Shown here one piece after another: positions 1-64,000 of a stretch of 64,000 nucleotides of DNA. The translations under genes and the position numbers were made by a program. Source of the stretch: Jaminaea rosea. Taxonomy: Eukaryota > Basidiomycota > Exobasidiomycetes > Microstromatales. Every line of letters starts with the position of its first letter. Position 1 is the stretch's first letter. The notes under the pieces are model-generated. The model saw nothing but the letters and a program-made list of their open reading frames with translations, did no database searches and was not told where the DNA came from. The DNA lies in NCBI RefSeq assembly GCF_003144245.1, contig NW_020289975.1, positions 2,127,496 through 2,191,495 of the forward strand, read 5' to 3'.

Positions 1-271
1 TGAGCGAATTGATAATCTCGAGCATCTCGTGCGTATTGATATCTTCGAAGCGTTGCAGCAGCTCATCCTGAGCGAGGGTCTGCGGGCATTTAGGAATATC
101 AGAGAGATGGTCATTATGGGTCCTCAACTACACCAGCTTGCGATGCTCTCGTGTACGCACGCTCTCCTTGGCCTTGAGGACAGCATTGTGGACCTTCTTC
201 TCCACCGACGACAAAGCCTTTGATCCCTTTGAGCTGCTCCCGCTGCCCGAGGCGGCTGATGACGACGGCAT
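1..271 (-). CDS. Unidentified gene, 5' part only, runs off the left edge
   Basis: Two exons are visible: 271-134 (46 codons from ATG) and 79-1, separated by a 54 nt intron with a GTGTAG donor and a CCGCAG acceptor. The protein starts MPSSSAASGSGSSSKGSK and continues with a basic, probably helical segment (VEKKVHNAVLKAKESVR). Exon 2 reads TLAQDELLQRFEDINTHEM and continues in frame to the edge. Phase is preserved across the intron. I do not recognise the family. It is divergent from RSM22 with about 300 bp between the start codons. The start is the first ATG of the open frame. The intron is inferred because the exon 1 frame meets a stop just inside it. Confidence 0.5.
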
Positions 272-578
272 GATGGCTTCCGCCGTACCAAGTCAGTCGT
301 AGATTCGCGTAGAGGGGTATCAATGGCTACGACGACGGGATCGATGGCGAAAGGATGGAAGGGGAGGATCAATCGACGGCTGCTCAGTGTGACTTTCCTG
401 TTGAGCCCAGCCCGCCCGCGTTGGATGGCTTGCTTGCCGCCTCTGTCCGTCCTTGGGCGATTTTTGGTCGCGGCTGCGTCGTGGATGAGCCACGGAAGGC
501 GGCGAGGGCGGGAAGAGGGAGGCCAAGCATTGAAATTGCTCAGCGGTGCATTTACTCGTCCCTCGTCCATTAGTAATA
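272..578. other. Divergent intergenic region, probable bidirectional promoter
   Basis: 307 bp between the start codons of the left-edge gene and RSM22. No RNA gene or repeat is visible. Several open frames cross it on both strands but none resembles a protein. I see no clear TATA box. Confidence 0.5.
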
Positions 579-3428
579 ATGGCGTCCAGGGCCTCTTCAT
601 CACGGTTGCTCGTCTGTGGCAGGCTAGTGACGTCCCAGCGCACACGGCATAGTCGGGCAGCATCGACTCGAGCCGCTCAGCTGGCATCGGCGGCTTCCGT
701 ATCGCAACATCAGTCGTCCTCTGAACTTCCTCCTCTGCCAGTCCATCCCTCGCAATATCTCGGCATCAACGCTGGCCAAGAAGATGGCCTCGATCCCGAC
801 GACCCATCAGCATCGTATACCTCAGCACAACTACGACTCAGTCCGCTTGGGCGCCTATCCAAATGGCAAGACGGCGGGCCCCGTACCCTCCCCCGACCTC
901 TACTGGAGGCCGTGGAAGATGAAATTCGCGCGGGCAATGGCAAGCTCATCAGGCGAGATCTCAAGGGGGTTCTTTCCCATTCAGACGATGCAGTAGACAT
1001 GGCTGCACCGATCAAGAATTCAAGGCAAGCCCTGCTCTCTCTCGCGAAAGATTCGGCGCCACGCTATGCCGCTATCCGCCAGGTCCTGGGAACGGTGGAC
1101 CGACGCCTCTCAAATGGCGGCGAGGCGACTTCATGGTCTCCAAAGCACATCATCGACGTTGGCAGTTCAAGAGCTGAGGGTCTCTGGGCAGCGGCGGACG
1201 TCTGGCCTGATCATCTGGCTAGCTGGACGGGCAAGGAGTCATCCACTGCGAACATCAAGGTGGCAAAGAGCCTCCTTGCCCGCAATGGGGAAAGGGAGGA
1301 ACCTCACGCTGTCCATCGGATCAAGGACAAGAGATTCGAGACGCTCAGAGAGGGCGCCGGTAATGCGGGCGCAAGACCGGACGAGCCGGATCGCACTTTG
1401 GTGCTTTCGTCACATAGGCTATTGAGCCTGCCTTCGGACTCCCACAGAGAGCAGCACGTCAAGTCGCTCTGGCGCAGTGGGGCAGAGACGATCGTCTTGA
1501 TTGAGGACGGATCTGACAGAGGATTCGCGGCAATTGCCAGCGCAAGGGCGCTCTTGCTCGAGCTAGGCGAGGAAGACAAGCAAACGGCAGAAGCTGAAGC
1601 CGCTATTGAGGCTGGACAGGAGGCGCCGCTACCTTCTCGCCAGTACGCGGGACGCGAAAAGCTCGTCCTGAATGGGGTCGAGTTTTTCGAGGAGCGACCG
1701 GAGGATCGTCAGCCTGACAGCAACGCCAGCACTGCCAACTCATCGGTCACTAGTCCCTCGCGTGCCCTCGGCAGCTGGGTAGTCGCCCCCTGCCCACACG
1801 ATCGACCATGCCCACTTTTGCACCCCTTCTCTCTCACCCAACCACACGAAGCCCGCGCCACCCCCACGCACAAGGAGCGATCCCGTCTCTCTCATCACCA
1901 TGAGGCCGAACATGTTGGGCTGTCCGCCTGCGTACATCCTGTGCGCTTCCTCCCGCCGAGGTGGTCGACGCATGAGGTTGTGGAAAAGAGGAGAAGGCAA
2001 AGAGATCGGGGAGGGAGGGAGGAAAGGAGTGCTCGCATTGCATATGTGGTGGTAAAACGCGGCGACAGGCCTACGGTGCAGAGCTTGGGAACGAAGGAGG
2101 AGCGCTTGGCGGCCGTGGGAGCTGCCAGGAAGGGCAGGATGGGGGTGCTCGATGAGCTCAGGAAGGGCGAAGCGGTACCGAGACGGTTGCCGGAGGACGT
2201 CGTCGGGGAAGGAGAGGATGCTGACCCTCTCTCAGGACTGGCGGGGGATGAGGAAGCGCAGCGAGAGCTCCTCAAGCTACTGCCCAATGCGCTCAAGGAG
2301 GCTGGAGCTAGCGGCGAGGAAGGAGAAGAGGCTCTTCGTCAGGTCATGGCGCAGATGGCTGCTCTGCAGCAAGGTAATGCAAAGGGAGAAGACGTGTGGG
2401 CGGCTAGTGGCGAGCTTGGTGCCAATGCTGAGCAAGAGCAGGCGGACGAGGCCGTCACAACTGAAGAGGTCGACGCGCAAGAGCTCAATGAGGACTGGCT
2501 GCGCGCCGCTTCTTCTCCTCAAGGGAACGACGATGCGGACTCGTTAAGTACGGCTTTGATGACTCCCACTCCATCCTCTTCGACCTCCCCCTACATTTCA
2601 CACCTCCTCTCATCTCTGCCTCGTATTCTGCTGCCTCCGATCAAAAAGGGAGGCCACGTTACCTTCGACGCCTGCCACTCCAATGGGTCGATCCAACGCT
2701 ACACCATTGCCAAGTCAGCGGGCAAACAAGCCTACCAAGAGGCGCGCAAGAGTGGGTGGGGCGATGCGTGGAGCCAGGATCCTGTTGAGGCGGGGCTTGC
2801 TGAACAGGATCAGGGGCTGGAGACGGTTGACGAAAGGACGGGAAAGAGGACCTGGAGAAAGCGCAAGGGATGGGGACAGTGGTGGAGGATCTCAGAGGCT
2901 GCGCCTGAGGGTCTTGGTGCAGCGAACTCGCTACCTTCGGCTAGTGCGACGGCCAAGACCTCACCGGACGGGCGGACCTGGGTGTTTGAGGAGGAGACGG
3001 AGGAAGATGACGAGGAGAACGAGATCGAGGAAATTACCGCAGAGCTCGCCGAGGACGCTGAGCCACTGGTGGACGAGCCCAACATTCAGCAGGCCTCATC
3101 TCCTTCCTCTACCGGTGCCGATACCTCCTCTATAGCATGGGCCGCGGACCCGGCTGCTACGTCGTCGTCGAAGTCGTCCAAGAATAGGGCCTCGATCACT
3201 CCGACCTCCCGAAAAGCTTCCACCCGCCCATCAGCCCTCATAGGAGCGGATCAAGTTTGTCCGGAGAAGCCCTTCACTCGCTCTTCGTCAGCGCCTGGAG
3301 CAGGGCAAGGGAGAGGGGACGAGAGGGATGCAACTCCGTATAGACGATCAAGGGGAGGGAATAGGAAGCAGGCGAAGCATGCATTCAGAGACGAGATCCG
3401 CAGAGGGTTGATGGAGGCGGATCTATGA
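579..3428 (+). CDS. RSM22: Mitochondrial ribosome-assembly methyltransferase-like protein RSM22 (METTL17 family)
   Basis: Intronless, 949 aa. The N-terminus (MASRASSSRLLVCGRLVTS) is Arg/Ser-rich with few acids, as in a mitochondrial targeting peptide; an upstream in-frame ATG at 546 lacks this character. Family hallmarks are VVAPCPHDRPCPLLHP near residue 405 (iron-sulfur-type cysteines) and TFDACHSNGSIQRYTIAKS followed by GKQAYQEARKSGWGDAW. These match Rsm22/METTL17, a SAM-methyltransferase-fold factor that joins the mitochondrial small subunit during assembly. Between these blocks the usual CHFSQR-like segment is not recognisable, and a long acidic region (roughly residues 540-680) is inserted, so the protein is far longer than yeast Rsm22. 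A short unspotted intron near residues 415-470 cannot be excluded. The C-terminus is basic and ends at a clear TGA. Confidence 0.85.
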   Translation: MASRASSSRLLVCGRLVTSQRTRHSRAASTRAAQLASAASVSQHQSSSELPPLPVHPSQYLGINAGQEDGLDPDDPSASYTSAQLRLSPLGRLSKWQDGGPRTLPRPLLEAVEDEIRAGNGKLIRRDLKGVLSHSDDAVDMAAPIKNSRQALLSLAKDSAPRYAAIRQVLGTVDRRLSNGGEATSWSPKHIIDVGSSRAEGLWAAADVWPDHLASWTGKESSTANIKVAKSLLARNGEREEPHAVHRIKDKRFETLREGAGNAGARPDEPDRTLVLSSHRLLSLPSDSHREQHVKSLWRSGAETIVLIEDGSDRGFAAIASARALLLELGEEDKQTAEAEAAIEAGQEAPLPSRQYAGREKLVLNGVEFFEERPEDRQPDSNASTANSSVTSPSRALGSWVVAPCPHDRPCPLLHPFSLTQPHEARATPTHKERSRLSHHHEAEHVGLSACVHPVRFLPPRWSTHEVVEKRRRQRDRGGREERSARIAYVVVKRGDRPTVQSLGTKEERLAAVGAARKGRMGVLDELRKGEAVPRRLPEDVVGEGEDADPLSGLAGDEEAQRELLKLLPNALKEAGASGEEGEEALRQVMAQMAALQQGNAKGEDVWAASGELGANAEQEQADEAVTTEEVDAQELNEDWLRAASSPQGNDDADSLSTALMTPTPSSSTSPYISHLLSSLPRILLPPIKKGGHVTFDACHSNGSIQRYTIAKSAGKQAYQEARKSGWGDAWSQDPVEAGLAEQDQGLETVDERTGKRTWRKRKGWGQWWRISEAAPEGLGAANSLPSASATAKTSPDGRTWVFEEETEEDDEENEIEEITAELAEDAEPLVDEPNIQQASSPSSTGADTSSIAWAADPAATSSSKSSKNRASITPTSRKASTRPSALIGADQVCPEKPFTRSSSAPGAGQGRGDERDATPYRRSRGGNRKQAKHAFRDEIRRGLMEADL

Positions 3429-3832
3429 AAGGAAAGGAAGGCGACGACGATCATATAGCGGCGGGCCCCTTGCTGGGCTGGCGCCTGTACTTGTACCCAA
3501 GCCGAGCCATGGAATCCCACTAGACGAGCTCGAACGCACCACACACGAATACGCTTGATCACACACGGCGCAGAGTAAGGTAAAGCGGCTGATTGATTGG
3601 AGATGAAGAAAAGGGTACGGGTGTGCGAGTGCGAGCTTTCATGGTGGTGCATAAAAGTAGGAAAGATGGATGAGAGGCAAGCAGGTGTTGGGAGCAAGAA
3701 GGAGAGAGGGAGTGCTAGCTCAGACATGAGCCAGGGGTAGGAGTGGTGAGGAGAGGCGCAGCCAACACCAGAGCGTGTCGACGACTTTGTCTTCTTTTGT
3801 ATCGCGGACGAGGCGCGTGGGCTCGCTCGCGC
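3429..3832. other. Convergent 3' intergenic region
   Basis: 404 bp between the stop codons of RSM22 (+) and the rhodopsin gene (-). It should hold both 3' UTRs. I see no gene, RNA or repeat. Confidence 0.5.
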
Positions 3833-4929
3833 TTAGGCGTCCTCACGACGCTCGTCGCCCTGCGAGAGAGCAGTGTAGCCACCGCCGAGGGGGCTGGCAA
3901 GGGACTCGGGGAGGAGGACGTGGCCCTCCTCGGGGACGGCAAAGACGACGACGGCTCCCCACAGAGGCTTGGCAATGACGTCGAGGACAGCGAAGAGGAG
4001 AACCTCGGTGTCGGCCGAGACGTAGCCAGCACCCTCACCAAGGACGAAGGTGACGGCGTAGAGGGACCAAACGACGAGGAGAGCAAGCGAGACCTGGTTG
4101 TAGAGGCTGCCGACCTTCTGCGAGCGGAGGTAGCTGTAGCTGCGTCCCGACCCGACGAGGGTGTAGAAGACGTAGAACATCGACGCGACGGAGATGGCAA
4201 AGAAGATCCAGCGGGCACGAACGTCCGGGTGGAGACCGGCGATGAGACCAGTGATGATCATGGTGACGTCGGCAAAGATGGCAATGAGGATCTCGCCGAG
4301 GGGCATACCGGCCAGGAGGGTAATGTCGAGGATCAGGAGCGGGGTGGTGATGAGCCAGTCGATGTAGCGGGGTACGAGGACCTCACGCTTGGCCGAGTAA
4401 CGCGAGTCGTGACGCTCGTTGGTGAGGGCGCCGCCCTGCGCGAGTGGGTGTGGGACAATTTAGAGGATTGGGTCAGCATATTGGCCGCGTCGCCGATGTG
4501 GATGGATGACATGCCCGCACGGCGCGTACTCACGAGACCAGTAGCCATAGCGAGGTAAGAGATGGCAGCGGTAACGTTGATCATGGCCGTGATGACAGGA
4601 ATGGTCCTGAATCGGTAGGCGATGCGCTGCGAGTGAGCAACAAAGGTGATGAAGCCGAGGGTCATGATGCCGGCGACGACCCAGAGAACAGTCTTGCCCA
4701 TCTTGGTAATCTTCTCAGGGTGGTGGAGGTCCGGGTCAACAGGCTCCGGGATGGTGATGGGACCATCGTGGTGCTTGCTGGGCTTGGTGAGCTCGTAAGC
4801 CTACGCGCCGCGAAGAGGACGATGAGGTGATGTCGAGATGTCAGCAAGCCAATGGTCAATACTCATATTCGGCAGATAGCTGCCCGCATCCGCATCCTCA
4901 CTCACGAAGTTCTCAAAGTACTGGTTCAT
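3833..4929 (-). CDS. Fungal microbial-type rhodopsin, predicted light-driven proton pump
   Basis: Three exons, 4929-4906, 4800-4534 and 4435-3833, join in phase 0 to give 297 aa. The first exon codes for only eight residues (MNQYFENF). Seven hydrophobic helices are evident. Helix C reads RYIDWLITTPLLILDI, giving Asp123 and Asp134 at the positions of bacteriorhodopsin Asp85 (Schiff-base counterion) and Asp96 (proton donor). Glu231 (GEGAG) and Glu241 (DTEVLLF) match the proton-release pair Glu194/Glu204. The retinal lysine is Lys253 in LDVIAKPLWG. With both helix-C carboxylates present this looks like a Leptosphaeria/Ustilago-type pump rather than a sensory opsin or the retinal-less ORP group. 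It is an integral membrane protein, probably in the plasma membrane. The C-terminus is a short charged tail. Confidence 0.92.
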
Positions 4930-5643
4930 GGTGAGCGAGTAGCGTTGGGGACAGTAGAATGAGGATAAGTGGGAATGGTACGATGGTCAGAAAGGCAAGA
5001 GGGCTGGCTGGGTGGGTTGGCCAGCGTTGCACCTGACTGGCCTCTCTCAAGGCACATTGCCTCAACTGATCCGTCGTAGAAGAGACCTTGAGCCAAGCGC
5101 GCATGGGCCACACACTAGCCGCCCACGGGACACACGGGCGAGGCGCAGGGCGACCAGGGTCTCCAAGACCCCAGGGTCCGTCGCCTCGCCTCTCGCACGC
5201 ATGACGTCGTCGATGCGCACTGTCGGTGCGCCCCTCGAGCTCATGAGGCCCGTCAGTGCAGAGAGGCGTCGCAGCTGGCTGCTCGTCGAAGGCGATTCAC
5301 AGAACCGATGGCTCAAATCAGGCAAGCTGAGGAAAGCAGCATCCATCCGTCGACGCGAGAGACGACGATGAGGCGAGGAAGGAGACACAAGTCGCCGAGG
5401 GAATGAGGAGTGTGGGCGATGCTCGATGCAGGGGAGCAATGCCACGCTAACTCGCTTCTTTAACTCGACAGCGAAGCCAGAGTTGAATGGAAGAGGCAAG
5501 TCGTGGCAGCCTCGCTGCGCGCGTACCAGACCATGGTGGAGACTGCCATCGATCTCAGTGGTCCTCATAAGATGCTCATTAGATATACGTAATATGATAC
5601 GATCGATGCGTGAATATGGGTCCCTGCTTGTGGTACCCATCCT
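4930..5643. other. Upstream region of the rhodopsin gene
   Basis: 714 bp between the rhodopsin start and the stop of the next minus-strand gene. A 192-codon minus-strand frame (5640-5062) is open here but resembles no family and is Arg/Ser-rich like GC-rich shadow frames. It may simply be leader or promoter sequence. Nothing else is seen. Confidence 0.4.
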
Positions 5644-5722
5644 CTACTGTCGGACTACCGCAACCTTGCCCCCACGCCTGGCAACCATTGCCTTGACAGG
5701 CGAGTCCATACTACCACGTCGC

Positions 5723-5758
<36 letters not shown>

Positions 5759-8019
5759 CCGCTACTGCCGCTCGGGCGACTGACAATGCGGCCGCGTAAG
5801 CTGCCAGTTGAGGCCGTGGTCCTTACACCGCGCTGCGCTGATGCAGGTGGTCCAGGAGCATTCTCGCTCGCCTCATTCTCCTCGTCTCGAGATGCCAGGA
5901 TGTCTGCGATACCCCGAGAGTGAGCCTTGCCCGCCTCTTGCTTCGACACATGAGCCATGAAAGGGTCATCCTCCTCATGACCTGCCATTGCCGCTCCAAA
6001 GCTCATCATTGGGGACTGGCGGCCACCAGAATTGGCACGAGCGGCCGCAGTCCGCCGTAGCGCCTGCGTATCGCTCACTCCTGCTAGCACACCAACGGAA
6101 GCTGACTTCCTGAGCAGTCGCTGTGTCGGGCTCTCAGTGCCGCCAGGTTTGTGCTTCCTCCCACCCCTGCATCCTCTCCTCGTTCGCTTGGGTTTATCCA
6201 ACAAGTCAGCAGAAGACGAAGAGCTGCCGCTGCTACCAGCACTGGCGCTCATTCGTCTTCCGCGCGTCGGCTTGCCAGGACGATCGCGACCACTCAGGTT
6301 GCGCAGTGCTTGGGGTAGAGGTCCATCATCGATTAGCATGCGGCCATCGGTGGGGGAGAAGGTGTGGGCATCGTACTCCTTGCCGGAGAGGTTGATGAAT
6401 TGTGGAGAGTGAACGCCAGTGGGAGAAGTGAGGGTCAAGACGGGCGGCTGAGGTGTGGGCGGCTGTGGCGGAGAGATGACGGCGGCGTCCTCTGCTTGGT
6501 ACGTCGTGCGCACGGGCGAGTCGAAGAGCGACTGCGAGGCGATGCTGGGGTCGCTAGGCAGGCTGGACACGATGGTGCTTGCAGCGTGCTGAGGAGGAAG
6601 ATCGGGCACAGGCGGAATGACATCGTCTCGCGCACTCTGCTGCCCAATGATGCTGTGCCTGCCCTTAAGTGCCGGTCGCCCTTTCTCGCGCTTGGCCTCC
6701 ATGGCCGCTTTCAGCGCCTCGACTGATCTAGCATGACGGAGTCCTCTCCTCTCGGGACCTTGAAAGCACTCCGAATTGCGTGGGGCAACGGCTGCTTCCG
6801 AGCTGACGAGGGGCGTGGCAACTGATGCGAAGAGGTCGGATGAGACGACGGCAGCGCTAGGGGCAGCCTTCGGTATGAAGCGAGGAGGGGAAGTCACGTC
6901 GTCCTCGTCCTCCTCTTCCGCATCGTCAATTGAGACCACCGTGGTGGTAATGTCTGCAAGAGAGCGACGCCATTCGTCGACAGTCGCACGAGATGGTGCT
7001 CGAGTAGGGCTCTCTAGCGCTTTGACGGAGGCAGCGTCCAATTTTCTCTTGCCTCGCTCGGACGGAGACTTGCGCAAGCTGCCGAGAGCTTTCCCGCCGT
7101 CGAAAGTCGAGATACCAACGCCGACTGCAGCTGCGTGTCCACCTCCTCTCAGATGACCAAGAGATGTCTTCGTCTTGAGCGCTGGCGTTGCACCCGCTGC
7201 TGATGCGGCTGCCTCCTTGAGGTTCGCCTTCGACCGGCGAAAGGCGAGACTGCCCTTCCAGAGGGTATTCGTGCTCGCAGCCTTCTTGGCTGGGCTTGTC
7301 GCAGGGATGAAGATGCGTCTCTTGCTCGGACTTGCTACGGGGAAGGTGCGGGTCCCGCGAGGAGAGCGAGGACTGTCGTGAATGCTAGATTGCTGGCGGG
7401 CGTGGCGAACGAGACGGGCTGTCTTTGATGGTGTTGCGGCGGGAGTGGTATCGTCACTACCTTCAGCAGGCAAAGCTGCCGGCTCAGCCTTGGGAGTCGC
7501 TACATCGCTCGAGGTCGACGCCTCGCCATGATTTTGGCCCCACCATCCAAACCATCCACCGCCGCCACGACGCCCCGCTTCACTCGCTGCTCGGGCGTTG
7601 AGCGTGGGCGAGTCCGGGCCGTCGTCACTGTATTGAGTCTTGCTGTCAGCTTTCCCGCCAGAGAAGGACCGCACCGACGATTTCAGGTTGCTCGCCATGT
7701 CGCCAAACGTCTTTGCTTGAGGCGTGATGACTCGTGTGTCCTTGAAGCCGGCCTTCTGGAGCAGCTCGTTCAGACTCTCAAAGCGCGAGCTGCCTGGTCG
7801 CTGAGGTGTGGAACTGTCGCCCGCGGGATTCTTTGCGAGAGATGACGGCAGGCGAGGTGTGTCTGGGTATGCTTGCGCTGCGTCATTCTTGTCCTGATGA
7901 TTTGCCTCGCAGCTCGCTGCGACTGACGTGGCCTGCGTCGAGCCGCTTATCGAGGACGAGGATGACTCTGGCGGGGACTGCGGATGGCTACGCCCTGTAA
8001 AGCCACGCTGTGACGCCAT
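5644..8019 (-). CDS. Large disordered protein, function unknown
   Basis: Single exon, 791 aa from the ATG at 8019 (MASQRGFTGRSHPQSPPES); an ATG seven codons upstream is less likely. The protein is Ser/Pro/Arg-rich throughout, with many SP/TP sites that could be kinase targets. A short ordered-looking block, FESLNELLQKAGFKDTRVIT near residue 80, and another, RRIFIPATSPAKKAASTNTL, are the segments most likely to be conserved. The C-terminus has an SRPSGSSGGGG tract coded by a CCG run, then a basic end (VARRGGKVAVVRQ). There is no membrane segment or enzymatic motif. I do not recognise the family; a cell-cycle or cytoskeletal regulator would be a guess. The length and continuity of the open frame and its ordered blocks support a real gene. 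Confidence 0.7.
5726..5762. repeat. CCG/CCA trinucleotide run coding a poly-glycine tract
   Basis: A near-perfect run of CCG units, with a few CCA, on the plus strand. Read on the minus strand it gives the C-terminal poly-Gly of the disordered protein at 5644-8019. Such tracts commonly vary in length between strains. Confidence 0.85.
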
Positions 8020-8583
8020 GTCTCTGTACGTCAAAAGCAACGAGGGCAGTGTCTGCCTTGTTGATGTTGAGCGGCGATGCTATGGTCCGAGTGTATGCAG
8101 CCGTGAAAGCGAGCTGAGAAGGATCAGCGAGAAAGGAAGATCGTGACCGCTGAGAAGTTGAGTGGATGCTGGAAAGGCGGAGGGTATCAAAGGGAGGGGG
8201 CAAAGGGCGCTCGATGCTGAAAGGGATGACAAGTGGTAAAGAGATGAATGGAAAGGGAAAGGATGAGAGCGAGCGATTGCTGCTGCAATGCTGCTCGCTC
8301 GCTCGTCCGGCCTGCATGCGCCCAAGAACAACACTCAAGCAGAGGTGCCGGACGCGTGCCTGGCGCGCCTCCGCAAAAAAAAAGCAAGCCTGGTTGGTGC
8401 CTTTGCACGCTCTTCCCATTCCTGACTGACAGCCAAAGTTGGCGAGCGAACAAGAGCGCAAGCTCATCTCAAGAGGGACACTTGATCACACGAGTAGGTC
8501 AAGGAGGATTGTCTTCGTCGGAGGACCAAAAAGGATGGTATGATCGCCCAACAGCCCCATCCCCCTCAACTCTGTTGCACCAT
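8020..8583. other. Intergenic region between two minus-strand genes
   Basis: 564 bp: promoter of the disordered-protein gene on one side and 3' flank of the GNAT gene on the other. It contains a run of nine A near 8376. Pyrimidine-rich stretches on the minus strand suit a fungal core promoter. No gene is seen. Confidence 0.45.
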
Positions 8584-9400
8584 TCACGCCCGTTCATCCG
8601 CATCCCTTCTCATGAAGAAGCACTCCCCTTGCGGCAGATCGGGCAACGCCGTGACCTTTTCGACTACTGCGAAGTTGTGCTTTTTGTAGAACGGCACAGC
8701 ATGTGGCGTTGGCGCGGTGATGAGCAGGATCCTGCCTTTGTAAGGGGCCACGTCGTCTAGGAAGTGTTTGAGTAGCATGGACCCCACGCCGGAGCGTTGT
8801 GCCGTCTCTGACACCGCAAGGTATTTCAGTTCTGAAGGTGGGCGTGTAGCAGCAAGGGTGGGATCGTATCTTCTCAGCTGTCGATGTACACTCCTTTGGA
8901 TCGTGTGAGCGCCACGCACCTGTATACGTCCCACCCACGTCACTCCCATATCTCTTCTGGATATCGGTGAAAGCTCCTCGCCACTGTTTCCAGATCTCTG
9001 GGTCTACATCTCCGCTCTCAGCGGGGATGGCAGGCATAGGCAAGTACCACTGCGGCTCCCCGGTCTCTGCGTTCTTCTCCTCTCCCTCACGCAGAGTCAC
9101 CCAAGCGGCCACGCCGAGCACCTCATCGCTGCCTCGTCTCTTCGCCACGATGACGGGACCTGGACAACCGCGCTTCTGCATCTCGAGAACTCCCTCGATC
9201 AGTTGCACTCGCCAAGCAATGAGCTCGTCGGTAACCTTGCCCTTGGGGAAGACACGACCCATCGGGACGGTGAACCCATCACAGAGGATCTTGGCTGCTT
9301 GGCGGACTTCAGGGGTGCCAGACAGCAGCGGTTCAAGGATGATGTCTGCGGTGTTGCTGGCGGATGAGGCTGAAGTCATGTTGGTGTCCTTCTTGTCCAT
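8584..9400 (-). CDS. GNAT-family N-acetyltransferase
   Basis: Two exons, 9400-8920 and 8831-8584, 242 aa. The 88 nt intron (GTGCGT...TTCAG) is placed because it joins GGTYT to ELKYLAVSE in phase 1 and restores the acetyl-CoA fold. The core is strand beta4 (ELKYLAVSETAQRSGVGSML), whose QRSGVG is the Q/RxxGxG/A pyrophosphate-binding loop, followed by ITAPTPHAVPFYKKHNF, the usual Tyr-containing motif B. The N-terminal half has WRVQLIEGVLEMQKRG and IVAKRRGSDEVLGVAAW, consistent with the first GNAT strands. The substrate cannot be told. The start could also be the ATG at 9379 (MTSASSASN). It resembles cytosolic fungal GNATs acting on small molecules, which is inference. Confidence 0.8.
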
Positions 9401-9632
9401 CTGACCGTGAGCTTCTGGTGATCTCGGCGAGGTTTCTTTGATGAAAAGATCTTCGCGAGTAAGGCGAAGGCGACGGCGGCTGAACCAGAGGAGCCGAGTC
9501 ATGACGACGCGCAAAGCACACACAGTGGCGCAGGCAGACCCAGCCCGACGATCGTGACCGCGAGAACAAGACGACATGGTGAAGGGATATAGATTGAGAG
9601 GGGAACACAGGGCGAAGACATCCATGCCGCAT

Positions 9633-11419
9633 TCAATTGCGAGCAAATCTTGCCCTCTTCGCCGCTGTTGCTGAGCGCGACTTGCTCGCCCCGCCGAATC
9701 CTTTGAACCCCCCATCCGAGTCGCTATCATCATCTCCGCCAGCAGCGCGACTGTGAGTGCGCTTCGATCCAGGCCCCCGCGCACCGCCGCCTGCATCGTC
9801 CTCGCTATCATCGCCGTCGATCCGCAGCTGTGTGGCGGTCTTGCCGCGCTTATTGCGCGACGTCGGAGGTCGCTGCGAGCGACTGATGCTCATATCATAG
9901 TCCCCCGTGTTGGTGGGAAGGCGTAGATCCGGGTATGCTTCGCCATCATCGTCCTCTTCTTCCTCGTTATCATCCTCTTCGAGCGTAGAACGACGGCGAC
10001 TCTGCATACCTTTCGCCGCAGCGCCACGCTGAGAAGGCCCCGCTCTTCTCCCACCACGATCCTCCTGCGTCTCCTCATCATCACTCTCCTGTAGCGCCGT
10101 GAAGACTCCTTGGCTCCTTTGCATCGCACTGCTTTTAGCCACCCGCCTAGCCTGCGAGCCCATTCCCGCATGCGTGCGCAAAGTATCATCATCCTCAGGC
10201 TCGAGTTCAGCGAGACCGAATGCTTTGGCCTTGGGACGATCCATGTAGTCTTCTCCGAGGCCAAAGTCCTGCCCCTCAGTGAGGTCCATGCGAACAGGTG
10301 CGCGCCGCTGTTTCTCTTGTGGCGGAGCGCTGCCAGCTTTGCCCTTTGGTTTGAACTTCTTGAAGTTGGGAAGATTCGCCCATTTCGAAGGAGCGTCCAC
10401 GCTGGCGGCGGCGCTGCCTCCTCTCGCCCTCCCGTCTTTGCGCATCAACGGTACAAAGTCCACTTGTACAAAATTACCCACGGGCGTCTCCCAATCATCG
10501 ATGCGCGTCGCCTCCCACGCCTCGTACGCTTCATCTCTCCCCCTGTCCTCATCCACGCCTCGCGCTGGCTTGGTGAGCTTGAGATTGTTAAACTCGCGGT
10601 CAAAGTCGTCTATTACCGCCTTCTTGCCTTTCTTGCGCATCGCGAGAGCCTGGAGAAAGGTGGGCTCCTCGTCTGGCTTCTCGCCGACGCCTTTGCCGCG
10701 GGGACCGGGAGTGCTACGGATCACTTGCGTGGTTGTGGGGTGAGATTTGGACTGCGTCTTGGAGGCCGGCGACTCGGCAACTTGCTTCTCCGGCTGCTTG
10801 CTCGCCCGTGCGTTTTCGCGTGAGCGACTCGAAGACTCGCTTCCTACGACCGCGCCCTCGTTGTCTGCGGCTTGCATCTCAATGTCTCCTCCCCTGGTCG
10901 TCGCGGACTGAGATAGAGCGCTATCCTGTCCCTCGGGCGAGCCACTGCCTGATCCTGCTCCACGATTCGCTTTCGCGCCTGTCTGACTGGGCACGACCCC
11001 ATCCTCCTCATCCAGCATGTGCCTGAACCTTTTACTCTTGCGAAAGTTGTCGTCTCCCTCGGCGTCTTGCGTCCCACCAACCCCACCTGCCGAGCCACCC
11101 GCCGAGCTCGACCCGCCAAAGACGTCTGAGATGCGGGACTGGCCCCCAGCACGACGCCTACGCTGCGGGACTGTGGAGGAAGATGCCGCGCTTTGCGTCG
11201 CGGCGGAGGCGCCTGGTGCAGAGTCTTGCGTTGTAGGTCCCACCTGACTGGAGCCCACGGGAGCAGTTGGCGGGTCTGCCTGTGAGCGATTGGAGCCGCT
11301 AGGCTCGGCAAAGAGCTGGTCGAGGGCGTTCACAGGCTTGGCCAGGCCAGCACGACGTCTGGGTCGCGCTGATACTGGGGGCGGCATAGAGCCTGCTGAA
11401 TCCTCGGGAGGGAGGCCGC

Positions 11420-11452
<33 letters not shown>

Positions 11453-13127
11453 GAGCACTCGGATCAAATTGAGGCGTTTGAACTGGTGCAGAGGCATTTG
11501 AAAGGCCAGCTGGGGCCGAGGATCCGGCAGTTGCGGTAGTTGGGATTGGTGGCGAGAGGCCAGATGCCGGAGCTGCCGCTTGTGCTGGGTCGGACGGTGT
11601 TGGCGCTTGAGCGTGAGCTACTACTCCCTGAGCGCCCGTTCCACCGGTCGCCACACTCGGATCGATCAGCTGATGTGAAGCAGCCGGGATCTGAGAGACT
11701 GAGATGGAAGCGGTGGCATTGAGGTGCTGTCGTGGATTGGAGTAGAGAATCGCAGTGACGACGGCGTCCAGTCCATTGTCGGGCATGCGAATCTCTGCAG
11801 CCCGAGTTGCGGAGACGAGGTTGCGATACCATGGCTCGTCGTGATATTGTAGTGCGTCTTGAACCAGCACAACGAGCCCTCCGTCAGGGGCATTGGGGGC
11901 CCCATCGGTGACAGAGGAGCACCACGACAGCGCATTGGCCTTGTGTTTGGATAGCTCGCGCTGGGCTTGCACCTCGGACGAAAAGTCGAACGAGGACAAG
12001 GAAAAGACCAGGACACGTCCTCCGCAGACTTCGACGAGCTCTTTGCGCGACGAGAGGCTGCTGCTCGGCTCGTCTGACGCGTGGATGAAGAGGCATGTGG
12101 TTCCAACCAACAGCTTCCTCCTTTCTGGCTGGCTCTTGAGGATCCCTGGAGCTTCTTCCTGGTCGAAAAACGAGAAGCCGTCTGGCAATTGAGGTAGCAT
12201 GTCTAGGGGCTCTGGTGGGTCAAAAGAGTTCTCGAGCGAGCCGCGTTCGGTGGCTGAGCGCTCGACACCTTGGATGTAGAGGTCATTAAAGTAGTCGAGG
12301 CTGACTATGTGCGCTCCGTGGGCCAGAGCCATCATGACAACTGGAATGAGTCTGATCTGTGGGACAATGAGATGCGATGCGCCGGGCTGCCATTCTTTGG
12401 AGGGGAGACGTAGATGACAGCCTGGCGTCAGCATGGGTGCAGGCAGCGTGCGGTGGTGAGCATTGCGGCAGATTACACGCTGGCCGGCTAGGAGGACGTC
12501 TCACCCATCAATGTGCATTGCTGTATCCTTGTCTCGATCTCTGTGACCGAGACTTTGGCCCCTGACGAGAATTCAGAGGGATGCCATTTGACGCTGCGCG
12601 AGGTACGGCATGTGAGGGAGGAGGGTGAGCACGTCTGCTATAGGAGTCAGCGTAAAGGCAGCCTATCTACCTGATGAAGATGCTCGATGTGAGAGCGATG
12701 CGATCTCCATCTTCCAATGAGAGTCTGCCACCGTCTTGTCTGACCTGGTAGCTGTTCGCTTCGTCTTCCTCGAGCATGCCATCCTCCGTCGCAGCCCCTC
12801 CTCCCCTGTTGACAGCGATATCCTTGCTAGCGTGCTCATTGACGAATTCGAGAGAGGGTCTCGAGGAGAAGTCTTGCACTTGCTCAGCTGTGAAAGGACC
12901 TACAACAATGGCAAAGACTCCCTGGCTGATACTCTTGCTAGCAATGATCAGGTCTGCTGGAGCCTTTCTGCCGATCTTGTAGGTCTTTCCTGGCTTGAGG
13001 AGCTTCTTTGTGTTGGCTGGCGAGGGTGAGGGACGAGGTGGGGAAGGCGTGAGCGTGATCTAACTAGCCTGAGTCTCACTGCATGCTCACCTCCATTGGC
13101 ATCGAACTCTCCGTGGACGACCCACAT
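9633..13127 (-). CDS. NBS1: Nibrin/Nbs1 homologue, MRN double-strand-break repair complex
   Basis: Four exons, 13127-13091, 13016-12671, 12593-12505 and 12421-9633, give 1086 aa with matching phases. The N-terminus MWVVHGEFDANG is the classic Nbs1 start. It leads into an FHA domain (KTYKIGRKAPADLIIASKS, residues about 18-125) and BRCT-like sequence (GAKVSVTEIETRIQQCTL, then PGASHLIVPQIRLIPVVMMA and LDYFNDLYI). The rest is a long disordered region with a polyglutamine run. Near residue 846 LPNFKKFKPK resembles the Mre11-binding motif of Nbs1. The C-terminus has DDDSDSDGGFKGFGG, an acidic/aromatic stretch like the ATM/Tel1-binding motif. Known role: Nbs1 scaffolds Mre11-Rad50 and recruits Tel1 at DNA ends in the nucleus. 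It shares a 226 bp divergent promoter with COQ10. Confidence 0.88.
11421..11450. repeat. CTG/CAG trinucleotide repeat, polyglutamine in NBS1
   Basis: Ten uninterrupted CTG units on the plus strand, read as CAG on the minus strand. They encode about ten glutamines in the disordered middle of the Nbs1 homologue. A second, shorter CTG run near 50567-50581 codes glutamines in the cytosolic tail of the M13 peptidase. Confidence 0.9.
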
Positions 13128-13321
13128 GGCCGTGAGCTGAGTGTCAGCCCCAGTGATGTGACAGTATCGTGTAGTTGATGGTGGTTGTAGAAATGATACA
13201 TTGGCCGACTTCGGACTCGAGTCGCTCTTTGGAGCGGAGGCGCGTCAATTGACGTCCACTTCCGTCCTGCAGACCAACGTCTCCACTCGTCCGACCTCAG
13301 CTTGCCGCTTCTCTCCGCCAT

Positions 13322-13350
13322 CGCCACGCCACGCCACGCCACGCCACGCC
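13322..13350. repeat. Pentanucleotide tandem repeat (ACGCC) upstream of COQ10
   Basis: CGCC followed by five ACGCC units, ending three bases before the COQ10 start codon. It probably lies in the COQ10 5' leader and could affect initiation or vary in length between strains. Confidence 0.85.
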
Positions 13351-13353
13351 AGG

Positions 13354-14233
13354 ATGATGAGGAGCAGCAGCATCAAGGCCGCTACTGAGCTTGTCAGTAT
13401 CAGTACAAGAGCAACAAGCCCGATCATTGCTGCAACCCGCCGTCAATTGCCCGCCACTGGAGCTCGCAGTGGTGGCCTCTCGTTGAGGGCAACCCGCTCA
13501 ATGTGTTCCTCACGGCCAAGGCTCTTCCTCAACGACCTGGCAAAAATACTGGGCGAAGCTGCGCCAAAGGGTGGTCCATCGTCACAGCCTACGCGGTATA
13601 CAGACTCAAAAGTTTTAAAGTGAGCTCGGGCCAGCTGGCCAACACTCCTCCAAAGGCTGACCGCCTCTGACTCTCCCCACCCTCGCCCACAGCTATACCC
13701 CTACCGAGCTCTACGCCATTGTGTCAGACGTCGATTCATACTCTGAGTTCCTCCCTTTTTGTACAGAGTCCAAGGTTACAGGACCTGCTCCTAAGGAGGA
13801 AGAACCAAACGCTGGAGCCACGAAGCGCGTGCATGCTGAGCTGGGTGTCGGGTTCAAGAGCTTCAGAGAGCGATATACGAGCTTGGTTGAGATGAAGGAG
13901 GGAGAATGGGTTGCAGTGAGCATCTATATGACAGGAGATTGATGAGCTGAGAGGAGTAGCAGCAGGCTGACATCGCCACTTGCCTCGCTCCGCCAGGCAA
14001 CCGCTCTCCCTCACCACCTCTTCCAGCATCTTTCGACAAGGTGGAACTTTGTGCCGTGCCGTACCACGCCCTCCTCCTCATCCCAGTCTTCAACTCGCAT
14101 AGACTTTTCACTAGACTACGCCTTCACCTCACCGATATACAACGCCGTGGCAGGTGGCATCTTCGCGGAGCTGTCCAAGAAGATGATGCAGAGCTTCGAG
14201 GAAAGGGCGGTCGAGCTTTACGGAAAGAGGTGA
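13354..14233 (+). CDS. COQ10: Coenzyme Q-binding protein COQ10, mitochondrial
   Basis: Three exons, 13354-13619, 13693-13915 and 13997-14233, give 241 aa with phases 2 and 0. The N-terminus (MMRSSSIKAATELVSISTRA) is a likely mitochondrial presequence. The START-like polyketide-cyclase domain begins at YTPTELYAIVSDVDSYSEFL, followed by ELGVGFKSFRERYTS, RIDFSLDYAFTSPIYNAVAG and a final helix KKMMQSFEERAVELYGKR. These are hallmarks of Coq10, which binds ubiquinone and is needed for efficient respiratory electron transfer on the matrix side of the inner membrane. Length is slightly above yeast Coq10 (about 207 aa). The first in-frame ATG is used; the second Met follows directly. Confidence 0.92.
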
Positions 14234-14500
14234 TGACGAAGTGACTGCGCAGGATACGGGAGGATGGATAATTTAGAGTTGCTTCAATAATAATAGAGAG
14301 CTCCTCGAAATGCTTTTTCGCCATCATGACATCGGAGGGAAGAGAATGATGCTCCGTGTCGCGTGGCCTTGGCCGAGCTGCTTCCGCTCATCCGCTCGCT
14401 CTCTCCCCGCTCGCTCGCTCTCTCCGCCGTCTCGACATTCTCATCGATCTTCAGTCACCTCTATTCAGGCCCTCATTGTCCTGCTTTTGCTCATCGCAAG

Positions 14501-15306
14501 ATGGGCAAGCATTATTGCGACTAGTAAGTCGTGCGCCGATGAATCTACGTCGACTCCCGTCGCTGATTTTGCCTCTTGTATGCCCCCCTCCCTCTCGCGC
14601 TCAGCTGCGACGTCTATCTAACCCACGATTCAGTCTCGGTACGCAAAGCTCACAACTCAGGACGCAACCACCTACAGAATGTACGCGACTACTACATGGG
14701 CCTCGATCCTGCTGGGATACAAGAGATAGTCGATGGTGTTCATAGAGAATACGATGAGAGGGGAATCGAGAAGCCGGCCGTGGGAGGGCCGCCTGCAGGC
14801 TATGGCGCAGGGGGTGGATTCGGAGGCGGAGGTGAGTGCCAAGGCGTACCCAGCAACGCAGCAAGGGGGCATGCTGACTTCGTCCTTCACCTTCGCTCAC
14901 AGGCTTCGGGCGACCACCACCATTCGGCGGTCCGCGTCCCCCCTACGGCGGCGCTCCTATGGGCGGCCCCGGCGGTCCTGGAGGCTACGGTCGTCCTCCC
15001 CCACCGCTTGGCATGGCAGGTGGCGCACCTCCTGGCGCCAATCCTTATTCTCAACCTCCTCCTAATTTCTCGCAACCTCCTCCAGGAATGGCAGGAGCCC
15101 CGCCGAGACCAGACTTCTCCCGCCCCCCTCCTCCGCTTGGTATGCACAATCGCCCCCCACCAGGGTTCAATCCCAACGTCCCACCGCCGAGTGGTGGGTT
15201 TGCGGGATCACCGCCGCCGCCTTCGGGGATGATGAATGGTCAGCAACAACAGTCACCGCCGCCTCAGCAGGGTGGAGCCTTCCCTAGACCGTTGGGGATG
15301 CATTGA
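14501..15306 (+). CDS. YHC1: U1 snRNP protein C
   Basis: Three exons, 14501-14523, 14605-14831 and 14903-15306, give 217 aa with phases 2 and 1. The first exon is 23 nt (MGKHYCD plus two bases) and the intron splits the tyrosine codon before the second zinc cysteine. The spliced N-terminus is a C2H2 zinc finger of the U1-C type: YCDYCDVYLTHDS with the His pair in KAHNSGRNH, then NVRDYYMGLD. The C-terminal two thirds is Gly/Pro/Met-rich (GRPPPPLGMAGG repeats), as in animal and basidiomycete U1-C. Known role: it contacts the U1 snRNA:5' splice-site duplex and stabilises recognition. The introns of the gene itself use GTAAGT and GTGAGT donors. Confidence 0.95.
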
Positions 15307-15423
15307 AATGAGGCGGTCAAAGCTGGCCTGAGAGAGAACGAGACCGATGTACTATTATTCACATATAGCTGGCGCAGCAGCGGCAATCACACTGGTATCC
15401 ATACGAAAATGCGCTGCGCTACG

Positions 15424-17086
15424 CTACAGGCTGTCCTCAACGCTCGCCGCACTTCCCTCTCTACCCTGCCGCTCCCTCAAATCATGCATCGCTTTCTTCA
15501 CCTCCTCCTCCTCCTCTTCCATACCCTCATCTCCCATCCTTAAGCCCTCGTCCCTCTCCAGCGGAACCTGCGATTCGCCCTGTTGTTGAGCATTCGATGC
15601 GTCGCTGCCCCTCTCTGGCCCTTCTGGTGGGCCGAATCCCTCGACGATTCGTCGTCCAATGAGGGCCGCACTCCCATGCACCAGACGGAGGTACCCTGTA
15701 GGGTTCTTGGAAGGAGTGAACATCCCCACATGAGCCTCAACCTCATCCCCTGCCTTCTCGTCTTCAATCGGCTCCACAAGCCTCGCCATCCTCTCATTAG
15801 AGAGAGGCGGCAGAACAATGAAGGTTCTCTTCCTTCCCGCAACTCTAGCTCCACCTCCTGGTGCAGGCCCATGGGCAGGGAGGACGTTGTAGTAGGCATG
15901 GAAAAGGACTCGTCTCTTCTCCACAAGCTCGTTGAGCCGGCGCCGTAGACTTGTGTCGTCCCAAAGGTTGGCCACATACTCGAAATGGTCGGTGAGGTAG
16001 CTGTACGCTCCATTGATGTGCTCGCGATGGTAGTAGGCAGCAACTGACCCTCCGACTGCAGCAGCTGCTGTGGCGAAGGCGCCTGTGGTCCAGAGGGAGC
16101 GACTCCATTTAGAAGAGCTGGATGACCAGGACGGTGTGCGAGTGGCTTCTTGCTGCTGATTGCGATTCATGCCCCATATCGCAGCGATGCCAGCGCCAAT
16201 GGGAGCGAGATGCGTGCCTACGTCTCGCGCCTGTTGGGCGTAGGAGATGTATTTGGTGGCCTGCGGGAGTGAGAGGGAGGGTAGGTCAGATTAACACCTC
16301 TGTTGCCTTGACGCTTCGCCCGAGACTCGCCTGATGTCGGAACACATTGGGATGAACGCCCCAATACTGCCAGCGATCGCGAAAGTCTAGTCAGTCAGCG
16401 AGCTCTGCCTCCTTTGTCCCTCGCTTTGGCCTGCTTACCGGCGAATCATAGGCAATGACCGCCACAACATTCGGCCAATACTCGCCCTGCCCCTCTTTGC
16501 CGCCCGTCGCAGCCTCACTGTCCCTCGCTACCCTCAGCGCAGCGTCCGCTGCGACGAGGCCGCCCATACTATGGCCACAAAGTACTACGCCAACGGTTCC
16601 CCTCCCGCCACCCCTGCCACTCTTGCCAAAAGGCACCTCTTTCCCCTGCTTGTCGTACTCTGGCTTACTCTCCAGTCCCAGCACTTGTTCCTCCAGCCAC
16701 TCTACGAAGTTGCTCACAGCTACATCGAGGGAGCCACGGGTATCGTACGTCGGGTATACGAGCGAGCAAACGGCCAAGCTTGGGTGGGTCTCCGCGAGGA
16801 GATGGGAGAGGCGCGAGGGAAAGTCCTCGAAGGTCGTCTCGGCTGAGCCTTTGAAGCCGTGGATAAAGATGAGGAGGAGAAGTCCAGTCTTTGGAGGCGA
16901 GTGGGTGAGGGCTGTATGTGGTGAGGGAGTGGGAGTTGCTGAGGGGGCGGGTGTTGCCGAGATGGAAGTCGTCGGGAGGGTTGAGGTAGAAGCGGCTGGC
17001 ATCGATGTCGGCGCTACGGGTTGCGAGACAGCGACGACCGTCTTCGAGGGCTCAGTGTCCGCCCATGGGTTCTCCTCGTCGTCCAT
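15424..17086 (-). CDS. Alpha/beta-hydrolase, putative serine esterase/lipase
   Basis: Three exons, 17086-16439, 16366-16331 and 16260-15424, give 506 aa in phase 0. The fold is shown by LLLLIFIHGFKGS (oxyanion HG loop) and VVLCGHSMGGLVAADAALR (GxSxG elbow with the catalytic Ser). AYDSP in exon 1 joins YWGVHPNVFRHQ in exon 2 and ATKYISYAQQA in exon 3, matching the fungal DUF676-like serine-esterase family as I know it. The second intron is GC-AG. A hydrophobic stretch (TTGAFATAAAAVGGSVAAYY) in the C-terminal half may be a membrane anchor. The N-terminus is Thr/Pro/Ala-rich. The catalytic Asp and His are not assigned. The substrate is unknown; lipid or acyl ester is inference. Confidence 0.82.
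16261..16330 (-). other. GC-AG intron in the alpha/beta-hydrolase gene
   Basis: 70 nt intron with donor CAG|GCGAGT and acceptor CCCGCAG. No GT donor nearby keeps the frame, while the GC donor joins FRHQ to ATKYISYA in phase 0. GC-AG introns are a known minor class spliced by the U2 spliceosome. Confidence 0.75.
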
Positions 17087-17328
17087 GGCAGGCTACAGAT
17101 AGTGCGTGGTTCGATGGCAAGAAGAGAGCGCGCTTCCTCTCCTCTCCGCCTCTCACGTCCGCTTGTCCTCCCGACACCTGCACGGGCCAACGACGTGGAA
17201 GCACTGCACCCTCAAACGACCACAAGAAAGCAACGAAGATGGATGATAATTGCCAGTCAAGCCGCACAAGTACACAATCGCCTTTCCTCCCTGGCCTGTC
17301 TTCGTTCCGTCGCCCCTCCATTACGCCC

Positions 17329-19923
17329 CTACATCTTCTCCAAGTCCAAATCCCCATACACACTCTCCCTTGGCGTGCGCTTAGCATGCGGCATCTCCCG
17401 AAACATGGGCTCAAAGGCCTCCTGCAGCTCGCGACGCTTACGCATCGCTGTGACGAGGGACTCTGCAAGGGGCGGGACAGCCAGACGATTGGTGAACAGA
17501 GAGTCGGGAGCGGGAGAGGGTGCAGGGCCTGTCCCCGCTGCGGATGGGGTGCCGGGTAGGGCAGACTCGGCCAGAAGGGAGGAGGGGCCGGATGCTGATG
17601 ATGAGGAAGCCGCAGCTGAGCCGTCACCGTTGCTTGCCTTCCCCACCCCAGCCGTTGCTGTGCTAGCGCTGGCACTCGCACTTGCCTTGCCCTTCTTCTT
17701 ACTCGTCAACTTTTTGAGCAACGCCTGTCTCTTCAACCACCCATTCTCGACCAACTTCTCCACATTGCCCAAGCAGCCTGCATAGTCCTGGTACGCCAGT
17801 CGGTCCATTGCAATATCTCTCAGCCGGGCTTTGCGAGCTTCGTTGATATTGACCTGCTTAGCGAGGAGGGTCTGGACTTTGCGGAGAGTGTGGGAAATCT
17901 CATCGTCCTGGCGTTGTGAGAAGTCGATGCCTGAAGAGGCGGAAGGGTCGGAGGGCGAAGTGGTAGACGAGGGGTCTGAGGGAGATTCTTCGTCCCCGAG
18001 GATATCGAGGAACCGCAGCTCCTTCCGAAGGCGAGCTTCGTATTGAGCCATGTCTTGCAGCGTCTTGGGGAGGGAAGGAAGACCGTTCATGGTAAGGCCA
18101 TTCGTCTGGCGCGGCTTGCCATTGACCTCGTTGTTGCTGCCAGTGCCTTGAGCGGTGGCTGAGTAGGAAGACGACGACGCGCCCGAAGGAGCAGGCAAGA
18201 TCATCGACAGCACCCGCTCAGTCAATGGCCCACCCCTCGCATCATCCAGTGCGAGCCCGAAGGCATGCTCATCGTTGAGCATCCTTGGATCAAATGCTGG
18301 CGTTGTGTTGGACGTCGAGGCTGAGGCTCCCATCGCAGCTCCATTCGTAGCCGCGGCTAACGCTGCAGCAGCGGATGACTTGAAGAGCAGCGGGCCCCCA
18401 TTTGCGTCCTCCTCTTCCCACACCTCCTTATAGTGCCTGCCCACCGCGGGCATCTGGAACGCCTCGGCCTCGCGTTCTGGGCGGCCCAGCCAGGCGACAT
18501 CCTCCTCGGTGAGCGTCCTGAACCACCCCTCGATGTACGTTTGAAAAGCCTGATAAGAGACCTGCTGCTGATTCTGGCTGCGCACCCTATTTGCCGCTGC
18601 ACTAGCCAAGGCCGATGCAGAGGGACCAAGCGCCGCGTCCCTTTGAGACTGCGAGACGCCTTGTCCAGGTGCTGGGCTCGCAGACGCAGAATGCGCCTGC
18701 ATAAGTGCCTCCTCTCTATCGCGCTGCCTTTCTCGCTCTTTCCAATCCATGGCGGTGAAGTCCTCGTCCACCTCGGCTGGTTCTGTAGGGTATGGCTTGG
18801 GCGGTCGAGCGAGAGGTGCAGGGGGGATGATGTTATCCGGAGTCTCCTCAGGGAGGGCCCAGAGGGCTGATGAGCCCCCGCCGACTACGCTGGGGCGTGC
18901 TCCGTCCGGATGTATGCCGGTGGGCTTGTGTGCTTCTGCCAGTGCAGCGATTCCGCTAGGCGCGGCCGTGGGCCGCATCTTGAGACGGATTCCGAGAGGA
19001 CGAGCTCGCGATGCGGGTGCGGCACTGCTGTCGCTGACGCCATCATTCGGCTGCTGACTTGCTCGAGCCTGTGAGTCTGCCTTTGAGCTTTGCAAGCCTC
19101 CTTCAGCGTCCTCCTCGTCGTCGCTATCGGTATAATCTGAGATAGCCATCGACCCATCTCGGACTCCTTCAGCCGTGCGCTTCCTCTTACCCTTCGAGTA
19201 CGTACGTCCAGGCTTGCTCGGTGGAGCCTCATCACCGGCGTCGAGCGGATCGATGCTATCGCGCGCAGAGCTGCCAAATGGCAAGGCAGCAGGACTTGAC
19301 GCTCCGGGGCTAGCGACACTCGACTCTCGCTTGATCTTGATCTTGGGTCGACCGGGTTGTTGTGAAGATGGAGAAGTAGCAGCAGCCGGCGAAGCTCGCG
19401 ATCTCGACGCATCTTGTGCTGCATCGGTCATCACCACATCCGAGGTCTCGGCGTAGTCTGTATCCTGCACTCTCGGCCTAGCTTTGGTCCCAGTGGAAAC
19501 AGACGGTGCTGCGCCCGTGGGACTCGTATTGAAGTTGTTGACGCCAGCTGCAGGCCTTGACGTTGACGACTTCCTTCTTGAGGCTCGCGTCGGCGTCGCA
19601 GGATCTACGGCCGAGACATCCCTGCTCTTAGCGCTCGTTGCAGCCGCTGCCTCAGCGGCAACCTTCTCCGCCTGCCTGTCTAGCCTTTTGGCTCTCTCTT
19701 CCAATTCAATCCCGTAGCTCCTTAGCCCCTTTGTGAGCTCTTGTAGCTCTGCGACTGACGGAATGGCATCGGAGGTGAAGAGGCGAGACGTGCTTGGGAA
19801 CATGGCCGAGAGGGATGGAAAGGATAAGGAGGACGATGAAGAAGAAGAGGAGAAGGAGGAAGACGCTGCTGCGTATCCCCCCGAGTGAGCGTGGGGGGAG
19901 GCCGCCCGAGAGGAGACTGGCAT
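17329..19923 (-). CDS. ADA3: Transcriptional adaptor Ada3/Ngg1 (SAGA/ADA histone acetyltransferase subunit)
   Basis: Single exon, 864 aa. The N-terminus has an IPSVAELQELTKGLRSYG helix and then a long Ser/Ala-rich region with basic patches (PGRTYSKGKRKRTAEG) that could act as a nuclear signal. The C-terminal domain fits Ada3: LTERVLSMILPAP, a helix MAQYEARLRKELRFLDILG, DDEISHTLRKVQTLL, VNINEARKARLRDIA, and MDRLAYQDYAGCLGNVEKL ahead of a lysine-rich stretch. Known role: Ada3 links Gcn5-Ada2 to the rest of SAGA. The extreme C-terminus (YGDLDLEKM) is acidic. Length is above yeast Ngg1 (702 aa), because of low-complexity inserts. Assignment rests on the C-terminal third. Confidence 0.78.
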   Translation of the reverse strand: MPVSSRAASPHAHSGGYAAASSSFSSSSSSSSLSFPSLSAMFPSTSRLFTSDAIPSVAELQELTKGLRSYGIELEERAKRLDRQAEKVAAEAAAATSAKSRDVSAVDPATPTRASRRKSSTSRPAAGVNNFNTSPTGAAPSVSTGTKARPRVQDTDYAETSDVVMTDAAQDASRSRASPAAATSPSSQQPGRPKIKIKRESSVASPGASSPAALPFGSSARDSIDPLDAGDEAPPSKPGRTYSKGKRKRTAEGVRDGSMAISDYTDSDDEEDAEGGLQSSKADSQARASQQPNDGVSDSSAAPASRARPLGIRLKMRPTAAPSGIAALAEAHKPTGIHPDGARPSVVGGGSSALWALPEETPDNIIPPAPLARPPKPYPTEPAEVDEDFTAMDWKERERQRDREEALMQAHSASASPAPGQGVSQSQRDAALGPSASALASAAANRVRSQNQQQVSYQAFQTYIEGWFRTLTEEDVAWLGRPEREAEAFQMPAVGRHYKEVWEEEDANGGPLLFKSSAAAALAAATNGAAMGASASTSNTTPAFDPRMLNDEHAFGLALDDARGGPLTERVLSMILPAPSGASSSSYSATAQGTGSNNEVNGKPRQTNGLTMNGLPSLPKTLQDMAQYEARLRKELRFLDILGDEESPSDPSSTTSPSDPSASSGIDFSQRQDDEISHTLRKVQTLLAKQVNINEARKARLRDIAMDRLAYQDYAGCLGNVEKLVENGWLKRQALLKKLTSKKKGKASASASASTATAGVGKASNGDGSAAASSSSASGPSSLLAESALPGTPSAAGTGPAPSPAPDSLFTNRLAVPPLAESLVTAMRKRRELQEAFEPMFREMPHAKRTPRESVYGDLDLEKM

Positions 19924-20508
19924 GATATTGCCAGTGACTTCAATCGCGATTGGTCATGTGAGAGTGGCGATGATGTTCGAAAGGAGGACGAGGAAGAAAA
20001 GGTCGAGGGTTTGTTTACTCGGGACAAAGACGCGCGACTGAGTTGCCTCAGCGGTTTGCGCTCAGGGTGAGACCAGTGCCAGTGGTGTGATCTGGCTCGA
20101 CGGGAATGAGAAGCTGAGATGATAAAGGCGCTGCTTATGGCGATGCGGTCAAAAGACCGTTGCGGCGCCCGTCGTCGACGTCGAGATGGTAGATGATGAG
20201 AAGGAGAGAAAGAGCGAGCGAGAGCCAGACGACGGGAAGTCGCAAAGCGCAGCCGAGAGAGCGGAGACGGTTCAGCCGCCTGTCCGTCCGTCCGCCCGCT
20301 CCAGTCGCGCCGCGTCCAGCGACATCACAGACACCCAGAGACGAGGATGGCGGGCGGGAGAGGAACAAGACCATCGAGATCAGAAGATGCGAATGGCATT
20401 GTGAGCAGCGCCCGCGTAGAGAGGATCATATGAGCCAGGAAACAAAAAGCGAGGAGATAGACAAACAAAAGAGAGAAAGCCTCGCTTGATCGATCTCGCT
20501 GCGCGGTT
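19924..20508. other. Intergenic region, ADA3 promoter and SPE2 3' flank
   Basis: 585 bp with both neighbours on the minus strand. The SPE2-proximal half is purine-rich on the plus strand. No convincing gene, RNA or repeat is seen. Confidence 0.45.
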
Positions 20509-22341
20509 TCAAGCCGTCGCGATGTCCTTTTGCCCCTCCAACGCGCCCACGCTCGACGGCAGGGCCTCAAAGTGGACAAAGACGAGGTCGTAGCTGTCGA
20601 ACTCGTACGCAATGCGATCCTTGCGCGCGTAGCCGGGCAACTTGAGGGTCGTCAAGTCGTAGACGTCACGCGCCTCATCACTTGCTGCTTCATCGTCGCT
20701 GCTGTCATCGTCGTTTGCCTGTCGCGAGCTGAAAAGAGTGATGCTCATCTTCCCGGCCTCGAAGATCTTGGCCACTTGCCCGATCAGCGCAGTCGTATTC
20801 ATTGCCATGCCAGGCTCATCAGCCTCGCCCTTGCCGTTGCTAGGGAGGCGCACATTCGTCTCAAAGCTTGCGTAGCTTGAGTCCTCCTCTGGCGTGACAT
20901 GGATGGTCCAGTACCCCGCGGAGCAACCTGCTGAAGCAGGAATGACCGCGTTTGCCGAATAGCCACAGGGCTCAAAGGCAAAGGCGTCGATGATCGTGTT
21001 GGGGAACATGTCGATCAAGCCCAGCTTGGATGAGAGATCCAGCCCAAGAAGGTGGCCGCGGTCCGAGGAGGCTCCTGCGCCGGTTGAGGCAGAAGGCACA
21101 GCCATCTCCGGCGGGAAGTTGAAGCGCGAGCAGGACCGCGAGGACAAGTGCGTCATCAGGATCTCAAGCGTCTGGTCGTTGGCCGCGTCGATGGATCCAG
21201 GCGAGGGGAGGTGGAGCGGTCGTTGTACTGCCAGCTGAGCGGGGGGTGAGTCCGCCGCCTCCTCCTCCTTGTCCCCTGGGCAGCACATGTAAAGCAGCCA
21301 ATGGTCTCCATTCATCTTTCCCACCGTGTATGCTGACCCATCAGCAAAGAAAGCGTCAAGAAGCTGCACTTCCAGCATCCAGTCCCTGTGCGGGCCCTTC
21401 TGGCGCTCAGGGAACATGAAGCTCTTGCGGCTGTAGAAGCATTGCCTGACTAGGGCGCCAAGAGACTTGCGGCTGTCCTCGGAGGGAGACGATTGAGCTT
21501 CGTAAGGCTCGGCAGGGGTCGGCGTGACGGTGGGGAAGGAGGTGGAGCCAGACAGGGCGCTCCGCGCGAGCTCGAGGATGCGCTGCAAACCAAGGAGGAG
21601 GGTCGTGGTGCCGCACGTCTTAAGGATGATCTTGTGCGGGAAGACGAACATGGAGGACTCGCTACGAGGAGGAACGAGGCGGGAGTCAGCGCGCATGTCA
21701 CCAGCTCGCGTTGCATCGAGCACTCACCTGAGCAGGTAGGCATCGAAGTCGTCTCCCTCAATGACGCTGAGGACCTTGCAATGGACGAGGTCGAGCATCT
21801 CTTCCCACAGCGGTCGCGAGACCGCCCTCAGACCAAGACGACGTCGTGGCGTAGCCCCCGGCAAGGTGTTGCCTTCCTCATCCTGAACAATGCTGAAGTG
21901 CTCAGACAGGCTCCCCTCGGGAAGCAGCTCGGGGCAGTCTGCGAACCAGAGCTCCATGAGCTTCTCTGGACCCTCAAATGGACCTTGAGGATCGACATCT
22001 GGAGCAGATACGACGGGCACGATTGCATTTGTCTTTGCTTGATCTTTTGCTCCGACGATCGTAGCGGCAGCGATGGCATTGAAATCCTGCTTGCGATCGA
22101 GTGCCCTGGCTTCCTCCTCGGCAAGCACTTCAGCCTTCTCCTGGCGTTGGGCCTCTAGATCCGCCGAGTCCAGGCCCTTGGTTGGGGCAGCAAAGCGCTG
22201 GACGTTTTGCGGGTGAGGCACGCCATTGTGGTTGTGATTGTGCAGCGAGGAGCGGGTGGGCGGCGATTGGCTGAGCTGCGGAACGATGCCGTCGTTGCGG
22301 AAGGGGGTAAGAGTGGGAGATCTCGCGACAGAGGCTGTCAT
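20509..22341 (-). CDS. SPE2: S-adenosylmethionine decarboxylase proenzyme
   Basis: Two exons, 22341-21728 and 21661-20509, give 588 aa; the 66 nt intron splits the first serine codon of the self-cleavage site. The spliced site reads YLLSESSMFVFPHK: cleavage at Glu-Ser yields the pyruvoyl cofactor. Other active-site blocks are GPFEGPEKLMELWF, ILKTCGTTTLL (catalytic Cys), PHRDWMLEVQLLD, PCGYSANAV and GYWTIHVTPEEDSSYASFETN. The reaction makes decarboxylated AdoMet for spermidine synthesis in the cytosol. The protein is about 190 residues longer than yeast Spe2, mainly from a roughly 120-residue N-terminal extension rich in Asn/His/Pro then Glu/Ala, plus insertions in the C-terminal half. Short upstream frames precede the start. 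Confidence 0.95.
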
Positions 22342-23102
22342 GAAGCTTGCTCTCAGAGGTGGTAATGGGGGGTTGAAAGTGGCTAGGGAGGAAGAGGAAG
22401 GAGATCAGGAGGAGGGGGAGCGCCTTCGGTCGGAAGGGATCGAAGGGATGCTGGTGTTGGGCGTTGGAGCAGTCGAGGGTTGGAGCTGGAGAAGAAGTTG
22501 TTGGTTGCCTTTACGTAGAAGGCGTTTGCGGGCGGATCGTCTGTATAGGCTCTATTGTCAGGATCTGCGGGTGGCGAGGTAGCGGAAGAAATGCTTCAGC
22601 ATTTTGCTGTGAGGGCGTGACGATGTTCATTTGCAGGCTGGCTCACCTTCTGTGGACATGGAAGGCCTGGAGGTGGTGAAGGGCGAACAGCTTGCCTGCT
22701 TGACTAGGCGGCGGGCGGCGGAGGTGTAGTGGGCGCAAAGGTACGCTCAAGTGATCGTGTGAAAAAGTGCGAGGACGAAATCGACGAGTCCTTGCTTCTC
22801 GTCGTAGTGAGTTTTGGGGATGTTGTTATCAGCAGAGGAGGAACGAGGCGAAGAAGGTCAGAGGGGTCCGATCTTCCTTTCCCCGCTTGGCAGGGCGGGC
22901 GGCGGAGCTCGAGAATTCGCGCTCTCGACCAGGTACCAGATTTCAATTTGGGTCCTGGCGAAAGGCGGCGGGCGGGCGGCCCAACGGGCTAGGCACCGCC
23001 AGGCTCCAGGCCGACGAAATCTTTCTCCTTTCCGTGCTACCAGGTTCCAACTTTCGCAGCAGCCAGCGTCACCTTCAGCCAACTGCAGCGACAGTTGACG
23101 CC
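22342..23102. other. Divergent intergenic region between SPE2 and RIO2
   Basis: 761 bp between start codons, long for this window. On the SPE2 side it carries three short upstream ATG frames (see 22511-22659). The RIO2-proximal 250 bp is GC-rich, with repeated GGGCGG/GGCGGG runs near 22900-22985. No other gene is evident. Confidence 0.5.
22511..22659 (-). promoter_or_regulatory. Candidate upstream ORFs in the SPE2 leader
   Basis: Reading toward SPE2, three ATG frames occur: a 10-codon frame 22659-22627 (MSTEGEPACK), a 39-codon frame 22630-22511 whose ATG overlaps the first frame's TGA, and a 14-codon frame 22602-22558 (MLKHFFRYLATRRS). All end before the SPE2 ATG at 22341. Mammalian AdoMet decarboxylase is repressed by a short polyamine-sensing uORF, so control here is plausible. 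Whether the transcript starts upstream of 22659 is unknown. Confidence 0.35.
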
Positions 23103-24981
23103 ATGAAGCTCGATGCGACAGATTTGCGCTACATCACGCCAGACGAGTTCCGGATCCTCAAGGGCATTGAGCAAGGGTCTCGAGCACACCACGTCGTACC
23201 CTCGACATCGATTCCTCATCTGTCTGGCCTCCACCACTCTGGACTCAATCGCCTTCTCTCATCGCTGGCTAAGCGAAATCTCATCGCCAGAGAACAAAAT
23301 GTCAAATATGACGGCTATCGTCTCACTTATGGAGGCTACGACTTCCTTGCTGTGCGAGCAATGAAGGAGAAGAATCACGTTCAGGCCGTAGGCCATCGCA
23401 TTGGCGTAGGCAAGGAGTCAGGTGAGCAGGCGAGGTTCATCGACCCCACGCTCAGCATTCGACAGCTCACTCCTCACATCCTGCTATCCGTCAGACATCT
23501 GCTTGGTCTCATCTCCCGAGCCTGAGCCGGAGAACCGCATTCTCAAGATCCACCGTCTCGGCCGCATATCCTTCCGAGCAGTCAAGTCGAAACGCGACTA
23601 CACTCGCAGGGAAGCCCAGCGTCAGAACTTCTCCTGGATGTATCTCTCTCGCCTCGCTGCAGCCAAGGAGTATCAGTTCATGCAGGCCCTTCACGAGGCT
23701 GGCTTCCCCGTTCCAGTCCCCATCGCTCAGAGTCGCCACACGGTGCTCATGAGCTTGATCGATGCGTACCCGCTGAGGCAGATTGCAATGCTGCCCAAGG
23801 ACCAAATTCCTTTGCTTTATGCGGCGCTCATGGCGCTCATCGTTAGGCTGGCAAAGGCCGGCTTGATCCATGGAGATTTCAATGAATTCAACCTGCTCAT
23901 TCGGGAGCTGAGAGAGGAGTCGGATGAAGAAGATGGGCACGGTGGCGGGAGGGACTACACTCCGAAGGCTACTTCGTCAGCGCCTAGAGCAACAGGTGCG
24001 GCTGCAGACGAAGTGAGGCGGCCGGACGTAGATGCGGGAGAGAGGATAGAGCAGGGAAAGGGCTTCGAGAGGGTGATTGCGACTGGGGCTCAAAATCCGC
24101 ACGATGACGAGGACGACAATTCCTCATCCGACGAAGAGGGGCAAGACTTCGAGCAAGGCGAAGAAGATCCTACCTCGCGCGTCCATCTCTCGGACGGCGT
24201 CAGCGTCGAACCGATTCTCATCGACTTTCCACAAATGGTCTCCGTCCTTCACCCAAACGCCGAATACTACTTCGACCGAGACGTAGCTTGCGTCCGTCGC
24301 TTCTTCCGCAAACGGTTCCGCTTCGTCAGCGAGGAGTACCCGACGTTCCGAGAGGTCGTAACGAATGACAAGGAGTGGGAGGAGCATAGGAGGGTGAGGG
24401 AAAAGCGAAGGGCGGCAATCGCTGACGGTGTGGCCGGGGAACACGAGGACGAGGAAATGCAGGAGTATCTCGACCTCGACGTTCTGACGAAGGCGAGTGG
24501 GTATGTCAAGACGGATAAGCAGCGTGGGCAGTTTGAGGATCTCGATCAGTACATGTCGAGGATGAGGATGGATGACAAGGAGACGGACAAGTTCACCAGC
24601 GACAGCAGCAGCGAGAGCGACGACGATGACGGAGAGGACGGCGATGATGTAGATGAAGTCGCAGCGGAGCGAACAGAGCGGGTCATCGAAGGAGAGGACG
24701 TCGAAGACGCATCAGATCAGGAAGACATCCGGGATTCGGCGCAGCACGAGGCCAAGGTCGAACACGCTGCTCGCTCGCGTAAAGCCAAGGCGGGCGGCGT
24801 GGAGGACGAGGACATCGCATCTCAAATCCAGCAGGAGCGTCGCCGGGCTCAGCGACTCGAAGCAAAGCATCACGGCAAGAAGGCGGTGGCCGGCAAGGTG
24901 GGCAAGAATCTGAGAAGGGAAGGAGGGGGAAGTAAGAAGAAGAGCGATAAAGTGCTAGTGAGGGATGCGAGTACGTTCTAA
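23103..24981 (+). CDS. RIO2: Atypical serine kinase RIO2, 40S ribosome maturation
   Basis: Two exons, 23103-23421 and 23495-24981, give 601 aa; the intron falls inside the nucleotide-binding loop (GVGKES/DICLVSS). The N-terminal winged helix is clear (MKLDATDLRYITPDEFRIL, then HHSGLNRLLSSLAKRNLI). The kinase core has ILKIHRLGRISFRAVK (ATP lysine), RLAAAKEYQFMQALHEAGFP, the catalytic loop LIHGDFNEFNLLI near residue 230 and the metal-binding ILIDFPQMVSVLHPNA near 348. Roughly 100 acidic and Gly-rich residues separate those last two motifs; in other Rio2 proteins they lie only about 15 residues apart. The C-terminus is very acidic, then basic. Known role: Rio2 rides pre-40S particles and is needed for late cytoplasmic 20S rRNA processing. 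Confidence 0.94.
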
Positions 24982-25148
24982 CGTTGACGATGCAGGTACC
25001 TCGCGCATGTGTAATACTATCACTAGACAGCATTTGCGACGCCACTCAGCATGATCATCAGGCCTGTGATCAAGATCGTAGAAGGCTGGATGAATTTGAG
25101 CAATACAGATTGGATCGTGAATCGATGAGATGCCTCTTGAAAGGGTCA

Positions 25149-26777
25149 CTATGCCTCAGGCTCCTGCTTTGACTTCTTGGAAGCAAGCGTAGGCGCCTCA
25201 CCTCCAGCGCGCGTACCCAAGTTGTCCTCATCGACGTTGCGTTTTCTCTTCTCACCGTGGTTGTGGTGGAATCCACCCCCTCGCCCGCCTCCACGACCAC
25301 CTCTGCCGCCACGGCCACCACCGCGGCCTCCTCCACGACCGCCACGGCCACCACGGCCTCCGAATCCTCCTCGCCCACCCTGCCCTCCCTCGTCACCGCG
25401 CTCCCTCACGTCGATGAGGAACTTGGCGCGGAAGTTCGCCCTGTCGACGTAGAACTGCTTGGCCTTCTCCTCATCGACGCGCTCCCACGCAACCTTCTGT
25501 CCCCCAACCTCAATGTCCTTTTTGACAATCTCGTCGAGCTGCTCATCGGTCAAGGTCTCCTTGAACCCGGCAGCGCCGTGGTCCGATCCAACGGGGAAAT
25601 CGACGAAGGAAGTAGGCGCAGTCTCGAGTAGCTTCTCCTTGAGCTCCTTCCAGTGACCATTGCCACCGGCGCCGGTGAAAGCGATGACACTGCGCACGGG
25701 GAAGACGACCGTGTCCGGGTCGACGGTCTCGTCGGGGCGGGTGACGAGCTGTGCCTCGTTGAAGGAAAATTCCAGCGGGTCGCTGCGCTTGGGTTTCTCC
25801 TTCTTCATGGGAGGGCTGTCCTGACGACGCCCGCCAGCACCGCCAGTGCGGCCTGCCGAGCTGCTTCCTTCCCCACGGGCCTCGCGCTCCATCTCGATGA
25901 AGGCATTGAACTTGCCCGGTCGGTTGATGGGGTTCGTGTTCTTGAAACCGGGCTTGCCAGTCTTACGATCAGGGCCGTTGGGGTCAATTCCCTTTTCCTT
26001 CATCTTCATCTGGCAGTAGTCGTCCTTGCTCATGATCTGCAAAGGCTCGTCTCCCTCTCTGAAACGGATCTCCTCTCCCTCCTTTGCACGCGCGAGCAGC
26101 TTGGTGACGTCGTCCATCGAGGCAAACTCAACGAAGACGCTGCCCTTGAACTTGCGCGGCTGTACCTTCTCATCCATGCGCTTGCGAACTACATTGACGG
26201 GGCCGAAGGTGGCAAAGAAGACCTCCATCTGTTTCTGCAGCTCCTCGGTGTCCTCAGGCAAGCCCTTGGCGTAGATGCTGCGCTCGTAGTTGTCTGTAGG
26301 TCGCGAGATCGGCGTCTTGCGGCGGATCTTGGAGGCCTCGACGTCGATCTCGAGAAGCTTCGACTTTTCTTGGAGAAGCTTGAGAATGCCAGCCTCGGTG
26401 AGTTGCTCCTTGAGGGCGCGCATGCGCTTAAAGGAGGCAATGGTAGGGAAGGGTACCCAGCCATCGTCCTTGCGGGTGAGGGTCCAGAGGAACTTATCAT
26501 AGGGAAGGTTGACGTCGCTGAAGTAGAACTCGACTGCAAGGTGGACAAGTTATGTAGAGTCAGCATTTGGACTGAGATGTCATGTGGCTGAACGACAAGG
26601 CCGCTACTCACCCTGCCTGAGGGCCTCCTTCTCGGCCTCTTCCTGAGTCAGAGGAGCAGCGGGCGCAGCAGCGGGGGCCGCCGGGGCAGCCGGGACTGCT
26701 TCAGCTACCTCGGGCTCGGCCTTTGACTCGACATTGGGGACGATGTTGTCCACTGGAGGAGGTGCGGCGTCGGACAT
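25149..26777 (-). CDS. LHP1: Lupus La homologue, RNA 3'-end chaperone
   Basis: Two exons, 26777-26612 and 26533-25149, give 516 aa. After an Ala/Pro/Glu-rich N-terminus the intron leads directly into the La motif: VEFYFSDVNLPYDKFLWTLT (residue 56 on), VPFPTIASFKRM. RRM1 starts at RSIYAKGLPEDTEEL (about 140) with GSVFVEFASMDDV as RNP1. A second, C-terminal RRM-like domain (VIAFTGAGGNGHWKELKEKL to KQFYVDRANFRAKFL, about 335-435) fits the xRRM of La. The tail is an RGG/GRGG box followed by HHNHGEKRKRNVDED, likely a nuclear signal. Known role: binds UUU-OH ends of Pol III transcripts and protects pre-tRNA. It is longer than yeast Lhp1 (275 aa), which lacks the second RRM. Confidence 0.93.
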
Positions 26778-27123
26778 GATGATCGTTGTTGAGGAAAGGA
26801 AGCAAGTAGGCGGGCTCCAGGTAGCTTCCGATTGTATGCACGAGGGAGCAAATCTTTCTCTCTCCCGCCAATTCGAGTCGCACGCCAGACCAAAAGCCAC
26901 GTGACGGTGTGGCTGAGACACGGAAAGACGAGGGGAGGAAGGAGGAATCGTCGACGGAAATCAAATGGCGAGGCGCTCAGCTCAATCCACGACCACTCAC
27001 ACCTGCAAAGCAGTAGCATATACCCCACAACCACACTCATGGCGAAGTCTCGATGGCACAGGCTGAACATCTTCTCTTCGGCTGTTGTCCCTCGATGCTC
27101 CTGAGTCCTACAGTTGTATAATC
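26778..27123. promoter_or_regulatory. Divergent promoter with a GCCACGTGACGG element
   Basis: 346 bp between the La gene and the mitochondrial repeat-protein gene. A CACGTG E-box lies at 26898-26903 in the context GCCACGTGACGG. The same 12-mer occurs upstream of 50891. bHLH factors such as Cbf1 are known to bind (T)CACGTG in fungi; which one acts here is unknown. Confidence 0.5.
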
Positions 27124-30100
27124 ATGGCGACGAGACGGCTCCTTCCAGCTGTAATAGCTGCAGCGTCATCGGCCTCGGCTTCCTCATCCTCCATCGTCGC
27201 CACAGGAAGCCGGACGGCGCACATCAAGCCTCGCAGATACACAACTATAGCATACCCAGCACAGTTCATCCCATCGTCAGGCGAATCCCAGGCCACACCG
27301 GAGCATACTGGGCAAGCCGAGAACCCTCCATCGACTGAGGACGATGCGCAGATCGGCCCTTCTCATCCTTCGCGACCACTTGAAGGCTTCTTCCATTCCT
27401 CTCGCGCCCTTGAAGTCGCTCCTTCAGATCAAGAAGATCATTCATACGACTCCGCGGCAGCGCCGCTGTTCTACGATGCTCGCTACCTTCCTCCTCAGTA
27501 CGTACCACACATCACCGGCGACATCCATCCAGATCTAGCAGCCACCATCGAGACGCCGGACTGTGAAGCAGCCTGGCGCATCTACGAATCCCAAGATTAT
27601 CACGACACAGAATCGCTGCGGGATCTTTGGTGGCAGATCTCTGTTCCTGCCTCTCGCTCCTATGCGGACGTGCAGACAGCGGTGAACAGGCTCGTGGCCA
27701 TCTCCCGGCGAACAAGTCCTGACCGCTTGCAGTGGCATCGTCTCATGTACCTGGCTACAGCGCAACTCGAGATGTCCAGGAAAATGCGGCCCAGTCACCT
27801 TGTTTCACCATCGCTGTCAACGCCTTGCCATGTCGATGCAGGGTCACTCAACGCGCTGGCGAACCTGCTCGACTCATTCCGAGCATCGGGCGAGGCCATC
27901 GACGCCCCGTTGCTCCATCGCATCTTCTATCAGCTTTGCGTCCACAAAAGACCACGTGAAGCGCTCGATCTCTGGCAAGCACAGCTGCGCGCGTGGGAGA
28001 AGGGGAAGTTTACTCTCGCTAGTCTGCGCGGTTGGGCCTCAAGACCAGCTAGGCTGACTACACGTACCGCTGAGGCTCTGCTAGATGCTCTCGCGCTGGC
28101 CCCCCATCTGAGGGATATGGACGCAGCACAGCGACTAACGCCCAGCGAGACCGTTGCGCTCGCACTGAGCTCGATGGAACTCATCCTTGACGACGAAGTC
28201 GCCGTACATAAGCGGCCGATTCGGGAGTGGATGAGTCATGCCTCCCTGGATACTCTCTGGGCTATGCTGCCGCAGCGTATCAGCAAGGCTGCTGCTCGAA
28301 GAGGAGAGCCATGGGCCGTGCCCATGGTACACCCACTAGACTCGAACGGCATAGATGCTGCGCGCTCCTCCTTGCGGGTCAGCAAAGACGTCCAGCATGT
28401 CCTCGTCGAGGCTGTCGCCTTTCAGCTGGCAAGACTTGGCGACCTCCGTGCAGCTCTGACCATCTACGAGGTCGAGGTCGGGAAGAGGGTAAATTCAAAC
28501 CGCGCAGATATTCGAGATGCTATCATCGTCGGAGCGACACGCAACGTCAACAAGCTTGCTGTCAAGTTCCAGAAGCTGGTATCGTCACAACAATCTACGC
28601 CGGAGCACCAACAAATCTTGGCCGACGCAGCGGACGGTCTCGATGCTGGCTTCTTCCTCTTCTTCGACCAGCCACCGGCGCAAGCGCAGCTAAGGTCACC
28701 AACGGAGGCAACAATCTTCAGCCTACTCGCTGCTAGCAGCTCAATGCTGCTGGCGGCCGCGAATGGACTACGAGCATCTGAAGCACAGCAGCAGTCGCTT
28801 CACTGGCTCGCTCACATACGCCGCCTTACAAGCACCCTTCTCGCAGAGGACCCTCGTCTGGGCCAGGTGAGCATCACGCTACACACCCAGCTCATCCGTA
28901 TTCACGCGCAGATGAGCGACCTCGAGTACGTCAAGGACCTCTGGGTCAAGTTTCGGCAAAGGACAGCGAGCCCGGATCTCCCACACGCAGTGGGGACATT
29001 GCCCTTGAAGATGCAGACATTTGCTTGGCTTTTCGACGCCATGATCAAAACACAGAAGATCGACGACACCATTTTTGCTGTGAGGCTCTACTTTGACTGG
29101 CTCTCCACGCGGGCACCGCCCAGCGGCAAGGGGGACAAGAGGAGCAAGGCCGGCGGTGGAGATCTACCTCCGGATATATTGCCGCGCTTTGTGCGCACCC
29201 TGGCGAAGCTGAACATGGCTCATGTGGTACGGCGGGTTTTGCAAGATATGCGACAACAGGAGGTGCCACTCACGCCTCAGCTGGCCATCGCGCTACTCGA
29301 AGCCTTCGGTCGGCCGGAGCTTGCCCCGTTTCAGCAGACCGTGCGCACGTTGGATGAGTTTGTTCAGCTTCAGGCGCCCCATCGTGAGAGCGAGGCGGAT
29401 GGTGCCACTGTATCTGTTCCGCATAAGGGCAACACAGCGCATTTGTCTCTCAATGCCTACTCCCTCTCCCTCGACCAGGGCTCGTCTCGTAGCGTCGCCG
29501 CTTCGCAATGGCACGAGCGCGTCAAGCCGAACCTCTCACGCATCTTCGCCCTCTTCATCGAGGAGCTCAGCGTACGACTCGCTGACCACAACCGCAAATC
29601 CTCGAGGTACGACATCACCGAAATCACAATCCGCGAAGCCTTCAACTCTGCTTTGCGTACTCTCCTCAATTGGCCAATTTCTCGCCTGCAAAAGGTTGAC
29701 ACGCGGGGAGCGCTCGCAGCGGCAAAGACGCTCCTGTCGACCTGGGCGCCTCGTGGTGCCTCCACACACAGTAGAGGGGTGCAGGTGCTCCTGTCTACGA
29801 TGCGCGACGAGCTCATCGTCGAGGGCGACGCCGACACGTGGAGTTTGGAATTGCTTGCGTGTGTGAAGGAGGACGCTGTGGCTGAGGGGGGCAAGGAGAC
29901 GATAGAACATGTCAGAGCTGGTCCGCTGGATCAAGCTCTGGCTCTCTGGGAGAAAAGCTTGACAGCCACGTACGAGTTTCAGAGGAAAGCTCCTCTACAG
30001 CAACGAGCGATTCTACGATCGCATAGCAAGGACGCCCTCATAAGAGCCCTGAACTCTGAAGGCGAAGGAGCAACGGACACTATCCCTTACGAAGGGGTCC

Positions 30101-30861
30101 TTCACGCCTCGTCATCGCCCTCGCCAGATGCAGCATCACTGCCCGACGCTGCTACCACCACGTCAAAGCCATGCCGTCAGCCCATACTTCCCCGTCCTAT
30201 TCGGATGCGCTCCCGCCCAACGGCCTACTTCATGATTCGCCTGGCCCTCGCCCGCCGATACGAGGACGCTCAGCGCGTTTACACGACGTGGATGGAGAGC
30301 CTGACGCGAGAGGAGCGCTTCTGGTCCGAGCTGGCTGCTAGGCTTGACCAGCAGGACAGGACAGAGGGTGGCGCCGTCGCCAATATTGGCGAGAATGAGA
30401 CAAAGAGACCGACGAAGCTCAGGGTGAGCGTCGCCACTCGAGCGAAGTTGTCAAGGATGCAAGAAGCACGTCGCGACACGGCACGAGCCAGAAGTGGCAG
30501 CGAGGTGGCCTTGGCATCGCCTGCCTTCGCCACAGACGAGCAACGCAAAGCATTGACGTGCCGGACGGTCCACGTAGCGCGCCTGGTTACCCTCATGCTC
30601 GAGTCCGGCTTGGCAGGTCACTATGCAGACGAGGGAGGGACGCCTCCCTGGCCCGGACATGAGGCCAAGCAGCGAGCGGCACAATGGAGCGAGGCGCGGC
30701 GACTCTTCGAAGAGGTTTGGGACCTTTGGGGGGTTCAGGAGAGGAGTAAGGGACGCAATAGACCGGCGGGAGAGGTGGTCGAGGACGTAGAGACGGAGAG
30801 GGAGGCGGATTGGAGAGAGTTGGTACACCATATCGCCAAGATCGAGCGCAAGTTGCGGTGA
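27124..30861 (+). CDS. Large mitochondrial helical-repeat (PPR-like) protein
   Basis: Intronless, 1245 aa. The start at 27124 (MATRRLLPAVIAAASSASAS) has a presequence character, rich in Arg/Ala/Ser with no acids, and is preferred to an in-frame ATG 13 codons upstream. The body is strongly alpha-helical with paired-helix repeats resembling pentatricopeptide units, for example LARLGDLRAALTIYEVEVGK, VVRRVLQDMRQQEVPLTPQ, IHAQMSDLEYVKDLWVKFRQ and IRLALARRYEDAQRVYTTWM. Such fungal proteins usually bind mitochondrial transcripts and control their stability or translation. I cannot name an orthologue. The repeats are degenerate, so PPR versus TPR is uncertain. The long open frame and even composition leave no doubt that it is a gene. 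Confidence 0.72.
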   Translation: MATRRLLPAVIAAASSASASSSSIVATGSRTAHIKPRRYTTIAYPAQFIPSSGESQATPEHTGQAENPPSTEDDAQIGPSHPSRPLEGFFHSSRALEVAPSDQEDHSYDSAAAPLFYDARYLPPQYVPHITGDIHPDLAATIETPDCEAAWRIYESQDYHDTESLRDLWWQISVPASRSYADVQTAVNRLVAISRRTSPDRLQWHRLMYLATAQLEMSRKMRPSHLVSPSLSTPCHVDAGSLNALANLLDSFRASGEAIDAPLLHRIFYQLCVHKRPREALDLWQAQLRAWEKGKFTLASLRGWASRPARLTTRTAEALLDALALAPHLRDMDAAQRLTPSETVALALSSMELILDDEVAVHKRPIREWMSHASLDTLWAMLPQRISKAAARRGEPWAVPMVHPLDSNGIDAARSSLRVSKDVQHVLVEAVAFQLARLGDLRAALTIYEVEVGKRVNSNRADIRDAIIVGATRNVNKLAVKFQKLVSSQQSTPEHQQILADAADGLDAGFFLFFDQPPAQAQLRSPTEATIFSLLAASSSMLLAAANGLRASEAQQQSLHWLAHIRRLTSTLLAEDPRLGQVSITLHTQLIRIHAQMSDLEYVKDLWVKFRQRTASPDLPHAVGTLPLKMQTFAWLFDAMIKTQKIDDTIFAVRLYFDWLSTRAPPSGKGDKRSKAGGGDLPPDILPRFVRTLAKLNMAHVVRRVLQDMRQQEVPLTPQLAIALLEAFGRPELAPFQQTVRTLDEFVQLQAPHRESEADGATVSVPHKGNTAHLSLNAYSLSLDQGSSRSVAASQWHERVKPNLSRIFALFIEELSVRLADHNRKSSRYDITEITIREAFNSALRTLLNWPISRLQKVDTRGALAAAKTLLSTWAPRGASTHSRGVQVLLSTMRDELIVEGDADTWSLELLACVKEDAVAEGGKETIEHVRAGPLDQALALWEKSLTATYEFQRKAPLQQRAILRSHSKDALIRALNSEGEGATDTIPYEGVLHASSSPSPDAASLPDAATTTSKPCRQPILPRPIRMRSRPTAYFMIRLALARRYEDAQRVYTTWMESLTREERFWSELAARLDQQDRTEGGAVANIGENETKRPTKLRVSVATRAKLSRMQEARRDTARARSGSEVALASPAFATDEQRKALTCRTVHVARLVTLMLESGLAGHYADEGGTPPWPGHEAKQRAAQWSEARRLFEEVWDLWGVQERSKGRNRPAGEVVEDVETEREADWRELVHHIAKIERKLR

Positions 30862-31539
30862 GGGGTGGCATCGCTCTGGAGCGGTGGCGGTCAGGCGGCT
30901 GAGGGTTCTCTGAGGCGGCTACGGTGCTTCGCTCGTCACGATGTGTAGAGTAGAGCGGATCAAATTCATTTCTTGGTTTTCGTCATCGTTTTCTGTTCGA
31001 CTAGAAACAAGAGCGAACGCTCATGAGACAACAAGGCTGAGAGGTGAGAAGAGAGAACCACGGCTTCACGGACATTTGGATCATCGAATCGAGACTGGAA
31101 ACTTGAATACATGTTGAGAGACGAGACTTGAGTAATAAGACAGATGATGATGATGTTGGTTGGACGGCGAATAGTTGATGACTTGATCGATCGGATGCTT
31201 CTCATGAGATTGGTGGTGATTACTGCGTTGCTGCTTCGTTGCTGCTTCCCTTTGGTCGATGCTGGTGGTAGCGGGGGCGAGTGGTATGTAACACGTGGGT
31301 GGTAGGGGGGATTTGGAGGAGTTATTGGTGGATGGTGTTGGTGAGCTCGATGTGAGCTTGAGGCCGTTGGCCTCATTGAGCGGTCGACCGGGAAGCAGCT
31401 TGCGGAAGGACAGCGACAGCGGCAACAGCGAAACAAGAGAAGCGGGTGGTCGGGACAAGCAATCGGCAAATTCACGCCTTTCGTATCTCATCATCGTCAA
31501 ACGACTTCTTCAGCCTCATCGTACGGCTCGCGCACCTTT
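30862..31539. other. Convergent 3' intergenic region
   Basis: 678 bp between two stop codons, relatively AT-rich from 30950 to 31250. It holds the 3' flanks of both genes. A CACGTG occurs at 31292, but in a 3' context. Low-complexity frames cross it; none is convincing. Confidence 0.45.
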
Positions 31540-33095
31540 TCAGGCGGCGGCTACGGCGGGCGAATTCGTCGTGACGTTGACGAGGGGACTGGGTCCCACG
31601 GCGGATGCCATGCTGTCCTTTCGCTTCTTTGTGCCAGGTGCGGCACGCTTCTTCTTGGTCTTGGCTGCGTCCTTGTCGACCTTGAGGACCTCTTCCCACA
31701 TCTTCTCCTGGACGTTCTTGATGTTGCGAGCGGTGGAACGCTGCATGTTCTCGGCGGCGGCCAAGGTGGGCTCGTAGCCCTCGCCGAGGATGACCTCGAG
31801 CTCCTCGCGGTTGCGCTTGAACCAGTAGGCGGGAGGAAGGACGCGCTCGTACGACTCCGAGGCGGCAATGAGGGCACGGTGACGAGCCGTGGGAGGATCG
31901 GCATCCTCACGAACGTCGACCTCGTGGGTGCCAGCCTGGACAACGTTGTCACGGAAGGCGTGGAGGCGGGCAAGTCCAGGCTGAAGGCACATGACCAAGT
32001 AGAAGATGTTTTCGAGAGGCTCGACGACGTCGACCATGACGGTGGGGTCCTTGCCCAGGTCCTCGGCATCGGCGCCATCGATCTTGATCCTCCAAACGTT
32101 GGGGTCAGCGAGGTCGTAGTTGCAGCGCTGCTCGCGGCGCTTGGAGGCCTTGGTAGTGATCGTCTTCTTCTTCTTGGAGGCATCCTCGTCATGGGCCTCG
32201 TCTTCGTCGTCGGCGTTGTTCTTCTTGGCCGTGCGGAAGAAGTCTGGGCGACAGAGGAGGTAGAGAGGGAAAGAAGAAAGGGAGTCAGTTGACCGTGACA
32301 CGGTGGCGAGGGGAATCGCTCGCTGCACTCACCAATCATCTTCTTGGGGACGCGCATGTAGATGAAGCCGTCCTCGGTGTAGACACCGTTGGGCGCATTG
32401 CGCCTGAGGACGAAGAGCTCAGTCTGTTGACGATCGCGAGAGCAAAGGGGAGAAGGTGGGTGATGGTGGTCAGACACGTGGTTCATCGCTAGCGTGAAAT
32501 TGTATGCAGGGTTGGGCTTGACGTGCAGCATCTCGCTGGAGGAGGTCCGAGCGCCGCAGAGGACGGTGGAGGCTGGATAGATGATGGTGGTGACGACCCA
32601 GACAAGGGGGCCTATCTTTGCACGTCTACTCACCCTAGAAGAGTCTGCTCCGGTCCATCCGTTGCCCTCAAGCTTCTGACGCTGAGAGAGGATCCAAGGA
32701 GTAGCGCGCTCCCAAGCGTGGCGAGACCAGACCTTGGTGACGTGCTGAAGGCCAGTCTGCTTGATCGCCGAGTCGAGAGTGTTGTCAGTGGCCTCGAAAA
32801 CCACGCCGCCGTCGGGACCCTGTGCATGTGGATCCCGTGGGGTGATGACGATAGTGGAGGGAGAGGAGGCGAGGTTGCGCGGTCAGCGATACGTGGAGAA
32901 GAGCGGATGGATGCCGTGGCGGAGTCGAAGGCTCTGCAATTGATGGAGAGCGCCATATACCATTCTCGATAGGACGATCTGGCCAGCATATATGCGTGGT
33001 GAAGTGGATGGTAGCATGTGGAGCGTGGTAGTACTCACGTTGTGCTTCTCGACGACGGCGGCCTGCTGGTCCAGCTTCTTGTCCTTCTTACCCAT
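31540..33095 (-). CDS. Five-exon protein of unknown family with a lysine-rich nuclear-type tail
   Basis: Exons 33095-33039, 32819-32634, 32531-32478, 32423-32333 and 32243-31540 give 363 aa with consistent phases (0,0,0,1). The start MGKKDKKLDQQAAVVEKHN leads into GPDGGVVFEATDNTLDSAIK, HVTKVWSRHAWERATPWILS and FIYMRVPKKMIGDFFRTAKK. The second half has NVWRIKIDGADAEDLGK, PLENIFYLVMCLQPGLARLH and a helix KNVQEKMWEEVLKVDKD before a KTKKKRAAPGTKKRKDS tail. The sequence looks ordered and conserved (many aromatic residues), but I do not recognise it. The acceptor of exon 3 (GCGAG) is weak and could be misplaced by a codon. The basic tail suggests nuclear or nucleolar location, as inference only. 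Confidence 0.7.
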
Positions 33096-34443
33096 GATTG
33101 CTGTTTGAAAGTGGTTGGGGGTGGTTTGGTGGTGGTGGTGAGCGTGGTTTACCTCAATGAAGAGATGAGGAGAGAAAAGGGTACACAATGGGGGGATCGA
33201 CTCTTTATAGATGAGCTGTTGCGGGGGTCGGGGGGTTGCTCAGGTCGTCAACGGTAGGCGTCCGTGCACTCTGGTCAGGCACGAGAGCAGAGTCAGTTCG
33301 AGGGCAACGACAACTTGTCAAGCTCGCAATGCGTCGCCCACCGACAGGTCGCACGACTAGTCGATTACCGTCCGCCGGCACCTCGACCCGGATCGCGAGA
33401 GCGAGGAGAGACAGGGGAGCCGACCTGCTCATGGGGCCCTGCGACCCAATGGCATCAACTTGCTACCACTTTCGCCAGACGAGGGAAATTGCCAGCCATC
33501 TGTCGAGCTTCACTTGAATGGGTCTCGACTGCGCTCTCGTGCCCAGGAGGACTGCGCCAGACATTGAAGCGGGCGAGAGCCGCCAAGGCGCTGCAGGACG
33601 GCCCCAAAAATCGGCTGGTCAATGCGCTGCTGCCAGCCTTGCGGGGTAGACTCAGAGTGTGGGGTAAAGGCATCCAAGCACAAGACCTCGCAGCAAGCTC
33701 ATGCCGCTTTGAGGTCGTCAAAAGAGTGGCTTGGAGTCCCGACCTCAGGCGTCAGACGGCACACCGTCAACGCTCGCCGTGGGAACCGTCTTGGAGTTCA
33801 CGGGCCGTGCACTCTGCCAAGCTGCTTCGAACGGCACCCAGTCCCAACTATAATCAGCCGAGCTTGTCGAGGACGGCCATGTGACCCCGGGCAATGCCAT
33901 CACTTATCCAACTTGAGACTCAACCTCCGAAGCGAGCAATGTTGTGCGGCCGGCCGTAGAGCTACGATGGGCCTAGCTTGCGTGGCCGCTACGGTACGCC
34001 TCACGGGTGCTTTCGGGCGAGTGTCGATACGACGCTCGCGGTCGCTGAGGGTGCTCGCGGGCGTCGTTGCAATAAATGGGGCTGTGGTGAAAGAGAGCAT
34101 GCCGCGCTTGGTCCTTTGAGCGACACCGAGGCGCAAGGATCAATTGTCGGTGGTGCGTACGTGAATCGCAAAGGGCAAGACTGGCGCATCCTGGGTGCGC
34201 TGCTCGTGAGGTGCGTCTTCGGACCAAAATGGAGCGTTTTATAGAATATGGGCAACGATCAAAAGAGGCAGTGACAAGCTACATAGGACGGACCATCATC
34301 AGCAATCGATCCACCGCACCGCACCACGTCTCTCCACGAGTAGCGAATCTATATGTCTACACGACCCATGACTTCTCTCCCATCCCAAAGCGTCCACGAA
34401 CTCGCTGGCTAGCTAGCAGTCACTTCGCAGTCGTGCTCGTCGT
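33096..34443. other. Gene-poor intergenic region
   Basis: 1348 bp, one of the two longest gaps here. The right-hand gene ends at its border, so this is promoter for the gene at 31540-33095 and 3' flank for the next. A 206-codon plus-strand frame (33264-33884) and shorter minus-strand frames are open but Arg/Ser-rich and unlike any family. No tRNA-like cloverleaf, repeat or transposon was seen. A non-coding RNA cannot be excluded. Confidence 0.4.
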
Positions 34444-36900
34444 CTAATCGAAACTGGGCGCGACCAGCGGCCCCTCCATGAGTCCTCCATCCTCTCCTAC
34501 GTCCGATGACCTCGAATCCGCCTTCGCCGCTTTAGCATTCAAGGGCACCTCCTTGTGAAGGGGGAGGGCAGCCTCACCCGACGGTGAAGGCGATGTGAGG
34601 GCACCTCTCCCGGCTCCCACCAGGCCTAGCCCAACACCATTGCTGCTCCCACCACTGGCCATCACATCACTTGGACCGCCGCTGGGCTTGCGAGGCGTGG
34701 CAGAGAGGTCTACGCGCTGCAGCGTTGACTCTTCGAGAGAGGCGAAGGGAGGTGAGGCGACGGATGGGACACGAGTGAGCGTAGAAGGAGAGTCTTCTGC
34801 AGCAGTGGTGGGCGCCGCTGGCTTGGAGAACCAGTTGCTGAGACGATTAAGCGCAGCATTCGCTGGCCGTCGTGGCGAGCCATTGACTCCCTCCGCTCCA
34901 GCACCACTGCCCCCGCTGACATCTGACGTTCCACTCGACGTAGAATAGCTTCGATGGTCGATGGGTCGCAAATTTTCTGGGCTCTTGGACGGCGGGTTGG
35001 GGGGCTGCGGGCTTGAGCTGCTGCTACTGGTCGAGCGAGCAAAGAAGGAGCCGAACGACGCGAGCCCACCTGCTGAGGAGCCACCAACGACGCCAGACGA
35101 CGAAGGAATGGGCGAAGAGGCTTCTGCTGCGCCCCACGATCGTCCAGAGGCGGATGTGTTGCTTTGGTTGCTCGGCGACGTCGACAGAAGATCTGAGCTG
35201 GGCCCGCTGGCCGAAGTGACTGATGGTGCCGTGGTAGCAGTGGATCCGACTCGCTTCGGGTTGGTGGCTGCGGGCGTCGCAGAGCTGGCCTTGCGCATGA
35301 CGGAGGACCACCAATTGTCCGTAACGCTGCCGTTCTGGCCGGACTTGGCCCCGCCTTCCTCCTCCTCGTCGTCCGTAGGTAAGGGAGGCAGCTTGACACC
35401 TCGCAGCGCAGCGCGTGCTTCCTCTCCTCCCTCTGGTCCCCCTTCGCCAATGAACTCCTTCAGAGCCTTGAGGCATGCGTCACTCGCACGACGCCCCTCG
35501 ATGGCCTCGTCCAGCTTGCCGCGTAGGGTCTTCATCTCGGCCTGCATCTTCGCCAGCTCGTCGTCCTTCAGGCGCATGATCTGCATCGCGCTCATGCCTG
35601 CGGCCCCAGCGGTGGAGAAGGTTTGGGTGCTTGCTCTAGCCGTAGATACGTCGCCGCCTTCAGACGCCGACAGGGCGGGCGAGGAAGGCAGCGGGAGGAA
35701 TTGGCCGTCCATGATTGGGCTGCCGAGACCGCTGCCGCTTGCTGACGGGGTTGGCGAGACGCTGGAGGTTGAGGACGGGCGATTGGCATTGCCGCTGGGA
35801 GGCAAGAGGAGTGATCTGCGTGACAGAGGTCTTCTCGTAGATGACTCTTCGCCGACCGTCTCATCACCATCGGCTTCTGAAGGGCGGTCGAAGCCCAATC
35901 GCAGACCTCGCAGTCCTCCAGAAGAAGCTTGCTGCGGTGTCCTCTCCACGTCGTTTTGAGAATCAGTCTGGCTTGATGAGGGCGTTACTCCCACGCCCGA
36001 GCCGCTGCGAGTATGTCTGCGACTCGCAGCAGTAGGCGCGCCGAACAAGATCGTCGAACGCTTGCTGCTTCTGCCGCCGTCATCCGGGGTAGAGCCTGAA
36101 CCGCTGGGCTCGCCACCAAGCATCGATGGGTTCCATCCAGCTAGAGAGCCCGCAGCGACGCTCCTCCTATCTCCTGCAACACCGCCGGTCGCCGATTTCC
36201 TCTCTCCCTGCAGACGCAGAATGGCTCTCCTGCTCTCCTCTGATGTGTGACGCAGGTCCTTGATCTGCTCTCCTAGCCTCTCATTGTCGGCCATGCTAGA
36301 GCCGAGTTGCTGCTGCACGTCAGCGTGGCTGGCCTGTAGCGTCTCGAGCTCATCCTTCCATAGCGCTGAACGCTCCAAGAGCTCATCGTGAGAGCGCGAC
36401 AGCTTCTCGAGGCGATCCTTGGATGCCAGGAGGGACCGATTCCTCCTCTCAATGACTGCGCGACTGTCGCGGATCATTTCTTGGAGTCTGAAAACATCCG
36501 ACGGGAGCTGGTCAACATTAGGCAGATCCGAGTCGAGGGTGAGCTGATGATCCAAGGCCTCGCCAAGATCATCGAGCGGGTCTACTGCGTCATACTGGCT
36601 CGCGCTGCTGACGATTTTGTCAGGGGGCGACATCTTGAAGGTGCCGCTGAAGGGCGAGCTATTGGGAGTGGAGATGAACGAAGTAGCTGGCGAATGGAAC
36701 GAGGAGGATCTCGAGTGGAGGTCTTCGTCCTCGTCCTCCTCTTCAGTCAAGTCGATGCTGGCCCACCTGAGACGAGAAGGTGAGGTGGGCTGGGTGTCCG
36801 CAGATGACTTTGTGGGGCTGCTTGCGGGAGAAGTGAGGTTGCGGTACGAGGAGATGGGAGGCATCGACATGCCGCGGGCGCGAGGGAAGGAAAAGGCCAT
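34444..36900 (-). CDS. Serine-rich coiled-coil protein, function unknown
   Basis: Single exon, 818 aa from the ATG at 36900 (MAFSFPRARGMSMPPISSYR). The frame is open 49 codons further upstream, but those residues lack protein-like character. An acidic patch (DLTEEEDEDEDL) precedes a predicted coiled coil at about residues 130-235 with heptad-like Leu spacing (VFRLQEMIRDSRAVIERRN, LLASKDRLEKLSRSHDELL, LGEQIKDLRHTSEESRRAIL). A second short coiled coil follows (MQIMRLKDDELAKMQAEMK). The remainder is Ser/Pro/Gly-rich and disordered with many SP sites. This layout is common in fungal cytoskeletal or polarity scaffolds, but no specific family is recognised. A possible 5' leader intron lies at 37042-37096 (donor AAG|GTGAGT, acceptor TTGCAG). 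Confidence 0.65.
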   Translation of the reverse strand: MAFSFPRARGMSMPPISSYRNLTSPASSPTKSSADTQPTSPSRLRWASIDLTEEEDEDEDLHSRSSSFHSPATSFISTPNSSPFSGTFKMSPPDKIVSSASQYDAVDPLDDLGEALDHQLTLDSDLPNVDQLPSDVFRLQEMIRDSRAVIERRNRSLLASKDRLEKLSRSHDELLERSALWKDELETLQASHADVQQQLGSSMADNERLGEQIKDLRHTSEESRRAILRLQGERKSATGGVAGDRRSVAAGSLAGWNPSMLGGEPSGSGSTPDDGGRSSKRSTILFGAPTAASRRHTRSGSGVGVTPSSSQTDSQNDVERTPQQASSGGLRGLRLGFDRPSEADGDETVGEESSTRRPLSRRSLLLPPSGNANRPSSTSSVSPTPSASGSGLGSPIMDGQFLPLPSSPALSASEGGDVSTARASTQTFSTAGAAGMSAMQIMRLKDDELAKMQAEMKTLRGKLDEAIEGRRASDACLKALKEFIGEGGPEGGEEARAALRGVKLPPLPTDDEEEEGGAKSGQNGSVTDNWWSSVMRKASSATPAATNPKRVGSTATTAPSVTSASGPSSDLLSTSPSNQSNTSASGRSWGAAEASSPIPSSSGVVGGSSAGGLASFGSFFARSTSSSSSSPQPPNPPSKSPENLRPIDHRSYSTSSGTSDVSGGSGAGAEGVNGSPRRPANAALNRLSNWFSKPAAPTTAAEDSPSTLTRVPSVASPPFASLEESTLQRVDLSATPRKPSGGPSDVMASGGSSNGVGLGLVGAGRGALTSPSPSGEAALPLHKEVPLNAKAAKADSRSSDVGEDGGLMEGPLVAPSFD

Positions 36901-38097
36901 GGTGAGGAGATGTTGTGGGCGAGAGGAGGGGAGGAAAGGGGGCAAGTGGGAAGGGGGGCGAAAAATGGTCAGATCCTGGACTTCTGCGCCTTGATATGCG
37001 TTTGGTGCAATACGATTGCGCTGTCGCGCTGACCATTCGCCCTGCAACCCATGGGCAAGGCGACTTGCTTCTGGGCAATCTCGACCACGTACTCACCTTG
37101 TTCAGATCTCGATTGCCGATTGCCAGGCTCTTGTAGCCACCGAATGCGTGTAGTCTACACTGAGGTCTGTCGATCAATGTCACCCGCAAACGCGCTGCGT
37201 GCGTGTATGCGGTCGAGGCAAAGGGGGATGGAATCACTTGGCAAGGCTGGTTGCGTTGATGGGAGAGGGCGGCTGAGATTAGAGTCCGCTAGCCGTCTCT
37301 GGTGGGGAGAGAGTCCCAGGGGTTCGACGGGGACGACTCGAGACGAGGGTGGGAAAGGACGAGGACTGAGAGCCGTGTTTGTGGGCGGGGAGCGGCTGAC
37401 AGGAAGTCAAGTCCAGAGGTGCACAAGCGCAGTCCCGTCGTCGGACGGGGAGGCGGCGGACACCAACAGGGAGCGCAGAGGCCAACCAACACCCGCTCGT
37501 TCCGCTCCGCTCGCCGTCTCATCGCGGCCCGCTATCGAGCACTTGGCGCCCACTGCTCTTCAAGCTGTCAATCGCTGACACTACCGCTTTTGTGCATCGG
37601 GTGGCTTCAAGAAGCAGGAGGAGGAAAGGAGGGTCATCAGTGGCACACCACTCCGCGCCGGCTGATCGTCCTCCGATGATGGTCGACGGGCAAATATCAG
37701 GCGGGGCGGGCCTTCAAGTCCGAATCATCTCCGCGTGTGACATCTACCCTGCTCACCAGGCCTTTTACGCATTCGTATCCAAAACATATCGAGCATATCG
37801 AGGGTCACGAGCCAGCGATACCCACTACCAACCACTTGGACGCCTTGAAGCGATGCTGGCTCTACAACGAGGCACCCAGCTGGTCGCGATCAACAGTGGT
37901 CTGAGCATCGGCGGCTTCGAGAGATTCTGGAGGGGCTACATTACCGTGGCGCCAGGGTAAGTGGCCAGCCGATCAACCCTTCACAGCGTCTGAGCGATAC
38001 ATGCGAATCATCACTGAGCGAGAGACCCGCAGTATGATGAGCAGACTGCGTCAGTCGCAACGAAAGAAGGCGCATCCGTTATCGTAGTACAGAGGTG
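36901..38097. other. Intergenic region with a possible 5' leader intron
   Basis: 1197 bp between the coiled-coil gene and the condensin gene, both on the minus strand. A good donor/acceptor pair on the minus strand bounds a 55 nt candidate intron at 37096-37042, just upstream of the coiled-coil gene. The remainder (37143-38097) has only low-quality frames. No RNA gene was recognised. Confidence 0.4.
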
Positions 38098-41000
38098 TTA
38101 CATCGCAAGCTCGTCCTCATCAGAATCATCGTCCGCGCGCAAAGCCCCGCCATCTTCATCATCGTCATCGTCCGACTCCTCTTCTTCATCACTTTCATCG
38201 TCGTCCTCGTCGTCATCACTGACGCTCTTGCTGCGCTGCCGTGAAGAAGCGGCGGATACTGTCCGTTTCGACGTAGTAGCTTTCAGTGGCGCTGCTGCGG
38301 GCTTCGGGGGTGCTTTGCTCGACGAGATGGCTCGATTGCTCCTGCCGCTCGGCGGCTTCGCTGAGCTCGTACTCCTCGGCGCACTTGAAGTGGCACGCCC
38401 CGCTGCTCCGCGCTTCGGCTTTGCTTCATCTGCCGCATCCAGATTGGCAATCGCCCCGGGATCATCCAGCGCAAGCTCCAAGTCTTGCCCTTCGAGGAAG
38501 CTTCTCAACTTCTCCAGATCAGCGTCGCTCTCGAGATCCGCCTCTCTCGCCGCAGTAGCCTGCTCTGTGTACTTCTTGATGCAGCTTGCCTCAAACTTAG
38601 CGAAGGAGTTGCGCACTGTCGTCTCTTCGAATGCATTGACCTCGCGCAGCTTCGCCGCGAGGAGGAAGAACGTCTTTCCCCTGGGCATGTCCAAATGCTC
38701 CGCCTCCGGAAGGCTGAGCTTGCCTAGCATCCCGACGAGGACTTTGCGCTCCTCTTTGTCTTCGCTGGTGAGCAGAGTCTGCAGCAGCTCGAGAGCAACG
38801 TCGAAGTGGATGCAACGGTCTTGCGGCGAGGCGAGGTTGATAGCTTTGCTTGGATCCGACCAGTCAACCAACTGAGCGCCCACTTGAGCTGGGGTGACCA
38901 TCTCCTGACTTCCGGCAATTTCGTGATATACCTCCGTGAGCACTTGCAGTACGGGGAGCAGCACGCGCTGTAGTCTTCGCTGATTCGTGCTGGATGAGAA
39001 GCAGTAGACTGGTAGGAAGTAAGACAAGCATTGCCTCATCTCCTGATTTGCCTGCGTTTCCGGGCTCATGTATACGAGCACCAGACTGCGAAGCGCCTCG
39101 TCATCGTCTACCATGCCGGAGAGCATAAGCTTGGCAATCCCTTCTGCTGCAACGGCCTGGATCTGCTCCTCGTCGTCCTCAAGCAGGCCGAGTAAGAAGC
39201 CGATAATCTGCGAATACGCCATTGCTGCAGCGTCGGGCCCGCCACCGGCTGCTGCTGCTTGTCGCGAAGAGAGGTAGGGGATACCGTGCACGAGCATTTG
39301 GTCGAAGACCACCTGAGTGGCACGCAGCTTGATTGCCCCGTCGGCGCGTTGGATTTGGTCGAGAAAGAGGGGAAATGTGTCAAGTGCCAGTTTGGAATCC
39401 AGCAGGCAGCACAGCCCCAAGCAGAAAAGTCCTTGCTCCCTCACGCTTGCGTCTTTGGACTTGACGGCTGGCGCGATGAGTTGCGGGATGAGGCCGTGGA
39501 TGGCCGTGTTCTCATGCAAGTTGCTGGCCATTCGCTCCAGCATCGCGCGAACGAGGAGGAGGCGACGATTGTCTGAGGCATTCTTGCGCTCACTCGACGC
39601 TGCGGCGTTTGCGGCATTCTCGCCGCTGCGAGAGCGCTTGCGTCGGCTCTGGACGAGGTCTTCGACCTCCGCTGAGTCGTCTGCATCCTGATCGCGCTCC
39701 GCGTCCCCACCCTCCTCATCCTCATCCTCCTCTTCATCAGCCAGCTCCTGCACAATCTCCACCACGATGCGCACAAAGTCTCTCTGTCCGGCACTGAGCT
39801 TCAACAGCACGTCGATGCAAGGCTCAATGAGATTGGTCGGCAGGCTCTCATGCGAGATCATCTCTCTGATCAGCCCAAACATCTTGCGACGCCCAATCTC
39901 ATCGCCGTAGTCACTATTGAGCGCGATGTGCATCAATGACTCGAGGACCGAGGCTTGAGACGAGGCCATGTCTTCTGCCTCTTCTTCGTCTGCTCGCGTT
40001 GTGAGAAGCTCAATGAGGCTGGACCAGATGCCTTGCACACGGAAGGCCAGGGCCATCACGAGGGGCATGACCTCCTCTAGTCGTGCTTCACCCGCTCGTC
40101 CTTTGGATTTGAGGTACTCAACCACGGAGCGCGCCAGGAGGGCTGTATTGGGGGTGAGCTGATTCCAAAAGGTGTCATCGAAGGCTACGGCGTCGAGGAG
40201 GGCCGGTCTTGTCTCGAAGGCGGCCTTGAGTGCAGACATGGTCGACTCGGCGTACGTGAGCCCATCGAAGCGATCCACAAGCTTGATGGGGTCGGCGCCA
40301 TCACGGTCCACCCAAGCGTTGATGAGCTTGCCGCATGCCTTTCGCACGCTCTCTTCTCGCTCTCCAAGGCCAACCTTGACGACTTGATGACTCTGCTCAG
40401 GTGAGAGCTGCGATGAGCCTGGTCGAGCTAGGCCGGTTGTCAGGCTGCCCAGGTACACGCAGCGACGGTTGACGGCATCTGTATCTCGTAAGCGCTCGAG
40501 GATGTAGGGGAGCGTCGAGTCGTTGATTGGCAAATTGAAGAGGGCTGCTCTTCTCGCCTCTGCAGAGGGATCTGTGCGCAAGATGCCCAGCAGGTGGCTG
40601 CGGATACCTTTGACTTGTTCGTCCTCCTCGTCCTCGTCGACGAGCATCGTCTGATCTGCCTCGTCATCATCTCCTGACTGCAGCTTGGAGAGAGCGACGA
40701 CTGCCTGCACTCTGACGGGCACCTCCTTGTCTCTTATTCGGATGAGGAGCGCCTCTAGAAGGACCTGATACAGGTCGTCATCCATTGACTCGAGGCCATT
40801 GACGAGCAAGGCAACAGTCTGGCAGCAGCGCAGGCGGACATTCTTGTTCTTGGCTGAGAAGCCCTTGATAGCATGCTTGAGTAGTATAGTTACGAAGCGT
40901 GTAGCAGGTGTGTCCTCCTCCTCTTCGTCTTCATTGGCAGGCTGTCCCGCATCCTTTCTGAACTGAGCCTGGGCATAGGCTGCATAGGCTGCCACGAATT

Positions 41001-41262
41001 TGAGAGCTCGATCTGCCTGTGTAACGCCCTTCTTGATGACAAGGACGTGATTGATGCATTGCAGGAAGGCGGTGTTGAATGCCTTCTCACCTAGCAGCTT
41101 GGTCCCTCTCGGCGTCTCTTGGGTGAAAGTCGAGCATTGAGCGTGTATGCGATGGAGGGCGACTGCATTCTTGCGGTGGTTGGCAATCGAGTGCTGCGCT
41201 TCCTGAAAGAAGTTGGGTATGCCCGTAATCAGAGTTTCTGGCGTAGCAGTTGAGCTCGGCAT
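38098..41262 (-). CDS. YCG1: Condensin HEAT-repeat subunit CAP-G (Ycg1/Cnd3)
   Basis: Intronless, 1054 aa from the ATG at 41262 (MPSSTATPETLITGIPNFFQ). The frame extends 18 codons further without a family match. HEAT repeats dominate: GFSAKNKNVRLRCCQTVALLVNG, LLIRIRDKEVPVRVQAVVALSKL, TDPSAEARRAALFNLPI and VNRRCVYLGSL are typical Cnd3 blocks, and AVKSKDASVREQGLFCLGLCCLLD is the conserved C-terminal block. Two acidic inserts interrupt the repeats, and the C-terminus is a disordered Ser/Lys then Asp/Glu tail. Known role: with Cnd2/Brn1 it forms the DNA-clamping arm of condensin, which compacts mitotic chromosomes. It is divergent from ASK1 with 285 bp between start codons. Confidence 0.93.
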   Translation of the reverse strand: MPSSTATPETLITGIPNFFQEAQHSIANHRKNAVALHRIHAQCSTFTQETPRGTKLLGEKAFNTAFLQCINHVLVIKKGVTQADRALKFVAAYAAYAQAQFRKDAGQPANEDEEEEDTPATRFVTILLKHAIKGFSAKNKNVRLRCCQTVALLVNGLESMDDDLYQVLLEALLIRIRDKEVPVRVQAVVALSKLQSGDDDEADQTMLVDEDEEDEQVKGIRSHLLGILRTDPSAEARRAALFNLPINDSTLPYILERLRDTDAVNRRCVYLGSLTTGLARPGSSQLSPEQSHQVVKVGLGEREESVRKACGKLINAWVDRDGADPIKLVDRFDGLTYAESTMSALKAAFETRPALLDAVAFDDTFWNQLTPNTALLARSVVEYLKSKGRAGEARLEEVMPLVMALAFRVQGIWSSLIELLTTRADEEEAEDMASSQASVLESLMHIALNSDYGDEIGRRKMFGLIREMISHESLPTNLIEPCIDVLLKLSAGQRDFVRIVVEIVQELADEEEDEDEEGGDAERDQDADDSAEVEDLVQSRRKRSRSGENAANAAASSERKNASDNRRLLLVRAMLERMASNLHENTAIHGLIPQLIAPAVKSKDASVREQGLFCLGLCCLLDSKLALDTFPLFLDQIQRADGAIKLRATQVVFDQMLVHGIPYLSSRQAAAAGGGPDAAAMAYSQIIGFLLGLLEDDEEQIQAVAAEGIAKLMLSGMVDDDEALRSLVLVYMSPETQANQEMRQCLSYFLPVYCFSSSTNQRRLQRVLLPVLQVLTEVYHEIAGSQEMVTPAQVGAQLVDWSDPSKAINLASPQDRCIHFDVALELLQTLLTSEDKEERKVLVGMLGKLSLPEAEHLDMPRGKTFFLLAAKLREVNAFEETTVRNSFAKFEASCIKKYTEQATAAREADLESDADLEKLRSFLEGQDLELALDDPGAIANLDAADEAKPKRGAAGRATSSAPRSTSSAKPPSGRSNRAISSSKAPPKPAAAPLKATTSKRTVSAASSRQRSKSVSDDDEDDDESDEEEESDDDDDEDGGALRADDDSDEDELAM

Positions 41263-41379
41263 GGCTGCTACAGCGCAGTGAGGGTGGTGAGAAGGAGATT
41301 GCGGTACGAGAGCCAAAAGGGTGCGGCTGGTGTTGCTCGTCGCTGCCGTGCGTGCACTCTCAGTGTTGATTGGACGGAA

Positions 41380-41471
41380 ACGCGTCTCGATGCGCCACGT
41401 TGTTGGCGGATGGCGGATGGCGGATGGCGGATGGCGGGGCCGCCGTGCCTACGAAGTGTCGTCCAACGCGT
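41380..41471. promoter_or_regulatory. Two MluI cell-cycle boxes in the YCG1/ASK1 bidirectional promoter
   Basis: ACGCGT occurs at 41380-41385 (GGAAACGCGTCTC) and 41466-41471 (CCAACGCGTGC). ACGCGT is the established binding site of the fungal MBF factor, which drives G1/S transcription. The sites lie 118-209 bp upstream of YCG1 and 77-168 bp upstream of ASK1. The motif is palindromic, so it can serve both directions. Confidence 0.6.
41405..41437. repeat. 7-bp tandem repeat (GGCGGAT) between the two cell-cycle boxes
   Basis: Four perfect GGCGGAT units and a partial fifth. The array lies in the shared YCG1/ASK1 promoter, between the two ACGCGT sites. It may vary in copy number and alter their spacing. 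Confidence 0.9.
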
Positions 41472-41547
41472 GCTGCCGCTTCCTCTTCCCGTCCTGCCAT
41501 TCAATCCGCGCCATCACCATCAATCACTACTTGACACTCGCTCTGCC

Positions 41548-43805
41548 ATGTCGCATCCGCGAGCTACCTTGGCCGCATCCATGGGTGGAGGAGCCTACTA
41601 CGGCAATGAAGGTGGATCCTCCATCGCTGATCAGCTCATGCAGCTCGACCCGGCCATCACGGCCACGCTTCAGGAAATCGACGCCAACTTTGCACGGGCG
41701 CATCAGATCGTCACCGCTCAGCTACTCCCTGCCGTCAAGGTCTACGGTCAACACAGTGCAAAGACGTGGCAGAGCGCCAAGGTGAGACGAGCGCAGTGCG
41801 GACCGAATGCTATTATCTGTGTCTGACCTCTGCCCGGCAAACACCCCCGCAGTTCTGGCAAGACTTCTTCATCACAGCAGCGCACATTCCAGTCAAGAGG
41901 CCCGAAGACGAAGAGGTGCATCCTGATTCTGACTACAATGGCCACGACGATCAATCTACCTACGATCCTTCGTCCACAACCGAAGATGCGCAGGCCTCGA
42001 CCAGCTATGACCGCTCACAGGGCGAAGACAGCAGGGGCAGCGGCGCCCAGGACGACGACAGCAATGACAGTGCCCAATTCTTCCAGAGTGTCAAAAATGC
42101 CCGTGCCAGTAGCCCCCCTCGACTGAGCAACACTTCGCTCAAGGCTGTGGGCAGGCGAGAGGAAAGGGACAGGGATGCGCGAGCAGCAGCAGCTGGCAGC
42201 GGGGCAAACGAGAGCGACGCTTCCTGGGCAGCGATGGAGTCACCCTTTGAGAAGCTCAAGCGCGAGGTCAAGGCGGATCAAGACGCTAGCATGAGCCAAG
42301 CAGAGACCCTCCTTGCTCAGCATAGGGCCAACAAGGCGGCTCGCGAGCATGAGTTGCTGGCTGAGCGTCGCGATGCTGTTGAAGGGGACGAGTCCCTCGA
42401 TCAAGACCGCAGAGACCTTGTCAAGGGCATCGAGAACATGAAGGTCGGCCACACAGCCCGCAGCCCTGCCAAGCTACGTCCTGGAGGGTCAGGCAGTGCC
42501 AAGCTGCTCAACAAAGTCCTCAATGCCGAGCAGCGCAAGGCTGACGCAGGGCAAGGGCAGCGCACGCCAGGCAAGAGTGGAGGAGCCAGCGCTGCTCCTT
42601 CATCTTCTCGAAATCCCTTCGACCATCGCGACCCCCGAACTGCAGGCAGCTCTAAATGGGACGGGATCGCCGACCTTCGCAAGACTCCTCTCGGCACTAG
42701 CGGCAAGCCACGCACAAAGTCGTCCAAGAGCAAGAAGCAACAGCAGAAAGCGCCTGCTGCCGCAGGGAACGAGTGGGATAGCGATGAAGAGGACTCCCTT
42801 GCATGGCCTGCCGGCATGTCTCCGCCTGTAACGCTGCAATTTTCGGTCCCGCAGAGCAAGTACGCCAAGACGCCTGCCAAAGAGGCGGCTAAATTGGTCG
42901 TGGACGATCTGCTCCGGACCGTAGAGGCAGGCCCGGCAACAGTGCGACGCGAGAGGGAGAGGAGGGCAGCAGCTGCCGCGGCGAGGGAAAAGGGTGCCGA
43001 TACTGCTTCACCCGGAGTTGCGCTAGGTGGGGGCAGCGCCTCCGCCAGTCGTCCCCGCTCCGTGCCTCGAGCCTCGCTGGCCGGTACACCGCTGAAGAAA
43101 GGCCCACTGGGCAAGCCACCGAAGGGTCAAGGAGCGCAAAAGAGGCGCGACTCGATGCCTACGCCTCCCACCCTGACACGACACGGCATTGCCCCGACGG
43201 GTCCGCGTCAATCTACCACTCCCCTCGCCCCACCTGCCGGCGTCGTGCCAGGCAGTGCGGCGAGCAGCACAACAGCCGGTGGGGGCCGCGCTGCCCTCCT
43301 CATGGACGAAGGCGAAGACGGTCTCGAAGAAGGGCTTGACGAGCTTCCCGACCTACACGCAGGTTCCAAGACGGACATTGATGCCCTCCTCGCGGAAGGT
43401 CAGCGCAGAGATGGGTCGGAGGAGTCAGAAAGCGAATCGGACGAGTCCGACGAGGATGAAGACGACGTTGTTCCCCCAGCCAGCGTGTCCAAGCTCTCAA
43501 CCTTCAGCACCAACAGCGGGTGGAGCTCGAGCTCAAACAACACGGGTGAGAGGCACAACTTGATGGCTTCACTGGACAATGATACGTTGTTCGGTGTTGG
43601 AGGAGGAGGAGGAGGTGGTAAACCGGCTGCAGCAGGGAGCGCAGCGTCACGAGGGACGGCGCCATCCTCCTCGACAGGCGGGCGTGCACCTGGGTCCTCC
43701 TTCCACGTCGTTGGTCCCCAGCTGGACCAGACTGTGCAGGGTGGGCAATTGCTGGCCGACAAGGACGTCACGTATAGCGCGCCGAGCCCGACGCCATGGA
43801 AGTAG
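41548..43805 (+). CDS. ASK1: DASH/DAM1 kinetochore complex subunit Ask1
   Basis: Two exons, 41548-41781 and 41853-43805, give 728 aa in phase 0. The conserved N-terminal helical domain reads LMQLDPAITATLQEIDANFA, RAHQIVTAQLLPAVKVYGQH and, across the intron, WQSAK/FWQDFFITAAHIPV. That matches fungal Ask1, where the intron site falls inside the SKFWKQFFE block. A second conserved motif near the middle, LQFSVPQSKYAKTPAKEAAK followed by LVVDDLLRT, is also seen in Ask1 proteins. The rest is disordered, with SP/TP sites; Ask1 is a known Cdk1 target. Known role: the DASH ring couples kinetochores to microtubule ends. DASH is restricted to fungi and some relatives, supporting the fungal origin of the window. 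Confidence 0.93.
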
Positions 43806-43982
43806 GCGCGAGCAATTCCGCTCACCGTATCGCTTCGTAGACTCGTAGACTTTGACACCCAATACCGCTTGCTCGCTGATCGCTCTGCATGTATTTCGTT
43901 TCACGTCGAATGTTGGAGAATTCCTTTGAACTTTGCACATGACGGCATGATCAAGCATGATGACAACAAGAACTCTCCCTTA

Positions 43983-46974
43983 CTACGCAGCCTGCTGTCC
44001 CGTGACACGCTCGCCCTGCACTAGTGTCGCCGCCCTCTCCCTTCTCTCTGTCCCATCCTCATCTTCGCCCTCAGTCGACGTGCTCTCTCCCCCATCATGC
44101 TCATCTGCCGTTGTCTCCCCCTCCGTCTCATCCCCCTCAAACTCATGCTGTCCCGCCAATCCACGGTTCCACTGCACCAGCTCACTGAGCGTCACGCCCG
44201 ACCCGCCAAAGATATCCAACGCGGACCCAAAAGTGACGTCTACTTTGCCCTTGGACAAGCGATTCACCAACTCCAGATCGCCCATGTGCCGTGCGCCGCC
44301 AGCGTAGGTACAGGAGACGCTCGCGAGTGCTGAAGGTGGGCTTCGCGGTCTCGCTGTCTGCGGTACCTCATCGTCGTTTTCGCCCTCAGTCGCTGCCCCC
44401 ACCTCTGCCCAGCCATCCGGAATCCACTCGCCCAACTTGGCCACGAGCTCCTCGTCGATCCCTCCACAGAGGCCCTCAACGTCCGCCGCATGGATCAGGA
44501 ATTCAGAACAGTACGTTGCCAGCATCTCCAGGCTCGCCTTGTTGACCTCCATGTCCGTCAGGTCCTGCCAACGATTCATGGCTACGACCCACTTGGGCTC
44601 TGCGCTCCCCTTGACTCGGCGGCAGGAGACGTCGACGACGAGCTGCTCCTTGCCCACCAGCGCGCTCAACTTCTTGAGACGCTCCATGTCGAACTTGGCC
44701 CCGGGAAAGAGGTAGGAAGTCACGATGACCTTGCTCGCCCCCTTGCTCAGCCACTCTTGTGCATTCGCCTCAGTGATCCCGCCTCCAATCTGCAGACCCG
44801 CCGGCCAAGCACGCAAGGCTTCCTCTGCCGCCTCGTCATTTCTTGGCCCGAGCTTGATAACATGCGCACCAGTCAAACCATGTTGGCGATAGAGATGCGC
44901 ATAGTATGCGGGTGAGTGCGTAGCGACAAAGTTCGTCTTGACCTGCCTAGTAGGGTCGTCGTTGGTGTCGGTGAGGGTGCCTCCGACGATCTGTTTGACC
45001 TTACCCTCGTGAATGTCGATACAAGGGCGGAAGATGCTCACGCGACGACGTCCGTGACCTGAGGCTCCGCCATGGCCTCCAAGACCGGGGCCGCCGAGCA
45101 CGTTGCTGAAACGGTCGTTGAGCTGCCTCTCCCTGTAGTAGGCCTCATCACGGAGCTGTCGCTCCTTGACTTGATCCCAAAATTCAACCACGGTCGTCGA
45201 AATGCCGTAAGCCTTGGGCGCCATCTCGTAAAGCTCTCCCTCTTTCACCACGATGCCGGGGATATCCTGCGGTTTCCTGCCCTGCAGGTAAGCGATCAAG
45301 CAGCGCAGCACGCTCGACTGGCCAATGATGAGGACATCGCTCGTGGCGCGCTCCAGCTCGAAGATGATAGGCTCTAATCGGATCGAGAGATCGTGATAAG
45401 ACTCGGCACGAGGGTAGCGATGCGCGTAAGGGTCTTTGATCTTCTTGTCCCACTCGTCGGGGAATTTGGCCCTGATCTCATCTGGTGTCAGCCCATCCAC
45501 GACTCCCGGGTTGATCTCGCTCAATTGCGAGCGTTCGATTACCCTGAAGCCTTTGTCGGCGAAGGCGAGTGTGGTGTGCGCAGAGCGTTTACGCGCTGAA
45601 GTCCATACTTCAAGCGGGCGACCAGACATGCCTGGGCCTGTTCCGGGCTCATGGCCCCCTGGTGTGAGGATCCCATCCTTCGCGCGCCGAATGCTGGCCT
45701 GCGCTGCTTGTTGGCGATGCTGAATCACGAAGTCGCAGAGGCGCTGCGAGTACTGCCAGCCGAGGGAGGAGAGGTCCGCGTCCGCCTTGTAGAGGTGGTC
45801 GATGAGGGCCTCGCCCGCTCTAGCGAGGTAGATGGTTCTCTGTCGATTGTGAATGTTCATGAGAAAGAACACTACACGACTTTGCAGGTATCCCTGAATA
45901 TTGTTGACGATGACCTGCTGCCCAACATTGATTACCTTGATGTAGGGGAACGACGGATTTTCAATGGGCTCATAGAAGCGCTCGTGTCCCTGAATGCGCT
46001 TGTAGAAGTCGGCAACGGCCTGCTCCGGATCCCAATTGACGTAGTCTGGGCTCGAGACTTTGACGCTGCGGACGTTGGCCTCTACAATGGACTTGTCTGT
46101 GCAGATGCTCTCGAGGAACATGACGTGGACGCCAAGCTTGCCGAACTTTTCGCGGATGGCGTAGCGACGGGCCTGCGTGCCGTTGTTGGCGTCGTACTAC
46201 GAGGCGAGGAGGTAGCGCAGATCAGCATCAGCTACATGCCTCAGTAAAGCAGGCTCTTGCCGCTCACTATCACCACCTGACCGCCGCCATTGAAAAAGTC
46301 GATGACCGTATCGTCGAATTCTTCGAGAACTCTACGCCGCAAAGCGTCCGTATCGGGGCTTTTGGGTCCTGCGAGCGAGGGCGTGAGGAGCCAGTCAGCT
46401 CCAATACCCACCTGCATGCCATGTTCTCAACTCACCGCTCACGAAGTCTATGCGAGCCAGAAGCAAGGCAAGGGAAGAGGTGAGTAAGGGAGCGACCGAA
46501 GCTGCGAGGGGCAAAACAACGCACAATCGGCTGGCAGCTTCTCTGCACCTCCTAAGACCTTCCTTCGGTAGTCACCCAAGCTCATCGCATCTGCTTTGAC
46601 CCCGAGCCATCTCAGATATCGCTCGAGGGCGTGGGACAAGTGAGTCTTTCCTCGGGCTGGGGGATGATGAGGGGCGGGGGGAAGGCGAAGGGGCCGGCAG
46701 TCAGCGGGATGATTTCGAGGCGCCAATTGGGCTAGAACAGAGGAGATGGCACACTCGCCTGGTAGACCGACGGTTGCAATGAGGATCTTTCCACTGCAAA
46801 GTGGGTCGTGGGAGGGTCAGTAGAGGTCCCATTGAATTGAATCTTCGCCAGGACGCACGCGTGATAAAGCTGCACAGCAGAGGGAGAGAGGGTCAGTCCA
46901 TATGAATGGGGCGATGGTGAAGTAACAGTCCCACTCACCTGGCCTGAAGCCGTCGTATACAGCGGAGCAGCCAT
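43983..46974 (-). CDS. HIS6: PFK-2/FBPase-2-like kinase fused to HIS6 (ProFAR isomerase)
   Basis: Seven exons: 46974-46939, 46869-46859, 46793-46759, 46656-46525, 46447-46436, 46368-46268, 46196-43983; all phases agree and give 846 aa. Residues 1-230 form a 6-phosphofructo-2-kinase: [20 protein letters not shown] (P-loop), [41 protein letters not shown]. Residues about 230-450 form the bisphosphatase fold, but the catalytic RHG is RAGE (235) and the second His motif reads [10 protein letters not shown]. From about residue 497 a full HIS6 follows: [94 protein letters not shown]. The linker is [18 protein letters not shown]. An acidic tail ends the protein. Exons 2 and 5 are 11 and 12 nt; intron 3 is GC-AG. 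It is divergent from HAM1. Confidence 0.87.
46657..46758 (-). other. GC-AG intron in the PFK-2/HIS6 gene
   Basis: 102 nt intron with donor CCAG|GCGAGT and acceptor CCCCAG. Only this donor restores the invariant GLPARGKTH Walker A motif, which it splits in phase 1 within the alanine codon. The donor hexamer GCGAGT is the same as in the hydrolase gene at 16330. Confidence 0.85.
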
Positions 46975-47222
46975 CTTGGCCGACTTGTCTTCTTCTCTGG
47001 TAGTTGAGGATTGATAGGATGGCAAGCAGGAGCGGCAGCTCGTGGACCTGCATCTGGACCTCGTCGTCCTCCGCTCGACGCCTTGTCTTTCTCCACAGCC
47101 CGCGGTTCGCCTGGCCCTGATTTGATTTTGGCGCATCGAGATGCGAGTCAGTCCACGCTCAGGCCACCTTGAATGAATTCCATCCTTTCTTCCCTGTCGC
47201 CTTCACCTCTCACCACACAATC

Positions 47223-47946
47223 ATGGCAGCACGCAAGCAGCTCGTCTTTGTCACAGGCAATGCGAATAAGCTGAGAGAAGTGCAGCAGATCCTTCAGTGA
47301 GCTTGCAGGACCCTCGCAAACCATCTTTTCGCTCGCAGCTGAGCCTCTTGCGCCCATCCTCGCAGGAAGACGCCCGACTTCCCCTTCACCCTCACGAATA
47401 AAGCCCTCGATGTCCCCGAAGTGCAGGGTACAACGATTGACGTCGCAAAAGCCAAGTGTCGCTCGGCTGCTCGCCAGCTGAATGGGCCCGTCATCACGGA
47501 GGATACGGCTCTCTGCTTCTCTGCCCTCGGTGGGCTGCCCGGACCTTACATCAAAGACTTCCTCGGGCAACTGGGTGTAGACCGTCTGCACCTGCTCCTG
47601 GCGGGCTTCGAGGACAAGAAGGCTACGGCTGTCTGTACATTTGCATACTGCGAGAGCGCGGAAGCTGAGCCGATTGTCTTCGAGGGGAAGACAGAGGGAC
47701 GATTGGTGGAGCCGAGGGGTCAGAACAGATTTGGGTGGGATCCGTGCATGGAGGTTGAAGGTACGGGAAAGACGTATGCTGAGATGGACAGCGATGAGAA
47801 GAACAAGGTGCGTACGGGCAAGAATCCGTGTCTGTTGCCCATGATGGCCTCTGATGGTGCCGGCCTCTTCCTCATCACCGCCGCAGCTCTCTCACCGTTA
47901 CAAAGCCCTGGACCAGCTTCGCGACTATCTCACCAAGCAAGCATGA
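47223..47946 (+). CDS. HAM1: Inosine triphosphate pyrophosphatase (ITPA/HAM1)
   Basis: Three exons, 47223-47296, 47366-47807 and 47887-47946, give 191 aa, the usual size. Motifs in order: LVFVTGNANKLREVQQIL (nucleotide-binding start), VITEDTALCFSALGGLPGPY (substrate and metal acid), VFEGKTEGRLVEPRGQNRFG, GWDPCMEV, KTYAEMDSDEKNK, and in the last exon LSHRYKALDQLRDYL. The enzyme hydrolyses ITP, XTP and dITP to monophosphates, keeping deaminated purines out of nucleic acids. It starts 248 bp from the divergent PFK-2/HIS6 gene. Its stop lies only 64 bp from that of the convergent M13 peptidase gene, so their 3' UTRs probably overlap. Confidence 0.96.
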
Positions 47947-48010
47947 GTAGATGGCATCACGGATCGTATTTTCCACACAGAGCAAATAGACAAACACTCT
48001 CGCCCATAGC

Positions 48011-50638
48011 TTACCAGATGTGACATCGCTCCTCCTCGGGCGTGAACATCGCATCTCCCTTCGCGCACCCCCACGCCTCGTAAAACGGCTCAAAATTTCT
48101 CACGACCGCGTTCGTCCTAAACGGATTAGGGGAATGCGGGTCTGTCCTAATGCGACGCAGCGCTTCCTCTGGACGGAGGTTGCGCGCATAGCTGATTGCG
48201 TAGGCAATGAAGAAGAGCTGCTCGCGCGTGTAGCCCTCGAGACCGGGCAGGAGCTGGTTGTTTACCGAATCATCCTTGCTGGAGAGGAGCGTCTGCCACG
48301 CCCGGAAGCTCTGAGCCATACCACCCGCGTCGGCCACGTCCTCTCCAATGGTCAGCTTGGGGTTAAGTGGCAGCTTATGACCAGCACCATCATCCAGCGT
48401 CAGATTGCCGTACTGCTGCTCCAAGCAGTCCTGCCTCTTCTTGAACTCCTTGGCCGTTGTGTTCGTCCACCAGTCGCGCAGGTAGCCCTTCTCATCGTAC
48501 AGTCTCCCCGTGGGGTCAAATGAGTGGGAAAGCTCGTGCCCCGAGACCACGCCGAAGGCGCCATATTGCAGGTATGCGGGCCAGCGGTAGTCGAAGTAAG
48601 GTGGCTGAAGGATGCCCGCCGGAAAGACGATGGTGTTCTCCGTCGGGTTGAAGTAGGCATTGACCTCCTGAGCAGTCATGTCCCATCGCAAGGGGTCAAG
48701 TTTCCTGCTCGCTTGGTTGACGTAGCGACGAGTGGACAGAGTAGAGCTGCGCAGCTGGTTACCAAAGTAGTCCCCGCCCTTGACATCCAGATTTGAATAG
48801 TAACGCTGGATTGCTGCAGCATCCGTCGTGTTAGGCGAGTCTGGCCAGCCCACTTTGACAAAGACATTGTCCGCTTTCACCTCTGCAGCCTTGCGCGTCT
48901 CAGCGTCGAGCCAGTCGAGCTCTGGCAGGCGAGCCTTGAAAGCCGAGATGATCGACTCGATGATGGACTTCGCCTTGTCCCTCGCTGCGGGTGGGAATGC
49001 TGCACGGACGAAGTAGCGGCCAGCCATGAAACCGAGCGCCTCGTCAAGGGCACCAAGACAGACCTTTTCCCTGTCCTCTTTCGCATCGGGGGCCACGCCC
49101 TTCGCTCGTCGAGAGAGGGCGTCTGCCGGGGCTCGAAGTGGCACATTTGGTCCCAAGTCGAGGCCGAAAGTGCGCACAGCTGTCCAGATCAAGTAGGCCT
49201 CAATGACGTCGTCGTGTGTGCGAGAGACGAGCTCGCTCATTCGCTTGAAGGTGTCGGGAGCAGTTACAATGACCTTTTGTGGGACGCGGACCATCAAGGA
49301 AGAGAAGTAGTCTGGCCAGTTGACCGAGTCGAGATAGTGCTCGAGCTTGTTGACAGAGACGGGGTTGTAGGTCGCGACGGGGTCGGCGAGGACGTCGCCG
49401 TCCGGCGTGAAGCGGGCGATCTCGCGCTCAAGATCGACGACGGCGCGTGCAAGGCGCTTGTGGCTCTTGCGGAAGGTGACTGTACCGTCCTCGTGCTTGT
49501 GATGGTCCTCATCAGCGACCGCTGACAAAGCTTGCGCTACTACGTTGCGGTAAAACTTGATCTCTCTCTTGTCCTCGTAGTACTCCTTGTCTGGTAGGCC
49601 AAGGCCACCGGGCGAGAGATAGATGGTGCCCTGGGTTGGGTCACGGATCGGGTCGCCGTCGATGACGAGGTCCCACAGAGCGGGGATGCCACGCGAGTGG
49701 GCCCAGCCGATCATATTGGTGAGGTGCTGCTGTCGAGGTCCACGAGAGGGGGGAGGACCTGGCTCGCGAGAGGGAGGGTGAGGCTGCGGTGCGCGACCGG
49801 GCGTCTTTCCAGGCGGCAGTGGAGTAGGCGCTCCCGGTGGTCGAGGCAGAGGGCCGGTGTGATGGCCGCCCTGAGCAACGAAAAGAGGCTCGCGCGCGTC
49901 TTCGACATTGAAATGCTTGGGGTAGAGGAGCGATCGAATGTGATTGACAATGTCCATTAGAGGCTTGGCGCCAGCCTTGTCCTGAGCTCTAGTGTCAACG
50001 CACGAGTCGTAATACGTCTTGAGCTTAGCAAGGTTGGCATTATCGGCAGCTTCCTCGTCAGAGAGGTGACCTAGTGCGTGCAAGGCCTCTGCTTCTTCCT
50101 TGGTGGGTGCCTTCTGAATGATATCACGGATGATTCGAGAGTTGCGCTCAGTGACTGCTGCTCCTGCCCCATAAGAGCCAGCATCGGCGGGGATCTGATG
50201 CTCAGGAGCACCAAGCCACGATCCAACGGCGAAGCGGTAAAAGTCGTCACACGGGCTGACGGTGTCGTCGATGCTCTGTAGGATGTACGCGGAAGTCAGA
50301 ACGCAGTCCTTGGATTGGCAGACTTGACCGTCGCCCCCGCCGTGATTGCCGTCGCCGTCGTGAGGAGGAAGGGGGCCTCCTGGACGGGTACCTTCATTGA
50401 GGCGGCTCTGTGCTCCAGCAAAGAGGCCAATGAAGATGGCAGCGAGGAGCAGGAAGATGACTGCGACGGCGAGTAAAAGTCTCTCGGTGATGTTGAGCTT
50501 CTCTGGTTCGGCGAGTGGCCCCAGAGCGGCGGTCATGGATGCAGCTGCTCTCTTGTACCACGGCTGCTGCTGCTGCTGCTCCCGTGATGCATCGTCGCCG
50601 AGGAGAGGCCTCGACTCGTCGTCGTCGCGAGAGGCCAT
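48011..50638 (-). CDS. M13 (neprilysin/ECE-like) zinc metallopeptidase, type II membrane protein
   Basis: Intronless, 875 aa. A short cytosolic tail with polyGln precedes a membrane segment (LLLAVAVIFLLLAAIFIGLF, about residues 53-75), so the catalytic domain faces outside or the lumen. Ectodomain signs of family M13 are CVLTSAYILQSIDDTVSPCDDF with GSWL, LGLPDKEYYEDK, NAYFNPTENTIVFPAGILQPP, the zinc site VVSGHELSHSFD near residue 701 (HExxH), the third ligand in TIGEDVADAGG (ExxxD, where most members have GENIAD) and the C-terminal CHIW. A proline-rich insert of about 45 residues (from GGHHTGPLPRPPGAP) sits in the N-terminal lobe and is not typical. Substrates in fungi are not established; extracellular peptide turnover is inference. 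Confidence 0.92.
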   Translation of the reverse strand: MASRDDDESRPLLGDDASREQQQQQPWYKRAAASMTAALGPLAEPEKLNITERLLLAVAVIFLLLAAIFIGLFAGAQSRLNEGTRPGGPLPPHDGDGNHGGGDGQVCQSKDCVLTSAYILQSIDDTVSPCDDFYRFAVGSWLGAPEHQIPADAGSYGAGAAVTERNSRIIRDIIQKAPTKEEAEALHALGHLSDEEAADNANLAKLKTYYDSCVDTRAQDKAGAKPLMDIVNHIRSLLYPKHFNVEDAREPLFVAQGGHHTGPLPRPPGAPTPLPPGKTPGRAPQPHPPSREPGPPPSRGPRQQHLTNMIGWAHSRGIPALWDLVIDGDPIRDPTQGTIYLSPGGLGLPDKEYYEDKREIKFYRNVVAQALSAVADEDHHKHEDGTVTFRKSHKRLARAVVDLEREIARFTPDGDVLADPVATYNPVSVNKLEHYLDSVNWPDYFSSLMVRVPQKVIVTAPDTFKRMSELVSRTHDDVIEAYLIWTAVRTFGLDLGPNVPLRAPADALSRRAKGVAPDAKEDREKVCLGALDEALGFMAGRYFVRAAFPPAARDKAKSIIESIISAFKARLPELDWLDAETRKAAEVKADNVFVKVGWPDSPNTTDAAAIQRYYSNLDVKGGDYFGNQLRSSTLSTRRYVNQASRKLDPLRWDMTAQEVNAYFNPTENTIVFPAGILQPPYFDYRWPAYLQYGAFGVVSGHELSHSFDPTGRLYDEKGYLRDWWTNTTAKEFKKRQDCLEQQYGNLTLDDGAGHKLPLNPKLTIGEDVADAGGMAQSFRAWQTLLSSKDDSVNNQLLPGLEGYTREQLFFIAYAISYARNLRPEEALRRIRTDPHSPNPFRTNAVVRNFEPFYEAWGCAKGDAMFTPEEERCHIW

Positions 50639-50772
50639 GGCTGCAATGGGCGTCGCTAGATGATAGATGTCGCAATGGATAACGAGGTAACGACGACGGC
50701 GTGAGGCTGCGTCAGGTTTGCACTCGAGCGCTCAGGCCATCCCTATTTGGCGCTGCCGTTGGCTGAGCAAGC

Positions 50773-50778
50773 CACGTG
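50773..50778. promoter_or_regulatory. CACGTG E-box (GCCACGTGACGG) in a divergent promoter
   Basis: Lies 135 bp upstream of the M13 peptidase start and 113 bp upstream of the gene at 50891. The 12-mer GCCACGTGACGG is identical to that at 26896-26907, including orientation relative to the plus-strand gene for a putative mitochondrial protein. Confidence 0.5.
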
Positions 50779-50890
50779 ACGGAGCGGAGGAGCGGGAAGA
50801 GCAGGGCGAGGGACTCGAAGCTGAGGGGAGAGAGCCTTTCGATCCTGAACCTCGTTACCCGCCGTCACATCTTCTCACTGAACAAGCAAG

Positions 50891-51766
50891 ATGGCGCCTC
50901 GAGTCGCAGCTGTGCAAAGAGTTGTGTCACAGTGCGCCACCACATCCGCCCCCGCGGTGTCGCCATCACCAGCAGTCAGACTGGCGTCAACATCGTCGTC
51001 GTCGTCGTCCTCTTCCTCTACAGACATCAGAAAAGCGCAACGCAAGCCAACGAAGCAGAATCGTGCCCCTCTCCCGCCGTCACAAATGCGCTCGAGGGTA
51101 TCTTCTCGCGATGTTCAGCTCACCACCAACTACCAGCGTCCCAAGACGAATTGGAACTCTCCGCTGCACCGAGACGCGGTGCCCATGGCCGACGACTACC
51201 CAATCTCGTCTCCCTTGCCTTCTTCAGCGGAGAAGGCCGGCAGCCGTAGCCCGAACATTGCCATTGGACCTGGTGCATCGAATCAAACGAGCTTGCAGTG
51301 GGCAGAGAGGTCATTGCATCTTCGTCTTCAACCGGGCAGGCTGAAGGGCCCTTTGGTAGGGCAGCCGGGCACCAGGTACGGCGTTGAGTTTGAGAGGGAT
51401 GAGGCTCTACGAGCTACAGGAGCGACGGAGGGTAAAGGATCGCAACCACTGAGCGACGAGATCAAGGCCCGTCGCAAGCAGCTTTATCTTGAGCGCAGAG
51501 GCGGGGACTACTCGCGCTTCCTTTCGAGCAACGTTGGCGCGACGGAGCTGGACGAGGAGGACTGGGAGGCGAATGCGAGCCATGCGCTGAGCTTTAATTC
51601 GGAATTGACGCCCAATACGAGGCAGAGGTTTCTGGATCAGGTCAACACGATCCTCGAAGGGGAGCCTTTCAGAGCACCAGCTGCGCCGGCGGAGGAGAAG
51701 AAGCCTGCTGGTCGAGCAGCGCAGGCGGCGCCGGCGGCAGGCAAAGGGAAGGGCAAGAAGAAGTAG
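50891..51766 (+). CDS. Putative mitochondrial protein of unknown function
   Basis: Intronless, 291 aa. The start MAPRVAAVQRVVSQCATTSA lacks acids and is followed by a Ser run and an Arg/Lys-rich patch (RKAQRKPTKQNRAPLPPSQ), consistent with mitochondrial import. The middle has TTNYQRPKTNWNSPLHRDAV, and GRLKGPLVGQPGTRYGVEFERDE looks ordered. A helix EIKARRKQLYLERRGGDYSR follows. The C-terminus is Ala/Pro then Lys-rich (AAGKGKGKKK). I do not recognise the family; a small-subunit mitoribosomal or assembly protein is a guess based only on composition and targeting. The promoter is shared with the M13 gene. The ATG at 50891 has A at -3 and is the first in frame. Confidence 0.65.
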   Translation: MAPRVAAVQRVVSQCATTSAPAVSPSPAVRLASTSSSSSSSSSTDIRKAQRKPTKQNRAPLPPSQMRSRVSSRDVQLTTNYQRPKTNWNSPLHRDAVPMADDYPISSPLPSSAEKAGSRSPNIAIGPGASNQTSLQWAERSLHLRLQPGRLKGPLVGQPGTRYGVEFERDEALRATGATEGKGSQPLSDEIKARRKQLYLERRGGDYSRFLSSNVGATELDEEDWEANASHALSFNSELTPNTRQRFLDQVNTILEGEPFRAPAAPAEEKKPAGRAAQAAPAAGKGKGKKK

Positions 51767-51865
51767 GCGCTGAATGCAAGGAAGATTGATGCTCAATGTA
51801 TGCTAGTCCCGTGTCATTGCAACGACATGATCATATTTCCTTCATGTTGAGCTGCCATTGTTTGC

Positions 51866-51871
51866 CACGTG
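51866..51871. promoter_or_regulatory. CACGTG E-box upstream of CCT3
   Basis: GCCACGTGAG, 165 bp upstream of the CCT3 start codon. It shares the GCCACGTGA core with the two E-boxes at 26898 and 50773. The functional factor is unknown. Confidence 0.4.
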
Positions 51872-52035
51872 AGCCAGTCGTGACGGTGAAGGAAGGAGGC
51901 GGCGCTGCTTCGCGGACGGAAGACGGACGTCAAGACGGTCCGACTTTGAAGTGGCTCGCGCTCGAGAAGTGTGCTTCTCTCTGCTTCGCACCATCACCTC
52001 CGCCATCACCCCTTCTGTTTGATAGTCTTGCAGCC

Positions 52036-53819
52036 ATGGCAGGACAACAGCCCGTCTTTGTCATGAACTCTGCGCCCGAAAGGCAGAGTGGACGCAAGGC
52101 TCAACTGAGCAACATCTCGGCGGCAAAAGTGAGACTGCGCAGCAGATGGACATCTTCTCGACCAGCCTCGTCTCTATATGCTGATATTCTTGTCCTTGGC
52201 ACTCAACCACGCAGACCGTCTCCGACGTCATTCGAACATGTCTTGGTCCCAAGGCAATGCTCAAGATGATCCTCGATCCCATGGGTGGCATTCTCCTCAC
52301 CAATGACGGCAACGCCATCCTGCGAGAAATCGAGGTGGCTCACCCAGCCGCAAAGAGCATGATCGAGCTCAGTCGCACGCAGGATGAGGAGGTCGGAGAC
52401 GGCACAACGAGTGTCATCATTCTTGCGGGAGAGATTCTCGCCCAGTCGCTGCCTTGCCTCGAGCGCGGTATTCACCCAGTCGTCATCATCTCTGCATTCA
52501 AAAAGGCCCTCGCCGAGGCCCTCACTATCATCGAGTCCGTCTCCAAGCCCGTCAACGTCGACGACGAAAAAGAGATGCTTGCTCTCATCAAGACATCTAT
52601 TGGCACCAAGTTCGTCTCGCGCTGGAGCGACCAGATGTGCGCGCTCGCGTTGAAGGCAGTAAGGACCGTAGCCACCATGGACGGAGCCAACGCCGGCTCG
52701 AGCGCAGGAACCGCAGCTGGCGCCCGCACAGTAGACCTGAAGCGCTACGCCCGTGTTGAGAAGGTGCCTGGTGGCGAGATTGAGTCGTCTACTGTCCTTG
52801 ACGGCGTCATGCTCAACAAGGACGTCACCCACCCGAAGATGCGTCGTCGCATTGAGAACCCACGTATCCTCCTTCTGGACTGCCCGCTGGAGTACAAGAA
52901 GGGAGAGTCGCAGACGAACATCGAGATCACAAAGGAGGAGGACTGGAACCGCATTTTGGAGATCGAGGAAGACCAGATCAAGCAGCTGTGCAACAAGGTG
53001 CTGGAATTCAAGCCCGACCTCGTCTTCACCGAGAAGGGCGTGTCAGACCTGGCGCAGCACTTCCTCATGAAGGCAAATGTCACGGCGATTCGTCGCGTTC
53101 GCAAGTCAGACAACAACCGTATCGCTCGTGCTACGGGCGCCACCATCGTCAACAGGGTCGACGACCTGCGTGAGGCGGACGTAGGGACCAAGTGCGGTCT
53201 CTTCCACGTCGAGAAGCTGGGCGACGAGTACTTTACCTTCCTCGAGAAGTGCAAAGAGCCCAAAGCCTGCACTATTCTCCTGCGCGGCCCTTCAAAGGAC
53301 ATCCTCAACGAGGTAGACCGCAACTTGGCCGACGCAATGGCCGTCGCGAGGAATGTAGTCTTCAACCCTCTTCTCGCGCCAGGAGGAGGAGCAACAGAAA
53401 TGGCAATCAGTGTCGGTCTTTCCAACCTCGCCAAGTCAATGGAAGGCATCGAGGTCGGCGCCGTCCGTGCGGTTGCCGAGGCAATGGAGGTGATCCCCCG
53501 CACCCTGATCCAGAATTGCGGTTCCTCATCGGCCATCAAGTTGCTCACGCAGCTGCGCGCCAAGCACGCGAATGGCGAGAAGACCTTTGGTATCGACGGC
53601 GAAAAGGGAGTGGTGGTCGACATGGACGAGTACGGGCTGTGGGAGTCGGCGGCCGTCAAGATGCAGACGCTCAAGACTGCTGTGGAGTCTGCCAGTTTGC
53701 TCTTGAGGGTGGACGATGTGGTTAGCGCGAGGAGAAAGAGGGGAGAGGCAGGAGGAGGTGGACCGCAGATGCAGAACATGGAGGACGCGGGTGAGGGAGG
53801 CATGATGCCTGAGATGTAA
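52036..53819 (+). CDS. CCT3: Chaperonin-containing TCP-1 subunit gamma
   Basis: Two exons, 52036-52128 and 52215-53819, give 565 aa in phase 0. Group II chaperonin signatures: TVSDVIRTCLGPKAMLKMIL, GGILLTNDGNAILREI, DEEVGDGTTSVIILAGEI (ATP-phosphate loop), HPKMRRRIENPRILLLDCPL, and LLAPGGGATEMAISVGL near the C-terminus. The N-terminus QPVFVMNSAPERQSGRKAQ and the EYKKGESQTNIEI block are specific to the gamma subunit. Known role: one of eight subunits of the cytosolic TRiC/CCT ring that folds actin and tubulin. The small Gly/Met-rich C-terminal tail projects into the ring cavity in other species. Length is normal for Cct3 (534 in yeast). Confidence 0.97.
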
Positions 53820-53988
53820 GAGCGACGGAGCCGGTAATCGAGACAGCGGTCTGATAGAGCATCGAAGTTCGTGTGTGAGCAGTCGCGAATAATGTTATGA
53901 GCGAGGCTAGTATACAGGGTATCGAGGGGTCATGAATCTTTCCCCAGCAAGCATGAGCGTGCTAAGCAGATATAGTACGGTGAATTGA

Positions 53989-55854
53989 TCATCTCTCGTC
54001 CGTCCCATCTGCCTCGTCGCCGATGCCCCATCTCCTCATCCAGCGCACCACCGCGTCTCGGCTGGGAGGAGCTACTCCCCGCAGGCGGTACGTGCAGGTT
54101 CTGACAGCGAGACCTTGCTGAGGGATGCAGCGATAGACCTTTGCCTGAACGGGTATGAGCTTGCCCTCATCCATTTCAGTCACAGAGCGCCTCTGCCGCT
54201 CGTCTGCGGTGTTGCTGACCTCCTGCTCCTCTTGGTCTCGTTGTCTGCGATACTCATCATCAGCAGCCGAAAGGACGCGATCGATCTGTGCAGCAGCATC
54301 ATGAGCCTCGATGGAAGATGAGACCGAGTCCTCGTCCTCTTGATGCTCCTCATTTTCTTGTTCCTGGTCTAGATCTGAGCGCGCACCGTTGCGACCCAAT
54401 TTCCAGCGCTCCACGGTGACAATGAAGCGGCGATTGAAGGAGGTCGAGGCGATCGCGATCGAGGGAGAAGAATGATCTGCAGCGTGCGCTGGTGATCCTG
54501 AGGGCGGCTCTTCGGAGGAAATGCCGTCTTCTGCTCTGGGATGAGCAGCTGGAACAGCAGCATCGGCTGTCCTAACCGCCTCGCGCTGGGTGGTAGACTT
54601 TGGTGAGCCTCCGTTCTCCTGCTGCGGCCGACGCGATGAATGTTGCTCGTCGGCGAGCTCCATTGGGCCCTCATCCAGTGGACCCGCGCCTTGATCCCCC
54701 GTGACGCTGGGTCTTGAAGGCTGCATGGCAGCTGCCTCTGGATCGTCCTCTGCTCCTCCTTCTTCAGCTACATGCGGGTCGACTAGTCTCATGGCGCCCA
54801 ACGCTCCTCGCACCCGGGAACACCTTGCCGTGCTACCGTACCTCCTCGTCTGACCATTGGCGCCCATGCCAAGCCGCTTAGCGGTTGTTGGTCTTGGCGA
54901 GCTCAGGTCTGTGGTGTGCGCTCGTGTCCGCGCGGCGGTAGTCGGCCGCCATTCGTCTTGCCGCTCTTGATCTGCTTGGGCGGCAGCGCGAGGCGGATTT
55001 GAAGGTGTTTCTGGTGCCAAGATCCTGGTATGCGCCCTTCGCTGAGCTTCTCGAAATCGTGGCGGAGCTTCTGCGGCTGGCGCCTCCTTCTCGCCAGGTT
55101 GAAGGCCCAGGACGTGAGCGGCAGATGTGCTTGCATCACCTCGACCCCTGTATTGAGGCGGCGTTGGCTTCCTTCTACTCCACGAAGGTTGATCTGAGCC
55201 TGTTGAGATGGGGTCACTGCGACTATGTCCGCTTGTCCGATTCGAGCTTCCTGTGCCGCTCGTAGAGGCGGGGGCTGATGCTGGCAGCTGGTGTTCCTGG
55301 GGTCGCCGCAACCTATCCAACGGAGGACCTGCGGCTGCAGTTGATCTCGTCGAGGCTATAGGCCGGCGGCTAGCTTGAACAGCGAGTTCTCGACCAGTAG
55401 CGTTCCTCTGGGGCTCAGCGGGCGGCGCAGCTGTAGTGACATTGAGTCTCGCAGCCTTGGGTGCAGGAGCAGGCTCCTCTGCCTCGCTTCTCGCTCCCTT
55501 TCGCTTTTTGGGCGGCGGCTTGCTGTCTGCCCTCGTCTTCATACGGCTGACGCGGCTTGGTCGCGATGAAGCTGCTCGAGCATCATCTGTGCCAGCAGCA
55601 CCTTGTACAGCGTGACGTGGCCTGTCATCTTGGCCATCGAATCGCGTTGGGAAGGCTGTAGCTGCACGCCTTGGTGGCTGTGAGCGGGATGCTGCCGGTG
55701 ACCGCCGCGACGCTGATGCCGAGGACGAAGGGGTAGTGATGGCGCCGCTTGCAGCTTGCCCTGCTGGGCGATTGCTCCTCATCTGTCGTACATACCAGCG
55801 AGGAGAAGATGGCGGTGCGTGGGCGGAGGTGGTGACGGAGTAGTGTTGAAGCAA
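53989..55854 (-). CDS. Disordered Arg/Ser/Pro-rich protein, function unknown
   Basis: Single open frame, up to 621 aa from the ATG at 55854; an ATG at 55782 (MRSNRPAGQAASG) is an alternative. Composition is Ala/Ser/Arg/Pro with basic nuclear-signal-like patches (RADSKPPPKKRKGARSEAEE). The C-terminal 120 residues look more ordered: FNRRFIVTVERWKLGRNGAR, a helix AAQIDRVLSAADDEYRRQRD and CTYRLRGVAPPSRDAVVRWM. No domain is recognised. The length of the open frame and the ordered C-terminus argue for a real gene, but GC-rich sequence can keep long frames open by chance, so confidence is moderate. It ends 169 bp from the convergent CCT3 stop. Confidence 0.55.
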   Translation of the reverse strand: MLQHYSVTTSAHAPPSSPRWYVRQMRSNRPAGQAASGAITTPSSSASASRRSPAASRSQPPRRAATAFPTRFDGQDDRPRHAVQGAAGTDDARAASSRPSRVSRMKTRADSKPPPKKRKGARSEAEEPAPAPKAARLNVTTAAPPAEPQRNATGRELAVQASRRPIASTRSTAAAGPPLDRLRRPQEHQLPASAPASTSGTGSSNRTSGHSRSDPISTGSDQPSWSRRKPTPPQYRGRGDASTSAAHVLGLQPGEKEAPAAEAPPRFREAQRRAHTRILAPETPSNPPRAAAQADQERQDEWRPTTAARTRAHTTDLSSPRPTTAKRLGMGANGQTRRYGSTARCSRVRGALGAMRLVDPHVAEEGGAEDDPEAAAMQPSRPSVTGDQGAGPLDEGPMELADEQHSSRRPQQENGGSPKSTTQREAVRTADAAVPAAHPRAEDGISSEEPPSGSPAHAADHSSPSIAIASTSFNRRFIVTVERWKLGRNGARSDLDQEQENEEHQEDEDSVSSSIEAHDAAAQIDRVLSAADDEYRRQRDQEEQEVSNTADERQRRSVTEMDEGKLIPVQAKVYRCIPQQGLAVRTCTYRLRGVAPPSRDAVVRWMRRWGIGDEADGTDER

Positions 55855-56038
55855 GCCGCAACTCGAAACGCGCTTTGTCCCTCTGGCTCATTTCGCCGTC
55901 CGTCCACTCAGCCGCTGCTTCCGTGTTGCCCTGCCCTCGCCCGCACAATTTTGACTTGCAATTCTTCGCAAAGTCACATTTGACCTCTAGGCACCAGGGA
56001 CAGATCGTCAGGTCGATCAGAGAGCTTCTTGCTCCACC

Positions 56039-58987
56039 ATGGACGCTCTCCTCACCTCATTGCGGGCCCTTTCACTTCTCCCGCCAAGCCCATCACAGCT
56101 CCTGCAGTTGCTAGCCTCGCCGTCAAGCCCTGAGGAAGAGGAGAAGGAGTCGCGTGACCTGGCCAGAGTCCTCAGCCTGGGCTCGTACGACCCGGACAAC
56201 GATGGGACATCGGAGGATGCAGGTGCTGCTGGTCTGGGCATCGACCGAGAGCTCATCGAGGACGGCGTAGTTGAGATGATCCGCTCATTCCGCAAGGAGG
56301 TGGCCAAGATGCGTAGCGCATATGAGGCCGAGGAGAACCAGCGGCAGGCTCCTACCCCTTTGCCCGCCAAAGGAACCCCGCTGCACTTCCTAAAGCTCCG
56401 GCATGACTCCCTGCTGCGGCAGACAGAGAAGCTCGATAACCTCTACGGGGGCTACAGACCTCGCGTCACCTTCAGCGGCGGACCCAGCTTCTCATCCGAG
56501 CTCGAGCTGGCGGATCTCAAGCCGGTCGAGCGTAAAGACCAAGTTCTCGTTGGCGGCCGCCTGGACGGACACTACATGGTAGCTCGAGTGGCCAGCACTG
56601 TTGCAATCTATGTCGGCGCCACCTTCCTTGTCACGCTACCGCAGCCACTGGGCTTTTCGCTGCCCATCTCTATCAGCCACTTCACCCCAGACCCCAGCCT
56701 GTCTAGCGTTGCAGCTTCGCAATCACTGCCGGAGGGAACGCTTCTCGCGTTGAAAGAGCCCTACCTCAGTCCTCACCACTCATTGAGAGCGGCCGGCTCG
56801 TCAGGTGGTATGGGCATTCGAGTCGACACGCCTACTGATGTGATCGTCTTGGACGAGGGCCATGCTTTGCTGAAAGGCTTGGAGTGGCCCGTCGAACCAT
56901 CGAAACCGCCTGCTGGAAGGAACAAGAAAGCGAAAGGAGCAGCCTCCGAAGAGCCAAAATCAGCAGATATCGCCAGCTCCTCAAGTGGCCCTCAGTCGCG
57001 AGCTGTGTGGCTTCAAGACGGCCCGCAATCACGACGAGCTCTTGGCGAGCGAAGCAGCAACTCTGACAGTCGCAAGCCTGCTTCTTCAGATTCAATACTG
57101 TCCAGCGTAGAAGTGCTACTCGGTACCGACAGACCGGGCGCCGCCTGGCGAGAGCTACAAGCAGCCTCATCCATCCTCGACCTCGCGCAACACGATCCTT
57201 CTCGCTATCACGAGCTGCGCGGTGATGTCTTGTACAGCATGAGCGCATGGGAGCAAGCCGTCTCGGCATACAGAGCAGCTGGCCTCTCCTGTGCTGACAA
57301 GCTCCAAGCAGCCTCCCTCCGGGGCCGCGAAGCCCTTCACGGCCCAGACGACACGGACGGCTCTACGGTCTCTTCAGTCTACTTCTCCCACCTCTCCTCC
57401 CCGAGCCCACGCATAGACCTGGCAGACTGGCTCTCTCCTTCGCTCCGCGTAGCTCAAATACCCAACGCCGGGCGCGGTCTCGTCACCACACGGCCGGTGC
57501 CGGCTGGCACTCCTCTGCTCATGGCAAAATCTCGAGGATCGAGCTACCCATCTGACAAAGAGCTGGAGCATCATTGTCCTGTGCTCAGGTGCGACTTTGA
57601 GAATGGGGTGATCAGTACGACGACGCAGGTGCTTGCAACGAGCAAGCTCATCCATCTGATGATCGATCGGCCGGAGTTGACGCAGGAGATTTTGGGCCTG
57701 ACTGCTGGACCCAAGATGAAGGATAGTAGGTGGGTAGAAGCCGAAAGATTTGAGAAGGCTAGAGCGCCGATGGAGCAGCCGTGGGATGGGCTGGATCAGG
57801 ATAGGATGGGGCCAAGAGGTGGGATCAACGCGCTGTACGTGGACGAGGTGCTCAGGCATAACGCTTTTGGGCCTGGCACGGTCAGGAGGCAGGGCGACGA
57901 AGGCGACGAAAAGGGAAGTGGCAGCAAATCAGCGCACGCCAACGCCTCTCGCTCCTCCCTGCTACCGCCAGCCCTACACCGCAAACTGTCCCTGGATCCC
58001 CCGTCGGCCTTCTCTCGCTCCACTCAACCGCATCCGCTCCCTGCGATCCTCAACCACTCCTGCCTACCCAACGTGTCCTCCGTCTTCCTAGGCGATGTGG
58101 TCATCACACGTGCACTGCGCGACCTGCGCGAAGGAGAAGAGATCGGCCACGAGTACGTCCGCGGTGGCGTGGACTATGCGGCGAGGCAGGACACGTTGAA
58201 GAAGCATGGATTCGTGTGTAGGTGTGCGCTTTGCGACTTGGACAGAGGCGATGGGATGGAAAGGCTAGGGGAAAGGAGAAAGCTCTTTGCTGTGAGGGCG
58301 CCCGCCATCTTCAGCAGAAGCGACGCATTACTGCGACATACCGCCAACGGCGTTATGGAAGGGATGGCAGAGCAGGATCGCGAGAAGCACGAGGAGGTGA
58401 GGGAGTCGCTGCAGGAGTTGGAAGCGGAATTAATGGACACGTACGGGGGAGAGAGGAGAGGCAAGCTTCGCCCTGAGATGAGGGAGACGCTTGAGCGAAT
58501 CGCGAGGCACGCTGTTTGTGAGAGGAAGCTGGGGTTGGCGCTGCGATACTACTTGCGCTCACTCCAGAGCGTCAATGCAGTGTTGAAGGGAGAGTGGGAG
58601 CGAGTGGCGGACGACGGGGAGGAGGAGGAGGGCGGAGAGCTCGTCTGCGCAACGCAGGAGAAGCTGACAATACGAGGGCCGGACGATACGGCTCCTCCCG
58701 TCATCGCCCTCACGCAATGCCCCGCTCTCCACGTCGACGAGGCACAACGCACTCTCTGGCGAATCTCGCAGCTCTACCTGCTGAGCCCCAGTTCCTCGTC
58801 CCACTCGCACCACCTCTCCCTCGTATGGTCACGGACGGCCTACTGGGTGCACTCGATCCTCATCGGCGGCGGGTACGATGTCTTCCGCGATCGCTGGGGT
58901 CCTACGAGCGCGGAAGAGGAAGAGAGCCTCGAGTGGAAGGAGGCTTGGCGTCTTTGGAACGATGAGTGCGGGCGGCCAAGCAAGTAG
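56039..58987 (+). CDS. TPR-SET domain protein, putative lysine methyltransferase
   Basis: Intronless, 982 aa, start in good context (CCACCATGG). The N-terminal third contains helical sequence and a beta-rich region of unknown type. A TPR-like segment lies near 370-440 (ASSILDLAQHDPSRYHELRG, SMSAWEQAVSAYRAAGLSC). The SET core follows: RVAQIPNAGRGLVTTRPVPA near 475, then after a long insert LPAILNHSCLPNVSSVFLGD near 670 (NHSCxPN AdoMet/catalytic motif), LREGEEIGHEYV and the post-SET-type cysteines CRCALC. A C-terminal helical region matches the SMYD-like arrangement, though no MYND finger is seen. Fungal TPR-SET proteins of this layout are mostly uncharacterised; substrates are unknown. The SET-I insert is rich in Gly/Ser/Lys. 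Confidence 0.83.
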   Translation: MDALLTSLRALSLLPPSPSQLLQLLASPSSPEEEEKESRDLARVLSLGSYDPDNDGTSEDAGAAGLGIDRELIEDGVVEMIRSFRKEVAKMRSAYEAEENQRQAPTPLPAKGTPLHFLKLRHDSLLRQTEKLDNLYGGYRPRVTFSGGPSFSSELELADLKPVERKDQVLVGGRLDGHYMVARVASTVAIYVGATFLVTLPQPLGFSLPISISHFTPDPSLSSVAASQSLPEGTLLALKEPYLSPHHSLRAAGSSGGMGIRVDTPTDVIVLDEGHALLKGLEWPVEPSKPPAGRNKKAKGAASEEPKSADIASSSSGPQSRAVWLQDGPQSRRALGERSSNSDSRKPASSDSILSSVEVLLGTDRPGAAWRELQAASSILDLAQHDPSRYHELRGDVLYSMSAWEQAVSAYRAAGLSCADKLQAASLRGREALHGPDDTDGSTVSSVYFSHLSSPSPRIDLADWLSPSLRVAQIPNAGRGLVTTRPVPAGTPLLMAKSRGSSYPSDKELEHHCPVLRCDFENGVISTTTQVLATSKLIHLMIDRPELTQEILGLTAGPKMKDSRWVEAERFEKARAPMEQPWDGLDQDRMGPRGGINALYVDEVLRHNAFGPGTVRRQGDEGDEKGSGSKSAHANASRSSLLPPALHRKLSLDPPSAFSRSTQPHPLPAILNHSCLPNVSSVFLGDVVITRALRDLREGEEIGHEYVRGGVDYAARQDTLKKHGFVCRCALCDLDRGDGMERLGERRKLFAVRAPAIFSRSDALLRHTANGVMEGMAEQDREKHEEVRESLQELEAELMDTYGGERRGKLRPEMRETLERIARHAVCERKLGLALRYYLRSLQSVNAVLKGEWERVADDGEEEEGGELVCATQEKLTIRGPDDTAPPVIALTQCPALHVDEAQRTLWRISQLYLLSPSSSSHSHHLSLVWSRTAYWVHSILIGGGYDVFRDRWGPTSAEEEESLEWKEAWRLWNDECGRPSK

Positions 58988-59134
58988 AGGGGACATGGGC
59001 AAGCATAGATTAGATGATGACGATTGGAGCGCAAAGTCTTTGTACAGAGTAGATGAAAGGATGCTTAGATGATTGTACAGTTGATGCTAGAGAAAAGAAG
59101 AAGAAGAAGCAACGATCCCGTGGGTAGTCCATGC

Positions 59135-61078
59135 TCAAATCCACAAATCGACCTGATTCCCAAAGTAGTTCCTCATTGTGACCAAGAAGAGTTGGCCCGT
59201 ACTCACATGGTCCTCCCCCTTCTCCGAGAATTGTCGGTAGAGGTCCGGCGAATGTATAGGCAGCATTGCCATTGGGAGAATCCTGACTCGCACTTTCCCG
59301 TGCCAGCCTGTTTGATGCATGGCCTCTTCGTCTGCCCTCGACTCGTCCTTGGCGTCTGTGAGGCTTCCTAGGATGGTGTGACCTACTGGGCGCGGCAGAT
59401 GGACCATGGCCCACTCTACGTGGTGCGCTGAGACCCAGTAGGGGACTCGGATGCCGCGAGCTGCTTCCAGTTCGCGAAGACGGGCCGGGTCGTACTCCCG
59501 CAGACGGGCGCTAGAGGGGCTGCAGTCATTGAGGCTAATGTCTCCAATGCTGGTGCTAGAGGACACGCTGTAGATCTTTGCGCCAGCGCAGCGCTCACGC
59601 CAGCTACTGGTCTTCTCGTATCTCGCGCCCATCTCCGAAGTAAAGGCTCCCTTGACCAAGACGTCCTGGAGGTCCTGTGCGAGTCGGGGTCGTGGCTGGC
59701 CAGACGACGTCGCGTGGGCAGCAGCGTGCAAGCCATCTGAGAAGAGGAGAGCCAGGGTGGGTGTAACGTGGCTCAGGTCCAACAGCTTGATCTTGGTGCA
59801 CGTCGTCCAGAAGCGTCGAAGCCTACCAGCAGCGTGGCGATCAGGGCGGGGAATCTCTCGCGATGGTGTGCAACGGGCCAGGCAGAGCTCTTCGAGATTC
59901 GGAAAGCCGTGCTGAATGACGTGGAAGAGGAAGTCGTCGGATAACTTCATGCTTGCGAGGTTCAGGCTGCGGATGTGTGGGTTGATAGCACCTCCAGGAT
60001 TGAGGAGAGCGCGGGCTGATGTTGAGGGGAGGGAGGAGAATGCTAGATCGACTATGGCCTGGTCTGCGAGGCTGTCGTTACACTCTCGGTCGGCAACCAT
60101 GGCGACCTCCTCCCAGTCATCGTCTACTTGTGCTTCTTCGGGTTCGATGCGGCTGGAGTGGCGTGTAGGGTCGAGCGTGCCAACTTGCTCGAAGTGAGCG
60201 GCCGAGCCCGGCCAGAGGCACACAATGGTCGAAAGATCGTGGCGCCGTGGGGACCACGTCTCATCCTGAGAGCGCTCGAGTGGGTGCAAAGAGCGGCATA
60301 CGCTGCCTCCTGCCGCCATGATGGTGAGCTTGAGGTGCTTGGGCAGATCTTTGATATTTCTGCGAGCTTGTGCGGCTGCTTGGCGGGTCTCAGGGTTGGT
60401 TGGAGGTGACGAGCCCGTAGAAGATGGAGCGTGGTGTAGCAGATCGACGAGGTATGCTGCAGTGATCATGCGGAGGGACGGTACAGTGGGTCTGGTAGTC
60501 CATGATGGTCGTGTCGATTGCCAAGGTGCAATGACCTGGCGGTCTCTCTCGCGGCAGGACATGACCAAGGAGCGCATGTCTGGGTTGCGAGCTGCTGCTT
60601 CCTGCTCGATTGTGGCAATGGCATGAGGCGGAATCGTGATGGGTAGCGATTGAGAGAGGGAAGCAGATTGCGAGAGGGAGTTGTTAGATGTCGAGGCTGA
60701 TGGTGGGCCTGATCCCTGCCAGCTTTGTGGTGGGGCTGGTCCAGCATACATTCTACGAATGGCGCGGGCACGGGCTTCCTCTTCTGTGTCAAGTTGTTTG
60801 GCTTCAGTGGCTGAGAGGAACTTGAGTCCGACGTGCGGAGATGACGATGACGAGGACGTGATGTATGTTGGGGAGATGTTCGAGCGAGGCAAGGATGCTG
60901 AGGAGGATGTTGTGGAAGAGTGGCAAAGAGGATCGCGTCGCTGCCTCGCCGCCAAGCGCGAGCGATTCAACTTCTCGTTGACCGAGTCAGCTCGAGTTCT
61001 CGCCGCCTCTTCATCTTGCTGTTGTCGCTGTCTCTGTTGGCTGAGTGCAGGGATGAAGCTGGCTTTCGTTGTTGGCAT
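59135..61078 (-). CDS. Leucine-rich-repeat-like protein, function unknown
   Basis: Single exon, 647 aa from MPTTKASFIPALSQQRQRQQ. The first 230 residues are Gln/Ser-rich and probably disordered. Then LRMITAAYLVDLLHHAP and DLPKHLKLTIMAAGGSVCRS suggest a folded region. LRR-type strands are visible at HIRSLNLASMKLSDDFLFHV, FPNLEELCLARC and KIKLLDLSHVTPTLALLF, as in the LRR part of fungal F-box/LRR proteins. No F-box consensus is evident. The C-terminus has VPYWVSAHHVEWAMVHLPRP and MRNYFGNQVDLWI. I cannot assign a function. The frame is uninterrupted and hydrophobic periodicity supports a real protein. Confidence 0.65.
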   Translation of the reverse strand: MPTTKASFIPALSQQRQRQQQDEEAARTRADSVNEKLNRSRLAARQRRDPLCHSSTTSSSASLPRSNISPTYITSSSSSSPHVGLKFLSATEAKQLDTEEEARARAIRRMYAGPAPPQSWQGSGPPSASTSNNSLSQSASLSQSLPITIPPHAIATIEQEAAARNPDMRSLVMSCRERDRQVIAPWQSTRPSWTTRPTVPSLRMITAAYLVDLLHHAPSSTGSSPPTNPETRQAAAQARRNIKDLPKHLKLTIMAAGGSVCRSLHPLERSQDETWSPRRHDLSTIVCLWPGSAAHFEQVGTLDPTRHSSRIEPEEAQVDDDWEEVAMVADRECNDSLADQAIVDLAFSSLPSTSARALLNPGGAINPHIRSLNLASMKLSDDFLFHVIQHGFPNLEELCLARCTPSREIPRPDRHAAGRLRRFWTTCTKIKLLDLSHVTPTLALLFSDGLHAAAHATSSGQPRPRLAQDLQDVLVKGAFTSEMGARYEKTSSWRERCAGAKIYSVSSSTSIGDISLNDCSPSSARLREYDPARLRELEAARGIRVPYWVSAHHVEWAMVHLPRPVGHTILGSLTDAKDESRADEEAMHQTGWHGKVRVRILPMAMLPIHSPDLYRQFSEKGEDHVSTGQLFLVTMRNYFGNQVDLWI

Positions 61079-61310
61079 GAATTGATGGACGGGCAGCGCA
61101 ACACTCGACGCCGAGCTCGAGGGTCATCCATTTGTTGGTCCGCCTGTTGCGTCCAGTCGAGCTCGTCGAGACGAGCACGGACCTCTGACACTCGGCCTCC
61201 GGCAAAGGCGGGGAAGGTCAGGCGGGCAGGGGGGAGGCGGCTATGTAGCGCATGAGCCGGGAGGCGACCTTGGTTGCCACTGCTCCTCTTCCATCGCTAT
61301 CATTACCGCC

Positions 61311-63157
61311 ATGACATCGCTCAATGGCCACGCAAATGGCTCAACATCTACTCTAATCAACGGCGATGCAGCCTCACGCGAGCCCGTCATCATCGTTGGC
61401 GCCGGTCTCGCGGGCCTCGTCGCAGCCTACGAGATCACAAAGGCAGGGCAGAAAGTCATCTTCGTCGAGCAAGAGAATTCGGCCAATCTAGGCGGCCAAG
61501 CGTTTTGGTCCCTCGGCGGCATATTCCTCGTTGACTCGGTCGAGCAACGCCGATTCGGTATTCGCGACTCGCTCGAACTCGCACGCAGAGACTGGTACAA
61601 CAGTGCGCAGTGGGATCGCTTGGATGACGAGGACTTCTGGGCAAAGAAGTGGGCAGATGCCTACTTGGAGTTCGCGGCGGGTCCGAAGAGGCAGTATCTG
61701 CGTGATTTAGGAGTGGGGTATCTGCCTACTACCGGTTGGGCGGAGCGCGGAGCGTCTGTGGCTACGGGCCATGGCAACTCGGTGCCCCGTTTCCACTTGA
61801 CGTGGGGCACGGGACCTGCCATTGTCAAGGCTTTCGCCGATCCAGTACTCGAGGCGCAAAAGAAGGGCCTGGTGGAATTCAGATGGCGCCACCAAGTCGA
61901 TGCTATCAGCCTTGACTCCGCAGGTCGAGCTGTAGGCGTGGCAGGCATCGTCCTTGAGCCATCGGACCATCTTGACCGCGGCGTGCAATCTTCTCGCAAG
62001 GCGGTGGGCGACTTTGAGATTACGGGTCGTGCAGTCTTGGTTTCGTCAGGTGGTATCGGCGGCAACGTCCCCTTGGTCAAGAAGCTCTGGCCTAAGGAGC
62101 GCTTTCACAACTACACGCCCGAGCACTGGGTCGTTGGCGTGCCCGCTCACGTTGATGGCCGCATGATCTCCATCTCAGAGAAGGCCGGGGCTCGCACTGT
62201 CAACAACGACCGCATGTGGCACTACACCGAGGGCTTGAAGAATTGGAACTCCATCTGGCCCAACCACGGCATTCGTGTCATCACAGGCCCGTCCTCCCTG
62301 TGGCTAGACGCAAAGGGCAAACGCCTCCCTCCTCCCTGCTTCCCTTCGGCAGACACGCTCAGCACGCTTCGCTACATTTGTTCGACGGGGTATGACCACA
62401 CCTGGCTCATCCTCAACAAGAGCATTGCATTGAAGGAATTTGCATTGTCCGGCTCGGAGCAGAATGCAGACTTCACCTCAAAGTCCCTCGTCGGCGTACT
62501 TAAGCGCGTCATCTGGGGCTCGCAGCACATTCACGACTTCCAGCAGAAGGGCGAGGACTGGGTCACGGCAGACAATGTTGAGTCTCTGGTCGAGGGTATG
62601 AACAAGATTGTCAAACGCGACGGGCGTGGGCCTGAGGTGGAGCTGGAGCAGATTCGCGAGGAGTTGGAGACGAGAGATGCGCAGATGGATCACCCTTACT
62701 CGAAGGACACACAGGTCATGCTGATCCGCAATGCCAAGTCGTACAAAGGAGACGTCCGATGCTGCAAGCCGCACAAGATTGGGGATCCCAAGTGGGGGCC
62801 GTTGATCGCGATCAGGCTCAACCTGATCACACGCAAGACGCTGGGTGGCATTCAGACGAATCTGGAGAGTCAGGTGATGAAGGAAGATGGAACTGTGCTA
62901 CCTGGGCTTTATGCCGCGGGAGAGGTGGCTGGGTTCGGAGGCGGGGGCGTTCACGGACTCAACGCTCTGGAGGGGTGAGTACAGGGCCGCATAAGCTTCC
63001 CGCAATGCTTTGTGACCAGTCTACTGACATCTATGCTCCCGAATTGCTTCATTTACACCCTCGAAGAACGTTCTTGGGCGGTTGCATCTTCTCGGGCAGG
63101 GCGGCGGGCATGTCGCTGGCGGGAGAGGGGGACGCCAAGGCTGCGACGCAAGTTTGA
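61311..63157 (+). CDS. FAD-binding dehydrogenase (fumarate-reductase/KstD-like flavoprotein)
   Basis: Two exons, 61311-62974 and 63067-63157, give 584 aa; the intron (phase 2) joins NALEG to TFLGGCIFSGRAAG. The dinucleotide fold reads PVIIVGAGLAGLVAAYEITK with the acidic end VIFVEQEN. Next come NLGGQAFWSLGGIFLVDS, RRFGIRDSLELARRDW, WAERGASVATGHGNSVPRFH and the C-terminal FAD block VLPGLYAAGEVAGFGGGGVH. This arrangement matches the FAD-binding-dehydrogenase group best known to me from actinobacteria and also found in fungi, related to 3-ketosteroid dehydrogenase and fumarate reductase. The natural substrate is unknown. No targeting signal is obvious; the first 24 residues are Asn/Ser-rich. Confidence 0.88.
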
Positions 63158-63695
63158 TGCCGTTGCGTGGACGCTGAGTCGCTGCTCTGCTGTATTGTAC
63201 ATTCTTGACGCTGCTTTGCCTGGACGAATTGGATACCTTGAGCTTACGCTGTTCCTTTGGTGAGCGAGGTGAAGAAGTGCCCGTACCCCACATCCCGCCT
63301 GCGCACGGGCCGCCATCCGAAAACTAGTGCGTTCATTGACCTCCTCACCCCTCGTCATTCGGAGAGGGCGAGAACATGACAGGCGAAAGCAGATGACAGG
63401 AGCTGGGCGCATAGAAGGGAATCAGATGATATTTTGCTATTGTACACGGTGTTGAAAGTGCTAGTGTATGATGGAATCTAAGGGGGGTAGAGAGGAGAGG
63501 GAGGGGAGGGGATCGCGCTCGATCACGGTTGAAGCAATCGAGGCTACCCACGGCATGATGTCAAGGGATAAGAGAGGATGACAGAGCAATAGAGAGGGTA
63601 AAGACTAAGATGACAGCGAGAGACACAGGCCACAAGCGAAGAAGTTCCGCTCACGGCGCTGCGGAACAACTGCGCCGCAGCTCCAAGCCGTCCGC
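63158..63695. other. Convergent 3' intergenic region
   Basis: 538 bp between the stops of the FAD dehydrogenase (+) and SAH1 (-). The SAH1-proximal half is purine-rich on the plus strand. No gene or RNA is recognised. Confidence 0.45.
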
Positions 63696-63966
63696 TTAGT
63701 AGCGGTAGTGGTCCTGCTTGAAGGGGCCGTTCTTGGGGAGGTCGAGGTAGTCGCTCTGGACGTCCGTGAGCTGAGTCAGGCGAACGTTGAGACGGGCGAG
63801 GTGGGCAGCAGCAACCTGTGCGAAGAAAAGGGGATAGTCGTCAGCGGAGTGGGCGATGTATGCCTGAAGCGTCTCTGGCTCACCTCCTCGTCGAGGCGCT
63901 TGGGCAGCATGTAGACCTTGCCGTGGGCGTACTTCTTGTCGTCGTTGTTCTTCCAGAGCTCGATTT
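63696..63966 (-). CDS. SAH1: S-adenosylhomocysteine hydrolase, C-terminal exons only
   Basis: Two 3' exons are visible, 63966-63884 and 63815-63696, with a 68 nt intron between them; the next intron upstream runs off the right edge. They encode [59 protein letters not shown] and the terminal KQDHYRY. The (K/R)PDHYRY end and the LPK.LDE.VA..HL motif are diagnostic for AdoHcy hydrolase; the terminal lysine/tyrosine segment reaches into the NAD site of the neighbouring subunit. The enzyme splits AdoHcy, the product inhibitor of all AdoMet methyltransferases, into adenosine and homocysteine in the cytosol. The dense introns and codon choice suit a highly expressed gene. Confidence 0.95.
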
Positions 63967-64000
63967 CTGTGCGGTTGGGTAGAGTTTGGTCAGCAAAGGT

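Follow-up and report, generated by a model that had tools for sequence, protein, structure and literature searches.

Can a single fungal gene encode both the enzyme that sets fructose-2,6-bisphosphate and an enzyme of histidine biosynthesis? The question is raised by a locus on the minus strand of a 64,000-nucleotide stretch of the Jaminaea rosea genome (the window), which a preliminary description had read as a fusion of 6-phosphofructo-2-kinase (PFK-2) to the isomerase HIS6. Our analysis bears out a one-gene fusion: the frame is open, a spliced model of 846 amino acids carries three domains (Table 1), and eight further proteins span the same junction.

The last exon alone comprises 737 open codons and a stop, and Pfam places 6PF2K, His_Phos_1 and His_biosynth together in its one frame. 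We set the exon borders by hand, guided by the Sympodiomycopsis kandeliae protein P0004. In the resulting spliced model, translation starts at ATG 46974, and the introns measure 65–102 nt, five with GT–AG borders and one with GC–AG. The mass of the model agrees with the product of roughly 93 kDa predicted earlier, and the sequence likewise supports the fusion borders given there. The HIS6 part opens with the motif FRPCID at 45032. The last in-frame methionine ahead of this motif lies at 45224 (EMAPKAYG), in agreement with the preliminary description; the spliced model has no in-frame ATG from there to the motif, and the next in-frame methionine, at 44687, is already within HIS6. The loop inserted in HIS6 is read here as coding, a small in-frame intron being the alternative. 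A gene of the Ham1 (inosine triphosphate pyrophosphatase) family, at about 47397–47810 on the plus strand, is divergent from the fusion gene, so that both might be driven from a common promoter region.

Table 1. Features of the fusion gene, in window coordinates
Feature	Position	Strand	Details
PFK-2/HIS6 fusion gene	43983..46974	-	7 exons, 846 aa, 93.5 kDa
Exons 1-4	46974-46939, 46869-46859, 46793-46759, 46656-46525	-	
Exons 5-7	46447-46436, 46368-46268, 46196-43983	-	
Intron 3, GC-AG	46657..46758	-	Interrupts the Walker A motif GLPARGKT (spliced model)
6-Phosphofructo-2-kinase domain	45846..46974	-	Pfam PF01591; GLPARGKT and YDANNGT; six 5' exons and start of the last
Bisphosphatase-like His_Phos_1 domain	45204..45845	-	Catalytic His replaced: RAG for RHG, GQSS for GHQ
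Met434	45222..45224	-	Last in-frame ATG before HIS6; context TACGAGATGGCG; candidate internal start
Linker	45042..45125	-	28 residues in the window protein; 13-28 among nine fused proteins
HIS6 (ProFAR isomerase) domain	44160..45041	-	TIGR02129, 373.6 bits; matches yeast His6 (2agk) in sequence and in fold
Variable inserted loop within HIS6	44313..44417	-	Length differs among fused members
Acidic C-terminal tail	43986..44159	-	58 residues, 31% Asp+Glu, pLDDT <50

The N-terminal half has the hallmarks of a kinase. The last exon by itself scores 135.5 bits against 6PF2K (Pfam cut-off, 27), and both kinase motifs are retained in the spliced protein. The preliminary description recognized the bisphosphatase-like domain that follows but passed over the loss of its catalytic histidine: the first is now alanine and the second glutamine, leaving the protein without the RHG ... 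His active site of a bifunctional PFK-2/FBPase-2. Because this histidine is gone, the PFK-2 half is probably kinase-only, as judged from its residues. The first histidine is absent from 37 of 38 aligned PFK-2 rows, so that the loss of the phosphatase predates the fusion; the second is retained in rows outside the smut group. The window protein thus resembles kinase-only fungal PFK-2s, which we take to be of the Saccharomyces cerevisiae Pfk26/Pfk27 type, in its 6PF2K domain with Walker A motif and in a His_Phos_1 domain that, like those of other basidiomycete rows, lacks the first catalytic histidine; it differs by a whole HIS6 enzyme at its C terminus. The sole row to keep the first histidine is a second PFK-2 gene of the same genome (G000:C12:364417-365179, minus strand; L001), which has both RHG and GHQ and presumably encodes a bifunctional or phosphatase enzyme.

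The C-terminal half is a complete HIS6, a core biosynthetic enzyme. The domain passes the NCBIfam model hisA_euk (cut-off, 229.3 bits; Table 1), and among solved structures it is closest, in sequence as in fold, to yeast His6 (2agk) and Medicago HISN3 (9fcf). The aspartate of CID, at the end of strand 1, aligns with the position changed in the D57N mutant of Medicago HISN3. Both this residue and the aspartate of VVDxSC, which we take to be the second catalytic aspartate of HIS6/HisA, align with their counterparts in 2agk and 9fcf and are invariant in the nine fused proteins. The window enzyme therefore shares with the yeast and Medicago proteins a full-length TIM barrel with the catalytic aspartate in place; it differs in having no start codon directly ahead, in sitting behind PFK-2, and in its acidic tail and longer loop.

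The fused copy is also the only HIS6 that we found in J. rosea, which answers a question raised by the preliminary description. A search of the 21-contig, possibly incomplete assembly with the HIS6-domain protein, at E values up to 1, returned the fused copy only. The genome has five His_biosynth matches, one of them the fused copy and two of them pieces of HIS7. The remaining two were considered as a second HIS6 and set aside, as their translations read as IMP dehydrogenase and an FMN-dependent dehydrogenase. The other pathway genes covered, HIS7, HIS1, HIS3 and HIS4, are present; HIS7 lies on contig C14 and matches a J. rosea protein at 100% identity over 98% of the query. Given these genes and no second HIS6 found, the fused copy would have to supply the HIS6 step if J. 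rosea is prototrophic for histidine.

Is the fusion peculiar to this assembly? Eight other proteins (P0002–P0008 and P0122) span the PFK-2/HIS6 junction in frame, although as protein records they are open frames by construction, which biases the set towards unbroken junctions. P0002–P0008 come from the best 120 of 313 matches to the exon protein, and P0122 was added from the best 120 of 8000 matches to the HIS6 domain. The eight are 72–81% identical to the window protein. In P0002–P0008 the bisphosphatase-like domain is joined to HIS6, and P0002–P0005 include the kinase domain too; P0122 begins at a methionine before HIS6 and yet spans the junction. P0006–P0008 and P0122 are partial records. 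P0004 is an annotated S. kandeliae record of 802 amino acids with all three domains, and the other seven carry the source tag lgn, which we take to mean metagenome assemblies. The order Microstromatales includes Sympodiomycopsis, and Jaminaea belongs to it as well. Proteins of J. rosea and of Parajaminaea phylloscopi do occur in the searched database. None named for either species stands among the best 120 of 313 matches to the fused query or the best 120 of 8000 to the HIS6 query; the models deposited for them at this locus could be divided, absent or of a length that the search did not admit.

Phylogenies point to a single event. Among 48 HIS6 rows selected for one tree, the nine fused rows cluster together (support, 100/99), and no unfused row falls inside the cluster. 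A second tree, of 38 selected PFK-2 rows, likewise unites the five fused rows that are long enough into one group (100/100); both trees use subsets of the fetched proteins. In the PFK-2 tree this group lies, with weak support (85/63), near one unfused row and the Exobasidium and Meira rows in which PFK-2 is followed by a CS/NudC-like domain. Several species have inherited the fusion by common descent, and the linker has diverged between them, the pattern of a conserved gene fusion; the fusion looks old and conserved in a small group of yeast-like fungi. Separately, P0014, P0290 (Adiantum nelumboides) and P0125 (Golovinomyces) are smut-like fungal proteins filed under a fern or a powdery mildew and are probably contamination of those entries.

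The junction itself evolves differently from the domains that it joins. Linker lengths in the nine proteins are 13, 13, 14, 20, 21, 21, 25, 28 and 28 residues, and the mean pairwise identity is 0.30 in the linker, as against 0.88 in the bisphosphatase-like domain, 0.65 in the helix after that domain and 0.81 in HIS6; the kinase part gives 0.68 (15 pairs, partial rows). Were the 183 linker codons random and independent, the chance of meeting no stop among them would be about 0.0017, a value that is only indicative given that the rows are related and the protein records open by construction. No methionine occurs within 20 residues ahead of the HIS6 motif in seven of the nine proteins, the exceptions being P0004 and P0122. 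We modelled the last-exon protein with AlphaFold2 from a 59-row alignment, the N-terminal part of the kinase lying outside the model (mean pLDDT, 79.3; pTM, 0.58). HIS6 and the last-exon part of PFK-2 fold like their solved relatives, and the segments with pLDDT below 50 include residues 367–380 (the linker) and 681–737 (the tail). The model fits folded units on a flexible tether, with relative domain placement uncertain at this pTM.

One residue upstream of the linker sets the fused proteins apart. The codon of Met434 lies in the context GAGATGG, with G at both -3 and +4. Whatever the frame, the closest ATG on its upstream side starts 113 nt away, and translation from Met434 would yield 413 amino acids (44.7 kDa). 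All nine fused proteins have methionine in this column; the 98 PFK-2 proteins without HIS6 never do, having instead Val (58), Ile (33), Cys (6) or Leu (1). These 98 rows are the 113 proteins P0009–P0121 less 14 HIS6 proteins without PFK-2 and less P0049, which lacks the site; they include four PFK-2–NudC fusions. The fused set is invariant in 222 of 328 columns, and only in this one is the fixed fused residue absent from all 98. When the comparison is confined to the 32 nearest relatives (P0009–P0040), 351 columns contain six fixed replacements, this one included.

Several explanations other than a single fused product have to be weighed against these data. An assembly error that deleted a stop or merged two loci is practically ruled out, as the same in-frame junction recurs in eight other sequences at 72–81% identity. 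It is highly improbable that two genes have been read as one, with a frame open by accident and separate mRNAs and proteins. That no protein named J. rosea stands among the best 120 listed for either query speaks for two genes, but the PFK-2 frame continues into HIS6 in nine proteins across a gap of merely 13–28 codons, seven of the nine lack a nearby methionine ahead of HIS6, and the independent S. kandeliae record joins both enzymes. Met434 raises a different possibility, a gene with dual output, in which a shorter transcript and an internal start at this codon give a HIS6 of 413 amino acids and 44.7 kDa beside the 93 kDa protein, so that HIS6, with a short N-terminal extension, could be made without PFK-2. 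The specificity of Met434 to fused proteins (9/9 versus 0/98) makes such a separate product of about 45 kDa possible, as do its place as the last in-frame methionine, its G -3/G +4 context and the distance of the nearest upstream ATG. We nevertheless consider dual output rather unlikely. Since five other columns also show fixed replacements against the 32 nearest relatives, the methionine could quite possibly have arisen by chance, for which a single Ile-to-Met change is enough; the comparison was made after the site had been seen; P0122 begins at Met434, which biases one of the nine rows; and P0004 and P0122 have another methionine closer to HIS6. It is more doubtful still that, through two outputs, the cell would set the share of the histidine enzyme that is tethered to a glycolytic signal enzyme.

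The remaining alternative concerns what a single product does. The preliminary description had offered both a tie between fructose-2,6-bisphosphate signalling and histidine/AICAR flux and simple co-expression. In a coupled protein, PFK-2 would sense ProFAR, PRFAR or AICAR, or HIS6 would sense the glycolytic state, for example through RRVS at the junction (residues 493–496 of the window protein), which resembles a protein kinase A site; yeast Pfk26 is controlled by protein kinase A near its C terminus. A [RK][RK]x[ST] motif lies within six residues of HIS6 in six of the nine fused proteins. All four NudC-fused rows also have such a motif in the PFK-2 tail, as do 10 of the 28 unfused rows (the tail could not be located in 3 of the 28). 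The same motif is, however, found in half of the free HIS6 rows (11 of 22) and in 7 of the 17 GST–HIS6 rows, and therefore probably came with HIS6, which weakens the case for RRVS as a newly arisen protein kinase A site. Three of the nine fused proteins lack it, PFK-2 and HIS6 have no metabolite in common, and each takes other fusion partners in related fungi. We thus judge regulatory coupling improbable. The fusion, its borders and its size stood as first described, and relatives share the fusion. Coupling and co-expression are indistinguishable here, and plain co-expression is the more economical reading.

Starting from the observed gene anatomy, both sets of motifs, the loss of the phosphatase site, the single HIS6 found and the one fused clade, we consider it likely that a kinase-only PFK-2 was fused once with HIS6, yielding a bifunctional protein with independent active sites whose two activities are co-expressed. 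Neighbouring PFK-2 and HIS6 genes on the same strand would have lost the intervening stop and start, and the fusion would then have gone to fixation in the common lineage of Jaminaea and Sympodiomycopsis. A full-length protein of about 93 kDa would now be made from a single promoter and a single ATG; in it, the N-terminal half is predicted to make fructose-2,6-bisphosphate and the C-terminal TIM barrel to convert ProFAR to PRFAR, with a flexible linker between two enzymes whose active sites act independently. Such independence points to co-expression. The PFK-2 and HIS6 reactions have no common metabolite, so the expected effect would be joint expression in a 1:1 ratio and not channelling. Most likely, the arrangement arose incidentally from gene packing and has co-expression as its effect.

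HIS6 and PFK-2 have each acquired foreign partners elsewhere in these fungi. Many smuts, Ustilaginales and their relatives, have GST–HIS6 proteins (P0044, P0056, P0057 and others), in which the HIS6 N terminus is likewise joined through a short linker to an unrelated enzyme, glutathione S-transferase; the partner differs, and in the HIS6 tree the GST rows stand apart from the PFK-2-fused clade. Some rows without GST fall among the 17 GST–HIS6 rows. The Pseudozyma hubeiensis record P0123 seems to begin inside GST, its start probably being misplaced, and a Moesziomyces antarcticus record named actin (P0090) combines GST, HIS6 and actin domains, probably as a merged gene model. The PFK-2 proteins of Exobasidium and Meira (P0009, P0013) belong to the same subfamily as the window protein and also carry a foreign C-terminal domain, in their case a CS/NudC-like domain where the window protein has HIS6. 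PFK-2 with such a C-terminal domain was seen in P0009, P0011, P0013 and P0014. In the J. rosea genome no CS domain lies next to PFK-2, the three matches being on C9, on C4 and at C1:2298 kb.

Chains of histidine enzymes are well described: like the window protein, hisIE, hisHF/HIS7, hisNB and HIS4 place a histidine enzyme in one chain with another (excerpts of PMC1963479 and PMC7284861), but they link histidine enzymes to one another, whereas here HIS6 is linked to PFK-2. The PMC1963479 excerpt gives five fusions (the hisA/hisF elongation, hisIE, hisHF, hisNB and hisIED) and counts hisA among eight fused his genes solely through internal duplication (gene elongation); that of PMC7284861 gives seven fused his genes, hisA not among them. 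In the main text of PMC4921024, neither hisA nor phosphofructo gave a match. Among the titles and abstract openings listed for searches of open-access PMC, we found no report of a PFK-2/HIS6 fusion; open-access PMC likewise returned no paper on phosphofructokinase-2 with NudC or on a bifunctional GST/histidine-biosynthesis fusion in Ustilago. A foreign partner for HIS6 has precedent, since smut GST–HIS6 proteins carry a bifunctional annotation; what is new, as far as these searches reach, is PFK-2 in that role.

In the excerpts of PMC1963479 and PMC7284861, none of the fusions described joins hisA to a foreign gene, and here, in one fungal lineage, its counterpart HIS6 is encoded together with PFK-2, which sets fructose-2,6-bisphosphate. 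The fusion thereby bears on whether the joining of unrelated enzymes is neutral packing in a small genome or a regulatory link, and the repeated fusions at the PFK-2 C terminus and the HIS6 N terminus in related fungi amount to a natural experiment in gene fusion.
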